DNA of 35,116 bases, taken from a candidate division GN15 bacterium (GTDB taxonomy: Bacteria; Zixibacteria; MSB-5A5; GN15; FEB-12). Location of the stretch: contig WJMS01000348.1 of assembly GCA_014727815.1 (NCBI GenBank), forward strand, positions 1 to 35,116. Direction: 5' to 3'. Below are positions 1-35,116 of this stretch, in pieces. Every line of letters starts with the position of its first letter. Positions within the stretch are counted from its first letter, which is position 1. The notes below the pieces were generated by a model, which was not told where the DNA came from, ran no database searches, and worked only from the letters and a program-made list of their open reading frames with translations. Made by a program: the position numbers and the translations under genes.

Positions 1-147
1 ATCCCATACAACAGGTTCCAATGGCTGTCCTTTGTATCTCTGAAGCGTATTAATCAGGTCCCATGGTTCTTCCTCACTCCCAAGGAATCTCACCTCCCTT
101 ATCAATTCCAGTAGATAGTTACTGTTTATCGTTTTCTCTTCGTTCAT
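1..147 (-). CDS. LRV-family repeat protein, 5' part only (runs off window)
   Basis: The first 49 codons of a minus-strand gene that leaves the window on the left. The ATG at 147 follows an AGGAG about 9 nt upstream. The peptide (MNEEKTINSNYLLELIREV..., ending LEPVVWD) matches the conserved head of the other LRV proteins in this window: a 'xxILELIRDI' helix, a short variable stretch, then 'LExIVWDSL'. The repeat part lies outside the window. Function unknown; family membership is inferred from this shared head. Confidence 0.75.
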   Translation of the reverse strand, partial: MNEEKTINSNYLLELIREVRFLGSEEEPWDLINTLQRYKGQPLEPVVWD

Positions 148-189
148 TTTGTATATTCTCCTAGAGGCTTTCGCCTCATTCCTACGCTT

Positions 190-330
190 CTACTTCGTAT
201 CCGCTCACAAAGGAAAAGGGTCAGTATCCGTATCCGGTCACAAATCCTTCGGTATCCGCTCCGCATCCGTATCCGGGTCACAAAGTTTCCGCATCCGTAT
301 CCGGTCATAATGTTTCCGCTCCGCATCAAA
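190..330. repeat. Iteron-like block of GTATCCG repeats
   Basis: Non-coding block with four to five imperfect copies of a unit built from 'cgcatccgtatccggtcacaaa' minus its ends. Copies sit at about 196-211, 224-244, 252-284, 287-310 and a decayed one at 312-329. Each carries one or two TATCCG/CATCCG motifs, usually followed by GGTCACAAA or GCTCACAAA. Such blocks are typical of replication-initiator or partition-protein binding sites, but nothing here proves that role. An open frame crosses it on the minus strand but is clearly repeat-derived. Confidence 0.6.
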
Positions 331-352
331 AAGTAGAATAGCCAAGCCGATA

Positions 353-415
353 AAAATTTTTTCTCAAAAAATTCCCAGAATCAATTTTCCCCCCTGATTA
401 CTGAGAGTTCTAATT
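353..415 (-). terminator. Probable terminator of the 1983-432 operon
   Basis: Downstream of the zinc-ribbon gene, minus-strand RNA can form a stem CAG(T)AATCA / TGATTCTG around a purine-rich loop. This is followed by GGGAATTTTTT, then a second A/T palindrome (AATTTTTT ctc AAAAAATT). A stem followed by a T-run is a plausible intrinsic terminator. It is one of few sites in the window with a real U-tract. Confidence 0.5.
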
Positions 416-431
416 TCCAGTAAGTAGGAAC

Positions 432-791
432 CTAGAGTAGAAAGGCCCGAACCATATCCTTAGTTTTACTAAATAGGCTAAGGAACTTCTCTTTTTCCTT
501 TCTTGGAGGGTGCCCATGTTCCAACTTAATGGCACATTTCGGACAGGTATCCAGTCCCAGGATGGTTTCTCCCTTACATTCCTTACATTTTGGATTTCTT
601 TTTTGTCCCCAGACTTCTAGGTCACATCTGTGACATATTTTCTCATCGTTGAGGTTTCCGTACCCTCCACACCGTTGACATTTATATTCTTTGAAAGTTG
701 AACCGACTAGATAGTCCCTAAAACACTTTTTACAAAGACCCGCTTTGAAGTGTGGTTTCCAGAGTAGGCAATTTTCACAGATAGTGTTCAT
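432..791 (-). CDS. Small multi-CxxC zinc-ribbon protein
   Basis: 119 residues with six CxxC knuckles in order (CENC, CKKC, CQRC, CHRC, CKEC, CPKC) spread over the first ~87 residues, then a charged tail. The spacing suggests three zinc ribbons of the rubredoxin/zinc-finger type. Such proteins usually bind nucleic acid or protein, but no specific role can be assigned. It starts 2 nt past the stop of the upstream LRV gene, so the two are probably translated together, and it is the last gene of its operon. Confidence 0.75.
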   Translation of the reverse strand: MNTICENCLLWKPHFKAGLCKKCFRDYLVGSTFKEYKCQRCGGYGNLNDEKICHRCDLEVWGQKRNPKCKECKGETILGLDTCPKCAIKLEHGHPPRKEKEKFLSLFSKTKDMVRAFLL

Positions 792-793
792 GC

Positions 794-1252
794 TTATCTA
801 TAGTAGTAGTCCCAGGCATGGTTCCTGGCATTTTGGGAGATACTAAGGTTATTAGCGATGTTTTCATGAACCCAATAGTTCTCGGATTCAAGAAGGAGGT
901 CTACAGTATCCTCATCTAGAGAGGGGTTCCCCGCCAGACCGGCTACCACAAAGGTATTGTCGTCCTTAGCCAGCTTCTTCATCCATGGTTTAGGGAGATC
1001 CTTTCGTTTGGCGAGATATTCTCTCAGACAATGGTATCCCTTATGGATAAGAACAGAGCTAAATTCCCTTTTAAAGACAAAGGAGCCCAATTCTTCCCAG
1101 ATGATGGTCTCTAGTTTGCCATGTTTCCTAAGAGCCTCAATCAGATGGTTGTATTTATCGTGTAGCTTGGGGTCAAAATCACCTCTCCCTTTTTTTGGGG
1201 GAGGGGAGGTTCGGATATCTCGGATAAGGTTCAGGATTTCGTTGGTTTTCAT
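794..1252 (-). CDS. LRV-family repeat protein (short)
   Basis: 152 residues. The head has the family signature (TNEILNLIRDI) and a longer than usual Lys-rich insert, then LETIIWEEL. The tail carries about three degenerate ~24-residue repeats of the form 'xxLPKPWMKKLAKDDNTFVVAGLAGNPSL'. These resemble leucine-rich-repeat-variant (LRV) or HEAT-like repeats, an alpha-solenoid scaffold. The start overlaps the preceding stop by ATGA, which indicates coupling. Partner unknown. Confidence 0.75.
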   Translation of the reverse strand: MKTNEILNLIRDIRTSPPPKKGRGDFDPKLHDKYNHLIEALRKHGKLETIIWEELGSFVFKREFSSVLIHKGYHCLREYLAKRKDLPKPWMKKLAKDDNTFVVAGLAGNPSLDEDTVDLLLESENYWVHENIANNLSISQNARNHAWDYYYR

Positions 1253-1497
1253 TGTATTTCCCCGGTTCCGATTGGAGTGGTTCCCTCAAATAGGGTTATT
1301 TGAGTGTTTTTCTTGAGTAGTTCATTAGGGGCCTTGTCGGAAAACAAGTTCCCTTCCCAGATTCCCGTTTTTTCAAGAGGAATCAAGTAAATAGACCAAT
1401 ATTGGTTCTTCTTATCCCCTTCGATTCTACATGGAACGGTAAATGGTTCTTTTGGCGGGTCTTTTATAAGGAAGTTTAGCTTTATTCGGTGTTTCAT
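1249..1497 (-). CDS. Small beta-rich hypothetical protein
   Basis: 82 residues, ATGA overlaps at both ends. The sequence alternates hydrophobic and polar residues and ends in ITLFEGTTPIGTGEIQ, which resembles the closing strand of EF-Tu domain-2-type beta barrels. No GTPase domain is present, so this is only a fold suggestion. Function unknown. Confidence 0.65.
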   Translation of the reverse strand: MKHRIKLNFLIKDPPKEPFTVPCRIEGDKKNQYWSIYLIPLEKTGIWEGNLFSDKAPNELLKKNTQITLFEGTTPIGTGEIQ

Positions 1498-1751
1498 TGG
1501 TTCATTTCATCCCAGGTGACATTAGGGATGAAGGTGATGTCCGTTGAAGAGGAGGAAGACTTTTCTCGGACAGGTTTCAGGTGACCTAATCTATTTTCAG
1601 TGTATTTTCCGGTTTCATATTCGATTGTTGTTCGGATAATGGTTCTGAGGAGAACCCCTTTTGGGGTTTCATGGTAGTCTGTTTGTACAGTAGTGGTTTC
1701 CCCGGCATTATAGTGTCGGGAAGATTCGATAGAGGTCCAGAATTCAGTCAT
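1494..1751 (-). CDS. Small hypothetical protein
   Basis: 85 residues starting MTEFWTSIESS. The frame is open further upstream, but the ATG at 1751 is chosen because it sits in ATGACTGA, overlapping the stop of the preceding gene, as at the other junctions of this operon. Ser/Thr-rich with a run of five serines near residue 65. No recognisable domain. Confidence 0.6.
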   Translation of the reverse strand: MTEFWTSIESSRHYNAGETTTVQTDYHETPKGVLLRTIIRTTIEYETGKYTENRLGHLKPVREKSSSSSTDITFIPNVTWDEMNQ

Positions 1752-1983
1752 GGGGTACTCTCCAGAGGGATTCGGGTTCAATGGGGCCGGAAAGAAAGAG
1801 ACGGGGGAGAGGCATGTTTGGTTTGGTGTTGCCTTTATGGCAGAGGAAGAGAACTTGTCTCCAGTTGGTTTCATTTCCTAGTTGGATGTAGTCTCCTTTT
1901 CTGGGGAGATGTAGGAATCTGAATATTTCAGGCTCCGGTTTATAGATTTTTCCATTTCTAATGATAACTATCTGAACACGCAT
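1744..1983 (-). CDS. Small hypothetical protein, first gene of the left operon
   Basis: 79 residues (MRVQIVIIRNGKIYKPEPE...LPRKGDYIQLG). The layout (beta strand, 'NGKIY', then 'PRKGDYI') resembles small beta-barrel proteins often found in phage early regions, but I cannot name a family. It heads the left minus-strand operon, and its promoter should lie in 1984-2226, divergent from the plus-strand gene. Confidence 0.6.
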   Translation of the reverse strand: MRVQIVIIRNGKIYKPEPEIFRFLHLPRKGDYIQLGNETNWRQVLFLCHKGNTKPNMPLPRLFLSGPIEPESLWRVPHD

Positions 1984-2226
1984 GCTAAATTATCCTCAAA
2001 GTTTCTATTTTAAGCCTGTATCCGTTTATTTTATTTTTACGGGGTCCACTCCCCATTAGGGAAATGAAGCCGAACTGAGTTGATTGAGGGCTTCACAGTA
2101 TCTAATACGCTGAGATAGTACTTTATTTATGTTGTAGTTTAAAAGCCTCCTATTTAGGGTAGATGTAGGGGTTTCAATAATGATTCTATCCTATCATATT
2201 GATGAATAGAATGTCAGAGGTATAAA
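1984..2226. promoter_or_regulatory. Divergent intergenic region
   Basis: 243 bp between the leftward operon and the only rightward gene, so promoters for both should be here. It is AT-rich and contains a small palindrome, ggggtccactcccc (about 2040-2053). Near 2150-2175 there is a decayed copy of the REP-like hairpin (cctcctatttagggtagatgtagggg). No convincing -35/-10 pair is visible. The plus-strand gene has AGAGG 7-8 nt before its ATG. Confidence 0.4.
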
Positions 2227-2847
2227 ATGGAAGAATTTACATTAGACCAAGTATCCGTATCCGAGAAAACCGATGTATTCGGTAACCAGACAGCAGATAT
2301 TGAAATCAAAAAGACCTTTTTTGATGAATTATCTCCTAAAGTGAGAACATCCTTAGAGACTTTGCTTGATAGGGCTAAGGAAGATGGTAGACGGGGTAGG
2401 GATTATTGGTTGATGTTGATAGGTTTCTTAGGGGAATTCACTTCTAGAGAGATATGTGAGTTGACTTTTATGGAAGCGTCAGTATTTCTTCATCAATATG
2501 GTGAGGATTTAGATTATTCTTTCTCCAAGTGGTGTCGTCATGAGGGATTAAGGCCAGATGATGTAGTCTTTAGAAGTCATGTGACAAACTCACCATTGTC
2601 CCCGGCATCTTTATATCGAATCATCAACCGAATCATCAATAAGAAGAAGGGTTCTAAGAGAAAGAAGGGTGGAATCACTTTTCTGAAGGGATTAAGAGAC
2701 TTTGTGTTCAACAATATCTTTTGGAGACTCAAAGTTTTGTTAGAGACAGGTTATCTCCCCCATTCCCGTTTCAAATCTGAAGAGGAATATCAGGAATGGA
2801 AGGAAATGAGGGAGATAAAGCTCATGATAGAGAGTGGATTTGGTTAA
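2227..2847 (+). CDS. Plus-strand hypothetical protein, weakly recombinase-like
   Basis: 206 residues, the only convincing plus-strand gene. The middle (RDYWLMLIGFLGEFTSREICELTFMEA, residues ~60-85) recalls the box-I helix pair of tyrosine recombinases, and a basic stretch (NKKKGSKRKKGG, ~138-149) could contact DNA. The catalytic HxxR and Tyr are not evident, so this may be a DNA-binding relative or unrelated. Its codons 8-12 repeat the GTATCCGTATCCG motif of the 190-330 block. It is convergent with the next gene, overlapping it by 4 bp. Confidence 0.7.
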   Translation: MEEFTLDQVSVSEKTDVFGNQTADIEIKKTFFDELSPKVRTSLETLLDRAKEDGRRGRDYWLMLIGFLGEFTSREICELTFMEASVFLHQYGEDLDYSFSKWCRHEGLRPDDVVFRSHVTNSPLSPASLYRIINRIINKKKGSKRKKGGITFLKGLRDFVFNNIFWRLKVLLETGYLPHSRFKSEEEYQEWKEMREIKLMIESGFG

Positions 2848-3437
2848 TTCCAGTTTTCAAATTGCTTTCGTGAGATAATTTCTTCGTAAATGGTTCCCCC
2901 CATGTCTTCAAAAGACATGAAGAATGTATATTTGGTTTTCCCGTAGCCATTTCGTATTACATCAGTCTTATTAGGGATGAATTTACTAACCCTGTGGACC
3001 TTTAGTAGGATACGGGGTGTGATCCAATACTTCTGGTTAAGGTTTCTCCTTTGACCTCTATGAATGTTGTCTTGTTTTTCAGCCCAGGGGTGGTTAAGGG
3101 CCAAAATTCTTTGAACAAGCTTCTTAGAGGACTCCTCATTTTTCAATGAGTTGTGGATGTAGTCAATCATCACATCATCCCAGACCTTTCTTTCTTTATG
3201 GAGTCTATGGATGCGTTGTTGGGCAGTATCCAGTTCCGAGAGGAGCCTGGGGTTTTCCCAAAGAGCTTTTAGGGCTCTTTTGAGTTTGTTTGATTCAAGA
3301 GAAGAAGAGTTTGTCAGGGCAAAGAGTTCTTCCCATTCCAGTTCTCGAACTCTTTGATAGTTATTGGAACCCCATTTTTTGAAGAGGTATTTTTTGTATT
3401 CTTCTGGGCCGATGGGTTTCTGGTCTCTATGGGCCAT
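2844..3437 (-). CDS. Hypothetical basic protein
   Basis: 197 residues, Lys/Arg-rich and predominantly helical in appearance, with Trp/Tyr-rich N-terminal and C-terminal parts. No catalytic motif recognised. The start overlaps the stop of the upstream DnaJ-zinc-finger gene (TAATG), so the two are coupled. It is the last gene before the convergent plus-strand gene. Confidence 0.6.
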   Translation of the reverse strand: MAHRDQKPIGPEEYKKYLFKKWGSNNYQRVRELEWEELFALTNSSSLESNKLKRALKALWENPRLLSELDTAQQRIHRLHKERKVWDDVMIDYIHNSLKNEESSKKLVQRILALNHPWAEKQDNIHRGQRRNLNQKYWITPRILLKVHRVSKFIPNKTDVIRNGYGKTKYTFFMSFEDMGGTIYEEIISRKQFENWN

Positions 3438-4102
3438 TACACAAGCTCCTTATCCATAGCATATTGGACCACGATTTCAGGGACTTCATCGGGAGAGATG
3501 TCCTTCATATAGTAGTTATGCCCTCCTTTCCAGGCTAGGACTGTCCAAGACTCTCCATCATAGTGGTATTCTTCTTCGGTTTTCCAATCCGACAGGAGAG
3601 TGATTTCCGTATTGGAGTCTACCATGCTCTTTCGGTGTGAGACGAGAGGGACAGTACCTTTGACTTCCCCCCTTCCCTTACAGCTAGAACAGCGGACATA
3701 GCTATTCATACCGGGCCATTCCCCGGCTCCGTTACAGACAGAGCAGATAACATTTCCGGTAGTGGTGTATTTGTTTTGTTTTTCCAGGGTGATTTCCTTT
3801 TCTTCAAGGTTCCATCCGAGTTCCTTCGCATATTGCTCTAGAACGTCCGCAATGTCCCCTAGTTCTTGGCAGAGAGCACTACCGGGGGCGTTGCCCCTCT
3901 CATCCAGTTCCTCGGGCTTAGGGGTGAACTGAGCCTCTTTGTGACGTAGCCAATGGTGATAGTCGGAGATATTCCACTCCGTGACCCCTACAATCCCTAC
4001 TGAGCGGACAGGGATGGGGTCATCCTTCTTAATGAGGTCTTTGAAGTTCTGGTTGTGGATTCGTTTGAGGGAGAGGAGTTCGTTCTTGAGAAATTCAGAC
4101 AT
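3437..4102 (-). CDS. Protein with DnaJ-type zinc-finger pair
   Basis: 221 residues. The N-terminal ~100 residues include a helical region (ALCQELGDIADVLEQYAKELGW) like dCTP/MazG-type or phage helical proteins. Two CxxCxGxG-type knuckles follow (CSVCNGAG and CSSCKGRG, residues ~120-148), as in the DnaJ cysteine-rich domain. J and G/F regions are absent, so it is not a chaperone; such fingers are common in small phage proteins. First gene after the 4103-4342 promoter-like region. Confidence 0.7.
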   Translation of the reverse strand: MSEFLKNELLSLKRIHNQNFKDLIKKDDPIPVRSVGIVGVTEWNISDYHHWLRHKEAQFTPKPEELDERGNAPGSALCQELGDIADVLEQYAKELGWNLEEKEITLEKQNKYTTTGNVICSVCNGAGEWPGMNSYVRCSSCKGRGEVKGTVPLVSHRKSMVDSNTEITLLSDWKTEEEYHYDGESWTVLAWKGGHNYYMKDISPDEVPEIVVQYAMDKELV

Positions 4103-4115
4103 AATAGCTCCATAG

Positions 4116-4143
4116 GCCCCTACATCTTCCTATAATGGGGGGC
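4116..4143 (-). repeat. REP-like hairpin, copy 1
   Basis: GCCCC...GGGGGC arms around tacatcttcctataat, in the leader of the DnaJ-finger gene. Member of the TACATC hairpin family; no U-tract follows. Confidence 0.6.
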
Positions 4144-4183
4144 TTTGTTCAAGGTTGTTGGGGATTGGGATTTATTCCCTTAA

Positions 4184-4214
4184 AACCCCCTACATCTATC
4201 CATAGTAGGGGGTT
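4184..4214 (-). repeat. REP-like hairpin, copy 2
   Basis: Arms AACCCCCTAC / GTAGGGGGTT are perfectly complementary around atctatccata. It lies between the promoter-like block and the 3437-4102 gene. Confidence 0.65.
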
Positions 4215-4261
4215 ATTTGGGGTGGTGGTTGGATTAGATTTCAGGGTTGGTTTGGTTATGG

Positions 4262-4335
4262 GGAGTGACTTTTCAGTGTTTTTGTACTTAGAGGGGTCCA
4301 ACCCATAAAAAACCCTTACGAGACGGGGATGTTAT
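4262..4335 (-). promoter_or_regulatory. Duplicated promoter-like block (copy A)
   Basis: Minus strand reads GTCTCGTAAGGGTTT, then TTATGG, 16 nt, TACAAA. The same order with the same 16-nt spacing recurs at 7022-7049. The hexamers (at 4303-4308 and 4281-4286) could be -35/-10 elements, giving a ~180-nt leader to the gene starting at 4102, equal to the leader length of the other copy. The spacer contains GGGTT..ACCC, a possible operator. Promoter activity is inferred. Confidence 0.45.
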
Positions 4336-4342
4336 TTTTCAC

Positions 4343-4837
4343 CTACCTCATGAACTTAGGCAAATCTTTTCGATTCATGTTAGTGAAATGTAAGTCATGA
4401 GAGATTTGACCCTCGGAGAGTTCATCAAACTTCGCCATTAGGGCTTCATAGTAGCTAAACTCTTTTGCGTAGTCGGGTTTGATTTGAGCATAGACTCCAG
4501 GCTTCCAATCTAGATTGAAGAGTTGTTCTCTGGCAAAGGAGAACTTTTCCATATCTAGAGCAGAGGTGTTGGGGGTTATTCTAATTTTGAATAAGTCGTC
4601 ACTCAGGTCACTGAAGGAGCCCTTTTCGTAAATCTCGGGGATTTGGAACACAGGTAAGAGAGCCTTTAGCCAGTCATCAATGTTCCAGAACACCCGAGGT
4701 TCAAAGTCCTTAATGATGGCATCTAAATCCGGGTGCTTTCCCTTTTCGTAGGAGGCCCAGGAAAAGAACCATTGTTTTGTGCATTTAGGGTTATGGTAGA
4801 CGTCTCGGAGGCGTTCTATTTGTTTTTGAATATTCAT
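4343..4837 (-). CDS. Member of a three-gene paralogous family (DFEPRVFWNIDDW type)
   Basis: 164 residues. Shares with the next gene an N-terminal 'MNxQxxIERLRxVYHxPKxTKQWFFxWAS' block, a central 'LDxIxKDFEPRVFxNxxxW' block and a C-terminal 'WKPGVYAQxxP' block. A longer, more distant member is at 17598-18290. Domain not recognised. ATG at 4837 follows GGGAG. The two neighbouring copies look like a tandem duplication. Confidence 0.7.
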   Translation of the reverse strand: MNIQKQIERLRDVYHNPKCTKQWFFSWASYEKGKHPDLDAIIKDFEPRVFWNIDDWLKALLPVFQIPEIYEKGSFSDLSDDLFKIRITPNTSALDMEKFSFAREQLFNLDWKPGVYAQIKPDYAKEFSYYEALMAKFDELSEGQISHDLHFTNMNRKDLPKFMR

Positions 4838-4850
4838 ATAAACTCCCTAC

Positions 4851-4869
4851 ATCCCCCCTAATGGGGGAT
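4851..4869 (-). repeat. REP-like hairpin, copy 3
   Basis: ATCCCCC ctaa TGGGGGAT between the two tandem paralogues, preceded by ctccctac, a fragment of the usual outer arm. Confidence 0.6.
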
Positions 4870-4876
4870 AAGAACC

Positions 4877-5341
4877 CTACCAGGGGAATTGAGGTCTTTT
4901 CTCCATAGGAATCTTATCAACCATCAAGTCAAAGGAGAATTGATTGTCGGTCAAGGTATCCAGTTTCTTTAGGATGGGTTGGACCCACTCCTCATCTCGA
5001 ACCTCACTCGGTCGGAGTTGAGCATAGACTCCAGGCTTCCAAAAGAAGATGACAGCGGTGTTCTTCTCCTCTCTTGGACGAATGCAACCCATCAGTTCAT
5101 TATCCTCAATATGGATGAAGGAAACTGTTGTATCAATCTCTGGTAGAGAGAGGACGGGGGCAATGGTTAGCTTCCAAGTATGCAAATTGAAAAAGACTCT
5201 GGGTTCAAAGTCTTTCAGGATGTTATCCAAGTCCTCATGTTGTCCGGTTTGGAAACTAGCCCATCGGAAAAACCATTGCTTGGTTCCTTTTGGATGGTGG
5301 TAAACACCTCGGATGCGTTCGATTCTTTCTTGGAGATTCAT
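4877..5341 (-). CDS. Member of the same paralogous family (second copy)
   Basis: 154 residues from the ATG at 5341, 1 nt after the previous stop, with GGAG upstream. The frame is open further, but homology to the neighbouring copy begins at MNLQERIERIRG, which fixes this start. It has the same three conserved blocks as the 4343-4837 protein, with divergent sequence between them. Function unknown. Confidence 0.7.
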   Translation of the reverse strand: MNLQERIERIRGVYHHPKGTKQWFFRWASFQTGQHEDLDNILKDFEPRVFFNLHTWKLTIAPVLSLPEIDTTVSFIHIEDNELMGCIRPREEKNTAVIFFWKPGVYAQLRPSEVRDEEWVQPILKKLDTLTDNQFSFDLMVDKIPMEKRPQFPW

Positions 5342-5342
5342 A

Positions 5343-5900
5343 TTAGCACCGTTCTCCGTATCGGACTCGTGGGATGAAAGGGATGTTTGTTTCATTGCTT
5401 CGTTCTCGGGCTGCCTGAACTGCGGCTTGATAGGACCAGTAGCAGGAGTGTGTTTTATATAGGACACCGTAACTGTAGTGTCCGGCTTGTCTCAGTTTAG
5501 GGATATAGAGATTGACGGTCCATGTAGAAGAGGGCATTCTCCTTCCATTTCCCGCCGTGAAGTTTTTGGAGCCATTAGAGACTACAGACCATGCGGCTCC
5601 CCAATGATTCCCTGCGGCATCTTTCTTAATGAGCCCCAGGGATTTCAAATCATCTTTGAGTCGGGGAGTGATTAGGTCTGGGGAGAGGGAGTATTTTCTT
5701 TGTTCAATCCAATTGGCAATCTTCTTTCTACGTTCTCGGGTTATGGCTCCTTTGAGTGCAGATGCAGTTTTATAGGGGCAATGTTGGATAACATAATCCC
5801 TCTCTATTTGTCGTTCAGTTTCGTTGAGTAGTTTTAGCCACTCCTTATTTGTTTGTGGTGGTTCTTTATACAGGATATGTCTTAGGGTTTCAAGATTCAT
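5343..5900 (-). CDS. Hypothetical basic protein
   Basis: 185 residues from MNLETLRHIL at 5900, chosen for its AGAGGAAG site; the longer frame upstream reads through the REP-like hairpin. The N-terminal half is helical and basic (ITRERRKKIANWIEQRK). The C-terminal part is Tyr/Trp/Ser-rich (SSTWTVNLYIPKLRQAGHYSYGV) and may be beta-structured. Possibly nucleic-acid binding; no family recognised. Confidence 0.65.
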   Translation of the reverse strand: MNLETLRHILYKEPPQTNKEWLKLLNETERQIERDYVIQHCPYKTASALKGAITRERRKKIANWIEQRKYSLSPDLITPRLKDDLKSLGLIKKDAAGNHWGAAWSVVSNGSKNFTAGNGRRMPSSTWTVNLYIPKLRQAGHYSYGVLYKTHSCYWSYQAAVQAARERSNETNIPFIPRVRYGERC

Positions 5901-5917
5901 CTTCCTCTTTTCCTCAA

Positions 5918-5953
5918 CCCCCCACACCCCCCTCATAGGAGGATGTAGGGGGC
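5918..5953 (-). repeat. REP-like hairpin, copy 4
   Basis: CCCCCCACA / TGTAGGGGGC arms around a cccctcataggagga core, between the DHH-like gene and the next gene downstream. Confidence 0.6.
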
Positions 5954-5965
5954 TACAGGTTAGCA

Positions 5966-6838
5966 CTACTGAGAGAGTTTTTCAACCAGCTTCTTATAAG
6001 CCTGGAGGGCGTCGTCAAAGGTCAGACCACCCTCCCTCGGGGAACCTGCGATACCCTCTCGGCCCCCGGCTCCCTCACCCCAAAGGGATTGGACAAACTC
6101 TTTACAGTTAATCCCTTCATCCCCGGCTCGGGAAACGGTAACCTTCCCCATGTCAGAGTTAAAGCCTACGATATAGTTCTGAGGGAGATCCCGGTGGTCA
6201 TAGTAGAGATGGTTTACGAATTCCGTACTCTTTCTGAGAACTACTCCGACGCTATTCTTAGCGGTAACGAAAGATTCATGTTTCAAATCCTCTTCCTTTT
6301 TGAGGAAATCCTTACCTCTCTGGACTTTTTCTTCCTCTTGGTTGAGGATTCCAATCAGTTCCTTCTCAGCCCTTTCAACGAAGTCAGAGACATCACTGAC
6401 GGAGCCATCCCTATTTGGAAAGAGACGATTTTCTTTGGACCAAGCCCAGAAAGAGGCGAGAAGGATATGGTCCCTTTCGTTGTAAAGGATATTCTCCTTA
6501 ACTCGATGGGGTCCATTAAGGTCAACATACTCGGTAAGAGCCCAGAATGACTCTCTCTCGGGTTTGATTCCCTTCAGAGCCATGATACCTCCAAGAGTAT
6601 CCAAATCGAAGTGAGAGAGCCCTACAGCCTCAATTTGACCCCTGATAGAGTCAAAGACACTCGGGTCAACCGAACAGGGACAAGGTTGAGACTCGTCGAT
6701 GTGGTGATTCAGAGTGAGGAGTTCAGAGGAACCCTTGACCTCAGTGGTTCCGAACTCAGCCTCAACTGCTGCGTAGCAGTCATACTGGTTGAGGGCGGCG
6801 AGAAGGGTGGCAGCGTTATTGGCGAGAAGAATAATCAT
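5966..6838 (-). CDS. DHH-like phosphoesterase-related protein
   Basis: 290 residues from MIILLANN at 6838 (AGGAAA upstream). SHFDLDTLGGIMAL (residues 75-88) matches DHH-superfamily motif I (HxDxDxxGxxxAL), where the Asp residues bind metal. The C-terminal GGREGIAGSPREGG (~258-271) resembles the glycine-rich substrate loop of the DHHA1 domain. An NHH (44-46) lies before motif I rather than after it, so the canonical DHH order is not kept. Possibly a diverged nucleotide or oligonucleotide phosphoesterase; activity is uncertain. Confidence 0.65.
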   Translation of the reverse strand: MIILLANNAATLLAALNQYDCYAAVEAEFGTTEVKGSSELLTLNHHIDESQPCPCSVDPSVFDSIRGQIEAVGLSHFDLDTLGGIMALKGIKPERESFWALTEYVDLNGPHRVKENILYNERDHILLASFWAWSKENRLFPNRDGSVSDVSDFVERAEKELIGILNQEEEKVQRGKDFLKKEEDLKHESFVTAKNSVGVVLRKSTEFVNHLYYDHRDLPQNYIVGFNSDMGKVTVSRAGDEGINCKEFVQSLWGEGAGGREGIAGSPREGGLTFDDALQAYKKLVEKLSQ

Positions 6839-6858
6839 GGGTATTTCCTGTTGTAGGT

Positions 6859-6896
6859 CCCTACATCCCCCCATTTACCGGAGGTATTAGGTAGGG
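6859..6896 (-). repeat. REP-like hairpin, copy 5
   Basis: CCCTAC / GTAGGG arms with the internal atcccccc and ccggaggtat segments also seen in copy 13. Lies in the leader of the DHH-like gene. Confidence 0.55.
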
Positions 6897-6926
6897 TTTT
6901 TTTGACAGTAGGTTTTTGGTGTAGAA

Positions 6927-6954
6927 GCCCCTACATCTAGGGTAGATGGGGGGC
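6927..6954 (-). repeat. REP-like hairpin, copy 6
   Basis: GCCCC tacatctagggtagatg GGGGC, near-identical in design to copy 1, and likewise in a long leader downstream of the promoter-like block. Confidence 0.6.
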
Positions 6955-6993
6955 TATTTGAGGTTAGCAAAGGTTTGAGATTTTCGGTGTTGG

Positions 6994-7075
6994 GGAGTGT
7001 TAGGGGGGTTTGTGATACATTTTTGTACTCACCGTGGGTGAAACCACAAGAAACCCTTATGAGACAGGGGTTTTA
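6994..7075 (-). promoter_or_regulatory. Duplicated promoter-like block (copy B)
   Basis: Second copy of the block at 4262-4335. Minus strand: CCCCTGTCTCATAAGGG, then TTGTGG (7044-7049), 16 nt, TACAAA (7022-7027), then CACTCCCCA. The leader to the ATG at 6838 is ~184 nt. The upstream part of the repeat overlaps the last codons of the gene ending at 7057, so the duplication captured coding sequence. Confidence 0.45.
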
Positions 7076-7428
7076 TTTTCGGCCTTTATAGTTTGGAAGG
7101 AGCCATTCTCCAGATAGGTCATCCAAAGGACTACTTTCTCTGCGGAAAACTGAATGACCAGATGAACGTCTGAGGAATCGAGTCTCCAGAGCTTCCATAG
7201 CTTTTTGGGTTGTGATACCCTAAACGATGTTTCAAACTTAATCTGGAAAGCGAGTTTCTTTATGAAAGGGAGTTGCCATCTTTGAGAGTCATCATACCGA
7301 ATGGTTTCGGGGAGGGAATCCCAAAGTTGGTTAGCGCACTGTTGTAGTGTGTCTTGATTGGGTTTCAGGGAGATTGAAGTAAATGCTTGAGCTATATTGT
7401 TCATGTTTTTTATACGGAGACCAGACAT
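7057..7428 (-). CDS. Hypothetical protein
   Basis: 123 residues if it starts at 7428 (GGAG abuts the ATG); a second ATG at 7404 (MNNIAQAF) is equally possible and has no clear ribosome site. The C-terminal half has alternating strands (VHLVIQFSAEKVVLWMTYL). The stop codon lies within the duplicated block also seen at 4262-4335. Function unknown. Confidence 0.6.
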   Translation of the reverse strand: MSGLRIKNMNNIAQAFTSISLKPNQDTLQQCANQLWDSLPETIRYDDSQRWQLPFIKKLAFQIKFETSFRVSQPKKLWKLWRLDSSDVHLVIQFSAEKVVLWMTYLENGSFQTIKAENKTPVS

Positions 7429-7808
7429 CTCCAGAATTCGTTTTGAAGTTTACCGGGTTCCATGTCGCAGACATATTCCCGGAGTTCATCTTTGATGGTT
7501 TCCATGAGGGCATCCATAACTCGTTGGGAATCCCAGAAGTGGTCCCAGCGACCATCCCAGATACCGACACCATGACCTTCAAGGGTCATATAGATGTTGA
7601 AGGATGCAGACCCTTCGTCTATAAGGTCTTGGACAGTATATTCCTCAGCCAAGGGCCATTTGGCGACGAATTTTTCAAGGACTTCCTCTACTTTTTCGTC
7701 ATATTCGTTGAGAACTTCATCGAATCTGTGGTCTGTTTGAACCTGAGCGTCGTGGTCTACATATTCTTCGATGAGATTGCAAATAAATCCAACTTCTGCG
7801 TCGTTCAT
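7410..7808 (-). CDS. Acidic hypothetical phage-type protein (GHGVGIWD)
   Basis: 132 residues, strongly acidic. The central IYMTLEGHGVGIWDGRWD (about residues 72-89) resembles the 'LTRNGHGxGFWD' motif common in uncharacterised phage proteins. No catalytic assignment. Follows the LRV gene cluster closely (11-nt gap). Confidence 0.65.
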   Translation of the reverse strand: MNDAEVGFICNLIEEYVDHDAQVQTDHRFDEVLNEYDEKVEEVLEKFVAKWPLAEEYTVQDLIDEGSASFNIYMTLEGHGVGIWDGRWDHFWDSQRVMDALMETIKDELREYVCDMEPGKLQNEFWRCLVSV

Positions 7809-7819
7809 TGGAATGCTCC

Positions 7820-8665
7820 TTATAGTTTTTGTTTGAGAGATTCAGTGAGGGATGGGTTCTTGGATAGAGCCCATCGGTACAAGTCTCTTTTGTCGTCTGC
7901 AAATTTCTCCATTAGCTCTATAGGGAGCCTGGGATTCCTGAGAAGGGTTTCCATCACCGAAATATTCTTCGATGTGGCCAGAACTTCCATCACATGCTCA
8001 GGTAGATTCGGGTTAGCCGCCAAACCCGCTCGAACAAGATAGTCGATATCGTTTGCCAAATTCTCCATCAGGTTTTGAGGAAGGTCAGGGTGTCTGGCAA
8101 TTGAAGCTCTGACCATAAAGGCATCGTCTTTGGCCAAGACGGGAATCAGGTCATTGGGGAGATTTTTATTGTTGCAAACGGCTTGCCTGACAGTATCCCA
8201 TTCATCTGTGGCCAAAATTCGGATAAAGCGTTCCTCAGTGGCTTTATTTCTGGCTAGATTTCTGCGAACAAAAGAGGCTTTATCCTTGTAGAGAAGTTCC
8301 ATGGTCTGTTCAGAAACAGAGGGGTGTGCGGCTATTTCTCCCCGAACATTTGCATCCGGGTCGTTAGCCAGGGCCTCCATTAGCTCGATGGAGAGGTTGG
8401 GATTCCGAGCTACCTTTTTCCTAACTGTCCATTCACTATCATGAGCCAGATTTCTCATGAACCTTTCGGGGAGGTTATTCTTCTGGGCGATAGTTTCTCG
8501 AATCTTGATGAATTTGAGAAGTTTGTGGAGTGAATCCCAAACAATAGGTTCCAGATTCTCCTTTTGTTGGAGGATATCAATGAGTTGAGAATAGGTTTCC
8601 CCCAGGGTAGGGGAGTGTTGGACGTCTCTAATGAGTTCAAGGATTTTATTTGTAGAGGTGTTCAT
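7820..8665 (-). CDS. LRV-family repeat protein (long)
   Basis: 281 residues: family head (TNKILELIRDVQHSP..., LEPIVWDSLHKLL), then about eight ~24-residue repeats of the form 'VRxxxARNPNLPxxLMExLAxD'. This fits leucine-rich-repeat-variant (LRV, Pfam PF01816-like) helices, an alpha-solenoid likely to bind a protein partner. The N-terminal Fe-S cysteines of the classical Azotobacter LRV protein are absent. Third member of a three-gene cluster with the next two genes. Confidence 0.85.
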   Translation of the reverse strand: MNTSTNKILELIRDVQHSPTLGETYSQLIDILQQKENLEPIVWDSLHKLLKFIKIRETIAQKNNLPERFMRNLAHDSEWTVRKKVARNPNLSIELMEALANDPDANVRGEIAAHPSVSEQTMELLYKDKASFVRRNLARNKATEERFIRILATDEWDTVRQAVCNNKNLPNDLIPVLAKDDAFMVRASIARHPDLPQNLMENLANDIDYLVRAGLAANPNLPEHVMEVLATSKNISVMETLLRNPRLPIELMEKFADDKRDLYRWALSKNPSLTESLKQKL

Positions 8666-8740
8666 AGGAAAGCGCTCCGAACTAAGGATGATTGGTCATG
8701 AGATAGTTTTATTCGTTGAAGTGTTCCCGGTAAGAGCCCA

Positions 8741-9247
8741 TCACGATATCAGTTCGAGCATATTCCTTACAATGGGGCTCTCATCCTTGCTAAAGGTTTT
8801 CCTTAAAGCATCGGGAATGTCTTTGCGCATAGCTAGCCATCCCCGAACCCAGAGGTTTTTATCTTTAGCCAAGATAGGAATCAAAGATTCGGGGAGATTT
8901 GGGTGTTTTGCTATCCCTTCCCTAACCAAATCGGCTCTGTCCTTGGACAGGAATTCTATCAAGGATTTGGGGAGATTTGGATTCTGAGCTAATAGTTCTC
9001 TGACCTCCCAAGAGGAATCGTTGGCCAAATCCTCCATCATTGTTTCAGGAAGGTCTTTCCTACAGGCTAGGTTACAACGAAGATAAGAGGAGGGGTGTTT
9101 GACCAATTCCTTTAGGGAATCCCAAACAATCTCCTCAAGAGAAACCTTTTTATCAAGGATGAGGATTAGTTCATGGTCAGATTCCATTTCAGGAGTGTGT
9201 TTCACCTCCCTAATAAGTTCAAGGATTTCATTCGTAGAATAGGTCAT
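8741..9247 (-). CDS. LRV-family repeat protein
   Basis: 168 residues with the family head (TNEILELIREVKHTPE..., LEEIVWDSLKEL) and about four LRV-type repeats ('AKHPNLPESLIPILAKDKNLWVR'). The start overlaps the stop of the upstream paralogue by ATGA. Shares more of the head (ESDHELI) with that paralogue, which suggests recent tandem duplication. Confidence 0.85.
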   Translation of the reverse strand: MTYSTNEILELIREVKHTPEMESDHELILILDKKVSLEEIVWDSLKELVKHPSSYLRCNLACRKDLPETMMEDLANDSSWEVRELLAQNPNLPKSLIEFLSKDRADLVREGIAKHPNLPESLIPILAKDKNLWVRGWLAMRKDIPDALRKTFSKDESPIVRNMLELIS

Positions 9248-9846
9248 TTGAGGTGTTCCGGGCAGTTGGGGTTTTCGGCTAGGGCTTCCCTAACGGAAGG
9301 GTGGAAAGCCAAAGCCATCCTTTCCATCATATCTTCGGGGAGTGCGGGGTTTTTTGCGAGTAGGTCTCTGACAAATAGGGTTTGGTCTTCGGCCAAAAGC
9401 TCCATCAACCCTCTGGGTATACTTGTGTTAGTGGCTAATAGGCCCCGAACCCAATCCACATCTTGAGAGAAGACTCTCATCAATCTCTGCGGTATGCTGG
9501 GGTTTGAGGCCAAAGCTCCCCGGACAAAATATTGACGGTCCCTTGAGAGAGTATCCATCAACTCTTCGGGGAGATTGGGGTTAACAGCCAAAGTAACTCT
9601 AATTCCCCACTTCTCTTCGGCTAGAAGTTTCATTGTTTCAACAGGAAGATCCTTTCTTGTTGAAAGGGCTTCCTTAAGATAGGTACTTTCATGGTGAGCA
9701 AGTTCTTTTAAGGAATCCCAAACAATAGGCTCCAGAGAAGTTTCCTCCTTTTTCAGAAGCCTAATCAGTTCATGGTCAAATTGAACCCACTGAGTGAATT
9801 TAATGTCCCTAATAAGTTCAAGAATTCTATTCGTATGAGTTTTCAT
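9244..9846 (-). CDS. LRV-family repeat protein
   Basis: 200 residues: head TNRILELIRDIKFT...LEPIVWDSLKEL, then about five LRV-type repeats such as 'AVNPNLPEELMDTLSRDRQYFVR'. First gene of the LRV triplet. Its start lies inside the 3' end of the preceding gene (20-nt overlap). Scaffold or binding role inferred from the solenoid fold. Confidence 0.85.
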   Translation of the reverse strand: MKTHTNRILELIRDIKFTQWVQFDHELIRLLKKEETSLEPIVWDSLKELAHHESTYLKEALSTRKDLPVETMKLLAEEKWGIRVTLAVNPNLPEELMDTLSRDRQYFVRGALASNPSIPQRLMRVFSQDVDWVRGLLATNTSIPRGLMELLAEDQTLFVRDLLAKNPALPEDMMERMALAFHPSVREALAENPNCPEHLK

Positions 9847-10627
9847 GTTTCTCTTTCATCTCACAATAGAGGGTGGTTAAGAGCCACAAGGCTCCCATTC
9901 TCTTTGTGGAGTGGAACCTATCCCTGGCATAGAGATAGATTTCCTCCAAGTTGTTCATCGGGGTTCTTTGCATGAGGCACAAACTCACCAGAATATCTGG
10001 CACCGGGGAATCTTTCTGGATGGAACGGAATGCCTCAATACATTCGTTGAAGGATGTGCTTTCCTGTTCAAACTCCTCGTTGGAAAAACTGTTGAAGGAA
10101 TTTGTTTTGATTACGAAGTCATTGATTTCCTTTTCCAGAGCTTCTTGCTCGGAGAAGGAATCACTCCGCAAGTGTTGGTAAACTTTATGAGCCCACCAGT
10201 AGAGCACAAAATGGCGGAGGATTGTGCTGACCTTATTGGGAAGATAATAATCGTATTTCTGATAAAAAATCTCCCGGGGGATTTTTGTCAAGTCCCCGAA
10301 AATATAGCTCTTAAAAGGCTCTCGATATTCAAAAGTGTAACTATCCCAGATTTCCTGAGTCCCTTCCCACGAAATACCGAATCCCGGTAGTTCTTCCGAA
10401 AGGGGTCCGTGGGAAATGAGAAAGTTTTTATCTTTGGTCAGAGAGAAAAGTTCCTTGGCCATTTCTCTCGGGTCATAAGACTCATGCAGACAAATTTCAC
10501 CATAGTAAGCATCATGGTAAGAATGACCGTGATAAGTCTCCCAAAGCGTAGCTTCCTCAAACAGTTGGAGAAGCTCATTCTTTTCATTTTCCAGACAGTG
10601 AATTGTAAAGGTGCAAGTTTCAGACAT
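9827..10627 (-). CDS. Hypothetical protein, 266 aa
   Basis: Starts MSETCTFTIHCLENEK at 10627, with GAGGA 8 nt upstream; an in-frame extension upstream is discarded because it crosses a GC-rich hairpin. The opening strand (CTFTIHC) followed by a helix (ENEKNELLQLFEEA) looks ferredoxin-like. The middle is aromatic-rich (YDYYLPNKVSTILRHFVLYWWAHKVYQHL) and the C-terminus helical. No known family recognised. Confidence 0.65.
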   Translation of the reverse strand: MSETCTFTIHCLENEKNELLQLFEEATLWETYHGHSYHDAYYGEICLHESYDPREMAKELFSLTKDKNFLISHGPLSEELPGFGISWEGTQEIWDSYTFEYREPFKSYIFGDLTKIPREIFYQKYDYYLPNKVSTILRHFVLYWWAHKVYQHLRSDSFSEQEALEKEINDFVIKTNSFNSFSNEEFEQESTSFNECIEAFRSIQKDSPVPDILVSLCLMQRTPMNNLEEIYLYARDRFHSTKRMGALWLLTTLYCEMKEKHENSYE

Positions 10628-10734
10628 TTTGTGTTCCTCGGCGCCCCTCACGCGCTCTAGCATAGCACTGAGGGGGCGCCTGCTGCAAGGTGAGTCACCG
10701 GGGCAGTGAGGCACCACCCCGAGTAACTACCCTG
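10628..10734 (-). promoter_or_regulatory. GC-rich structured leader
   Basis: 107-nt gap much richer in GC than its neighbours. Minus-strand RNA forms GGCGCCCCCTC / GTGAGGGGCGCC, ending directly at the GAGGA ribosome site of the 9827-10627 gene. Upstream there is a ggtgactcacc palindrome and further GC-rich stems. The design suggests control of that start, but no known riboswitch is recognised. Confidence 0.5.
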
Positions 10735-11298
10735 TTAGTAGAGATGATCTTCCAGGGCTTTCATGTATTCCCAAACGATGTTTCTTACCGCAAATTGGAA
10801 ATCTCCTTCCATTGTTTTTTCAAAGTTGTCCATCCCCTTTCTCTTAAAGGAGACGTCCCATTGATTTTCCCCATTGGGGGAGATGGAAACCCTTCCATGA
10901 AGATAGTTTCCGTGATAGGTTTTCTGGTCAACGGAATCCCAAAGGAAAAAGGAATAGACTGTCGTGAGAAAGTGTGACCTTTTATATTGGGCTTCCAGTT
11001 CAAGGAAATCTTTTTCCTGAAGTTCCGAAAAGTTTTCTGTCATCTGTTTGAAGAAATGTCCAAAGACAGAGTTGACGATATATCCCCCATAGATCTTCTT
11101 TTGAGGGTTCAGTCCTTCGGTATCCATGAACTTGATAAGGGAATATGGTCCCTTCTCTTCCGCATCCTTAGCGATGCGTTTGTGAATATTGATATCCTCC
11201 TTTTCATCGGGATAGTTTTTGAAATACCTCTCAAAGAGAGCAGCCCAAACATAGGCTTCGTGATGGGAGGCAATACTTTCTTCTTTCTGTGCTGTCAT
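10735..11298 (-). CDS. Hypothetical protein
   Basis: 187 residues. ATG at 11298 follows GGAG (GGAGAACAATTAAATG). Helical N-terminus (HEAYVWAALFERYFKNYPDEKEDINIHKRIAKDAEEKG), then a beta-rich stretch (GNYLHGRVSISPNGENQWDVSFKRKG) and a helical C-terminus. No motif that identifies a function. Confidence 0.65.
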   Translation of the reverse strand: MTAQKEESIASHHEAYVWAALFERYFKNYPDEKEDINIHKRIAKDAEEKGPYSLIKFMDTEGLNPQKKIYGGYIVNSVFGHFFKQMTENFSELQEKDFLELEAQYKRSHFLTTVYSFFLWDSVDQKTYHGNYLHGRVSISPNGENQWDVSFKRKGMDNFEKTMEGDFQFAVRNIVWEYMKALEDHLY

Positions 11299-11331
11299 TT
11301 AATTGTTCTCCGTGTTGGTTTGATAGGGCAG

Positions 11332-11368
11332 CCCCCTACATCTCCGGTGAATGGGGGGATGTAGGGGG
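11332..11368 (-). repeat. REP-like hairpin, copy 7 (full type)
   Basis: CCCCCTACATC / GATGTAGGGGG, a perfect 11-bp stem around tccggtgaatggggg. It is the clearest member of the family. No U-tract follows on the minus strand, so it is not an intrinsic terminator. Confidence 0.7.
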
Positions 11369-11379
11369 ATCGAAACCAG

Positions 11380-12084
11380 TTACTTTTTTAGGACTTGATT
11401 ATAGGCCCATGTCCACAGTCGGTCGTGTTTTGACCGACATGTGCGTTCCAGCCTATGAGTTTTCCTCAGAAGCATATATGCTTTTGGGAAAATCATTGGG
11501 ACCGAAGAAACATCAATTCGGGCAAAGAAGATTTTTGTCCCCGAATTGCGTAGTCCATTCCGTCCGGAATGGACCGTCCTTTGGTGAAAGGACACTTGAG
11601 CGGTGGGCTTCCTCAAAGGAAGAGCCAGCCTCTCAATGTATTCTGTGTCCACAGGGACCGAGGTGGTAAACCCCGGTAAGTCCTTGTGGACCATAGCCCA
11701 ACCCTCCTCCTCATAGGCTTTCCACGCTAATTGTCGGCCTCGCGGTCCGGAGGGGGTCCCCTCCCTTCTGGATGGAAAAATAATCCCATCCTCCTTAACT
11801 AGGAAAATGTCCAAGTCGTTTGGACATTCCCCAAAGGTTTGAGGCAGTACAGTAGACCCTCCAAGGATATAGAGAGCCTTGTCTTTGTCTAGAATTGTCA
11901 GGGCTGCCCCAATTGCCCTGAGGGCCCATTGGGGGGGGATCCCCCCCAAATGTTTTACAGTATGTCGAATGTCATAGGGACCGAGATAACCCCTATGAGC
12001 CAAATCATACATCGTCCAAGGGAGAGGTTCAATCCTCCCATTGTTATAGTGTTTTAACATTTGTGTGTCCCGTTGGGTTTTCAT
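11380..12084 (-). CDS. Nucleotidyltransferase-fold protein
   Basis: 234 residues. YILGGSTVL (72-80) followed by NDLDIFLV (89-96) matches the nucleotidyltransferase superfamily signature hG[GS]-x(9-13)-DhD: Gly76-Ser77 bind the NTP phosphate and Asp90/Asp92 bind metal. The basic C-terminus (RKTHRLERTCRSKHDRLW) could bind RNA. The family includes CCA-adding enzymes, aminoglycoside transferases and MNT antitoxins; length and lack of other domains do not single one out. Given the tRNA-like elements nearby, a tRNA-end role is possible but unproven. Confidence 0.7.
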   Translation of the reverse strand: MKTQRDTQMLKHYNNGRIEPLPWTMYDLAHRGYLGPYDIRHTVKHLGGIPPQWALRAIGAALTILDKDKALYILGGSTVLPQTFGECPNDLDIFLVKEDGIIFPSRREGTPSGPRGRQLAWKAYEEEGWAMVHKDLPGFTTSVPVDTEYIERLALPLRKPTAQVSFHQRTVHSGRNGLRNSGTKIFFARIDVSSVPMIFPKAYMLLRKTHRLERTCRSKHDRLWTWAYNQVLKK

Positions 12085-12085
12085 G

Positions 12086-12125
12086 AGCCCCCTACATCCC
12101 CGGTATTAAGGGAGGTGTAGGGGCT
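12086..12125 (-). repeat. REP-like hairpin, copy 8
   Basis: AGCCCC(C)TACATC / GTGTAGGGGCT around a ccccggtattaaggga core, just upstream of the nucleotidyltransferase-like gene. Confidence 0.65.
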
Positions 12126-12148
12126 TTAGAAAGAATTAGGGGGGATAT

Positions 12149-12640
12149 TCAATTGGCCCTTAAGGGCGGGTCAGGAAGTGGTGGATTGGGAACTTCTCTT
12201 AAACCAACCACAGATAATATAACTCCTTCAAAAGAACAAGCTACAATGTATTTAGGGTAAGAGTTTCCTGAGAAAGGAAACGCTTCTGTTTTATATCCAA
12301 AGCATTTCTTTTCAATAGAATCTTCTTTTTGAGGAAGAGGCTCCAAAGATTTCGTGCTAGTAGAATTTCTGAAAGTTTCCCAGGAATGGACTTCCCAGAA
12401 ATCCTTTGTGGAGTACGTTTTGATAAAGGTATTCTCTGGTTTTCCGCAGAAAAAGATTAGTTCCTCAACAGTCCAACCCAATTCAACCTCACAAAGGTTA
12501 AAGGGATTCTGGGGATTTGAAAAATCGGTTTTTGCAATAAAGGCATTTGTGGGAGTTGTTCTTTTTTGGACCGAACATGCTAGAGCAGCGAGAAGCGAAA
12601 TAAAGGTGAATACCAGTAGGGATTGATGTAGTTTTTTCAT
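12149..12640 (-). CDS. Predicted lipoprotein
   Basis: 163 residues. N-terminus MKK, hydrophobic core (SLLVFTFISLLAALA), then Cys22 in ALAC, a slightly unusual lipobox, so export and lipid attachment are predicted. The mature part has CEVELGWTVEELIFFCGKPE, similar in layout to the SmpA/OmlA-type 'iGmtkeeVxxllGkP' motif, and a second Cys pair that could form disulphides. An envelope location fits entry exclusion or host-surface modification in phages; the exact role is unknown. Confidence 0.7.
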   Translation of the reverse strand: MKKLHQSLLVFTFISLLAALACSVQKRTTPTNAFIAKTDFSNPQNPFNLCEVELGWTVEELIFFCGKPENTFIKTYSTKDFWEVHSWETFRNSTSTKSLEPLPQKEDSIEKKCFGYKTEAFPFSGNSYPKYIVACSFEGVILSVVGLREVPNPPLPDPPLRAN

Positions 12641-12687
12641 CGTTTTTTTGGTGGAGGTTGCAGATAGACTCAGAGGCGTTTAAGGTT

Positions 12688-12725
12688 CCCCCCTACATCC
12701 CCGGTGAATGGGAAGATGTAGGGGG
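12688..12725 (-). repeat. REP-like hairpin, copy 9
   Basis: CCCCCTACATC / GATGTAGGGGG stem around cccggtgaatgggaa, upstream of the lipoprotein gene. Confidence 0.7.
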
Positions 12726-12733
12726 CTCAGGGT

Positions 12734-13165
12734 TCAGTAACCGTAGCGCATTTCAGCGGCCCTCTCTCGGGCATAAAATGCTTCGTCCTCTCTCTTCTTA
12801 TAGAGTTTCTTTTTGATGTCCTCCTCCAACATTTCCCAGTGAGGCTCAGGAGTCACCCTCTTGCCCTCACAGGTATAGCAGGTGACATCAAAGGCTCCCC
12901 GGAAGTAGGAATCCCGAAAATCGGGGTCCTCAGCCAAATCCCGAGAGGTCAGACCGTGGGAGTCAATGGAAGGGTTGACATGCTTCCCCTTGCCTTTACA
13001 GACATGACAGGCTTCATAGACACAAGGGACTTTGAGGACAACTTCCTCATCCGTGTCATAGTCGTAGAAGGTAACCAGAGCCTCCATGTTCTCCTCATTG
13101 AAGGAACCTTCGTCGTACCATTTGTTGTTGGCGGAGGTGACTCGATAATCGTCATCATAGCTCAT
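12734..13165 (-). CDS. DnaJ-type zinc-finger phage protein (CxxCxGKGxHVNPSID)
   Basis: 143 residues. CHVCKGKGKHVNPSIDSHGL (~53-72) and CYTCEGKRVTPEP (~96-108) form a two-knuckle zinc-binding unit typical of a widespread small phage family, separated by a conserved 'DPDFRDSYFRGAFDVTC' segment. The C-terminus is a charged helix. J domain absent. The start context is AAACACAATG with AAGGG upstream. Confidence 0.8.
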   Translation of the reverse strand: MSYDDDYRVTSANNKWYDEGSFNEENMEALVTFYDYDTDEEVVLKVPCVYEACHVCKGKGKHVNPSIDSHGLTSRDLAEDPDFRDSYFRGAFDVTCYTCEGKRVTPEPHWEMLEEDIKKKLYKKREDEAFYARERAAEMRYGY

Positions 13166-13343
13166 TGTGTTTCCCTTTTGGATGTATGCTTTTAAATGGA
13201 CCGGTATGTGCTAGGACTCGGTAATCCTCATCTTCAACGTGAAGGGTGTCCCTCTCCCCTATTGGAAAGAGACGCCCCCTGTAAGAATTAAGAGTTGCTC
13301 TTTTCGAGAGCAGTGAGGAACCCTTCGGCCCAGGATTCCGCAT
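13155..13343 (-). CDS. Small hypothetical protein (tentative)
   Basis: Up to 62 residues, filling the gap between two longer genes. The part outside the overlaps (GRLFPIGERDTLHVEDEDYRVLAHTGPFK) looks protein-like, and its stop overlaps the next ATG. The only ATG (13343) lies inside the upstream gene with AAGG directly adjacent, so the true start is uncertain. Could be spurious. Confidence 0.45.
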   Translation of the reverse strand: MRNPGPKGSSLLSKRATLNSYRGRLFPIGERDTLHVEDEDYRVLAHTGPFKSIHPKGKHNEL

Positions 13344-14028
13344 CCTTTTTTACCATTCTATGCTCCAATGCTTGCTTAAGCTTCAGCTTAGCGAAGTTAT
13401 AGTCCTCCTTATAGTTGAGGATGATTTCGGCTGCCTTCTCTCCTTCGGCAAACATCTTCAACTCCCTTTCACAATGGTAGCCCTCCTTCCAGGCTTCTAC
13501 CAAGTCCTTTTTGAAGGGGCAGCTATATACAGAGAGCCCCTGCTCGGCAGCTTCCATGCCCTCCTCATACGCCTTCTCTTCGGCGTAGTCAAATTCTCCG
13601 GGACCCCATGAGATATGGGCGTCCCTTCCTCCCGGACCTCGGATGAGGGCATCATCTGGGGGTCCGGTCAGTTCCCCATAGAATTGATTGTAACCAGCAC
13701 AACCAAAAGCCATACCGGCTTGCATGGCTTTCTCTTGCCTTTCGGCTCGCTCTTCTTGTCGCTTCTTTTTCATGTTTGCCTCTTTGTAGCAGTATTCTTC
13801 GACTACCTCGACAGCATGGTCGAAGTATTCGGGGTTGGGAGATGGGGCCTTCTTTGTGATGAGGATGTGAAGGGCAGCGGCCCCATTTTTGTAACTCGGC
13901 CGGTTACAGTGAACCTCAGCGGAGTGCTTCGCATCCTTGATGGTTGGGTAGCTAAAATCCGGGGAGCCAGTCCAAACGTCATCTTCCCCAGAATCAGCCG
14001 GGGAGCCTTTGATATCGTATCCGTACAT
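13288..14028 (-). CDS. Protein with Rmf-like segment
   Basis: 246 residues. Residues ~153-185 (AYEEGMEAAEQGLSVYSCPFKKDLVEAWKEGYH) match the ribosome modulation factor pattern 'GxxAaxxGxxxxxCPy...xxWxxGw'. The N-terminal region has a Tyr/Asp-rich start and a basic coiled segment (KKKRQEERAERQEKA, ~87-101). Rmf inactivates ribosomes in E. coli; here the segment may be only a structural module. ATG follows AAAGG with the AAACAATG context. Confidence 0.65.
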   Translation of the reverse strand: MYGYDIKGSPADSGEDDVWTGSPDFSYPTIKDAKHSAEVHCNRPSYKNGAAALHILITKKAPSPNPEYFDHAVEVVEEYCYKEANMKKKRQEERAERQEKAMQAGMAFGCAGYNQFYGELTGPPDDALIRGPGGRDAHISWGPGEFDYAEEKAYEEGMEAAEQGLSVYSCPFKKDLVEAWKEGYHCERELKMFAEGEKAAEIILNYKEDYNFAKLKLKQALEHRMVKKDAESWAEGFLTALEKSNS

Positions 14029-14052
14029 TGTTTACCTTTTGTGTGAGAGAGA

Positions 14053-14072
14053 ATCCCCCCATATTGGGGGGA
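14053..14072 (-). repeat. REP-like hairpin, copy 10 (short form)
   Basis: ATCCCCCC atat TGGGGGGAT followed by gtagggggtt; the left outer arm is missing. Confidence 0.6.
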
Positions 14073-14081
14073 TGTAGGGGG

Positions 14082-14276
14082 TTACCGAATCCAGGCGATA
14101 TCTTTCCGAATATCATCAGAAAGGATATCCGCTTCTCCCCGGTAAACAACAGCAGTTGTACCGGAGAGAAGGATATCTACTCCCTGTCCTTCCAAGAAAG
14201 AGACAATCTTGTCCCTTCGGGAATTCTTGGTCTTTCGGGTTCCGCCTCGAATCGTAAGGATGGTTTTGCAACTCAC
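14082..14276 (-). CDS. Small hypothetical protein, GTG start
   Basis: 64 residues (MSCKTILTIRGGTRKTKNSRRDK...). The GTG at 14276 is chosen: it overlaps the upstream TGA (AAGTGAG) and has GGAG 8 nt before it; a longer ATG frame would read through the neighbour. Basic N-terminal half, then strand-helix-strand. Its layout resembles the next upstream protein, perhaps distant paralogues. Confidence 0.65.
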   Translation of the reverse strand: MSCKTILTIRGGTRKTKNSRRDKIVSFLEGQGVDILLSGTTAVVYRGEADILSDDIRKDIAWIR

Positions 14277-14521
14277 TTGAAGTTCTCCAGTTTGGTTGGC
14301 TTGTAAGTCTCCCAAACAATCTCAGTGAGATGCTCGGGAAGGTTGTTGTTGAACAGACTTTGATAGGTTTCCTCAGTGGTCTCAAAGCAGACTCCCCGAG
14401 GAGAGGCCCGAAGGACTCGGAGGTTGTTATCATAGAGATAGGATTGAAGCATGGCGGCTCCATCCTTTCTCTGTTTTTTGGTGAGGGTGGGGTTGATTGT
14501 CACTCGGAATTGTTTTGTCAT
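14273..14521 (-). CDS. Small hypothetical protein
   Basis: 82 residues: strand (QFRVTINPTL), basic helix (KKQRKDGAAMLQSYLYDNN), strands (LRVLRASPRGVCFET), helix. This looks like a small alpha/beta (ferredoxin-like) fold. Coupled to the following GTG-start gene. Function unknown. Confidence 0.65.
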   Translation of the reverse strand: MTKQFRVTINPTLTKKQRKDGAAMLQSYLYDNNLRVLRASPRGVCFETTEETYQSLFNNNLPEHLTEIVWETYKPTKLENFK

Positions 14522-14529
14522 TGGTTTCC

Positions 14530-14961
14530 TCAGATATGTTTGAATCCGTAAGGCAGAATGTCCTTACGGAGATTCAAGGGTTGACTTTCCCTGAGCAAAT
14601 CGAAAAGCTCGTAGGCTCTATCGAAATCCTCAAAGAATTTTTCATAAGCAGTATCATCCCCTCCTTTCAGATAAAGGCGATACCGTTTTGGGAAGTGCCA
14701 TCTTTGAAGGTCATGGAACAAAAGAAGCCCAAAGTCTCCCTTCCAGTTTGGGTTCAGGCTACCTGGGGATTCCTCTAGGGATTCCTTCCATTGACCGTCA
14801 AGATGATACATCTTTCTTTTGGGGTCCCATTCCCAATCAAGGACTGGAACCAGTTTGATGAATTCATGCTCCTTTGTGTTGTGATGGTTAATCGACTCCG
14901 AAGCATATTTCGCTTCGGAGTCGGAGGGTTCGGTTTCGGCTTTCCATTCTTCGTATTTCAT
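14530..14961 (-). CDS. Hypothetical protein
   Basis: 143 residues from MKYEEWKAETEPSD at 14961, with GGAG 10 nt upstream; the longer open frame upstream is out of register with the neighbour and is discarded. Contains LVPVLDWEWDPKRKMYHLDGQWKESL and a Trp/Tyr/Asp-rich C-terminal half. No family recognised. Confidence 0.65.
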   Translation of the reverse strand: MKYEEWKAETEPSDSEAKYASESINHHNTKEHEFIKLVPVLDWEWDPKRKMYHLDGQWKESLEESPGSLNPNWKGDFGLLLFHDLQRWHFPKRYRLYLKGGDDTAYEKFFEDFDRAYELFDLLRESQPLNLRKDILPYGFKHI

Positions 14962-14965
14962 GATT

Positions 14966-15604
14966 CTATTGCTCCATGATGTGGGCCATTTGGCCCGTGA
15001 ACTCGAACACCCTATCAGGATACTCTCGATTGAGGTAGGCACAGACTTGCTCGGCGCCGTAGAGGCCACCGATCCACTCATTGTCCTCAACCTTGACAAG
15101 GAATACCTCGCCCTGGCACCACATCGAGTAGCGCTCCAACCAACCCTCGACGGACTTTCGGTAAGGCTTTCCCTCCCCCTCATAGTAGACTACTCCGGCG
15201 GTAGTGGCCTTAAGGCAGTCTTGGATAAAGAAATCCGACTCCCCTCTATCCCCGACAAGGAAAGCCTTACCCTTGTCAAGAAGATTTCCATAGGTTCGGT
15301 GGACCCTTTCCTTGAATCCCAACCTCCCCCGCGTAATCTCCCGATGTTCGATATGTCGAGGATTGAAGGACTCAAACTTTAAAAGTCCTTCCTCAGTAGG
15401 GTTAAAAGCATCCACATCCTGCTCAATCTGAACAGTGAGTGGTGAAGTCCTGTTGGGCTTCGGCTTTTGTGGGGGGAAATCCAAGACTCCCAGATGATAA
15501 CTCAGCTTGTTCATCATCTGGTTCATGATATGAGCTGTTCGGTCCAGCTCATCTTCGAGCCATTTCACCCTGTCTTCGAGATTATTGATACGATTGTTAT
15601 TCAT
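14966..15604 (-). CDS. Coiled-coil N-terminus hypothetical protein
   Basis: 212 residues from the second ATG (15604), because GGAGAACAAACCAATG matches the start context of neighbouring genes; an ATG at 15619 lies within that ribosome site. Residues ~5-40 form a heptad coiled coil (INNLEDRVKWLEDELDRTAHIMNQ). The C-terminal two-thirds (GKAFLVGDRGESDFFIQDCLKATTAGVVYYEGEG...) looks alpha/beta. Function unknown. Confidence 0.65.
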   Translation of the reverse strand: MNNNRINNLEDRVKWLEDELDRTAHIMNQMMNKLSYHLGVLDFPPQKPKPNRTSPLTVQIEQDVDAFNPTEEGLLKFESFNPRHIEHREITRGRLGFKERVHRTYGNLLDKGKAFLVGDRGESDFFIQDCLKATTAGVVYYEGEGKPYRKSVEGWLERYSMWCQGEVFLVKVEDNEWIGGLYGAEQVCAYLNREYPDRVFEFTGQMAHIMEQ

Positions 15605-15627
15605 TGGTTTGTTCTCCATTATTGGTT

Positions 15628-16014
15628 TCAGTCGAGAAGGAAAAGGGAAGTTTCGGTAGCGATAATCTGACCGTCAATGAGGGAGACGGCGATGTAGTCA
15701 CCCTCCTCATCTTCCCAGACGGCGAGATTGTAGGAATCATTGGGGCTATATTCCCAAATCAGGGAAGCCCTATCAACAAGTCCCTCATTCTTGAGCCATA
15801 CAGCGATGTAGGGATCATTTGGGGTGTAGTGACGAGCTTTCCTAACCCGTTCGGGATATTTCCTCCCACGGCGGTCCTCATAGAAGACCTTTTCTATGAC
15901 GATTCGGGGATTGTGGGGCATTTGGTAAGCCCAACCCGCCTTACAACTCTCGTCGAAGGCTTCTTTGATTTGCCTCATGGGGAGCGGCTTTCTAGAATTC
16001 ATAGCCGTATGCAT
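15628..16014 (-). CDS. Hypothetical protein
   Basis: 128 residues from MHTAMNSRKPLPMRQ at 16014 (AGGA 7 nt upstream). Basic N-terminus, then a beta-rich part (PYIAVWLKNEGLVDRASLIWEYSPNDSYNLAVWEDEEGDYIAVSL). The in-frame extension upstream runs through a strong hairpin and is rejected. Confidence 0.6.
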   Translation of the reverse strand: MHTAMNSRKPLPMRQIKEAFDESCKAGWAYQMPHNPRIVIEKVFYEDRRGRKYPERVRKARHYTPNDPYIAVWLKNEGLVDRASLIWEYSPNDSYNLAVWEDEEGDYIAVSLIDGQIIATETSLFLLD

Positions 16015-16048
16015 TTCACTATCCTGTTTCTTAGGTGGGGCGGTGACT

Positions 16049-16068
16049 CGGGGGGCCGGAGCCCCCCG
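16049..16068 (-). other. Strong GC hairpin after the 16074-16340 gene
   Basis: CGGGGGGC CGGA GCCCCCCG, 8-bp perfect stem with tetraloop, directly behind the stop at 16074. No U-run follows, so it may stabilise or separate messages rather than terminate them. Confidence 0.55.
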
Positions 16069-16073
16069 GTGTC

Positions 16074-16340
16074 TCAGTAGGGGATGGTGTTCCGGGGCTC
16101 TTGAGAAGGCGACGAAAAAGCCCCCCATTCTTCTTCCCAGACCCTCATTTCATATTTGTGGACGTAAAAGTCCTGAAGTCCCCTTTCGGTTTCCCGAAGC
16201 TCTTTTTCTAGTCTTTCTAGTTCCTCCTCGGCTTCCTCCATTGTTTTGTGTTCTGAAATCTTTTCTGGCGCATGATATGAGCCACAATTGATATCATTTA
16301 CCATATGCCAGATGGCGTAGACTGCGAACCTTTGTTTCAA
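16074..16340 (-). CDS. Small hypothetical protein, TTG start
   Basis: 88 residues. Uses TTG at 16340, overlapping the upstream TGA (TTTTGA), with AAGGAG ~10 nt away. Residues ~30-60 are a strongly charged helix (EEAEEELERLEKELRETERG) likely to form a coiled coil. Function unknown. Confidence 0.65.
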   Translation of the reverse strand: MKQRFAVYAIWHMVNDINCGSYHAPEKISEHKTMEEAEEELERLEKELRETERGLQDFYVHKYEMRVWEEEWGAFSSPSQEPRNTIPY

Positions 16341-16624
16341 AAGATAAAGCTCCTTACCTCGTCCCTCCTCTCATTGAGAAGGCCCATGGTTTCTGCGAAG
16401 TGGTCTCGGATTTCCTCATAGGTTTCCAAGGGCTCTTCACCCTCTCTTTCCCGAAACTTGTTGGCCTCGTGGATATCCTTGAGGATTTCCCAATCCGAGA
16501 AGGTTTCATAGAAGATATCCCATCCCTTCTGGTAGTTTTCCAGGGCATGGGCCTGGAGCTTTTCGATAAGCTCCTTTTCCTCGGGGGTGACTTCCATTTT
16601 GTAGTTAAATTGTCGCTCAGTCAT
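16337..16624 (-). CDS. Small helical phage-type protein (HALENYxKGWD)
   Basis: 95 residues. LQAHALENYQKGWDIFYETFSDWEI resembles a recurrent small phage protein motif ('aLeny..GwD.iVE.wsd.ei'). Entirely helical in appearance and acidic. Coupled to neighbours on both sides. Confidence 0.65.
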   Translation of the reverse strand: MTERQFNYKMEVTPEEKELIEKLQAHALENYQKGWDIFYETFSDWEILKDIHEANKFREREGEEPLETYEEIRDHFAETMGLLNERRDEVRSFIF

Positions 16625-16871
16625 CGTCTTTTTCCGTTAGGTTCCCCAAAGGTAGGGGGTTGAAAAGTGGTTCGGTTTCTTTGAATAGGGGTTCGTCTTC
16701 GGGAAATAGTTTTTCGTATTCGATTTGTTTTTGTTTGAATTCTTCGGCTGTTTGTTGGGAGACATATTTTTTGCCTCCACACAGTGAGCACCCTATATAG
16801 ATAGGGCCTCGGTAACACTCTTCGGGTCGGCCCCGGCATCCAGGGCAGATGACTCGGACATTATCTTTCAT
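16617..16871 (-). CDS. Small CxxC protein
   Basis: 84 residues. CPGCRG (9-14) and CSLCGG (28-33) form one zinc-binding pair; the acidic C-terminal tail ends EKDDD. The ribosome site GGAGGATTATAAATG is identical to that of the upstream gene. Role unknown. Confidence 0.65.
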   Translation of the reverse strand: MKDNVRVICPGCRGRPEECYRGPIYIGCSLCGGKKYVSQQTAEEFKQKQIEYEKLFPEDEPLFKETEPLFNPLPLGNLTEKDDD

Positions 16872-17163
16872 TTATAATCCTCCGGAGCTTTTTGATGTCC
16901 CTTTTGATGCGGGACTTAACCTCCCGAACCTGCCATGGATCTGACCAGTCCCCCTCGTTTGAGTATGCCTCGAACTCCTCCAAGATATCCTCAACCTCAA
17001 GAGAGCCTTTAGCAAACCTCTCTTTTAAACGGTTCCACATATTGAAGTGAGCGCAGCACGCTCGATACCCCACTTTCCCAGGGGTTCTGGCGACAGCGCT
17101 GGCAGTCTCGGAAATTTCATATTCCCGAGTGAAAGCTTTTCGGTAAAGTTCTCTACTGTTCAT
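16861..17163 (-). CDS. Hypothetical helical protein
   Basis: 100 residues, helical, with a basic C-terminus (REVKSRIKRDIKKLRRIINER). The C-terminal codons contain the GGAGGATTATAAATG start signal of the next gene, and its own start signal is likewise encoded by the last codons of the split LRV gene, so signal and coding overlap twice. Confidence 0.65.
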   Translation of the reverse strand: MNSRELYRKAFTREYEISETASAVARTPGKVGYRACCAHFNMWNRLKERFAKGSLEVEDILEEFEAYSNEGDWSDPWQVREVKSRIKRDIKKLRRIINER

Positions 17164-17423
17164 TTATAATCCTCCATATTTTTTTTCACACAGCTATCGG
17201 AATCCAACAGCAGTTTATTTGCAAGGTGTTCGGGGAGACTTGTATTTCTACAAAGACATGCCCGGACATACCAGTGGTCATCATTAGCCAAAGTTTCCAT
17301 CAGGTCAACGGAAAGCTCGGGGTCCGTTGAAACAAATCCCCGAACCACCCAACTGTCATCCGTTGCGAACTTTTCCTTGAAGAAGGGTGGGATATTCTTC
17401 TTAAGGGCCAATCTCTCCTTCAA
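17160..17423 (-). CDS. Split LRV gene, 3' half
   Basis: 87 residues beginning at a TTG (17423) that overlaps the stop of the 5' half (ATTGA). It carries about three LRV-type repeats ('STDPELSVDLMETLANDDHWYVRACLCRNTSLPEHLANKLL') but no family head; the head is in the preceding frame. A -1 shift joins the two into a normal LRV protein. Either a decayed gene or two coupled proteins. Confidence 0.6.
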   Translation of the reverse strand: MKERLALKKNIPPFFKEKFATDDSWVVRGFVSTDPELSVDLMETLANDDHWYVRACLCRNTSLPEHLANKLLLDSDSCVKKNMEDYK

Positions 17424-17617
17424 TGAGGTGAAGGAAAGTTTTCCTCAATATCTTGAATGTCTTCTTTAAATAGCTCCCTCAGTGAATCCCAGATTGTTTG
17501 GTCAAGACAACCTTTATGATTGTCGATTTCTTTTTTTAGCTTTCGGATGGTGTTCACCTCCCGTTGGTAGCGAAGTTTCCGAATCAACTCCAAGATTTCA
17601 GCGGTTCTGTTTTTCAA
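17420..17617 (-). CDS. Split LRV gene, 5' half (TTG start)
   Basis: 65 residues: the LRV-family head (TAEILELIRKLRYQ..., LDQTIWDSLRELF) ending at a stop just where the repeats should begin. TTG at 17617 follows AAGGA. In intact paralogues the head runs straight into repeats, which here continue in the -1 frame. No canonical X-XXY-YYZ slippery heptamer is visible near the junction, so mutation is more likely than programmed frameshifting. Confidence 0.6.
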   Translation of the reverse strand: MKNRTAEILELIRKLRYQREVNTIRKLKKEIDNHKGCLDQTIWDSLRELFKEDIQDIEENFPSPH

Positions 17618-18290
17618 TGTTGAGTTCCTTTGCTTTACGTTTGGAGACGAATCCCCGAGATGTGCAATGCCAACAATGATCTTCCCGATGGTTAGGACAG
17701 GGAACCGTTTCCCCGGTTACCAACTGGAACCAGTTCAGGAAACCATCTCGGGGATGAACCTCGTGCCACTTGTTTTGGATATCCCAGAAGAGTTGTCCTT
17801 CTGAGATTCTATCTATGAGTTGAAGCCCTTCCCAGAGAAGGTCTCTTTTATCTCCCATTATTTCCCAAGTATACTCCTCATCAAAGCTGAAGTATGTTTC
17901 CTTGCATTCTATAAACATCCCCGGAACCCATTGGAATCTCCAATCCACATATCTTTTTCCTTCAACAGGGGAGATGTAGAAGTTGAGGAAGTCATAATCT
18001 TCTCTCACTAAAAAGATCATCTTCTTAGCATTCAACTCTTCGGGAGTGACTGGAGCCTCTTTTATGGTCCAACCGTCCTCATATTCCCCTTCCAGAAATT
18101 TTATCCAATCCTTAATCTCCCAAAGGGCTCGGGGATGAATTTCTTTCACATAGTCGTGAACAGCCCCCAACCCTTCCAACCCTGTGGGAATATTGTTTTT
18201 GGCCCAGGAAAGGAATTCCTTTTTGTCTCCTATCGAATAGGCTTTCTCCCTTGTTTGTAGAATCAGTTCGTTTATTCTGTGTTGTTCCAT
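17598..18290 (-). CDS. Long member of the DFEPRVFWNIDDW-type family with C-terminal zinc knuckle
   Basis: 230 residues from MEQHRINELIL at 18290 (GTGAG upstream, AAACAAATG context). 'VHDYVKEIHPRALWEIKDWIKFL' aligns with the 'DxxxKDFEPRVFWNIDDWLKAL' block of the 4343 and 4877 proteins, and 'LIDRISEGQLFWDI' with their 'FDELSEGQISHDL'. It adds a C-terminal CPNHREDHCWHC (~205-216), a likely zinc site. Function unknown. Its end overlaps the split LRV gene. Confidence 0.7.
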   Translation of the reverse strand: MEQHRINELILQTREKAYSIGDKKEFLSWAKNNIPTGLEGLGAVHDYVKEIHPRALWEIKDWIKFLEGEYEDGWTIKEAPVTPEELNAKKMIFLVREDYDFLNFYISPVEGKRYVDWRFQWVPGMFIECKETYFSFDEEYTWEIMGDKRDLLWEGLQLIDRISEGQLFWDIQNKWHEVHPRDGFLNWFQLVTGETVPCPNHREDHCWHCTSRGFVSKRKAKELNIEKQNR

Positions 18291-18298
18291 TTGTTTAC

Positions 18299-18742
18299 TC
18301 ACTTGCTTATACACTCAAAGTGTCCCGCATTCCATTCAATGGTTCGGGGAACACTATCGTGCTTTTCTTGTATCTTGACAGTTTGCGCTTCCTTCGAGAC
18401 TTTGAAGGGATGGGCAACCCCAAACCTTTCTTCACAAAGTCTCTCCACAAACTCAATCCCCTGTTGTGTGGGGAAGCCGTATTCTCTACAGACCCTCTCC
18501 ACATTCTTGGAGAAAGAGAACAGAATAGGCTTGTTTCTCCCGTTGAGAAGAAACTTGAGCTTGTAGGGCCGATGCTGGCTTTTGATACCAGCCTCCAAAA
18601 GATTCAATACATCTTGAAGAACTTTTTTCTCTTCTGGAGAGGATTTGGCAATTTGTTCTTTGTTTTCATTGCCCCACTTTACAATCTCCATTTGGAGACT
18701 GCGAAGGATGGCAGCTTCACCAAGTCTAACCCATTTAGTCAT
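18299..18742 (-). CDS. Hypothetical protein
   Basis: 147 residues with an N-terminal helical part (LQMEIVKWGNENKEQIAKSSPEEKKVLQDVLNLLEAG) and a mixed C-terminal part. ATGA overlap with the upstream gene. No recognised family. Confidence 0.6.
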   Translation of the reverse strand: MTKWVRLGEAAILRSLQMEIVKWGNENKEQIAKSSPEEKKVLQDVLNLLEAGIKSQHRPYKLKFLLNGRNKPILFSFSKNVERVCREYGFPTQQGIEFVERLCEERFGVAHPFKVSKEAQTVKIQEKHDSVPRTIEWNAGHFECISK

Positions 18743-19254
18743 TGGTCTTGGTTCCAGGGGTGGAGGTCAGTATATTCCTCCTTCCAGGGTTTGATTTCCG
18801 TCAGTACAAGGTCTTTGCGACTCCGTTTCTCACTCTGTTGGAGTTCAAAGTCCACATATCGGAAGGAACACTTCTTCCACAGGTAAACGTGTTCCGAAAT
18901 CCGGTCAGGGTCACATTGTTCCTTGAGTTTCTCTTCGTGAACTCCCCGAAACTTGTAGAGGGCTGTGTTTACAGCGTCCCTCCAACAGGAGGTATGGTTT
19001 GAGATGTTGTCCCAACCTTCCAGTTTCTCCATATCCCTGAGAACAGGGCATCGAAACCAAACGTTTGTTGCGTTGTTCGCTCTGCGGAAGAGGAATTCTC
19101 CTTGCGCTCTCACGGAAAAGGACTCTTCATCCGTATAGTAGGACAGGTCCAAGTCTACGGGGAAGTAGAGGGCCTTGTAATAGGGGCTGAAGTGCGGGAG
19201 TTGAAGGTCCAGCACGTAGCAAATCATGGTTGATAGCTTTACTTGATAATCCAT
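18739..19254 (-). CDS. Hypothetical protein
   Basis: 171 residues, aromatic-rich N-terminus (CYVLDLQLPHFSPYYKALYFPVDLDLSYYTDEESFSVRAQGEFLFRR) suggesting a beta domain, then a helical acidic/basic C-terminus. GGAG precedes ATG by ~9 nt. Function unknown. Confidence 0.6.
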   Translation of the reverse strand: MDYQVKLSTMICYVLDLQLPHFSPYYKALYFPVDLDLSYYTDEESFSVRAQGEFLFRRANNATNVWFRCPVLRDMEKLEGWDNISNHTSCWRDAVNTALYKFRGVHEEKLKEQCDPDRISEHVYLWKKCSFRYVDFELQQSEKRSRKDLVLTEIKPWKEEYTDLHPWNQDQ

Positions 19255-19298
19255 TGCTTAACTCCGATTATATATAATTGAGAGGTGGTGTAGGTTTC

Positions 19299-19598
19299 TT
19301 ACAGAAGGCCCAGAGCCTTCATCTCCTGAGTGGAGAGGACAGCCTTAGCCTTCTCAAAGGCTCTCGCCTCAACCGGGCCGAGGTCCGGTTTGATTTCCTC
19401 AAGGTGACCGATAAAGAACCGGTCACCGATTTTATATCCTTCCACTCTCTTGATAGTATCGGGGTAGTTTTGAAACCCAGTCCCCTTTGCCTTTTCGGCT
19501 TTGTCTTGAGTGGAGAAGTAGCCGATAGATTTCGTCTCCGCATCCCTGAGAGACCTGTGGACTGAGAAGAAAGTAAATTTTGAGATTAGGTCTGACAT
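19299..19598 (-). CDS. Small hypothetical protein
   Basis: 99 residues. Reads as strand-turn-strand (FTFFSVHRSLRDAETKSIGYFSTQDKAEKAKG) then 'GYKIGDRFFIGHLEEI', a beta-rich small domain. GGAGTTAAACAATG start. No family assigned. Confidence 0.65.
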   Translation of the reverse strand: MSDLISKFTFFSVHRSLRDAETKSIGYFSTQDKAEKAKGTGFQNYPDTIKRVEGYKIGDRFFIGHLEEIKPDLGPVEARAFEKAKAVLSTQEMKALGLL

Positions 19599-19630
19599 TG
19601 TTTAACTCCTTTTTATAATTGAAGGGTATC

Positions 19631-19651
19631 ATCCCCCCGTCTTGGGGGGAT
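19631..19651 (-). repeat. REP-like hairpin, copy 11 (short form)
   Basis: ATCCCCCC gtctt GGGGGGAT followed by gtagggggtt, like copy 10. Confidence 0.6.
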
Positions 19652-19665
19652 GTAGGGGGTTTCTT

Positions 19666-19764
19666 TCAGACTGCGACGAGGGCTTCTACCCTTTCCAGGG
19701 TATCTTCCATCTCTAGGAACTTCTCTTCCAGACTGGGAACAACCTCCGTCATGAAAAGGTTCAT
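19666..19764 (-). CDS. Very small coiled-coil ORF
   Basis: 32 residues (MNLFMTEVVPSLEEKFLEMEDTLERVEALVAV). ATG at 19764 overlaps the upstream TGA (CGATGA) and has AGAGGAGG just before it, so it should be translated. The sequence is a heptad helix. It might instead be the lost C-terminus of the upstream protein after a frameshift. Confidence 0.5.
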   Translation of the reverse strand: MNLFMTEVVPSLEEKFLEMEDTLERVEALVAV

Positions 19765-19961
19765 CGCCTCCTCTGGAGATAGCCATGGTTCTTGACCGGG
19801 CCCATTCCCCTCTTCTTGTATTGGAGGTTGTATCCTCCCCCGGGAGACTCAAAGATGAGTACCATTCCCCCAAAGAACTTACCCTGGATGGAACTTCCTT
19901 TGGGCTCTTGCCAGAGGATGAAGGAATAGTTATTGACGATGTTTTCAAATGGGTTACGCAT
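19761..19961 (-). CDS. Small hypothetical protein
   Basis: 66 residues from MRNPFENIVNN at 19961 (CAGGAGCAAAACAATG). Beta-rich with glycines (GKFFGGMVLIFESPGGGYNLQYKKRGMG). The open frame upstream of this ATG is a shadow of the neighbouring gene. Followed immediately by the 32-residue ORF. Confidence 0.65.
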   Translation of the reverse strand: MRNPFENIVNNYSFILWQEPKGSSIQGKFFGGMVLIFESPGGGYNLQYKKRGMGPVKNHGYLQRRR

Positions 19962-20157
19962 TGTTTTGCTCCTGTTGTTGCGAATCGTTTTCTTCCAGTT
20001 CGGTCCATGTTGCCCAGGTTTCCCCCAGGCTTTCCCCGTCTCGGATGATATCGACGGAAACCCCGTCGTCTCCTCCGAAGACTTGTACGAACGTTTCCTC
20101 ATTTACATGGATGTAAATCCTTTCCCCTTTCTTCAAGGTCATTGATTTTTCTTTCAT
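19954..20157 (-). CDS. Small hypothetical protein
   Basis: 67 residues (MKEKSMTLKKGERIYIHVNEETFVQVFGGDDGVSVDIIRDGE...), two short beta strands and an acidic/Gln-rich tail. CGGAG lies 7 nt before ATG. The tail overlaps the next gene's start. Confidence 0.6.
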   Translation of the reverse strand: MKEKSMTLKKGERIYIHVNEETFVQVFGGDDGVSVDIIRDGESLGETWATWTELEENDSQQQEQNNA

Positions 20158-20185
20158 CTCGTTTCTCCGTTTGGTGTGATTCGGG

Positions 20186-20225
20186 GACCCCTACATCTCC
20201 CCAAGATAGGAAGATGTAGGGGGTC
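20186..20225 (-). repeat. REP-like hairpin, copy 12
   Basis: GACCCCTACATCT / AGATGTAGGGGGTC, a 13-14-bp stem around ccccaagatagga, between the GGGMD-type gene and the next. Confidence 0.7.
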
Positions 20226-20238
20226 GAGGAACTTACTT

Positions 20239-20964
20239 TTACTCTTTACGGAAGTGCTCGTTGAGGTGTTCGGCAGTCCAGCCGTGCTGAGTCCTCACCG
20301 TCTCAACAGACTGATAGCAAGCCTCCACAATCTCCTTATCCCTGTCCGACTCTCCCCGACCGGCGATGCGGGGGAGTCGGCAGAAGTGAACCGGGGGGAG
20401 GAAGCCGAGAACCATGAAGGCTTCACAGATTTCCCAAGAGAAATCCATACCTCCACCGGTCAGGGCGAGAACATAGTTGCCATCAACCCTTACCACGGTG
20501 AGGGGGAGACTTTCCAGCCAGAGAGTCCGTTGGGCCTCCTCAGCGTCCACCGGCTCCCACCGGCTTCCGATTTCATAGTAGTAGTTCATCATCGGAGTAA
20601 GGGAATCCTGAAGGTCAATGGAACCCATCAGGAATTCTTCAACCCTCTCCTCCAGAGTGATGAAATCGTCCTCCCACTTCTCAATGAAGTCATCCGGCTC
20701 CATCTCGGAAACCTGGGACTTCATCTCCTCCCAATCCTCCTCGTCAACCCAATCTTCCACATCGAAGTAGGGATCCAGGGAATCGACGAACTGGATATAG
20801 GCGGCGGGCTCAGCGTCAATGGACGGCTGAGTCAGGTTGACGGGTCGCCAGCCGGAGTCATAGAGGTCGAGAGCGTAGTTATCTCCCTCCCACCTATAGA
20901 GGGTCGGGGTGGTGTGGAGGCAAGGAAAAGATCGCGAGAGATTGTCAAAAGTCGTTTTCGTCAT
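20239..20964 (-). CDS. Phage-type hypothetical protein (LALTGGGMDxSWEICEA)
   Basis: 241 residues. The segment YVLALTGGGMDFSWEICEAFMVLGFLPPVHFCRLPRIAGR (~167-206) is a motif I associate with uncharacterised phage proteins; enzymatic role unknown. The N-terminal half is acidic (DWVDEEDWEEMKSQVSEMEPDDFIEKWEDDF). The C-terminal ~45 residues are a separate helical part. ATGA overlap with the upstream gene. Confidence 0.7.
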   Translation of the reverse strand: MTKTTFDNLSRSFPCLHTTPTLYRWEGDNYALDLYDSGWRPVNLTQPSIDAEPAAYIQFVDSLDPYFDVEDWVDEEDWEEMKSQVSEMEPDDFIEKWEDDFITLEERVEEFLMGSIDLQDSLTPMMNYYYEIGSRWEPVDAEEAQRTLWLESLPLTVVRVDGNYVLALTGGGMDFSWEICEAFMVLGFLPPVHFCRLPRIAGRGESDRDKEIVEACYQSVETVRTQHGWTAEHLNEHFRKE

Positions 20965-21236
20965 TGTTCGTTCCTTTGTATGATGTATTTTTTGAAGTAA
21001 CCGTCTCCGAAGTGGAAACGGTACACGACATACTCACCAGGGAATAGGTCCCAAACTCTATCCTGGCGAGATTTGGTTTCTGGAGATAACTCAAACAGCA
21101 TCTCCAGTTCGGGTTTAGATAGATAACCGACGAACAGGACCCATCGGTTATCTATCTGCAAAGGTTCTTTGTTGCTTATTGAAGCCTTTCGATGGGCTTC
21201 GGAAAGTCTAAATAGTTTGTATGTTTGTTCCTCCAT
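20961..21236 (-). CDS. Small hypothetical protein
   Basis: 91 residues: helical N-terminus, then strands around WVLFVGYL and YVVYRFHFGDGYFKKYII. Starts the pair with the GGGMD-type gene. No family recognised. Confidence 0.6.
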   Translation of the reverse strand: MEEQTYKLFRLSEAHRKASISNKEPLQIDNRWVLFVGYLSKPELEMLFELSPETKSRQDRVWDLFPGEYVVYRFHFGDGYFKKYIIQRNEQ

Positions 21237-21251
21237 TAGAGTGCCTTTGTA

Positions 21252-21285
21252 AATTCCCCTCCCCTGTCAACCGGGGAGGGGAATT
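21252..21285 (-). other. Perfect 13-bp intergenic hairpin
   Basis: AATTCCCCTCCCC tgtcaacc GGGGAGGGGAATT directly after the stop of the 21290-22225 gene. No T-run on the minus side beyond GTGT, so probably an mRNA 3'-end stabiliser rather than a classical terminator. Confidence 0.55.
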
Positions 21286-21289
21286 GTGT

Positions 21290-22225
21290 TCAGTTGGAGA
21301 GTCCAGTATGGGCAGCGGTGACCGCCCCCACCATCCGGGGGTCAACCTTGGGGCTCTGGGCCAGAGCGAAGAGGGCCAGCCGGAAGGCGTCATCGGGGGA
21401 AAGCTCACCCTCAATGATGAGGGTAACACAGCCCCCCTCAGTCTGCAACTGCTCTCGGCGGAAAGCCTTCCCGCTGAACTCCTCCCCCTCATCCTCGGGG
21501 ATGGTAGGGGGCTCGGTAAGAACCCGGTCAAGGGTGTCCCTCACCTCAGAGAGGTCGTCAGACGCCGAAGGCTGGCCCACCTCCTCATCCTCGAAGGTCG
21601 GCGGCTCAGGGGTCGTGTACTCCGCCGAAACGGCTTCCGGGGTCGTGGTGAAGCTCTCAGCAGTCTCCAGAGCCTCATTCCGTACCCTGTCGAGATACAG
21701 GGCGTAATATCCGATGCCGTTTCTCACCGCAGCGAGCTTCTTTTTCACATAGGTCGGGGAGCCTTCAATCTCACCAATGGTAGACTGAAACTCCCTGACA
21801 CTATCCAGAATGTTGTAAACTTCAGAGAGGGGGTAGAGTTCCCCCATCAGGTCCACCAAATCCCGGAGCCCCGCCTTGATGCGGTTTTGGCGACTCTTGC
21901 TGATTCCGATTTCCTCCGTTGCCACCTCCTCATTATTCAGAAACTCTTGAAGAGTTTCGATGGTTTCTCCAGAGCAGGTGTCTTCGATGAACGTCCTCAC
22001 CAGCCCCTTGAAGGCTGATTTGTAGACCGAGAGGCTACCCTCGGTCAGATGACCCCTCTTTTTAGAGAGGGAGAAATACTGGTTCCTCCAATTGGGGACC
22101 AGTTCCTCCACCGTGGCGTCGTCGTCCACCTCCTCTTTGAGGAAGATAGCCACCGTTTTCTGTCCCGACCGGAGGCGGTCTTGCTGGGCAAGTTCATTGA
22201 GAAAGGTTTTCAGTTTCGTGTTCAT
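21290..22225 (-). CDS. Hypothetical protein, two-part, 311 aa
   Basis: Residues 1-195 are helical (SLSKKRGHLTEGSLSVYKSAFKGLVRTFIED..., QNRIKAGLRDLVDLMGELYPLSEVYNILDSV), then an acidic Thr/Pro/Glu linker (~200-250) with TTPEAVSAEYTTPEPP, then a small C-terminal alpha/beta unit (CVTLIIEGELSPDDAFRLALFALAQS). The linker implies two domains joined flexibly. No known family; a DNA- or protein-binding role is possible. It has its own ~210-nt leader. Confidence 0.65.
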   Translation of the reverse strand: MNTKLKTFLNELAQQDRLRSGQKTVAIFLKEEVDDDATVEELVPNWRNQYFSLSKKRGHLTEGSLSVYKSAFKGLVRTFIEDTCSGETIETLQEFLNNEEVATEEIGISKSRQNRIKAGLRDLVDLMGELYPLSEVYNILDSVREFQSTIGEIEGSPTYVKKKLAAVRNGIGYYALYLDRVRNEALETAESFTTTPEAVSAEYTTPEPPTFEDEEVGQPSASDDLSEVRDTLDRVLTEPPTIPEDEGEEFSGKAFRREQLQTEGGCVTLIIEGELSPDDAFRLALFALAQSPKVDPRMVGAVTAAHTGLSN

Positions 22226-22437
22226 TTGGATTGTTCCTCATTGTTAACGGAATAACACTCTCAAGTCGACATTCGACAAGAGAAGAGGGAGAGAATATCT
22301 CCAGAGGACATATAAAGAGTTTTCATCATTCCCTGTTGTAGTTTGAGAACCAGGGATTGCCCTTTATATATCCTCGGGAGACAACCTCTAGTAGATTGCC
22401 CCCGACTTATCAGTTACAGAATGGCGTCAGGATTTTC
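22226..22437 (-). promoter_or_regulatory. Structured leader with long imperfect palindrome
   Basis: 212-bp gap with no gene. Minus strand holds GAGGATATATAAAG ... CTTTATATGTCCTC (14-bp arms, one G-U), enclosing CAATCCCTG / CAGGGAATG, total ~71 nt, at about 22302-22373. Nearer the gene lies GTCGA atg TCGAC flanked by CTCT/AGAG (~22256-22280). GAGGA precedes the ATG at 22225. It could be an operator or RNA switch; the element is not recognised. Confidence 0.5.
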
Positions 22438-22839
22438 CTACTGATAGCTCTCTACCCAATCACCGTAGCCACAGATGTAGAATTCTTCCTCTTCAGTGTC
22501 GAATATCACCGTGGTGGTGTAGGGGTCCCCGACATTTACATAGAGGGCGACGATTCCATAGTAATATCGGTTCACCGTGTAGTCTTCCCTTCGGATAGCC
22601 TCCACGTCATAAGCCCCTTCCATTGCCTCCATACAGAGGTCAAGAATCCGGTCAACAGTAGTTTCCCACCGCCGATGAACCCTCAGATAGGGGTGGTGGT
22701 TTGCCTTATCCAAATCCCCCAAGGTGAGGTCTTCCTCCTCTCTCTGAAGGATTGAGAGATCCTCCATGTATCCGAGGAGCCTTTCGGCGTCCTCGGGTTC
22801 CATGATTTCCGATAGTCTGTCTGGAAAATGTACTTTCAT
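22438..22839 (-). CDS. Phage-type hypothetical protein
   Basis: 133 residues from MKVHFPDRLSEI at 22839 (CCGGAGAACAAACAATG, a model start for this region). Acidic helical N-terminal half; the C-terminal part (YGIVALYVNVGDPYTTTVIFDTEEEEFYICGYGDW) is a beta hairpin series. Function unknown. Confidence 0.65.
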   Translation of the reverse strand: MKVHFPDRLSEIMEPEDAERLLGYMEDLSILQREEEDLTLGDLDKANHHPYLRVHRRWETTVDRILDLCMEAMEGAYDVEAIRREDYTVNRYYYGIVALYVNVGDPYTTTVIFDTEEEEFYICGYGDWVESYQ

Positions 22840-22871
22840 TGTTTGTTCTCCGGTTGTGTTTGTTGAGAAGC

Positions 22872-22912
22872 CCCTACATCCCCCCACTTACCGGAGGTAG
22901 GGGGGTGTAGGG
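22872..22912 (-). repeat. REP-like hairpin, copy 13
   Basis: CCCTACATCCCCCC / GGGGGGTGTAGGG with cacttaccggaggta inside, close in sequence to copy 5. Confidence 0.65.
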
Positions 22913-22924
22913 AATCAGTAAATC

Positions 22925-23365
22925 TTACAGGATAACTGCGTTGCCTCGCCCATTTTCATAGGCTTCCAGAGCCCTATCCCGGAAGTAGGAATGGAATTCC
23001 TCGTATTCTTCCAGGCTCAGTCGCCATGACCTCTGGGGCCCCTCGGCACCCTTGTAGAAGTCGACGAGGAATCGTTGATACTCCAACTCCGAATCGAATT
23101 TCATGGAGAAAGTCCCTTCTGCCATATCACAGTCTCTTTCCCAGAAACCGGCATAGACAGGCTGGTCATTCTCATAGAGAATTCGATGCAGAACCTCGGC
23201 GTCAGCTTTCGCTTTCGCCAGTTCTTCATTCTTCTTCTTCATTTCTTTCTTCATCTCGGAAAAGACCACTTCCAGGGCAGCTTTGATAACATCCCTGGAA
23301 AAGTGTTCGTCTCCGATTTTGTTGAGCATTTGTTGCATTTTGCCAGCCCAATGATTCAAATCCAT
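22925..23365 (-). CDS. Hypothetical protein with coiled coil
   Basis: 146 residues. Residues ~33-62 (VFSEMKKEMKKKNEELAKAKADAEVLHRIL) are a coiled coil. The C-terminal half contains ERDCDMAEGTFSMKF...GPQRSWRLSLEEYEEF, reminiscent of small phage proteins with an 'ERDCDG' motif. Function unknown. Confidence 0.65.
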   Translation of the reverse strand: MDLNHWAGKMQQMLNKIGDEHFSRDVIKAALEVVFSEMKKEMKKKNEELAKAKADAEVLHRILYENDQPVYAGFWERDCDMAEGTFSMKFDSELEYQRFLVDFYKGAEGPQRSWRLSLEEYEEFHSYFRDRALEAYENGRGNAVIL

Positions 23366-23411
23366 TTGTTTTCTCTCCGTAGTGTTGTTTGGCGAAGCCA
23401 GTTATAGTGGC

Positions 23412-23903
23412 TCAGGATTTGGGGCGGATAACTTCCCCGAACTCTCTCTTTTCGACTCTCCGGTATTGGATTCCATCCGGGGCGGGGATGGGTTCCGAAT
23501 CCTTATAATAGATATAAGGGATTCCGTTCACCTCCACTCCAAATTCTCCATTTGCGCAGAAGTTTTCATCGTTATTATCAGTTACGATAAAGTACACTTT
23601 ATCGCCACCGGCTTGTTTCTTCTCCTCCCAGACTTTCACTTTCTCCGGGGAACCCCAACAACCCTCGGGAAGTTCCATCCTCATATAGGAGATGAGGGCA
23701 AACCTCACATTTTCTCCTTGAGGAGACTTCCGACTGAGCATGAATTTCGCCAAATCATTCTCAATCAGTGGTTGGAGGTTTTCGGGGACCATCTCTCCAT
23801 ATTTGGCCCAACGGTCCAAAGCCGTTAAGAGACACTCCCTTACGAAATCCAAATATTTTCCCCTTTTGGTTACTCCAACAGGATAATGGTGGTGATTAAA
23901 CAT
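23412..23903 (-). CDS. GSPEKV-type phage protein (long form)
   Basis: 163 residues. Residues ~18-95 (FVRECLLTALDRWAKYG..., LIENDLAKFM..., ALISYMRMELPEGCWGSPEKVKVW) share the pattern of the downstream 96-residue protein: a helical 'xFLxxxLEndL' part and the CWGSPEKVxxW motif. A C-terminal extension (KVYFIVTDNNDENFCANGEFGVEVNGIPYIYYKD) is beta-rich. Start GGAACAAACAATG. Function unknown. Confidence 0.7.
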   Translation of the reverse strand: MFNHHHYPVGVTKRGKYLDFVRECLLTALDRWAKYGEMVPENLQPLIENDLAKFMLSRKSPQGENVRFALISYMRMELPEGCWGSPEKVKVWEEKKQAGGDKVYFIVTDNNDENFCANGEFGVEVNGIPYIYYKDSEPIPAPDGIQYRRVEKREFGEVIRPKS

Positions 23904-23935
23904 TGTTTGTTCCTTTGCTTTGTGTGTTTTAGGGG

Positions 23936-23970
23936 CCCCTACATCCCCGGTAGTTGGGGGGATGTAGGGG
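23936..23970 (-). repeat. REP-like hairpin, copy 14
   Basis: CCCCTACATCCCC / GGGGGGATGTAGGGG around ggtagtt, between the two GSPEKV-type paralogues. Confidence 0.7.
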
Positions 23971-23987
23971 GTTAGCTTAGTTGATTC

Positions 23988-24278
23988 TTACTGCCCCAAG
24001 CCCTTCCAGTTGGCCACCTTCTCCGGCGAGCCCCAACAGGGGTCCGGCAGTTGGTTGAAGATGTAGAGAGCGATAGCGGGAATCTTCTCCAGATTCTCCC
24101 CGTCGGCCCGACCAACGGCCCTGGAAAGGTTGTTCTCCAGACATGCCGTCAGGAACCCACCAGGGTTCCGACCCTTCTTAGCGAAATCATCGAGTTTCCC
24201 CAGGATAAAGGGGCCGATGATTTGCTCATAGGTACCATCGGTGTTGACGAGATTGGGCATTGATTTGTGATTGAACAT
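23988..24278 (-). CDS. GSPEKV-type phage protein (short form)
   Basis: 96 residues; GGFLTACLENNLSRAVGRADGENLEKIPAIALYIFNQLPDPCWGSPEKVANW is the core of a recurrent uncharacterised phage family. Begins MFNH like the 23412 paralogue, indicating duplication. AGGATTCAAACAATG start. Confidence 0.75.
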   Translation of the reverse strand: MFNHKSMPNLVNTDGTYEQIIGPFILGKLDDFAKKGRNPGGFLTACLENNLSRAVGRADGENLEKIPAIALYIFNQLPDPCWGSPEKVANWKGLGQ

Positions 24279-24310
24279 TGTTTGAATCCTCAGTGTGAGG
24301 TTAATGAAAT

Positions 24311-24338
24311 CCCCGATTCACTCCAATAGGAATCGGGG
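24311..24338 (-). other. Intergenic hairpin
   Basis: CCCCGATT cactccaatagg AATCGGGG after the 24356-24604 gene. First gap rightwards where the TACATC family is replaced by another hairpin. Confidence 0.55.
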
Positions 24339-24355
24339 AGGGAGAAAACTTGTGG

Positions 24356-24604
24356 TTAGAGATATTTACCCATCCCGATGGGGTTGGTTCCCCTCTCCTG
24401 AGCCGGAATCGGCTTGGTTTCCCCATGGGGGCCGGGGAAGTCCTCCGAGTAATCCCCCGGTGTCCCGACTTCATAGATGATATCGGTAATCCTCCACTCG
24501 GTGAGGGGATTGTCCATCAGGAGAACGTTGTCCAACTCGTCATGGACAAGACTGACAACGTTTTCGGCGTAATCCAGACAGATGGTTTCTTTCAATTGTC
24601 CCAT
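24356..24604 (-). CDS. Small hypothetical protein
   Basis: 82 residues from MGQLKETICLDY at 24604 (AGAGGAAAACAATG). The longer frame is rejected because it runs into the tRNA-like element. N-terminal helix (ENVVSLVHDELDNVLL), then a Pro/Gly-rich tail. Function unknown. Confidence 0.6.
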   Translation of the reverse strand: MGQLKETICLDYAENVVSLVHDELDNVLLMDNPLTEWRITDIIYEVGTPGDYSEDFPGPHGETKPIPAQERGTNPIGMGKYL

Positions 24605-24653
24605 TGTTTTCCTCTGTGGTGCATGACCCTCCATTAGGGTCATTGTTGTAAAA

Positions 24654-24717
24654 TCCTCGGAAGGGAATCGAACCCTCATCCCCTATTGGGGAACCCTAGC
24701 CTGAAAAGGGCCGAGGA
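24654..24717 (-). ncRNA. tRNA-like element 1 (D-arm-less, Leu-CAG-like loop)
   Basis: 64 nt. Acceptor TCCTCGG/CCGAGGA (7 bp) and T-arm GAGGG-TTCGATT-CCCTT are canonical. Between them, CCCTT-TTCAGGC-TAGGG resembles the tRNA-Leu(CAG) anticodon arm and CCCC-AATA-GGGG could be its long variable arm; no D-arm lies between acceptor and anticodon arm. Alternatively the first hairpin is a D-arm (GG in loop) and there is no anticodon. No CCA encoded. It lies between two genes, starting just after a stop codon. Confidence 0.6.
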
Positions 24718-24723
24718 TATCTG

Positions 24724-25137
24724 CTATCCCACTAGGGAATACCAGAAGTTGTTCGGGGTTCCATCATCATCAGTTCCCCGATATTTGGTATAAGGTCGGA
24801 TGAATACTGGTTTATGGAGCACTTCGCCCCAGTCGCTTCGGTAAATAAATACCGAAACATATCCCCAATAAACATCCTCCCTGGTAACAATGTATTCCTT
24901 CCCATCTCGACCAACAACAACATCCCCGACCTCTAGCGGAAGGTGACCATAAGTCGGGTCGTGTTTCACTAATTTTCCGTCATGGGTTCGACCTTCCCTA
25001 TAAGGGGTTAGGTCATTTCCATGGCGAATTATTCGTCCCCTGATTAAGGGTCCAGGGGCCAAATCGGTAACCCTATTCAGCCCTATTCCCTCTAGGGGCC
25101 ATTCCTCAATGACAGTTTCAATACTTGCATCTTCCAT
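24724..25137 (-). CDS. Hypothetical beta-rich protein
   Basis: 137 residues from MEDASIETVIEEW at 25137 (GGAGGGATTACAATG). Contains PLEVGDVVVGRDGKEYIVTREDVYWGYVSVFIYRSDWGE, typical of a small SH3-like or PUA-like barrel. Followed by tRNA-like element 1. Function unknown. Confidence 0.65.
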   Translation of the reverse strand: MEDASIETVIEEWPLEGIGLNRVTDLAPGPLIRGRIIRHGNDLTPYREGRTHDGKLVKHDPTYGHLPLEVGDVVVGRDGKEYIVTREDVYWGYVSVFIYRSDWGEVLHKPVFIRPYTKYRGTDDDGTPNNFWYSLVG

Positions 25138-25147
25138 TGTAATCCCT

Positions 25148-25189
25148 CCGGCCCCTATCCCCATCAACATCATTCGGGATAGGGGCCGG
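25148..25189 (-). other. 14-bp hairpin adjoining a ribosome site
   Basis: CCGGCCCCTATCCC / GGGATAGGGGCCGG; its 3' strand runs into GGAGGG, the ribosome site of the 24724-25137 gene, so folding could limit initiation. Confidence 0.55.
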
Positions 25190-25199
25190 TCAATACTCC

Positions 25200-25985
25200 C
25201 TACAGGAAGGAAGCGGAGAGGATACCATCTCCACAGTGAGGACAGAGGTGGTCGTCAGTCACTTCCACGTTCTCATCACCGTCATCGTCGACGGTGACGA
25301 CCTCCCTCATCTTGATTTCATCTCCCTTCATTCGACCATAGCCCCGTTGATTGGGATACCAGTCGTAACCTCCGTTGTCGGAGTACCAACCGGCGTCGCA
25401 AAGCTCACAAGAGAGATAGACGTTAGCCCACCGAATGATATCGGTAAGCTCGTCGCAGTCGAGGAGGAAGATTCGGGGATGGGTATAACCTCCCCGAACA
25501 TCGCAACCTCCGTGAATGCTGAGGCAGATGTAATGGTCCCTGGACCCTTCGGGGTCAGCCCAGACAAAGAACTGAATCGTCTGGTCCAGAGAGTTTTCGG
25601 AGTTGTAGGAGTTGATGATATCCGGCTCCCAACCGGGTTCGAACGACGACAGGTCGCCGTGAGCCTCCTGAAGGAACTCCAGATAGGCCCGCTGAGCGTA
25701 GAGCCCGGCGACGTCCCTCTCCTCACAGAAGTTCTGGAACTTCTGGTCTTCCTCTTTGCAATACTCCACCCTCTCCAGAAGAAAGGCATAGAGGGAGATG
25801 GTGACGAGCCCATCTTCCAGGGTCGCCGGAGGGTTATCCTCCTCCCAAGCCTCCTCGCCGTATTCGTCGGTACGGCGGTGGTCTTCGAAGTGGTACCCAT
25901 AGGCCCCACCGGAATCGAGGATGGAAGTGGGAACGCCTTCGGTGAGCATGGAACGGAGGATGGTTTCAGTTTGTTTGCGAGTCAT
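25200..25985 (-). CDS. Phage-type protein (LDSGGAYGYH...IHGGCDVRGGYT) with C-terminal zinc knuckles
   Basis: 261 residues. Segments ILDSGGAYGYHFEDHRR (~22-38), NSYNSENSLDQTIQF (~124-138) and SIHGGCDVRGGYTHPRIF (~155-172) occur together in a widespread uncharacterised phage family. CELC (~193-196) and CPHCGDG (~248-254) form a likely zinc site. Function unknown. Starts MTRKQTETI, part of the Thr-rich N-terminus group. Confidence 0.75.
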   Translation of the reverse strand: MTRKQTETILRSMLTEGVPTSILDSGGAYGYHFEDHRRTDEYGEEAWEEDNPPATLEDGLVTISLYAFLLERVEYCKEEDQKFQNFCEERDVAGLYAQRAYLEFLQEAHGDLSSFEPGWEPDIINSYNSENSLDQTIQFFVWADPEGSRDHYICLSIHGGCDVRGGYTHPRIFLLDCDELTDIIRWANVYLSCELCDAGWYSDNGGYDWYPNQRGYGRMKGDEIKMREVVTVDDDGDENVEVTDDHLCPHCGDGILSASFL

Positions 25986-26017
25986 GATAGCTCCAGTTGT
26001 TGGAGTGGTGAGGAATC

Positions 26018-26062
26018 CGAGTCACCCTAACCCCATTGGTTAGGATTGGACTCCCCGGTTAC
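26018..26062 (-). promoter_or_regulatory. Leader hairpin shared with 28182-28220
   Basis: Minus strand contains TAACCAATGGGGTTAGG and then GTGACT, a CCTAACC/GGTTAGG stem with outer GAGTC/GACTC. The same block occurs before the 27605 gene, both times just 3' of a tRNA-like element. Confidence 0.5.
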
Positions 26063-26067
26063 GAAAT

Positions 26068-26141
26068 GTCCCTATTTGGGAATCGAACCCAAATCCCCAT
26101 CATCAATATTATCAGTGGGGGAACTCACCAAAGTTAAGGAC
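26068..26141 (-). ncRNA. tRNA-like element 2
   Basis: 74 nt. Acceptor GTCCTTA/TAGGGAC (one wobble) and T-arm TTGGG-TTCGATT-CCCAA. Small first arm AACT-TTGGTG-AGTT (GG in loop, D-arm-like). Second arm CCCCA / TGGGG encloses 16 nt beginning CTGATAA, the usual Ile(GAT) anticodon loop, plus a 9-nt insertion. No CCA encoded. As drawn it should not decode normally. Confidence 0.55.
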
Positions 26142-26147
26142 TAACAC

Positions 26148-26501
26148 TCATTTTTTGTAGATGTAAACCAGATTCTCGGCGGCCAGAACCTTAGCACCGC
26201 CGAGCCCCAGGCTCCGCAACTCCTCCTCCGAAATCTCGGGGACTCCGGGCTTTCTCACCCATCCGAAATTCCGGGCCTCTTCCTCATCCCCAGCCATGAG
26301 GAAGAAATTGCGGAGACGGTTGACGTCATCCTTTTTACCCTCCCTGGCCCCTTCCAGATGACGGTCATATGCCAGCTTGTAAGCGACCTCTCTCCCCTCC
26401 GGGGTCTGGATTGCTTCCTGCACCACCTTTTCACACTCCCCATAGGGGTCGTTGGAGGTGAGGGCAGCGTTGACGAGTTGTTCGAATTCTTCGTAGGTCA
26501 T
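26148..26501 (-). CDS. Hypothetical helical protein
   Basis: 117 residues, largely helical and charged (MTYEEFEQLVNAALTSNDPYGECEKVVQEA...). The C-terminal segment ISEEELRSLGLGGAKVLAAENLVYIYKK could be a small separate unit. Directly upstream of tRNA-like element 2. Function unknown. Confidence 0.6.
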   Translation of the reverse strand: MTYEEFEQLVNAALTSNDPYGECEKVVQEAIQTPEGREVAYKLAYDRHLEGAREGKKDDVNRLRNFFLMAGDEEEARNFGWVRKPGVPEISEEELRSLGLGGAKVLAAENLVYIYKK

Positions 26502-26532
26502 GTTTTCTCCGTAGTGTTGTTTTGTTCTAGAG

Positions 26533-26880
26533 TTAGTCCCGCTTTCGGATTACATAGAATCCGATAGTTCTTGAGGGGAGGCCAAATTTATTGGCCAATT
26601 TCTTGACTTCCTCAATCTTGGCAGAGGCATCCTCAAATCCGTTGGATTCATAGATACCCTCCCCGATGTCGAGGTCATCGTGTATTCCGAACCATAACTG
26701 GTCTTTCTCATTTTTGACCAGATAGTCCCCTGCTCCATAGCAGAGTTCATAGGGCTCAAGTTCTCCATATTCCTCGATGATTCTCTTTCGGTCTTCATCA
26801 TCGAGATAATTGGAATTATCAACCTCCTCAATGGAGACTTGGAACCCTACTACGAAAAGGGCGGTATAATAATAGTACAT
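26533..26880 (-). CDS. Hypothetical protein
   Basis: 115 residues from MYYYYTALFVVGF at 26880 (CAGGAGCTAACATG), 1 nt from the upstream stop. Strand (YYYYTALFVVGFQVSIEEV), acidic middle (NSNYLDDEDRKRIIEEYGELEPYELCYGAGDYL), C-terminal helix. No family recognised. Confidence 0.65.
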   Translation of the reverse strand: MYYYYTALFVVGFQVSIEEVDNSNYLDDEDRKRIIEEYGELEPYELCYGAGDYLVKNEKDQLWFGIHDDLDIGEGIYESNGFEDASAKIEEVKKLANKFGLPSRTIGFYVIRKRD

Positions 26881-26881
26881 G

Positions 26882-27499
26882 TTAGCTCCTGGGAACGAGG
26901 ATGAGTTTTGCATCCTCAAAGTGATAGATTGGGGTCAGGAAGAACGGGATTTTCCCCTTTTCCTTTATTTTTTTGAGGAGTTTTCGTCTACTCCTGGCCC
27001 ATCGGCCATTGGAGGACTCCAATGGGGGAACCAGAACCTCAAAGATTCCCTCCAGCTTTCCATCTCCCTTCAGTTTCCGGAACTGCCGAATATCCTTATC
27101 GGATTTCAGCATGGTCCGGATTTTCTCCTTCCCCCGAGGGGAATAGTTGGAACCTATAAAGGAGGTATCCAACTGGAAGGATTTTGATGAAGTCTCGAAG
27201 ACCTCATCATAGTGGTCCTGAATTCGTCGACCGGGAACGTCGACGATGAAGTCATAATGAGAACAGAACCACTTTCGGTGGAGCTTCAGGCTCCCTGTCT
27301 GGTTGAGGAACCTCCTCACTTCCCCCCCAATCCGGAAGTAGGTTCCCAAGAGGGCGATGTCCAGCCCTCTCCTTTGGAGCCTTTGAGCATAAAGTTGCCT
27401 AAAGGCCCAGGGTTGCCACTCCCCGGAGAGAAGAGAAACCCAGTCCTCTTCCGACCTCACCTTTTGCAGGTGAGCAAGTATTTCCTCTGTAGTCCACAT
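26882..27499 (-). CDS. Hypothetical basic protein
   Basis: 205 residues, ATG at 27499 after GGAGGAAACCT. The N-terminal helix is followed by a Trp-rich part (WQPWAFRQLYAQRLQRRGLDIALLGTYFRIGGEVRRFL). The C-terminal half is very basic (RWARSRRKLLKKIKEKGK). DNA/RNA binding plausible; no known domain. Confidence 0.65.
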   Translation of the reverse strand: MWTTEEILAHLQKVRSEEDWVSLLSGEWQPWAFRQLYAQRLQRRGLDIALLGTYFRIGGEVRRFLNQTGSLKLHRKWFCSHYDFIVDVPGRRIQDHYDEVFETSSKSFQLDTSFIGSNYSPRGKEKIRTMLKSDKDIRQFRKLKGDGKLEGIFEVLVPPLESSNGRWARSRRKLLKKIKEKGKIPFFLTPIYHFEDAKLILVPRS

Positions 27500-27519
27500 A
27501 GGTTTCCTCCAATGTTGGT

Positions 27520-27587
27520 GTTAAAGATTTCATTGAATCTACCAGTAGGCACCCTGATAGATTCAATGAAGCCCTTAACAGGCTTCA
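27520..27587 (-). promoter_or_regulatory. Two mutually exclusive hairpins
   Basis: Perfect 13-bp stem TTCATTGAATCTA / TAGATTCAATGAA (27529-27570) shares its right arm with a second stem TGAAGCC / GGCTTCA (27567-27587). GTTAA/TTAAC can also close the whole. Looks like a switchable leader for the 26882 gene or the 3' end of the DUF6011-like gene. Confidence 0.5.
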
Positions 27588-27604
27588 TCCCCCCTGGTTA
27601 GTGA

Positions 27605-28135
27605 TTACTTCTTCTTACGGAGCCGAGCCACCTCGGTCTTACCCTCCTCAATGTGGTTCTGGCACTCCGGGCCGTACCCAATTGCCAGAGACTCGGGGTT
27701 CGTCAGCTTGCGGTTACATCTCCTGCAACGGCAAGCCATGGTGAACTCCAGGCCGTACCCAAGGGCCCCCTCGGGGTCCTCCAGCAGGGCGGCCAGCTGC
27801 TGCTTGACCTTTCGGGAGGGAATCTTGTCCCAATACTTCTTGGGACATTTGGTCCGGCGGTCCCTCCGCCAGACCTTGACGGTGCCGTCGTCCGTCACCT
27901 CCCCGAAGGGGAGGAAGTGACTCCTGTTTTCGTTGTCCTGTCCAATGAAGAGGGACAGGACCCGGACCCGGCGAGCGGCCCACTTGCCGTTCGCCTTCCA
28001 TTCCTCCGTCCGGACCTCAAAGGTCCGGTGGCCCCCGGTCTTGGGGTTGTACACCGTGACGGTGCCATTAATGGCAGCGTCGAAGGTCGGAAGAATCTCT
28101 TGACGGTCAGTGTTCTTAACGGTGGCGGTAGCCAT
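27605..28135 (-). CDS. DUF6011-like zinc-knuckle protein
   Basis: 176 residues from MATATVKNTDRQ at 28135 (GGAG 7-8 nt upstream), not the ATG four codons earlier inside the ribosome site. The C-terminal CRCRRCNRKLTNPESLAIGYGPECQNH (~135-161) matches the DUF6011-type 'CxxCgRxLtxpxSixxGxGPxC' zinc motif common in phages. The N-terminal part has beta strands, including VYNPKTGGHRTFEVRTEEW. Probably nucleic-acid related; exact role unknown. Confidence 0.8.
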   Translation of the reverse strand: MATATVKNTDRQEILPTFDAAINGTVTVYNPKTGGHRTFEVRTEEWKANGKWAARRVRVLSLFIGQDNENRSHFLPFGEVTDDGTVKVWRRDRRTKCPKKYWDKIPSRKVKQQLAALLEDPEGALGYGLEFTMACRCRRCNRKLTNPESLAIGYGPECQNHIEEGKTEVARLRKKK

Positions 28136-28181
28136 GATGTTCTCCATTTTGTTGGAGTTGTCGAAGATGCATCGGATTTGT

Positions 28182-28230
28182 GAATAGTCACCCTAACCCC
28201 ATTGGTTAAGGCGAATTCCGATGCTGCGGA
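28182..28230 (-). promoter_or_regulatory. Leader hairpin related to 26018-26062
   Basis: TAACCAATGGGGTTAGGGTGACT again, here with an outer GCATCGGA/TCCGATGC stem (left arm near 28168). Same position relative to a tRNA-like element. Confidence 0.5.
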
Positions 28231-28234
28231 AAAT

Positions 28235-28279
28235 ACCCTGATTCCGGAATCGAACCGGAATTCCTACCAAGTTCAGGGT
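28235..28279 (-). ncRNA. tRNA-like element 3 (minimal)
   Basis: 45 nt. Acceptor ACCCTGA/TCAGGGT (7 bp, perfect) and T-arm TTCCGG-TTCGATT-CCGGAA, joined by only 12 nt (ACTTGGTAGGAA). This is nearly the acceptor/T minihelix that RNase P and RNase Z recognise. No anticodon arm can fit. Just 5' is TGAGGTT-GTAA-AACCTCA (28281-28298), a GNRA-capped hairpin containing the stop codon of the 28296 gene. Confidence 0.6.
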
Positions 28280-28295
28280 TTGAGGTTTTACAACC

Positions 28296-28697
28296 TCATA
28301 TGTACGGATTGGGAATCCAACGGATGGTGGGGGTGCCAATGTCCCCCAGCCCCGTCAAGAGGAGGTGGAGGGCTCCCCGAAGGACCCCCCAATATTTGGG
28401 CTCCGGGCCCCAGAGGATAACCAACTCCCCGAACCTGTCCAGCCCTACTGTGTAGGTCTGGTAAGAAGGGGCCTCCCCTGGCCCCTCTTTATAGTCCATC
28501 CCCACTGTCCACAGCCCTTCCGGGTCCAGGGAGGGGAGTTGGTTACGGACCTTGAAGGGCAATTTCCCTCCCTCAGAGAAGCTGAGCATGAAAACATGCC
28601 CATATTTCTCGTCTTTCACTCTCACGACCCCCTCGTCAGTGGTGCTGAGGGTGAGATAGGGGAGGGCTTGTTTACCTTTCTGAATGGTGTTGGTCAT
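28296..28697 (-). CDS. Hypothetical beta-rich protein
   Basis: 133 residues: MTNTIQKGKQALPYLTLSTTDEGVVRVKDEKYGHVFMLSFSEGGK..., several predicted strands and a glycine-rich C-terminal half. Thr/Asn start similar to neighbours. Its TGA is part of a hairpin. Function unknown. Confidence 0.65.
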   Translation of the reverse strand: MTNTIQKGKQALPYLTLSTTDEGVVRVKDEKYGHVFMLSFSEGGKLPFKVRNQLPSLDPEGLWTVGMDYKEGPGEAPSYQTYTVGLDRFGELVILWGPEPKYWGVLRGALHLLLTGLGDIGTPTIRWIPNPYI

Positions 28698-28734
28698 GGG
28701 GTGACTCCTGTAGGTCTGAGGGTTGGATGAAATT

Positions 28735-28782
28735 TTGGGAAAATCAATATCTCAATTGATATCCCCAAAGCTTCCCCCAACC
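28735..28782 (-). repeat. Diverged copy of the GGTTGGG hairpin
   Basis: TTGGGAAAATC...TTCCCCCAACC with an ATCAAT/ATTGAT inner stem: the same design as the hairpins at 29396, 30477, 31010 and 31947, but the most decayed. Confidence 0.45.
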
Positions 28783-28787
28783 GGGGT

Positions 28788-28819
28788 CCCCGACCAGACC
28801 GGGAGTAGTCTGGCCGGGG
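28788..28819 (-). other. Hairpin after the 28831-29289 gene
   Basis: CCCCGACCAGAC / GTCTGGCCGGGG, 12 bp; the single non-Watson-Crick position is a G-U pair only on the minus strand. Confidence 0.5.
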
Positions 28820-28830
28820 GTATGAGGCTT

Positions 28831-29289
28831 TCACCCCGTGGCCTTCTTACGGCGACCCTGGCCCCTGTCGCCGGAGTCAAGGTGCCGGTCGATGAGCCCC
28901 TTGACCCGGTGGGCGGCGGTGGGCCAGGACTTGCCCCACGCCTTCCTCCCCTGCTTACCGCCCTCCCCGGAGATGGGGGCGGCTCCGGCGACCCAACCGT
29001 CGAAGGCGAGCGTCACCGGAGCCACGGTGATGGTGTAACCCCGATAGGTGTTGCTCATCCGGAACTTAGCCGGGTCAAGGGGCTCCCCAGCCTTGAGCCA
29101 CTTCACCAGACAATCCCTGGTGACGGGGCTCGTCCCCTCGACGGTCCAGACGGCGCCCCTCAGTCGGGTCAGGGAGCCGAAGGGAGTGTGCCACTCCCCG
29201 GCCTCCCTGATGGTGGCGGCGACCTCCTCCCCGAACATGGCGGTCAGGGTGGCGTTGGTGACGGTGATGTTCTGAGTGGTCTTCGTCAT
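28831..29289 (-). CDS. Hypothetical protein, basic C-terminus
   Basis: 152 residues: Thr/Asn start (MTKTTQNITVTNATL), a helix (AMFGEEVAATIREAGEW), a beta-rich core (RLRGAVWTVEG..., YRGYTITVAPVTLAFDG) and a Lys/Arg/Gly tail (DRGQGRRKKATG). AGGAGG precedes the ATG. Possibly nucleic-acid binding; unidentified. Confidence 0.65.
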   Translation of the reverse strand: MTKTTQNITVTNATLTAMFGEEVAATIREAGEWHTPFGSLTRLRGAVWTVEGTSPVTRDCLVKWLKAGEPLDPAKFRMSNTYRGYTITVAPVTLAFDGWVAGAAPISGEGGKQGRKAWGKSWPTAAHRVKGLIDRHLDSGDRGQGRRKKATG

Positions 29290-29395
29290 TGGATTGCCCT
29301 CCTAAGGACAATGTGGCCCCTTTCCCCTGCTTTGCAGCTAGGGCCGAGTTTGTTAGTATCCTGAACAACTCCAGTAGTTATCCAGGGTTTGTTGT

Positions 29396-29457
29396 GGTTG
29401 GGGAAAATTCTGGGAATACCAGTCTTGAAACTGATTTCCCCAGAGCACCCCCCAACC
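29396..29457 (-). repeat. GGTTGGG hairpin element, copy 1
   Basis: GGTTGGGG...CCCCAACC ends with inner CTGGGAATACCAGT / ACTGATTTCCCCAG arms. 3' of the pentapeptide gene on the minus strand. In this gap the classical pseudoknot is replaced by GGCCC..CTGCtttGCAG..GGGCC near 29313-29345. Confidence 0.6.
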
Positions 29458-29479
29458 GGGGGAGGTGCGGGAGAAGGGC

Positions 29480-30409
29480 CTAGCTGGCGAGGGGGACGGC
29501 GCCGTCCCCGTAGTAGACCTCACCGGAGGGGAGGATGCAGCCCCCGGAGAGGTCGGCGGCGCTCTTCAGGATGGGGGCCGGGATGCGCTCGGCCCACCAC
29601 CCCACCCCCGGGTGGTGGACCTCGTTACCGAGGACGTAAGCGTCGGTCAGGTCGGCGCCGGTCATTACCGTGGCGTCGAGGTTGGCCCCGTTGAGGTTGG
29701 CGCCCCGGAGGTCGGCCCCGGACAGGTTGGCGCCGGTCAGGTCGGCCCCGGACAGGTCGGCGCAGCGGAGGTCGGCCCCGGACAGGTTGGCGCCGGACAG
29801 GTCAGCGCAGCGGAGGTCGGCCCTCCGGAGGTCGGCGCCGACGAAGAGGGCGCCCCGGCAGTCGGACTGCACGAAACCGCACCCCCTCAGGTAGGCGCCC
29901 CGGAGGTCGGCCCTCCGGAGGTCGGCGCGGTTGCGGTGCCGGGGCTCGAAAAGACGAGCCTCTTCGGCGCGGCGCTCGTCCTCCTCCACCTGGGCCAGCC
30001 ACTCGGCCTCCCAGTAGGCGTCCATCTCCTCCTGATACCGCTCCTCCTCCTCAGCGTAGGAGAGGCACTCGCCCTCCTCGTGGAGGTACGCCATGTAACC
30101 CTCCTCGCAGAGGGCGGCGCCGTGGCGGCGCCGGGCCGTGTTGACCCGCTTGGAGAGCACCCAGCCCCCCTTCCAGTGGCCCGGCTCCTTCCAGGGCTTG
30201 TAACCCCGGATGGCGGTGGTGATGCCCACCGCCTCGCCGTCCACGACCACCCGGCCCCCGTTCTCCCACTCGCCGTTAGCCTGCTCCCGGAAGAGGTGCC
30301 ACCGGCGCCGGTCCCCGACCCAGTAAGTCAGGTCCGAGAGCGCCTTGGCGAGGCGCCGGGAGTTGGCGTTGACGGGGGAGGTGATGGTGGTGGTGTTGGT
30401 CTGGGTCAT
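29480..30409 (-). CDS. Pentapeptide-repeat protein
   Basis: 309 residues. Thr/Asn start (MTQTNTTTITSPVNAN), a basic/aromatic N-terminal domain (to ~150), then about 20 tandem pentapeptides (A[DN]LxG/R; ~160-260) forming a right-handed beta helix, then a ~50-residue C-terminal part (HHPGVGWWAERIPAPILK...). Repeat proteins of this kind can mimic DNA (for example Qnr/MfpA protecting gyrase) or act as scaffolds; the target is unknown. GC-rich with a pseudoknot leader. Confidence 0.85.
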   Translation of the reverse strand: MTQTNTTTITSPVNANSRRLAKALSDLTYWVGDRRRWHLFREQANGEWENGGRVVVDGEAVGITTAIRGYKPWKEPGHWKGGWVLSKRVNTARRRHGAALCEEGYMAYLHEEGECLSYAEEEERYQEEMDAYWEAEWLAQVEEDERRAEEARLFEPRHRNRADLRRADLRGAYLRGCGFVQSDCRGALFVGADLRRADLRCADLSGANLSGADLRCADLSGADLTGANLSGADLRGANLNGANLDATVMTGADLTDAYVLGNEVHHPGVGWWAERIPAPILKSAADLSGGCILPSGEVYYGDGAVPLAS

Positions 30410-30422
30410 GGGTTTTCTCCAA

Positions 30423-30475
30423 GATAGGGCCGGTTTACTGAAATCCGTTGTCGCTGGCCCTATTAGCGATAACGG
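30423..30475 (-). ncRNA. Leader pseudoknot, copy 1
   Basis: Plus-strand notation: ATAGGGCC, linker, then stem CCGTTGTCGCT / AGCGATAACGG with loop GGCCCTATT, whose GGCCCTAT is complementary to the first element. On the minus transcript this is an H-type pseudoknot ending next to the GGAG of the pentapeptide gene. One stem position is C-A on the minus strand. Confidence 0.6.
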
Positions 30476-30476
30476 G

Positions 30477-30538
30477 GGTTGGGAAAGATTCTGAGAATAC
30501 CAGTCTTGAAACTGATACTCTCAGAGCATCCCCCAACC
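30477..30538 (-). repeat. GGTTGGG hairpin element, copy 2
   Basis: GGTTGGG...CCCAACC with inner CTGAGAATACCAGT / ACTGATACTCTCAG. Nearly identical to copy 3; sits between the stop of the upstream gene and the pseudoknot. Confidence 0.65.
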
Positions 30539-30553
30539 GGGGGGAGCGGCTGG

Positions 30554-30943
30554 TTAGAAGTCCAGGGGATGAATCCCCCACACCTCCGGGGGCGGCCCCT
30601 CCCCGTCCCCGAAGGGGTCGAGGTCCTCCCGGGCCGCCTCCAAGGCGAGGGCGGCGGCCCGGCCCTCATCCGGGGCGGTCACCCTGTAGAAGTGCTCCGT
30701 TTGGGGCTCCCCGTCCTCTCGGAAGGTGACCACCTGCACCTGAAAGGGCCTCCCCTCCCCCTTGACGAGGAGGAGATCCCCCAACTCCAGGGGCATGTCG
30801 GCCAGCGCCTGACGGCGAGCCTCCCGCTCACCCTCCAACGGGAAGCTTTCCACCGTCCGGGGGGAGGGGGCCGCCTCCACGGGGACGGCACAGAGGGGGA
30901 GGATGGCGAGGGCGAGCAGGCGGAGGGTGTTGGGGCGGGTCAT
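30554..30943 (-). CDS. Predicted exported protein
   Basis: 129 residues from MTRPNTLRLLALAILPLCAVPVEA at 30943 (GGAG 8 nt upstream; the longer frame reads through the leader elements). Basic start, hydrophobic core and AxA-type site (VEA/AP) give a Sec signal peptide of ~24 residues. The mature part (ESFPLEGEREARRQALADMPLELGDLLLVKGEGRPFQVQVVTFREDG) looks like a small alpha+beta domain. Periplasmic or secreted; function unknown. Confidence 0.7.
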   Translation of the reverse strand: MTRPNTLRLLALAILPLCAVPVEAAPSPRTVESFPLEGEREARRQALADMPLELGDLLLVKGEGRPFQVQVVTFREDGEPQTEHFYRVTAPDEGRAAALALEAAREDLDPFGDGEGPPPEVWGIHPLDF

Positions 30944-30955
30944 GGTAGGACTCCA

Positions 30956-31009
30956 GATAGGGCCGGTTTTGTTAGAAACCATCAATGGTGGCCCTATTAC
31001 CACTGATGG
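30956..31009 (-). ncRNA. Leader pseudoknot, copy 2
   Basis: ATAGGGCC pairs with loop GGCCCTAT of the stem CCATCAATGGT / ACCACTGATGG. The single imperfect pair is U-G only on the minus strand. Located immediately before the ribosome site of the exported-protein gene. Confidence 0.6.
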
Positions 31010-31071
31010 GGTTGGGAAAAATTCTGAGAATACCAGTCTTGAAACTGATACTCTCAGAGCATCCCCCAACC
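31010..31071 (-). repeat. GGTTGGG hairpin element, copy 3
   Basis: Same sequence as copy 2 with minor changes; directly adjacent to pseudoknot copy 2. Confidence 0.65.
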
Positions 31072-31095
31072 AGGGGAGATGCGGGAGTTATGGGA

Positions 31096-31878
31096 TTATT
31101 GAGCGGAGACGGCGACGGCGCCGTCCCCGACGGTGGCGAAGGCCAGCCCCCCCAGCCCCACCACGCCGGAGGTGGGTCCGGCGTGGATCTCCTCCACCTC
31201 GTGGGAGTAGAGGAGATCCCAGAAACCGTCCCCGAAGTCGAGGGTTACCACCTCGGAGGGGTAGCCCCCGCCGACGCGGACGCCGACCCCCCCTCCGCTG
31301 GCCCACCCTTCCTCGGGGACGGGGGCCCCGGCGGGGACGATGTACACGGTATCCGAGGTGGGGGCCCCGACGAGGTCAACCCCCCCTCCGAACTGGAGGC
31401 GCCAACCCCGCCCCGGGGCCAAACGGGCCCCCATCAGGAGGGCCCGTTTGAGGAGGGTCTTCCCGCCGCCCTCCTCGCAGAACCGGAGCCTCACGGCTCC
31501 GGTTCGGTGCAGGGCGACCCATGCGGGGTGGGTCACGCTTTGGGCGCTGAAGGCGCCCCAGAGGCTCCCCACCGCCTCCTCCAACGCGCAGTCGTAATCC
31601 CGCTCCGGGGTGTGGAAGCTCTCCCACACCAGGGCCCCCTCCCCGTTCCGGAGGGACCACCCGAAACCTCCGCGAACCCCGACCTCGGGGTTCGCGGGGG
31701 CCTGCTGCCAGGACAGGACGGCCCCCTCGGAGTAGGTTACCGGCCCCTCCCGCCGGGCGGCCCGGAGCGCGGCGCCCGGCTCCCGCAGGAGGCGGGCGCC
31801 GTCGAGCCCGGAAATGACGGGCTTGGTGTTGGCGTTGGTGTTGGTGGCGGTGGTGTTGTTGTTGGTCGGGGTGGTCAT
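31096..31878 (-). CDS. Hypothetical Gly-rich protein with Thr/Asn N-terminus
   Basis: 260 residues from MTTPTNNNTTATNTNANTKP at 31878 (GGAG 8 nt upstream). After the low-complexity start come charged and glycine-rich segments (GVRGGFGWSLRNGEGALVWESFHTPERDYDCALEEAVGSLWGAF...), then a C-terminal part rich in Gly/Val (GGGVGVRVGGGYPSEVVTLDFGDGFWDLL). Likely a beta-structured domain. No family recognised. Very GC-rich. Confidence 0.65.
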   Translation of the reverse strand: MTTPTNNNTTATNTNANTKPVISGLDGARLLREPGAALRAARREGPVTYSEGAVLSWQQAPANPEVGVRGGFGWSLRNGEGALVWESFHTPERDYDCALEEAVGSLWGAFSAQSVTHPAWVALHRTGAVRLRFCEEGGGKTLLKRALLMGARLAPGRGWRLQFGGGVDLVGAPTSDTVYIVPAGAPVPEEGWASGGGVGVRVGGGYPSEVVTLDFGDGFWDLLYSHEVEEIHAGPTSGVVGLGGLAFATVGDGAVAVSAQ

Positions 31879-31891
31879 GGATTTTCTCCGA

Positions 31892-31946
31892 GATAGGGCC
31901 GTTGTCGTCATAACCCACCAGTAGTGGCCCTATTACCACTGATGGG
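31892..31946 (-). ncRNA. Leader pseudoknot, copy 3
   Basis: ATAGGGCC with loop GGCCCTAT; stem CCCACCAGTAGT / ACCACTGATGGG has two positions that pair only as G-U on the minus strand. Precedes the 31096-31878 gene. Confidence 0.6.
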
Positions 31947-32008
31947 GGTTGGGAAAAATTCTGAGGATTCCGGTAGGGATACCGAAACCCTCAGAGCATC
32001 CCCCAACC
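31947..32008 (-). repeat. GGTTGGG hairpin element, copy 4 (changed inner stem)
   Basis: Outer GGTTGGG/CCCAACC kept, but the inner stem is CTGAGG-TTCCGGTA / ATACCGAA-CCTCAG, unlike copies 2 and 3. Both arms changed together, so pairing is conserved while sequence is not. Confidence 0.65.
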
Positions 32009-32033
32009 GGGGGAGAGGGGCGGGAAGTGGGGC

Positions 32034-32195
32034 CTAGGCGGCGAGGGCGGCGAGGAGGTCGGCCCCCTCCCACCACTCGCGCCCCCCCCAGATGGCGTCG
32101 TTGAGGTCGGCGCTGGAGAGGTCGACCCCGGCGAGGTCGTCGCCGGAGAGGTCGGCGCCGACCAGGTCGGCCCAGCTAAAATCGAACTCACTCAT
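32034..32195 (-). CDS. Mini pentapeptide-repeat protein
   Basis: 53 residues from MSEFDFSWADLVGADLSGDD at 32195 (AAGGAGG 6 nt upstream). Five to six pentapeptides (ADLVG ADLSG DDLAG VDLSS ADLND), then a short Trp-rich tail (WGGREWWEGADLLAALAA). Too short for a stable beta helix alone; may pair with the large pentapeptide protein at 29480-30409. Confidence 0.75.
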   Translation of the reverse strand: MSEFDFSWADLVGADLSGDDLAGVDLSSADLNDAIWGGREWWEGADLLAALAA

Positions 32196-32214
32196 AATGC
32201 CCTCCTTTAGGGCG

Positions 32215-32265
32215 GTTAGGGTCGAGTCGTCATAACCCGATAATGTGGACCCTTTCACACTATCG
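32215..32265 (-). ncRNA. Leader pseudoknot, copy 4 (compensatory change)
   Basis: AGGGTC pairs with loop GACCCT, replacing GGGCC/GGCCC of the other copies; stem CGATAATGTG / CACACTATCG with one U-G on the minus strand. The matched change in both strands of the second helix is the strongest sign that the pseudoknot is real. Confidence 0.6.
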
Positions 32266-32277
32266 AGGGTTGGGAGC

Positions 32278-32331
32278 GGAAAGGACGGGAATCGAACCCG
32301 CAACCGGAAATCTTCTAACCCTCACCTATCC
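32278..32331 (-). ncRNA. tRNA-like element 4
   Basis: 54 nt. T-arm GCGGG-TTCGATT-CCCGT and acceptor GGATAGG/CCTTTCC (one T-T mismatch), joined by 23 nt with no clear cloverleaf arms. It takes the place of the GGTTGGG hairpin in this gap, just 5' of pseudoknot copy 4. Confidence 0.5.
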
Positions 32332-32513
32332 GGCCCCCAAGAGAGGGGCGGTCGCCATAGTCTCCCCCAATTCCAAACTAGAAGGGAAAGGGAGCTACAG
32401 TTAGGATAGGGTTAGACTAGAAGTCATTCCAGTCTCTGCTATTAACAGAGGTCGCGCACCATTGCGCAGCCCTTCCCTATTATCTCTCAAAGACAGTTAC
32501 TCTAACATAACTG
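32332..32513. other. Non-coding spacer, no gene seen
   Basis: About 180 nt without a plausible ORF. Short hairpins such as CTCTG ctattaa CAGAG and GCGCA..TGCGC occur near 32436-32470. Nothing else recognised. Confidence 0.4.
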
Positions 32514-32619
32514 CCGTTTGAGGATATTAGTGGACCTATCAGGGTTTAACGGACGCTGGGGGGAAACCTACGGAAACCCCATAATCCGCCCTGATAGGGC
32601 CGCTAAAGCCCTCAAACGG
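32514..32619 (-). ncRNA. 106-nt multi-part hairpin
   Basis: CCGTTTGAGG / CCTCAAACGG at the base, then ATTAGTGG / CCGCTAAAG, CCTATCAGGG / CCCTGATAGG, and an inner GGGG..CCCC stem. The arms are continuous with small internal loops. Downstream of the 32693-32974 gene. Could be a stable 3' end, a small RNA or a replication structure. Confidence 0.55.
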
Positions 32620-32621
32620 GC

Positions 32622-32661
32622 GGCCCCGGTGGTTCAGTCACTCCCACCACACACCGGGGCC
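32622..32661 (-). other. GC-rich 10-bp hairpin
   Basis: GGCCCCGGTG / CACCGGGGCC enclosing 20 nt, adjoining the 106-nt structure and close to the stop at 32693. Confidence 0.5.
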
Positions 32662-32692
32662 GGTGTGATGGTGATGGGGGCGGGCGCCGTTT

Positions 32693-32974
32693 CTAGCGCC
32701 GACGGCTCGCCTTGCGGCGCCGCGCCCGCATGGCGCGGGTCTGGAAAAGCTCCCTCTCCGTCGCCGCCGTGGCGATCACGCGCCCCCCCGACGAGACGAA
32801 GCGGACCCGCCGCTTCTCGCCCATCTTCTCCGAGAGGACCCTCCCGTCGTGGAGCGGGTATGTACGGAGCGTCTCCCACTTGACGCTGTCGGTGCCGTAC
32901 ATCTCCACAGCCCTGCTGGCGAACGGGTTGTTGTTGGCGGCGGGAGTGTTGTTGGTGGTGTTCTTGCGGGTCAT
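32693..32974 (-). CDS. Small Thr/Asn-start, Arg-rich protein
   Basis: 93 residues from MTRKNTTNNTPAANNNPFAS at 32974 (GGAG 8 nt upstream, after pseudoknot copy 5). The middle (YGTDSVKWETLRTYPLHDGRVLSEKMGEKRRVRFVSSGGRVIATA) is beta-rich; the C-terminus is strongly basic (RAMRARRRKASRRR), as in nucleic-acid binding tails. First gene from the right end. Confidence 0.7.
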   Translation of the reverse strand: MTRKNTTNNTPAANNNPFASRAVEMYGTDSVKWETLRTYPLHDGRVLSEKMGEKRRVRFVSSGGRVIATAATERELFQTRAMRARRRKASRRR

Positions 32975-32987
32975 GATGGATCTCCGA

Positions 32988-33043
32988 GATAGGGCCGATT
33001 CTGTGATATCCGCCAACGCTGGCCCTATTAGCGTCAACGGCGG
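32988..33043 (-). ncRNA. Leader pseudoknot, copy 5
   Basis: ATAGGGCC with loop GGCCCTAT; stem CCGCCAACGCT / AGCGTCAACGG closes completely only on the minus strand, using three G-U pairs. Precedes the 32693-32974 gene. Confidence 0.6.
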
Positions 33044-33121
33044 TTAAGGGCCCTAGTGGGCTTACCCAGGGAGGAGACTGCAGATGAAATCCCCTGAATA
33101 GGCCCACTGAGGCCCTTAACC
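33042..33121 (-). other. 80-nt hairpin upstream of pseudoknot copy 5
   Basis: GGTTAAGGGCC / GGCCCTTAACC and AGTGGGC / GCCCACT, loop rich in AGGAG-type sequence. It occupies the position of the GGTTGGG element but is unrelated inside. Confidence 0.5.
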
Positions 33122-33427
33122 TGTATTCCCGGTTTATTCCTATTCCGGGGAGGCTGGCGATACCGAGCTTTTCAACCATATCGGCATCTCTTAGGGGGCG
33201 CTCAATTGTCATCAAGGTGGGCTATCCGCTGGTGAGGCGGATTGGTGGGATATCTTGAATAGATACCCTTTCTGCCAGAAAGGGAGGTTAGCCCGTATCC
33301 GATGAATACGGGAGATGGTGGGTTTCAACTGTATCCCCGGTTCCGTAAGGAAACCGAGAATACAACTGAAATAGGCGGGATTGAGCATCCCCGAAGAGAT
33401 TCCGATACTGTGAAAGTCGGAATCAGT
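33122..33427. other. Hairpin-rich non-coding region
   Basis: No credible ORF. Stems: CCCTTTCTG/CAGAAAGGG (33266-33284), CCCGTAT/ATACGGG (33292-33312), TTTCAACTGTAT/ATACAACTGAAA (33323-33371; two G-U only on minus strand) with an inner CGGTT/AACCG, GATTCCGA/TCGGAATC (33398-33424). Confidence 0.5.
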
Positions 33428-33484
33428 GACCCGGTTAGGAATCGAACCTAACTAACCTCGCCCCCCTTTCAGGGGGCGCGGGTC
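33428..33484 (-). ncRNA. tRNA-like element 5 (Phe-GAA-like loop)
   Basis: 57 nt. Acceptor GACCCG/CGGGTC and T-arm TTAGG-TTCGATT-CCTAA. The single inner arm CGCCCCC / GGGGGCG caps a loop reading CTGAAAG, like the tRNA-Phe(GAA) loop, but with 6 or 8 unpaired nt rather than 7. No D-arm and no CCA. Confidence 0.55.
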
Positions 33485-34157
33485 TTTCTATCTGACCGGC
33501 CCTTTCCTACTATCCTTTGGGATACTAGGGAGTCCGGCGCGTCCTTTCATTCCGGCCCTTGCCCCGTTAGGGACAGTCCGGCGCGTCCGTACATAAATTT
33601 ATATCCCGCCCCCCATCATCTTTGGCAGAATCAGGGGGGCGGCGAGTTGTGTTTCTACCCTGCTAGGTAACTCAAACCCTAGCAGGGCGCCCGCTGCGTC
33701 CCTTTCCAGTCTGTAACCCAACAGACCGGGCCGGGCGGGCATTTCGTTGTTTTGCCAGTCTCTTACTTTGTCATGGCATCGAGCAAAATCAGGGGGCGGG
33801 GATTAACCCCTGTATTCAATGGGACTGGTCGCACCTCACGCGATGTGAGGGGGTTTGACCGACTGTCTCAAGGTAGGCACCTGCCATAAACCACCCACTA
33901 CTGGCCGGAATGACTGCCTTAACCCACCTCCTGCAGAAAGGAGGGTCCCCGCAGTATTCCTAAACCGGGGCGGTTCTCGACCGTAACGGTACCAATCACA
34001 CTCACACCACTACCGTTGCTAAAGCGGGTTTCGCCGGAGGCGACCATAGCCGTAGCGTTGGGGATGCTCGTGGACTTCCCTCGGTTCAGAGAACCATCGA
34101 ATACAGGGAGGTTAAGAACCACCCTGATTCTGCCCTTAGCTCGAAAGCTAAGAGAAA
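33485..34157. other. Hairpin array, no gene
   Basis: Stems at 33506-33529 (CCTAC.TATCC), 33606-33642 (CCGCCCCCC/GGGGGGCGG), 33658-33687 (CCCTGCTAGG/CCTAGCAGGG), 33709-33727 (GTCTGT/ACAGAC), 33834-33850 (CCTCAC/GTGAGG) and 33927-33944 (CCTCCT/AGGAGG). GCGCGTCC or CTGCGTCC recurs four times (33537, 33580, 33694, 34254). A minus-strand open frame over 33919-34191 starts inside tRNA-like element 6 and lacks a ribosome site. Confidence 0.5.
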
Positions 34158-34241
34158 GGGCAGAGTGGGAATCGAACCCACTATGGAGCACACTGGCCCC
34201 GTCCTGAATATCAGGAGCTTTTACACTCTTGATATCTGCCC
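34158..34241 (-). ncRNA. tRNA-like element 6 (with extra arm)
   Basis: 84 nt. Perfect acceptor GGGCAGA/TCTGCCC and T-arm GTGGG-TTCGATT-CCCAC. An inner extended arm TATCA..GAG / CTC..TGATA caps an 8-nt loop (TGTAAAAG, containing Tyr-like GTA), and a GGGGC-CAGTGT-GCTCC arm resembles a class II variable arm. No normal D-arm. This is the closest of the six to a full tRNA. Confidence 0.55.
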
Positions 34242-34704
34242 TGTGGTTTAATCTGCGTCCCTGGATTCACACTATCCGCCCCGAATGGGCAAACAGTGTG
34301 TCACTCTTTTGTGTGCTAAGGGATTAAGCAGACCATCCCAAAAGGTATCAGCTTTCGCTTTCCCTTTTGTTTTGTTCCCTTGCGGGCGTGCATGAGATCC
34401 ACGAGTCGCACTGGTCGCAATGGGTACGATTCGGTTGGGAGAGCACACCTCCGGCGGAATCGGGGTCGCGGTTGCAGAACCCATCCTATACGGGATAAGT
34501 GCAGTGAGAGCCGGTGCGCCCGCAACTGGCCTGTTAGACCAGGGCAACACTACCCCTTCACCGCTCGAATCCTAAAGCATGGGCCACCTCCCCCTATCAT
34601 TATAGGGGTCCAGATTTGGCTACTGGCTAACCCGGCTCCGCTCGCAACCTATCGTTGGCGAGCGATGGTCACTCCTAAGAGTAGACCGGCGGTCGTGGAT
34701 ACGG
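34242..34704. other. Non-coding region with weak plus-strand tRNA-like fragments
   Basis: No credible gene. On the plus strand, 34420-34484 has ATGGGT/ACCCAT ends and a D-arm-like GGTTGGGAGAGC, and 34526-34542 has CTGGC-CTGTTAG-ACCAG (Asn-GTT-like loop), but neither has a proper T-arm. A further stem GCTCGC/GCGAGC lies near 34640-34663. Confidence 0.35.
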
Positions 34705-34780
34705 GGGGGAGAGTCAAGGGCAAGCCCTATCGCCTCCCCCCTCCACTATATACACAACTGCGCCCCCCGGAAAATTAGGG
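34705..34780. repeat. 76-bp direct repeat, copy 1
   Basis: Begins gggggagagtcaaggg and ends aaaattaggg. Contains nested stems GGGGG/CCCCC and AGGGC-aa-GCCCT, followed by actatatacacaactg. Differs from copy 2 at a few positions after the C-run. Confidence 0.8.
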
Positions 34781-34850
34781 TTTGGACAGAGAAAGTTTGA
34801 AGTTTCTTTGTCCGGCCCGTCCTTTCCAGGGAAGCAAGCGCACAAGGGAA

Positions 34851-34926
34851 GGGGGAGAGTCAAGGGCAAGCCCTATCGCCTCCCCCCCGCACTATATACA
34901 CAACTGCGCCCCCCGGAAAATTAGGG
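34851..34926. repeat. 76-bp direct repeat, copy 2
   Basis: Same unit 146 bp to the right. The spacer between copies holds GGACA.AGAAA / TTTCT.TGTCC (34784-34813). The pair may mark an origin, packaging or recombination site. Confidence 0.8.
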
Positions 34927-34971
34927 GCGCGAGCAAGAAAATTTGAGAAAGTTTTCCCCACCTGCCCCACT

Positions 34972-35101
34972 ATTCGCACCAGAACTCCCACCTCTTATCC
35001 CATAATGACACCCTCCCCTATGTGGCCCGTTATGCACACTTTATGGTGTTCCTCCCCCCTCCCCGATTATCCGCACCAGAATTCGCAGAATAGAATTCGC
35101 A
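34972..35101. repeat. AT[TC]CGCACCAGAA repeats at the right edge
   Basis: ATTCGCACCAGAACTC (34972) recurs as ATCCGCACCAGAATTC (35069), and AGAATTCGCA occurs twice 14 bp apart (35078, 35092). Iteron-like, reminiscent in position of the repeats at the left edge, but of different sequence. Confidence 0.5.
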
Positions 35102-35116
35102 TCTTAGGCTCTATTC

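Follow-up and report, generated by a model that had tools for sequence, protein, structure and literature searches.

On the minus strand of a phage-like contig, five genes are each preceded by an RNA leader that appears to fold as an H-type pseudoknot adjoining the ribosome site. The window, i.e. the whole analysed stretch of 35,116 nucleotides from a candidate division GN15 bacterium (contig WJMS01000348.1), is unclassified DNA that we infer to be of phage nature, and the genes concerned start at 30409, 30943, 31878, 32195 and 32974. The five-copy element probably serves these neighbouring genes in common, switching translation on and off or insulating it, and is absent from the RNA family libraries searched. 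This type of pseudoknot is already known, and the function of the five-copy set is unproven.

The five leaders share a common architecture. Helix P1 comprises 10-12 bp and helix P2 8 bp, shortened to 6 bp in copy 4, and the loops are near-uniform in size, with 1-2 nt in L1, 0 in L2 and 13-14 nt in L3. In the RNA (minus strand), the hairpin loop reads AUAGGGCC, corresponding to GGCCCTAT on the plus strand, the form quoted in the original prediction, and the segment preceding the Shine-Dalgarno sequence (SD) reads GGCCCUAU. In all five copies the loop pairs 3′ of its hairpin across P1, and the loop lengths permit both helices. The gap between the end of P2 and the SD is 2-3 nt in four of the five copies and 12 nt in copy 4, where the SD sits in a small separate hairpin; the distance from SD to ATG is 6-7 nt across the leaders.

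All leaders are located on the minus strand. Copy 1 (30407..30481, gene 30409) forms P1 from 30475-30465 with 30455-30445 and P2 from 30463-30456 with 30431-30424, leaving L1 at 30464 and L3 at 30444-30432, and is followed by the SD GGAG and then the ATG. The corresponding helices are 31009-30999 with 30989-30979 and 30997-30990 with 30964-30957 in copy 2 (30941..31015, gene 30943), 31946-31935 with 31925-31914 and 31933-31926 with 31900-31893 in copy 3 (31876..31951, gene 31878), and 33040-33030 with 33020-33010 and 33028-33021 with 32996-32989 in copy 5 (32972..33046, gene 32974). The divergent copy 4 (32193..32272, gene 32195) has P1 at 32265-32256 with 32247-32238 and a P2 in which AGGGUC (32253-32248) pairs with GACCCU (32223-32218). 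The original prediction had described five hairpins before these starts, each with a loop complementary to the SD side, and all of them were recovered at their positions; that the complementary segment abuts the SD holds for four copies and fails for copy 4 with its shortened P2.

The fold is supported by covariation among the copies. Pairing holds in 95.7% of the 94 pair cells, and 11 cells carry double changes, a number reached in none of 500 shuffles, while pairing falls to 24-44% in slid registers used as control. P1 preserves its pairing and drifts in sequence (59% identity), as had been predicted for a stem that differs from copy to copy and stays paired, except for one unpaired position in copy 1. 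This A.C mismatch is one of eight imperfect P1 pairs; the other seven are G-U solely on the minus strand, in exact agreement with the earlier count. P2, in contrast, is 100% identical in the four canonical copies, in which 16/16 of its columns are invariant versus 8/22 for P1 (Fisher p=3e-5 by column and 0.003 by pair). In copy 4, P2 reads GGGUC/GACCC instead of GGGCC/GGCCC through a single compensatory C-G to U-A change, which confirms the predicted alteration on both strands.

The identity of P2 in four copies suggests sequence-specific recognition, and the combination of an invariant P2 with a P1 conserved for pairing alone is characteristic of a recognised core beside a support helix that is free to drift. 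The P2 identity could in part reflect recent duplication. The covariation within the five copies is clear and shows the fold; its strand, its position and a constraint on P2 sequence beyond pairing are shown as well. The predicted pseudoknot of H-type, made from the minus strand and adjoining the ribosome site, is thereby supported. All of this covariation derives from five paralogues, as the phage, viral, plasmid and genome collections searched yielded no relative.

A blind scan of the window for H-type pseudoknots followed by an SD and ATG returned these five, all on the minus strand. When helix length was the sole requirement (9 bp or more in P1, 8 bp in P2), six sites were obtained on the real strand, four of which are the present copies, compared with 24 sites in total over 200 shuffled strands. 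A looser scan (ATG or GTG, P2 of 6 bp) gives about 0.7 chance matches per shuffled strand, so that meaning attaches only to the five conserved copies, of which four have an 8-bp P2. One pseudoknot-like leader in the Erythrobacter phage OL955261 (L048:13343) was not counted, because sites of this kind turn up 19 times when the scanner is run on 295 kb of viral DNA from elsewhere.

No Rfam covariance model, including preQ1-I/II/III, SAM-II and SAM-V, matched at gathering score, in line with the earlier statement that the element belongs to no recognised class. Weak riboswitch matches over the leaders were also absent from Rfam, and weak matches to miRNAs and others were attributed to chance. A covariance model of the copies, proposed earlier for use on related genomes, matched this contig and no other among 133 genomes of the phylum; scans of the order and the class likewise gave no relative. 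Exact pseudoknot patterns hit 17 and 8 stretches in the viral contig collection, all unrelated once read, and none in the genome contig collection; a pattern for the upstream hairpin described below (module a) gave 0 matches in the viral contigs. Megablast of 22 kb against phages, tblastn with three of the block's proteins against phages, and protein scans of the viral and genome contig collections gave no match. In a blastn search of 28200-35116 against phages and plasmids, the matches listed all fall in pentapeptide stretches, and a search with gene 1 in 99 genomes found pentapeptide repeats only.

The genes behind the leaders, all on the minus strand, encode pentapeptide-repeat proteins of 309 aa (gene 1, 29480..30409) and 53 aa (gene 4, 32034..32195) and family-less proteins of 129 aa (gene 2, 30554..30943), 260 aa (gene 3, 31096..31878) and 93 aa (gene 5, 32693..32974). 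The N-terminus of the gene 2 product looks signal-peptide-like by eye. None of the five was recognised as coding for a ribosomal protein.

Every pseudoknot (5/5) begins 0-4 nt after another stable RNA structure, which the original prediction had overlooked. In three copies this is a covarying 62-nt hairpin, termed module a, with a layout of 10 bp, a 3x3 internal loop and 16 bp. It lies on the minus strand 1 nt before copy 1 (30477..30538, z=-6.7) and directly, with 0 nt, before copy 2 (31010..31071, z=-6.0) and copy 3 (31947..32008, z=-5.9, with compensatory changes). Another module a hairpin (29396..29457, minus strand, z=-4.5) precedes the leader of gene 29289, in which a degenerate sixth copy of the pseudoknot was detected by the covariance model (29320..29391, minus strand, E=0.0066, 15.9 bits). 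Here the P1 hairpin, L3 and GGCCCUAG are retained and the loop partner is lost; the loop reads ACTGG and P2 is therefore missing. The most divergent module a hairpin (28721..28782, minus strand, z=-2.7) stands before gene 28697 without a pseudoknot. Copy 5 follows, at 1 nt, an 80-nt hairpin with a sequence unlike module a (33042..33121, minus strand, z=-6.6). In copy 4, module a is replaced by a tRNA-like structure 4 nt upstream (32270..32340, minus strand), which carries the T-arm GCGGGTTCGATTCCCGT and has an irregular predicted closing helix. Six T-arm motifs were found on the coding strand. The irregular, covarying intercistronic hairpins of about two helical turns would be of the RNase III type. 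The recurrence of an upstream structure at this spacing points to a recurring cassette in which a processing structure is followed by the pseudoknot and then by the ribosome site, and opens a reading in terms of RNA processing or insulation.

The best reading of these data is a shared translational operator, with a 5′-end cap or insulator as close rival. We favour the operator tentatively, at somewhat less than an even chance: a factor would read the pseudoknot core and lower 30S access to the five genes. Each leader RNA would fold as an H-type pseudoknot that ends, in four of five copies, just before the SD. A trans-acting factor, most likely the element's own RNA-binding protein, would recognise the invariant L1/P2 core and lock the closed pseudoknot against the ribosome site, reducing 30S access for all five genes together; without the factor, the pseudoknot would open or be displaced. 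The factor, the sign of control and the co-regulation are what we infer from the arrangement. Against an operator, the SD itself lies outside the pseudoknot and, in copy 4, at a distance. In addition, nested folding of the five leaders gave no clear change in SD accessibility on pseudoknot formation (probability unpaired in copies 1-5 of 0.25, 0.21, 0.08, 0.51 and 0.24 when formed and 0.26, 0.23, 0.22, 0.51 and 0.32 when free), which also counts against it. The operator reading is further weakened because no relative was found in which core conservation between genomes could be tested.

The processing or insulation alternative is a serious possibility, although a doubtful one. The intergenic RNA would be cut at the upstream structure, putatively by RNase III in the irregular hairpins or, where the structure is tRNA-like, by RNase P. 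The mRNA of each gene would then begin with the pseudoknot, which would shield this 5′ end from decay and block pairing of upstream sequence with the ribosome site, with no trans-acting regulator. It accounts for the independent structures (three covarying two-segment hairpins, the unrelated 80-nt hairpin and the tRNA-like structure) abutting all five pseudoknots with no room for a promoter in between, and for the six T-arm motifs as recurring tRNA-like structures; it leaves the invariance of P2 beside the drift of P1 unexplained, and module a, which contains a U-run, may be a terminator instead. Rather unlikely is a combination of both, a multi-gene regulon on a phage-like element in which five mRNAs are first severed from one another at the hairpin or tRNA-like structure upstream and their common pseudoknot is read by one RNA-binding factor; a single repeated cassette would then serve both processing and control of translation. 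An improbable alternative treats P1 and P2 as alternative helices of a bistable switch, since nested folding favours the P2 hairpin in copies 1 and 5 and P1 in copies 2-4; however, those programs are unable to draw a pseudoknot, the loops accommodate both helices together in every copy, and the 10-12 bp of P1 form first in transcription. A new class of metabolite riboswitch with its ligand in the L1/P2/L3 core would suit the H-type fold, the invariant core and the ribosome-site position, but is decidedly improbable: the genes are neither metabolic nor transport genes, Rfam riboswitches do not match, and no copy occurs in the 132 other phylum genomes or in the exact-pattern scans. Most improbable is an inverted DNA operator formed by the ATAGGGCC/GGCCCTAT pair for a DNA-binding regulator, without RNA pairing. 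Its near-constant spacing of 24-25 bp in four copies fits, but P1 spans the repeat, covaries and contains pairs that are G-U in the minus-strand RNA alone, and the phase relative to SD and start codon is fixed.

Among known systems, preQ1 and SAM-II riboswitches also place an H-type pseudoknot next to the ribosome site. The present element differs from them in lacking an Rfam match, in leaving the SD outside the pseudoknot and in the non-metabolic nature of its genes. The start-associated sequences (SAS/ESAS) of Cluster K mycobacteriophages and Cluster EF Microbacterium phages are likewise repeated conserved elements at the ribosome sites of some non-structural genes, of unknown function and in part with inverted repeats directly upstream, as found here just upstream of several starts. 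The descriptions consulted report no pseudoknot for them, whereas in the present leaders the conserved portion forms its pairs across the loop of a hairpin. Identity with SAS was rejected, as its 13-bp consensus GGGATAGGAGCCC gives three matches with two mismatches, which is chance level, and none at these starts.

A precedent for the operator reading is gene 32 of T4, whose product gp32 represses its own translation by binding a leader pseudoknot (PMC535899, PMC3014915). The pseudoknot of T4, T2 and RB69 is an autogenous gp32 operator, with mRNA-specific translational repression as the expected behaviour, and shares with the present leaders the H-type fold 5′ of the SD in what is here presumably also phage DNA. 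In T4, a single gene encodes its own repressor, its pseudoknot lies well upstream, at 67 nt from the start codon, and a UUAAA-rich tract then covers the ribosome site; here five unrelated genes are involved, P2 nearly reaches the SD of four copies, no UUAAA/UAAA repeats cover the ribosome site, and no gene 32-type single-strand-binding repressor was found among the regulated genes. In E. coli, a leader pseudoknot serves as translational operator of rpsO (S15) (PMC3014915), where a ribosomal protein autogenously controls one gene only. A review of 2010 considered the T4-type gene 32 pseudoknot as possibly the sole viral pseudoknot that autoregulates translation (PMC3014915). If the operator reading is true, five genes sharing one covarying pseudoknot at their ribosome sites would mean that such operators are used as a regulon. 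The five natural variants are available for testing which parts matter, and the coupling of each pseudoknot to a hairpin or tRNA-like structure upstream makes it testable whether such operons are split into single-gene mRNAs.

On the minus strand, each leader consists of a hairpin stem (P1) with the loop A-AUAGGGCC, a linker of 13-14 nt, the segment GGCCCUAU pairing with the loop to form P2 and, 2-3 nt further on, the Shine-Dalgarno sequence. In the divergent copy 4, before the gene starting at 32195, the counterparts are the loop AA-AGGGUC and the partner GACCCU, with the Shine-Dalgarno sequence 12 nt beyond. A blind pseudoknot scanner recovered all five leaders in the window and a stricter scan four of them, with 0.12 sites per shuffled strand. 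In the five-row alignment, 95.7% of the cells were paired (86% in shuffles), double-change cells numbered 11 (4.4 in shuffles) and covariation reached 0.468 (0.243 in shuffles; 0/500), while sliding the partners by 1-3 columns reduced pairing to 24-44%. The pair counts were taken from a MAFFT alignment which puts one gap of copy 4 in the wrong place; they are conservative, because setting this gap by hand allows two more P1 pairs in that copy. The pseudoknot is well supported as a real RNA fold by five paralogous copies on one contig. A single pseudoknot-like leader of different sequence, directly before a Shine-Dalgarno sequence in Erythrobacter phage OL955261 (13330-13420), was rejected as a relative, as it falls within the scanner background.

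A stable fold precedes the pseudoknot in every copy at a distance of 0-4 nt. For copies 1-3 (genes at 30409, 30943 and 31878) this is a 62-nt hairpin of 10 bp, a 3x3 internal loop, 16 bp and a 4-nt loop. Its z-scores lie between -5.9 and -6.7, and it shows compensatory changes, for instance A-U pairs replaced by U-A and by G-C in the inner stem of the copy at 31947. The same family occurs before gene 29289, where the pseudoknot is degenerate, and before gene 28697, where it is absent. Copy 5 (gene at 32974) follows an unrelated 80-nt hairpin (z -6.6) and copy 4 a tRNA-like structure whose T-arm is perfect; between the latter and gene 5 lies a long hairpin (32514-32619, minus strand, z -4.7) containing GGCCCUAUC. 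The 62-nt hairpin begins 15-48 nt past the preceding stop codon and carries a short U-run, two copies scoring terminator-like. Since the space before the pseudoknot is too small for a promoter, we infer that the hairpin serves in processing or insulation and is not a full terminator.

The exact T-arm motif GGTTCGATTCC occurs six times in the window, always on the coding (minus) strand (24653-24718, 26065-26145, 28232-28290, 32270-32340, 33424-33490 and 34158-34241). With up to one mismatch, seven were found against 1.4 expected, a number reached in 0/100 shuffles. Five of the six structures are closed by an acceptor-like helix of 6-7 bp without normal D and anticodon arms, and at 28232-28290 just about 12 nt separate acceptor and T-arm. 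ARAGORN called a tRNA-Lys for one of the six, and Rfam scores stayed under gathering. The intergenic structures look like minimal RNase P substrates.

The window, at 35,116 bases, spans one entire contig of a draft genome of 3.7 Mb, and its minus strand carries nearly all accepted genes. Among the proteins tested, matches were to unknown phage families or to pentapeptide repeats, and the remainder had none; relatives of the one at 25200-25985 occur, at 31-35% identity, in phages of Erythrobacter, Gordonia and mycobacteria. The contig is probably phage-like, and was probably either placed in the bin of its host or assigned to a wrong bin. Across about 28.5-33 kb, the block that holds the five leaders, G+C content reaches 64-67%, up from 40-55%. 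Several proteins there (28296-32974) have Thr/Asn-rich starts (MTQTNTTT, MTTPTNNNTTATNTN, MTRKNTTNNT, MTKTTQN) encoded by ACC/AAC runs, which possibly keep the start region unstructured. In the lower-G+C part, a palindrome CCCCTACATC...GATGTAGGGG recurs at many gene boundaries (e.g. 4114, 4186, 11333, 12690, 14053, 19631, 20188 and 23936), in some cases immediately 5′ of a start codon. Three adjacent paralogous proteins (7820-9846) are built from short NPNLPEELMEVLAND-type repeats, and two 96-bp direct repeats, 90% identical, lie at the gene-poor contig end (34705-34946).

Regarding function, we tentatively consider as the best reading a translational operator common to the five genes, in which a sequence-reading factor would sit at the core of loop L1 and P2. 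Among the four canonical copies (1, 2, 3 and 5), 16/16 columns of P2 are invariant, compared with 8/22 of P1 and 4/14 of loop L3, counts that rest on paralogues from one contig and are no substitute for orthologues of other genomes. P1 is constrained by pairing alone and P2 by pairing and sequence; recent duplication by itself would spare P1 to the same degree as P2. In the nearest rival, a possible but less probable one, the pseudoknot would cap the cut mRNA as part of a processing and insulation cassette. A recognised core is preferred over a purely mechanical cap mainly because P2 is invariant while P1 keeps only its pairing. Operator and cassette are not told apart by folding of the start-codon region, since predicted Shine-Dalgarno accessibility is nearly unchanged with the pseudoknot formed, and the two are compatible and can both hold.

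Imperfect P1 cells read as minus-strand RNA are G-U in seven of eight cases and A.C in one, and the 62-nt hairpin has G-U cells in eight column pairs and A.C in none; therefore both elements act as coding-strand RNA, and these G-U pairs make a DNA operator unlikely. A metabolite riboswitch is likewise improbable given the identities of the five genes.

Rfam holds no family matching the leaders, and every database search for relatives was negative, so that the element is so far known from one contig only. The closest functional parallel is T4 gene 32 (PMC535899, PMC3014915) and the closest genomic parallel SAS/ESAS (PMC3203893, PMC7302621); for each, tests of the leaders found defining features to be lacking. 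The pseudoknot is hence new as a motif, belongs to a structural kind already known, and has a putative function.
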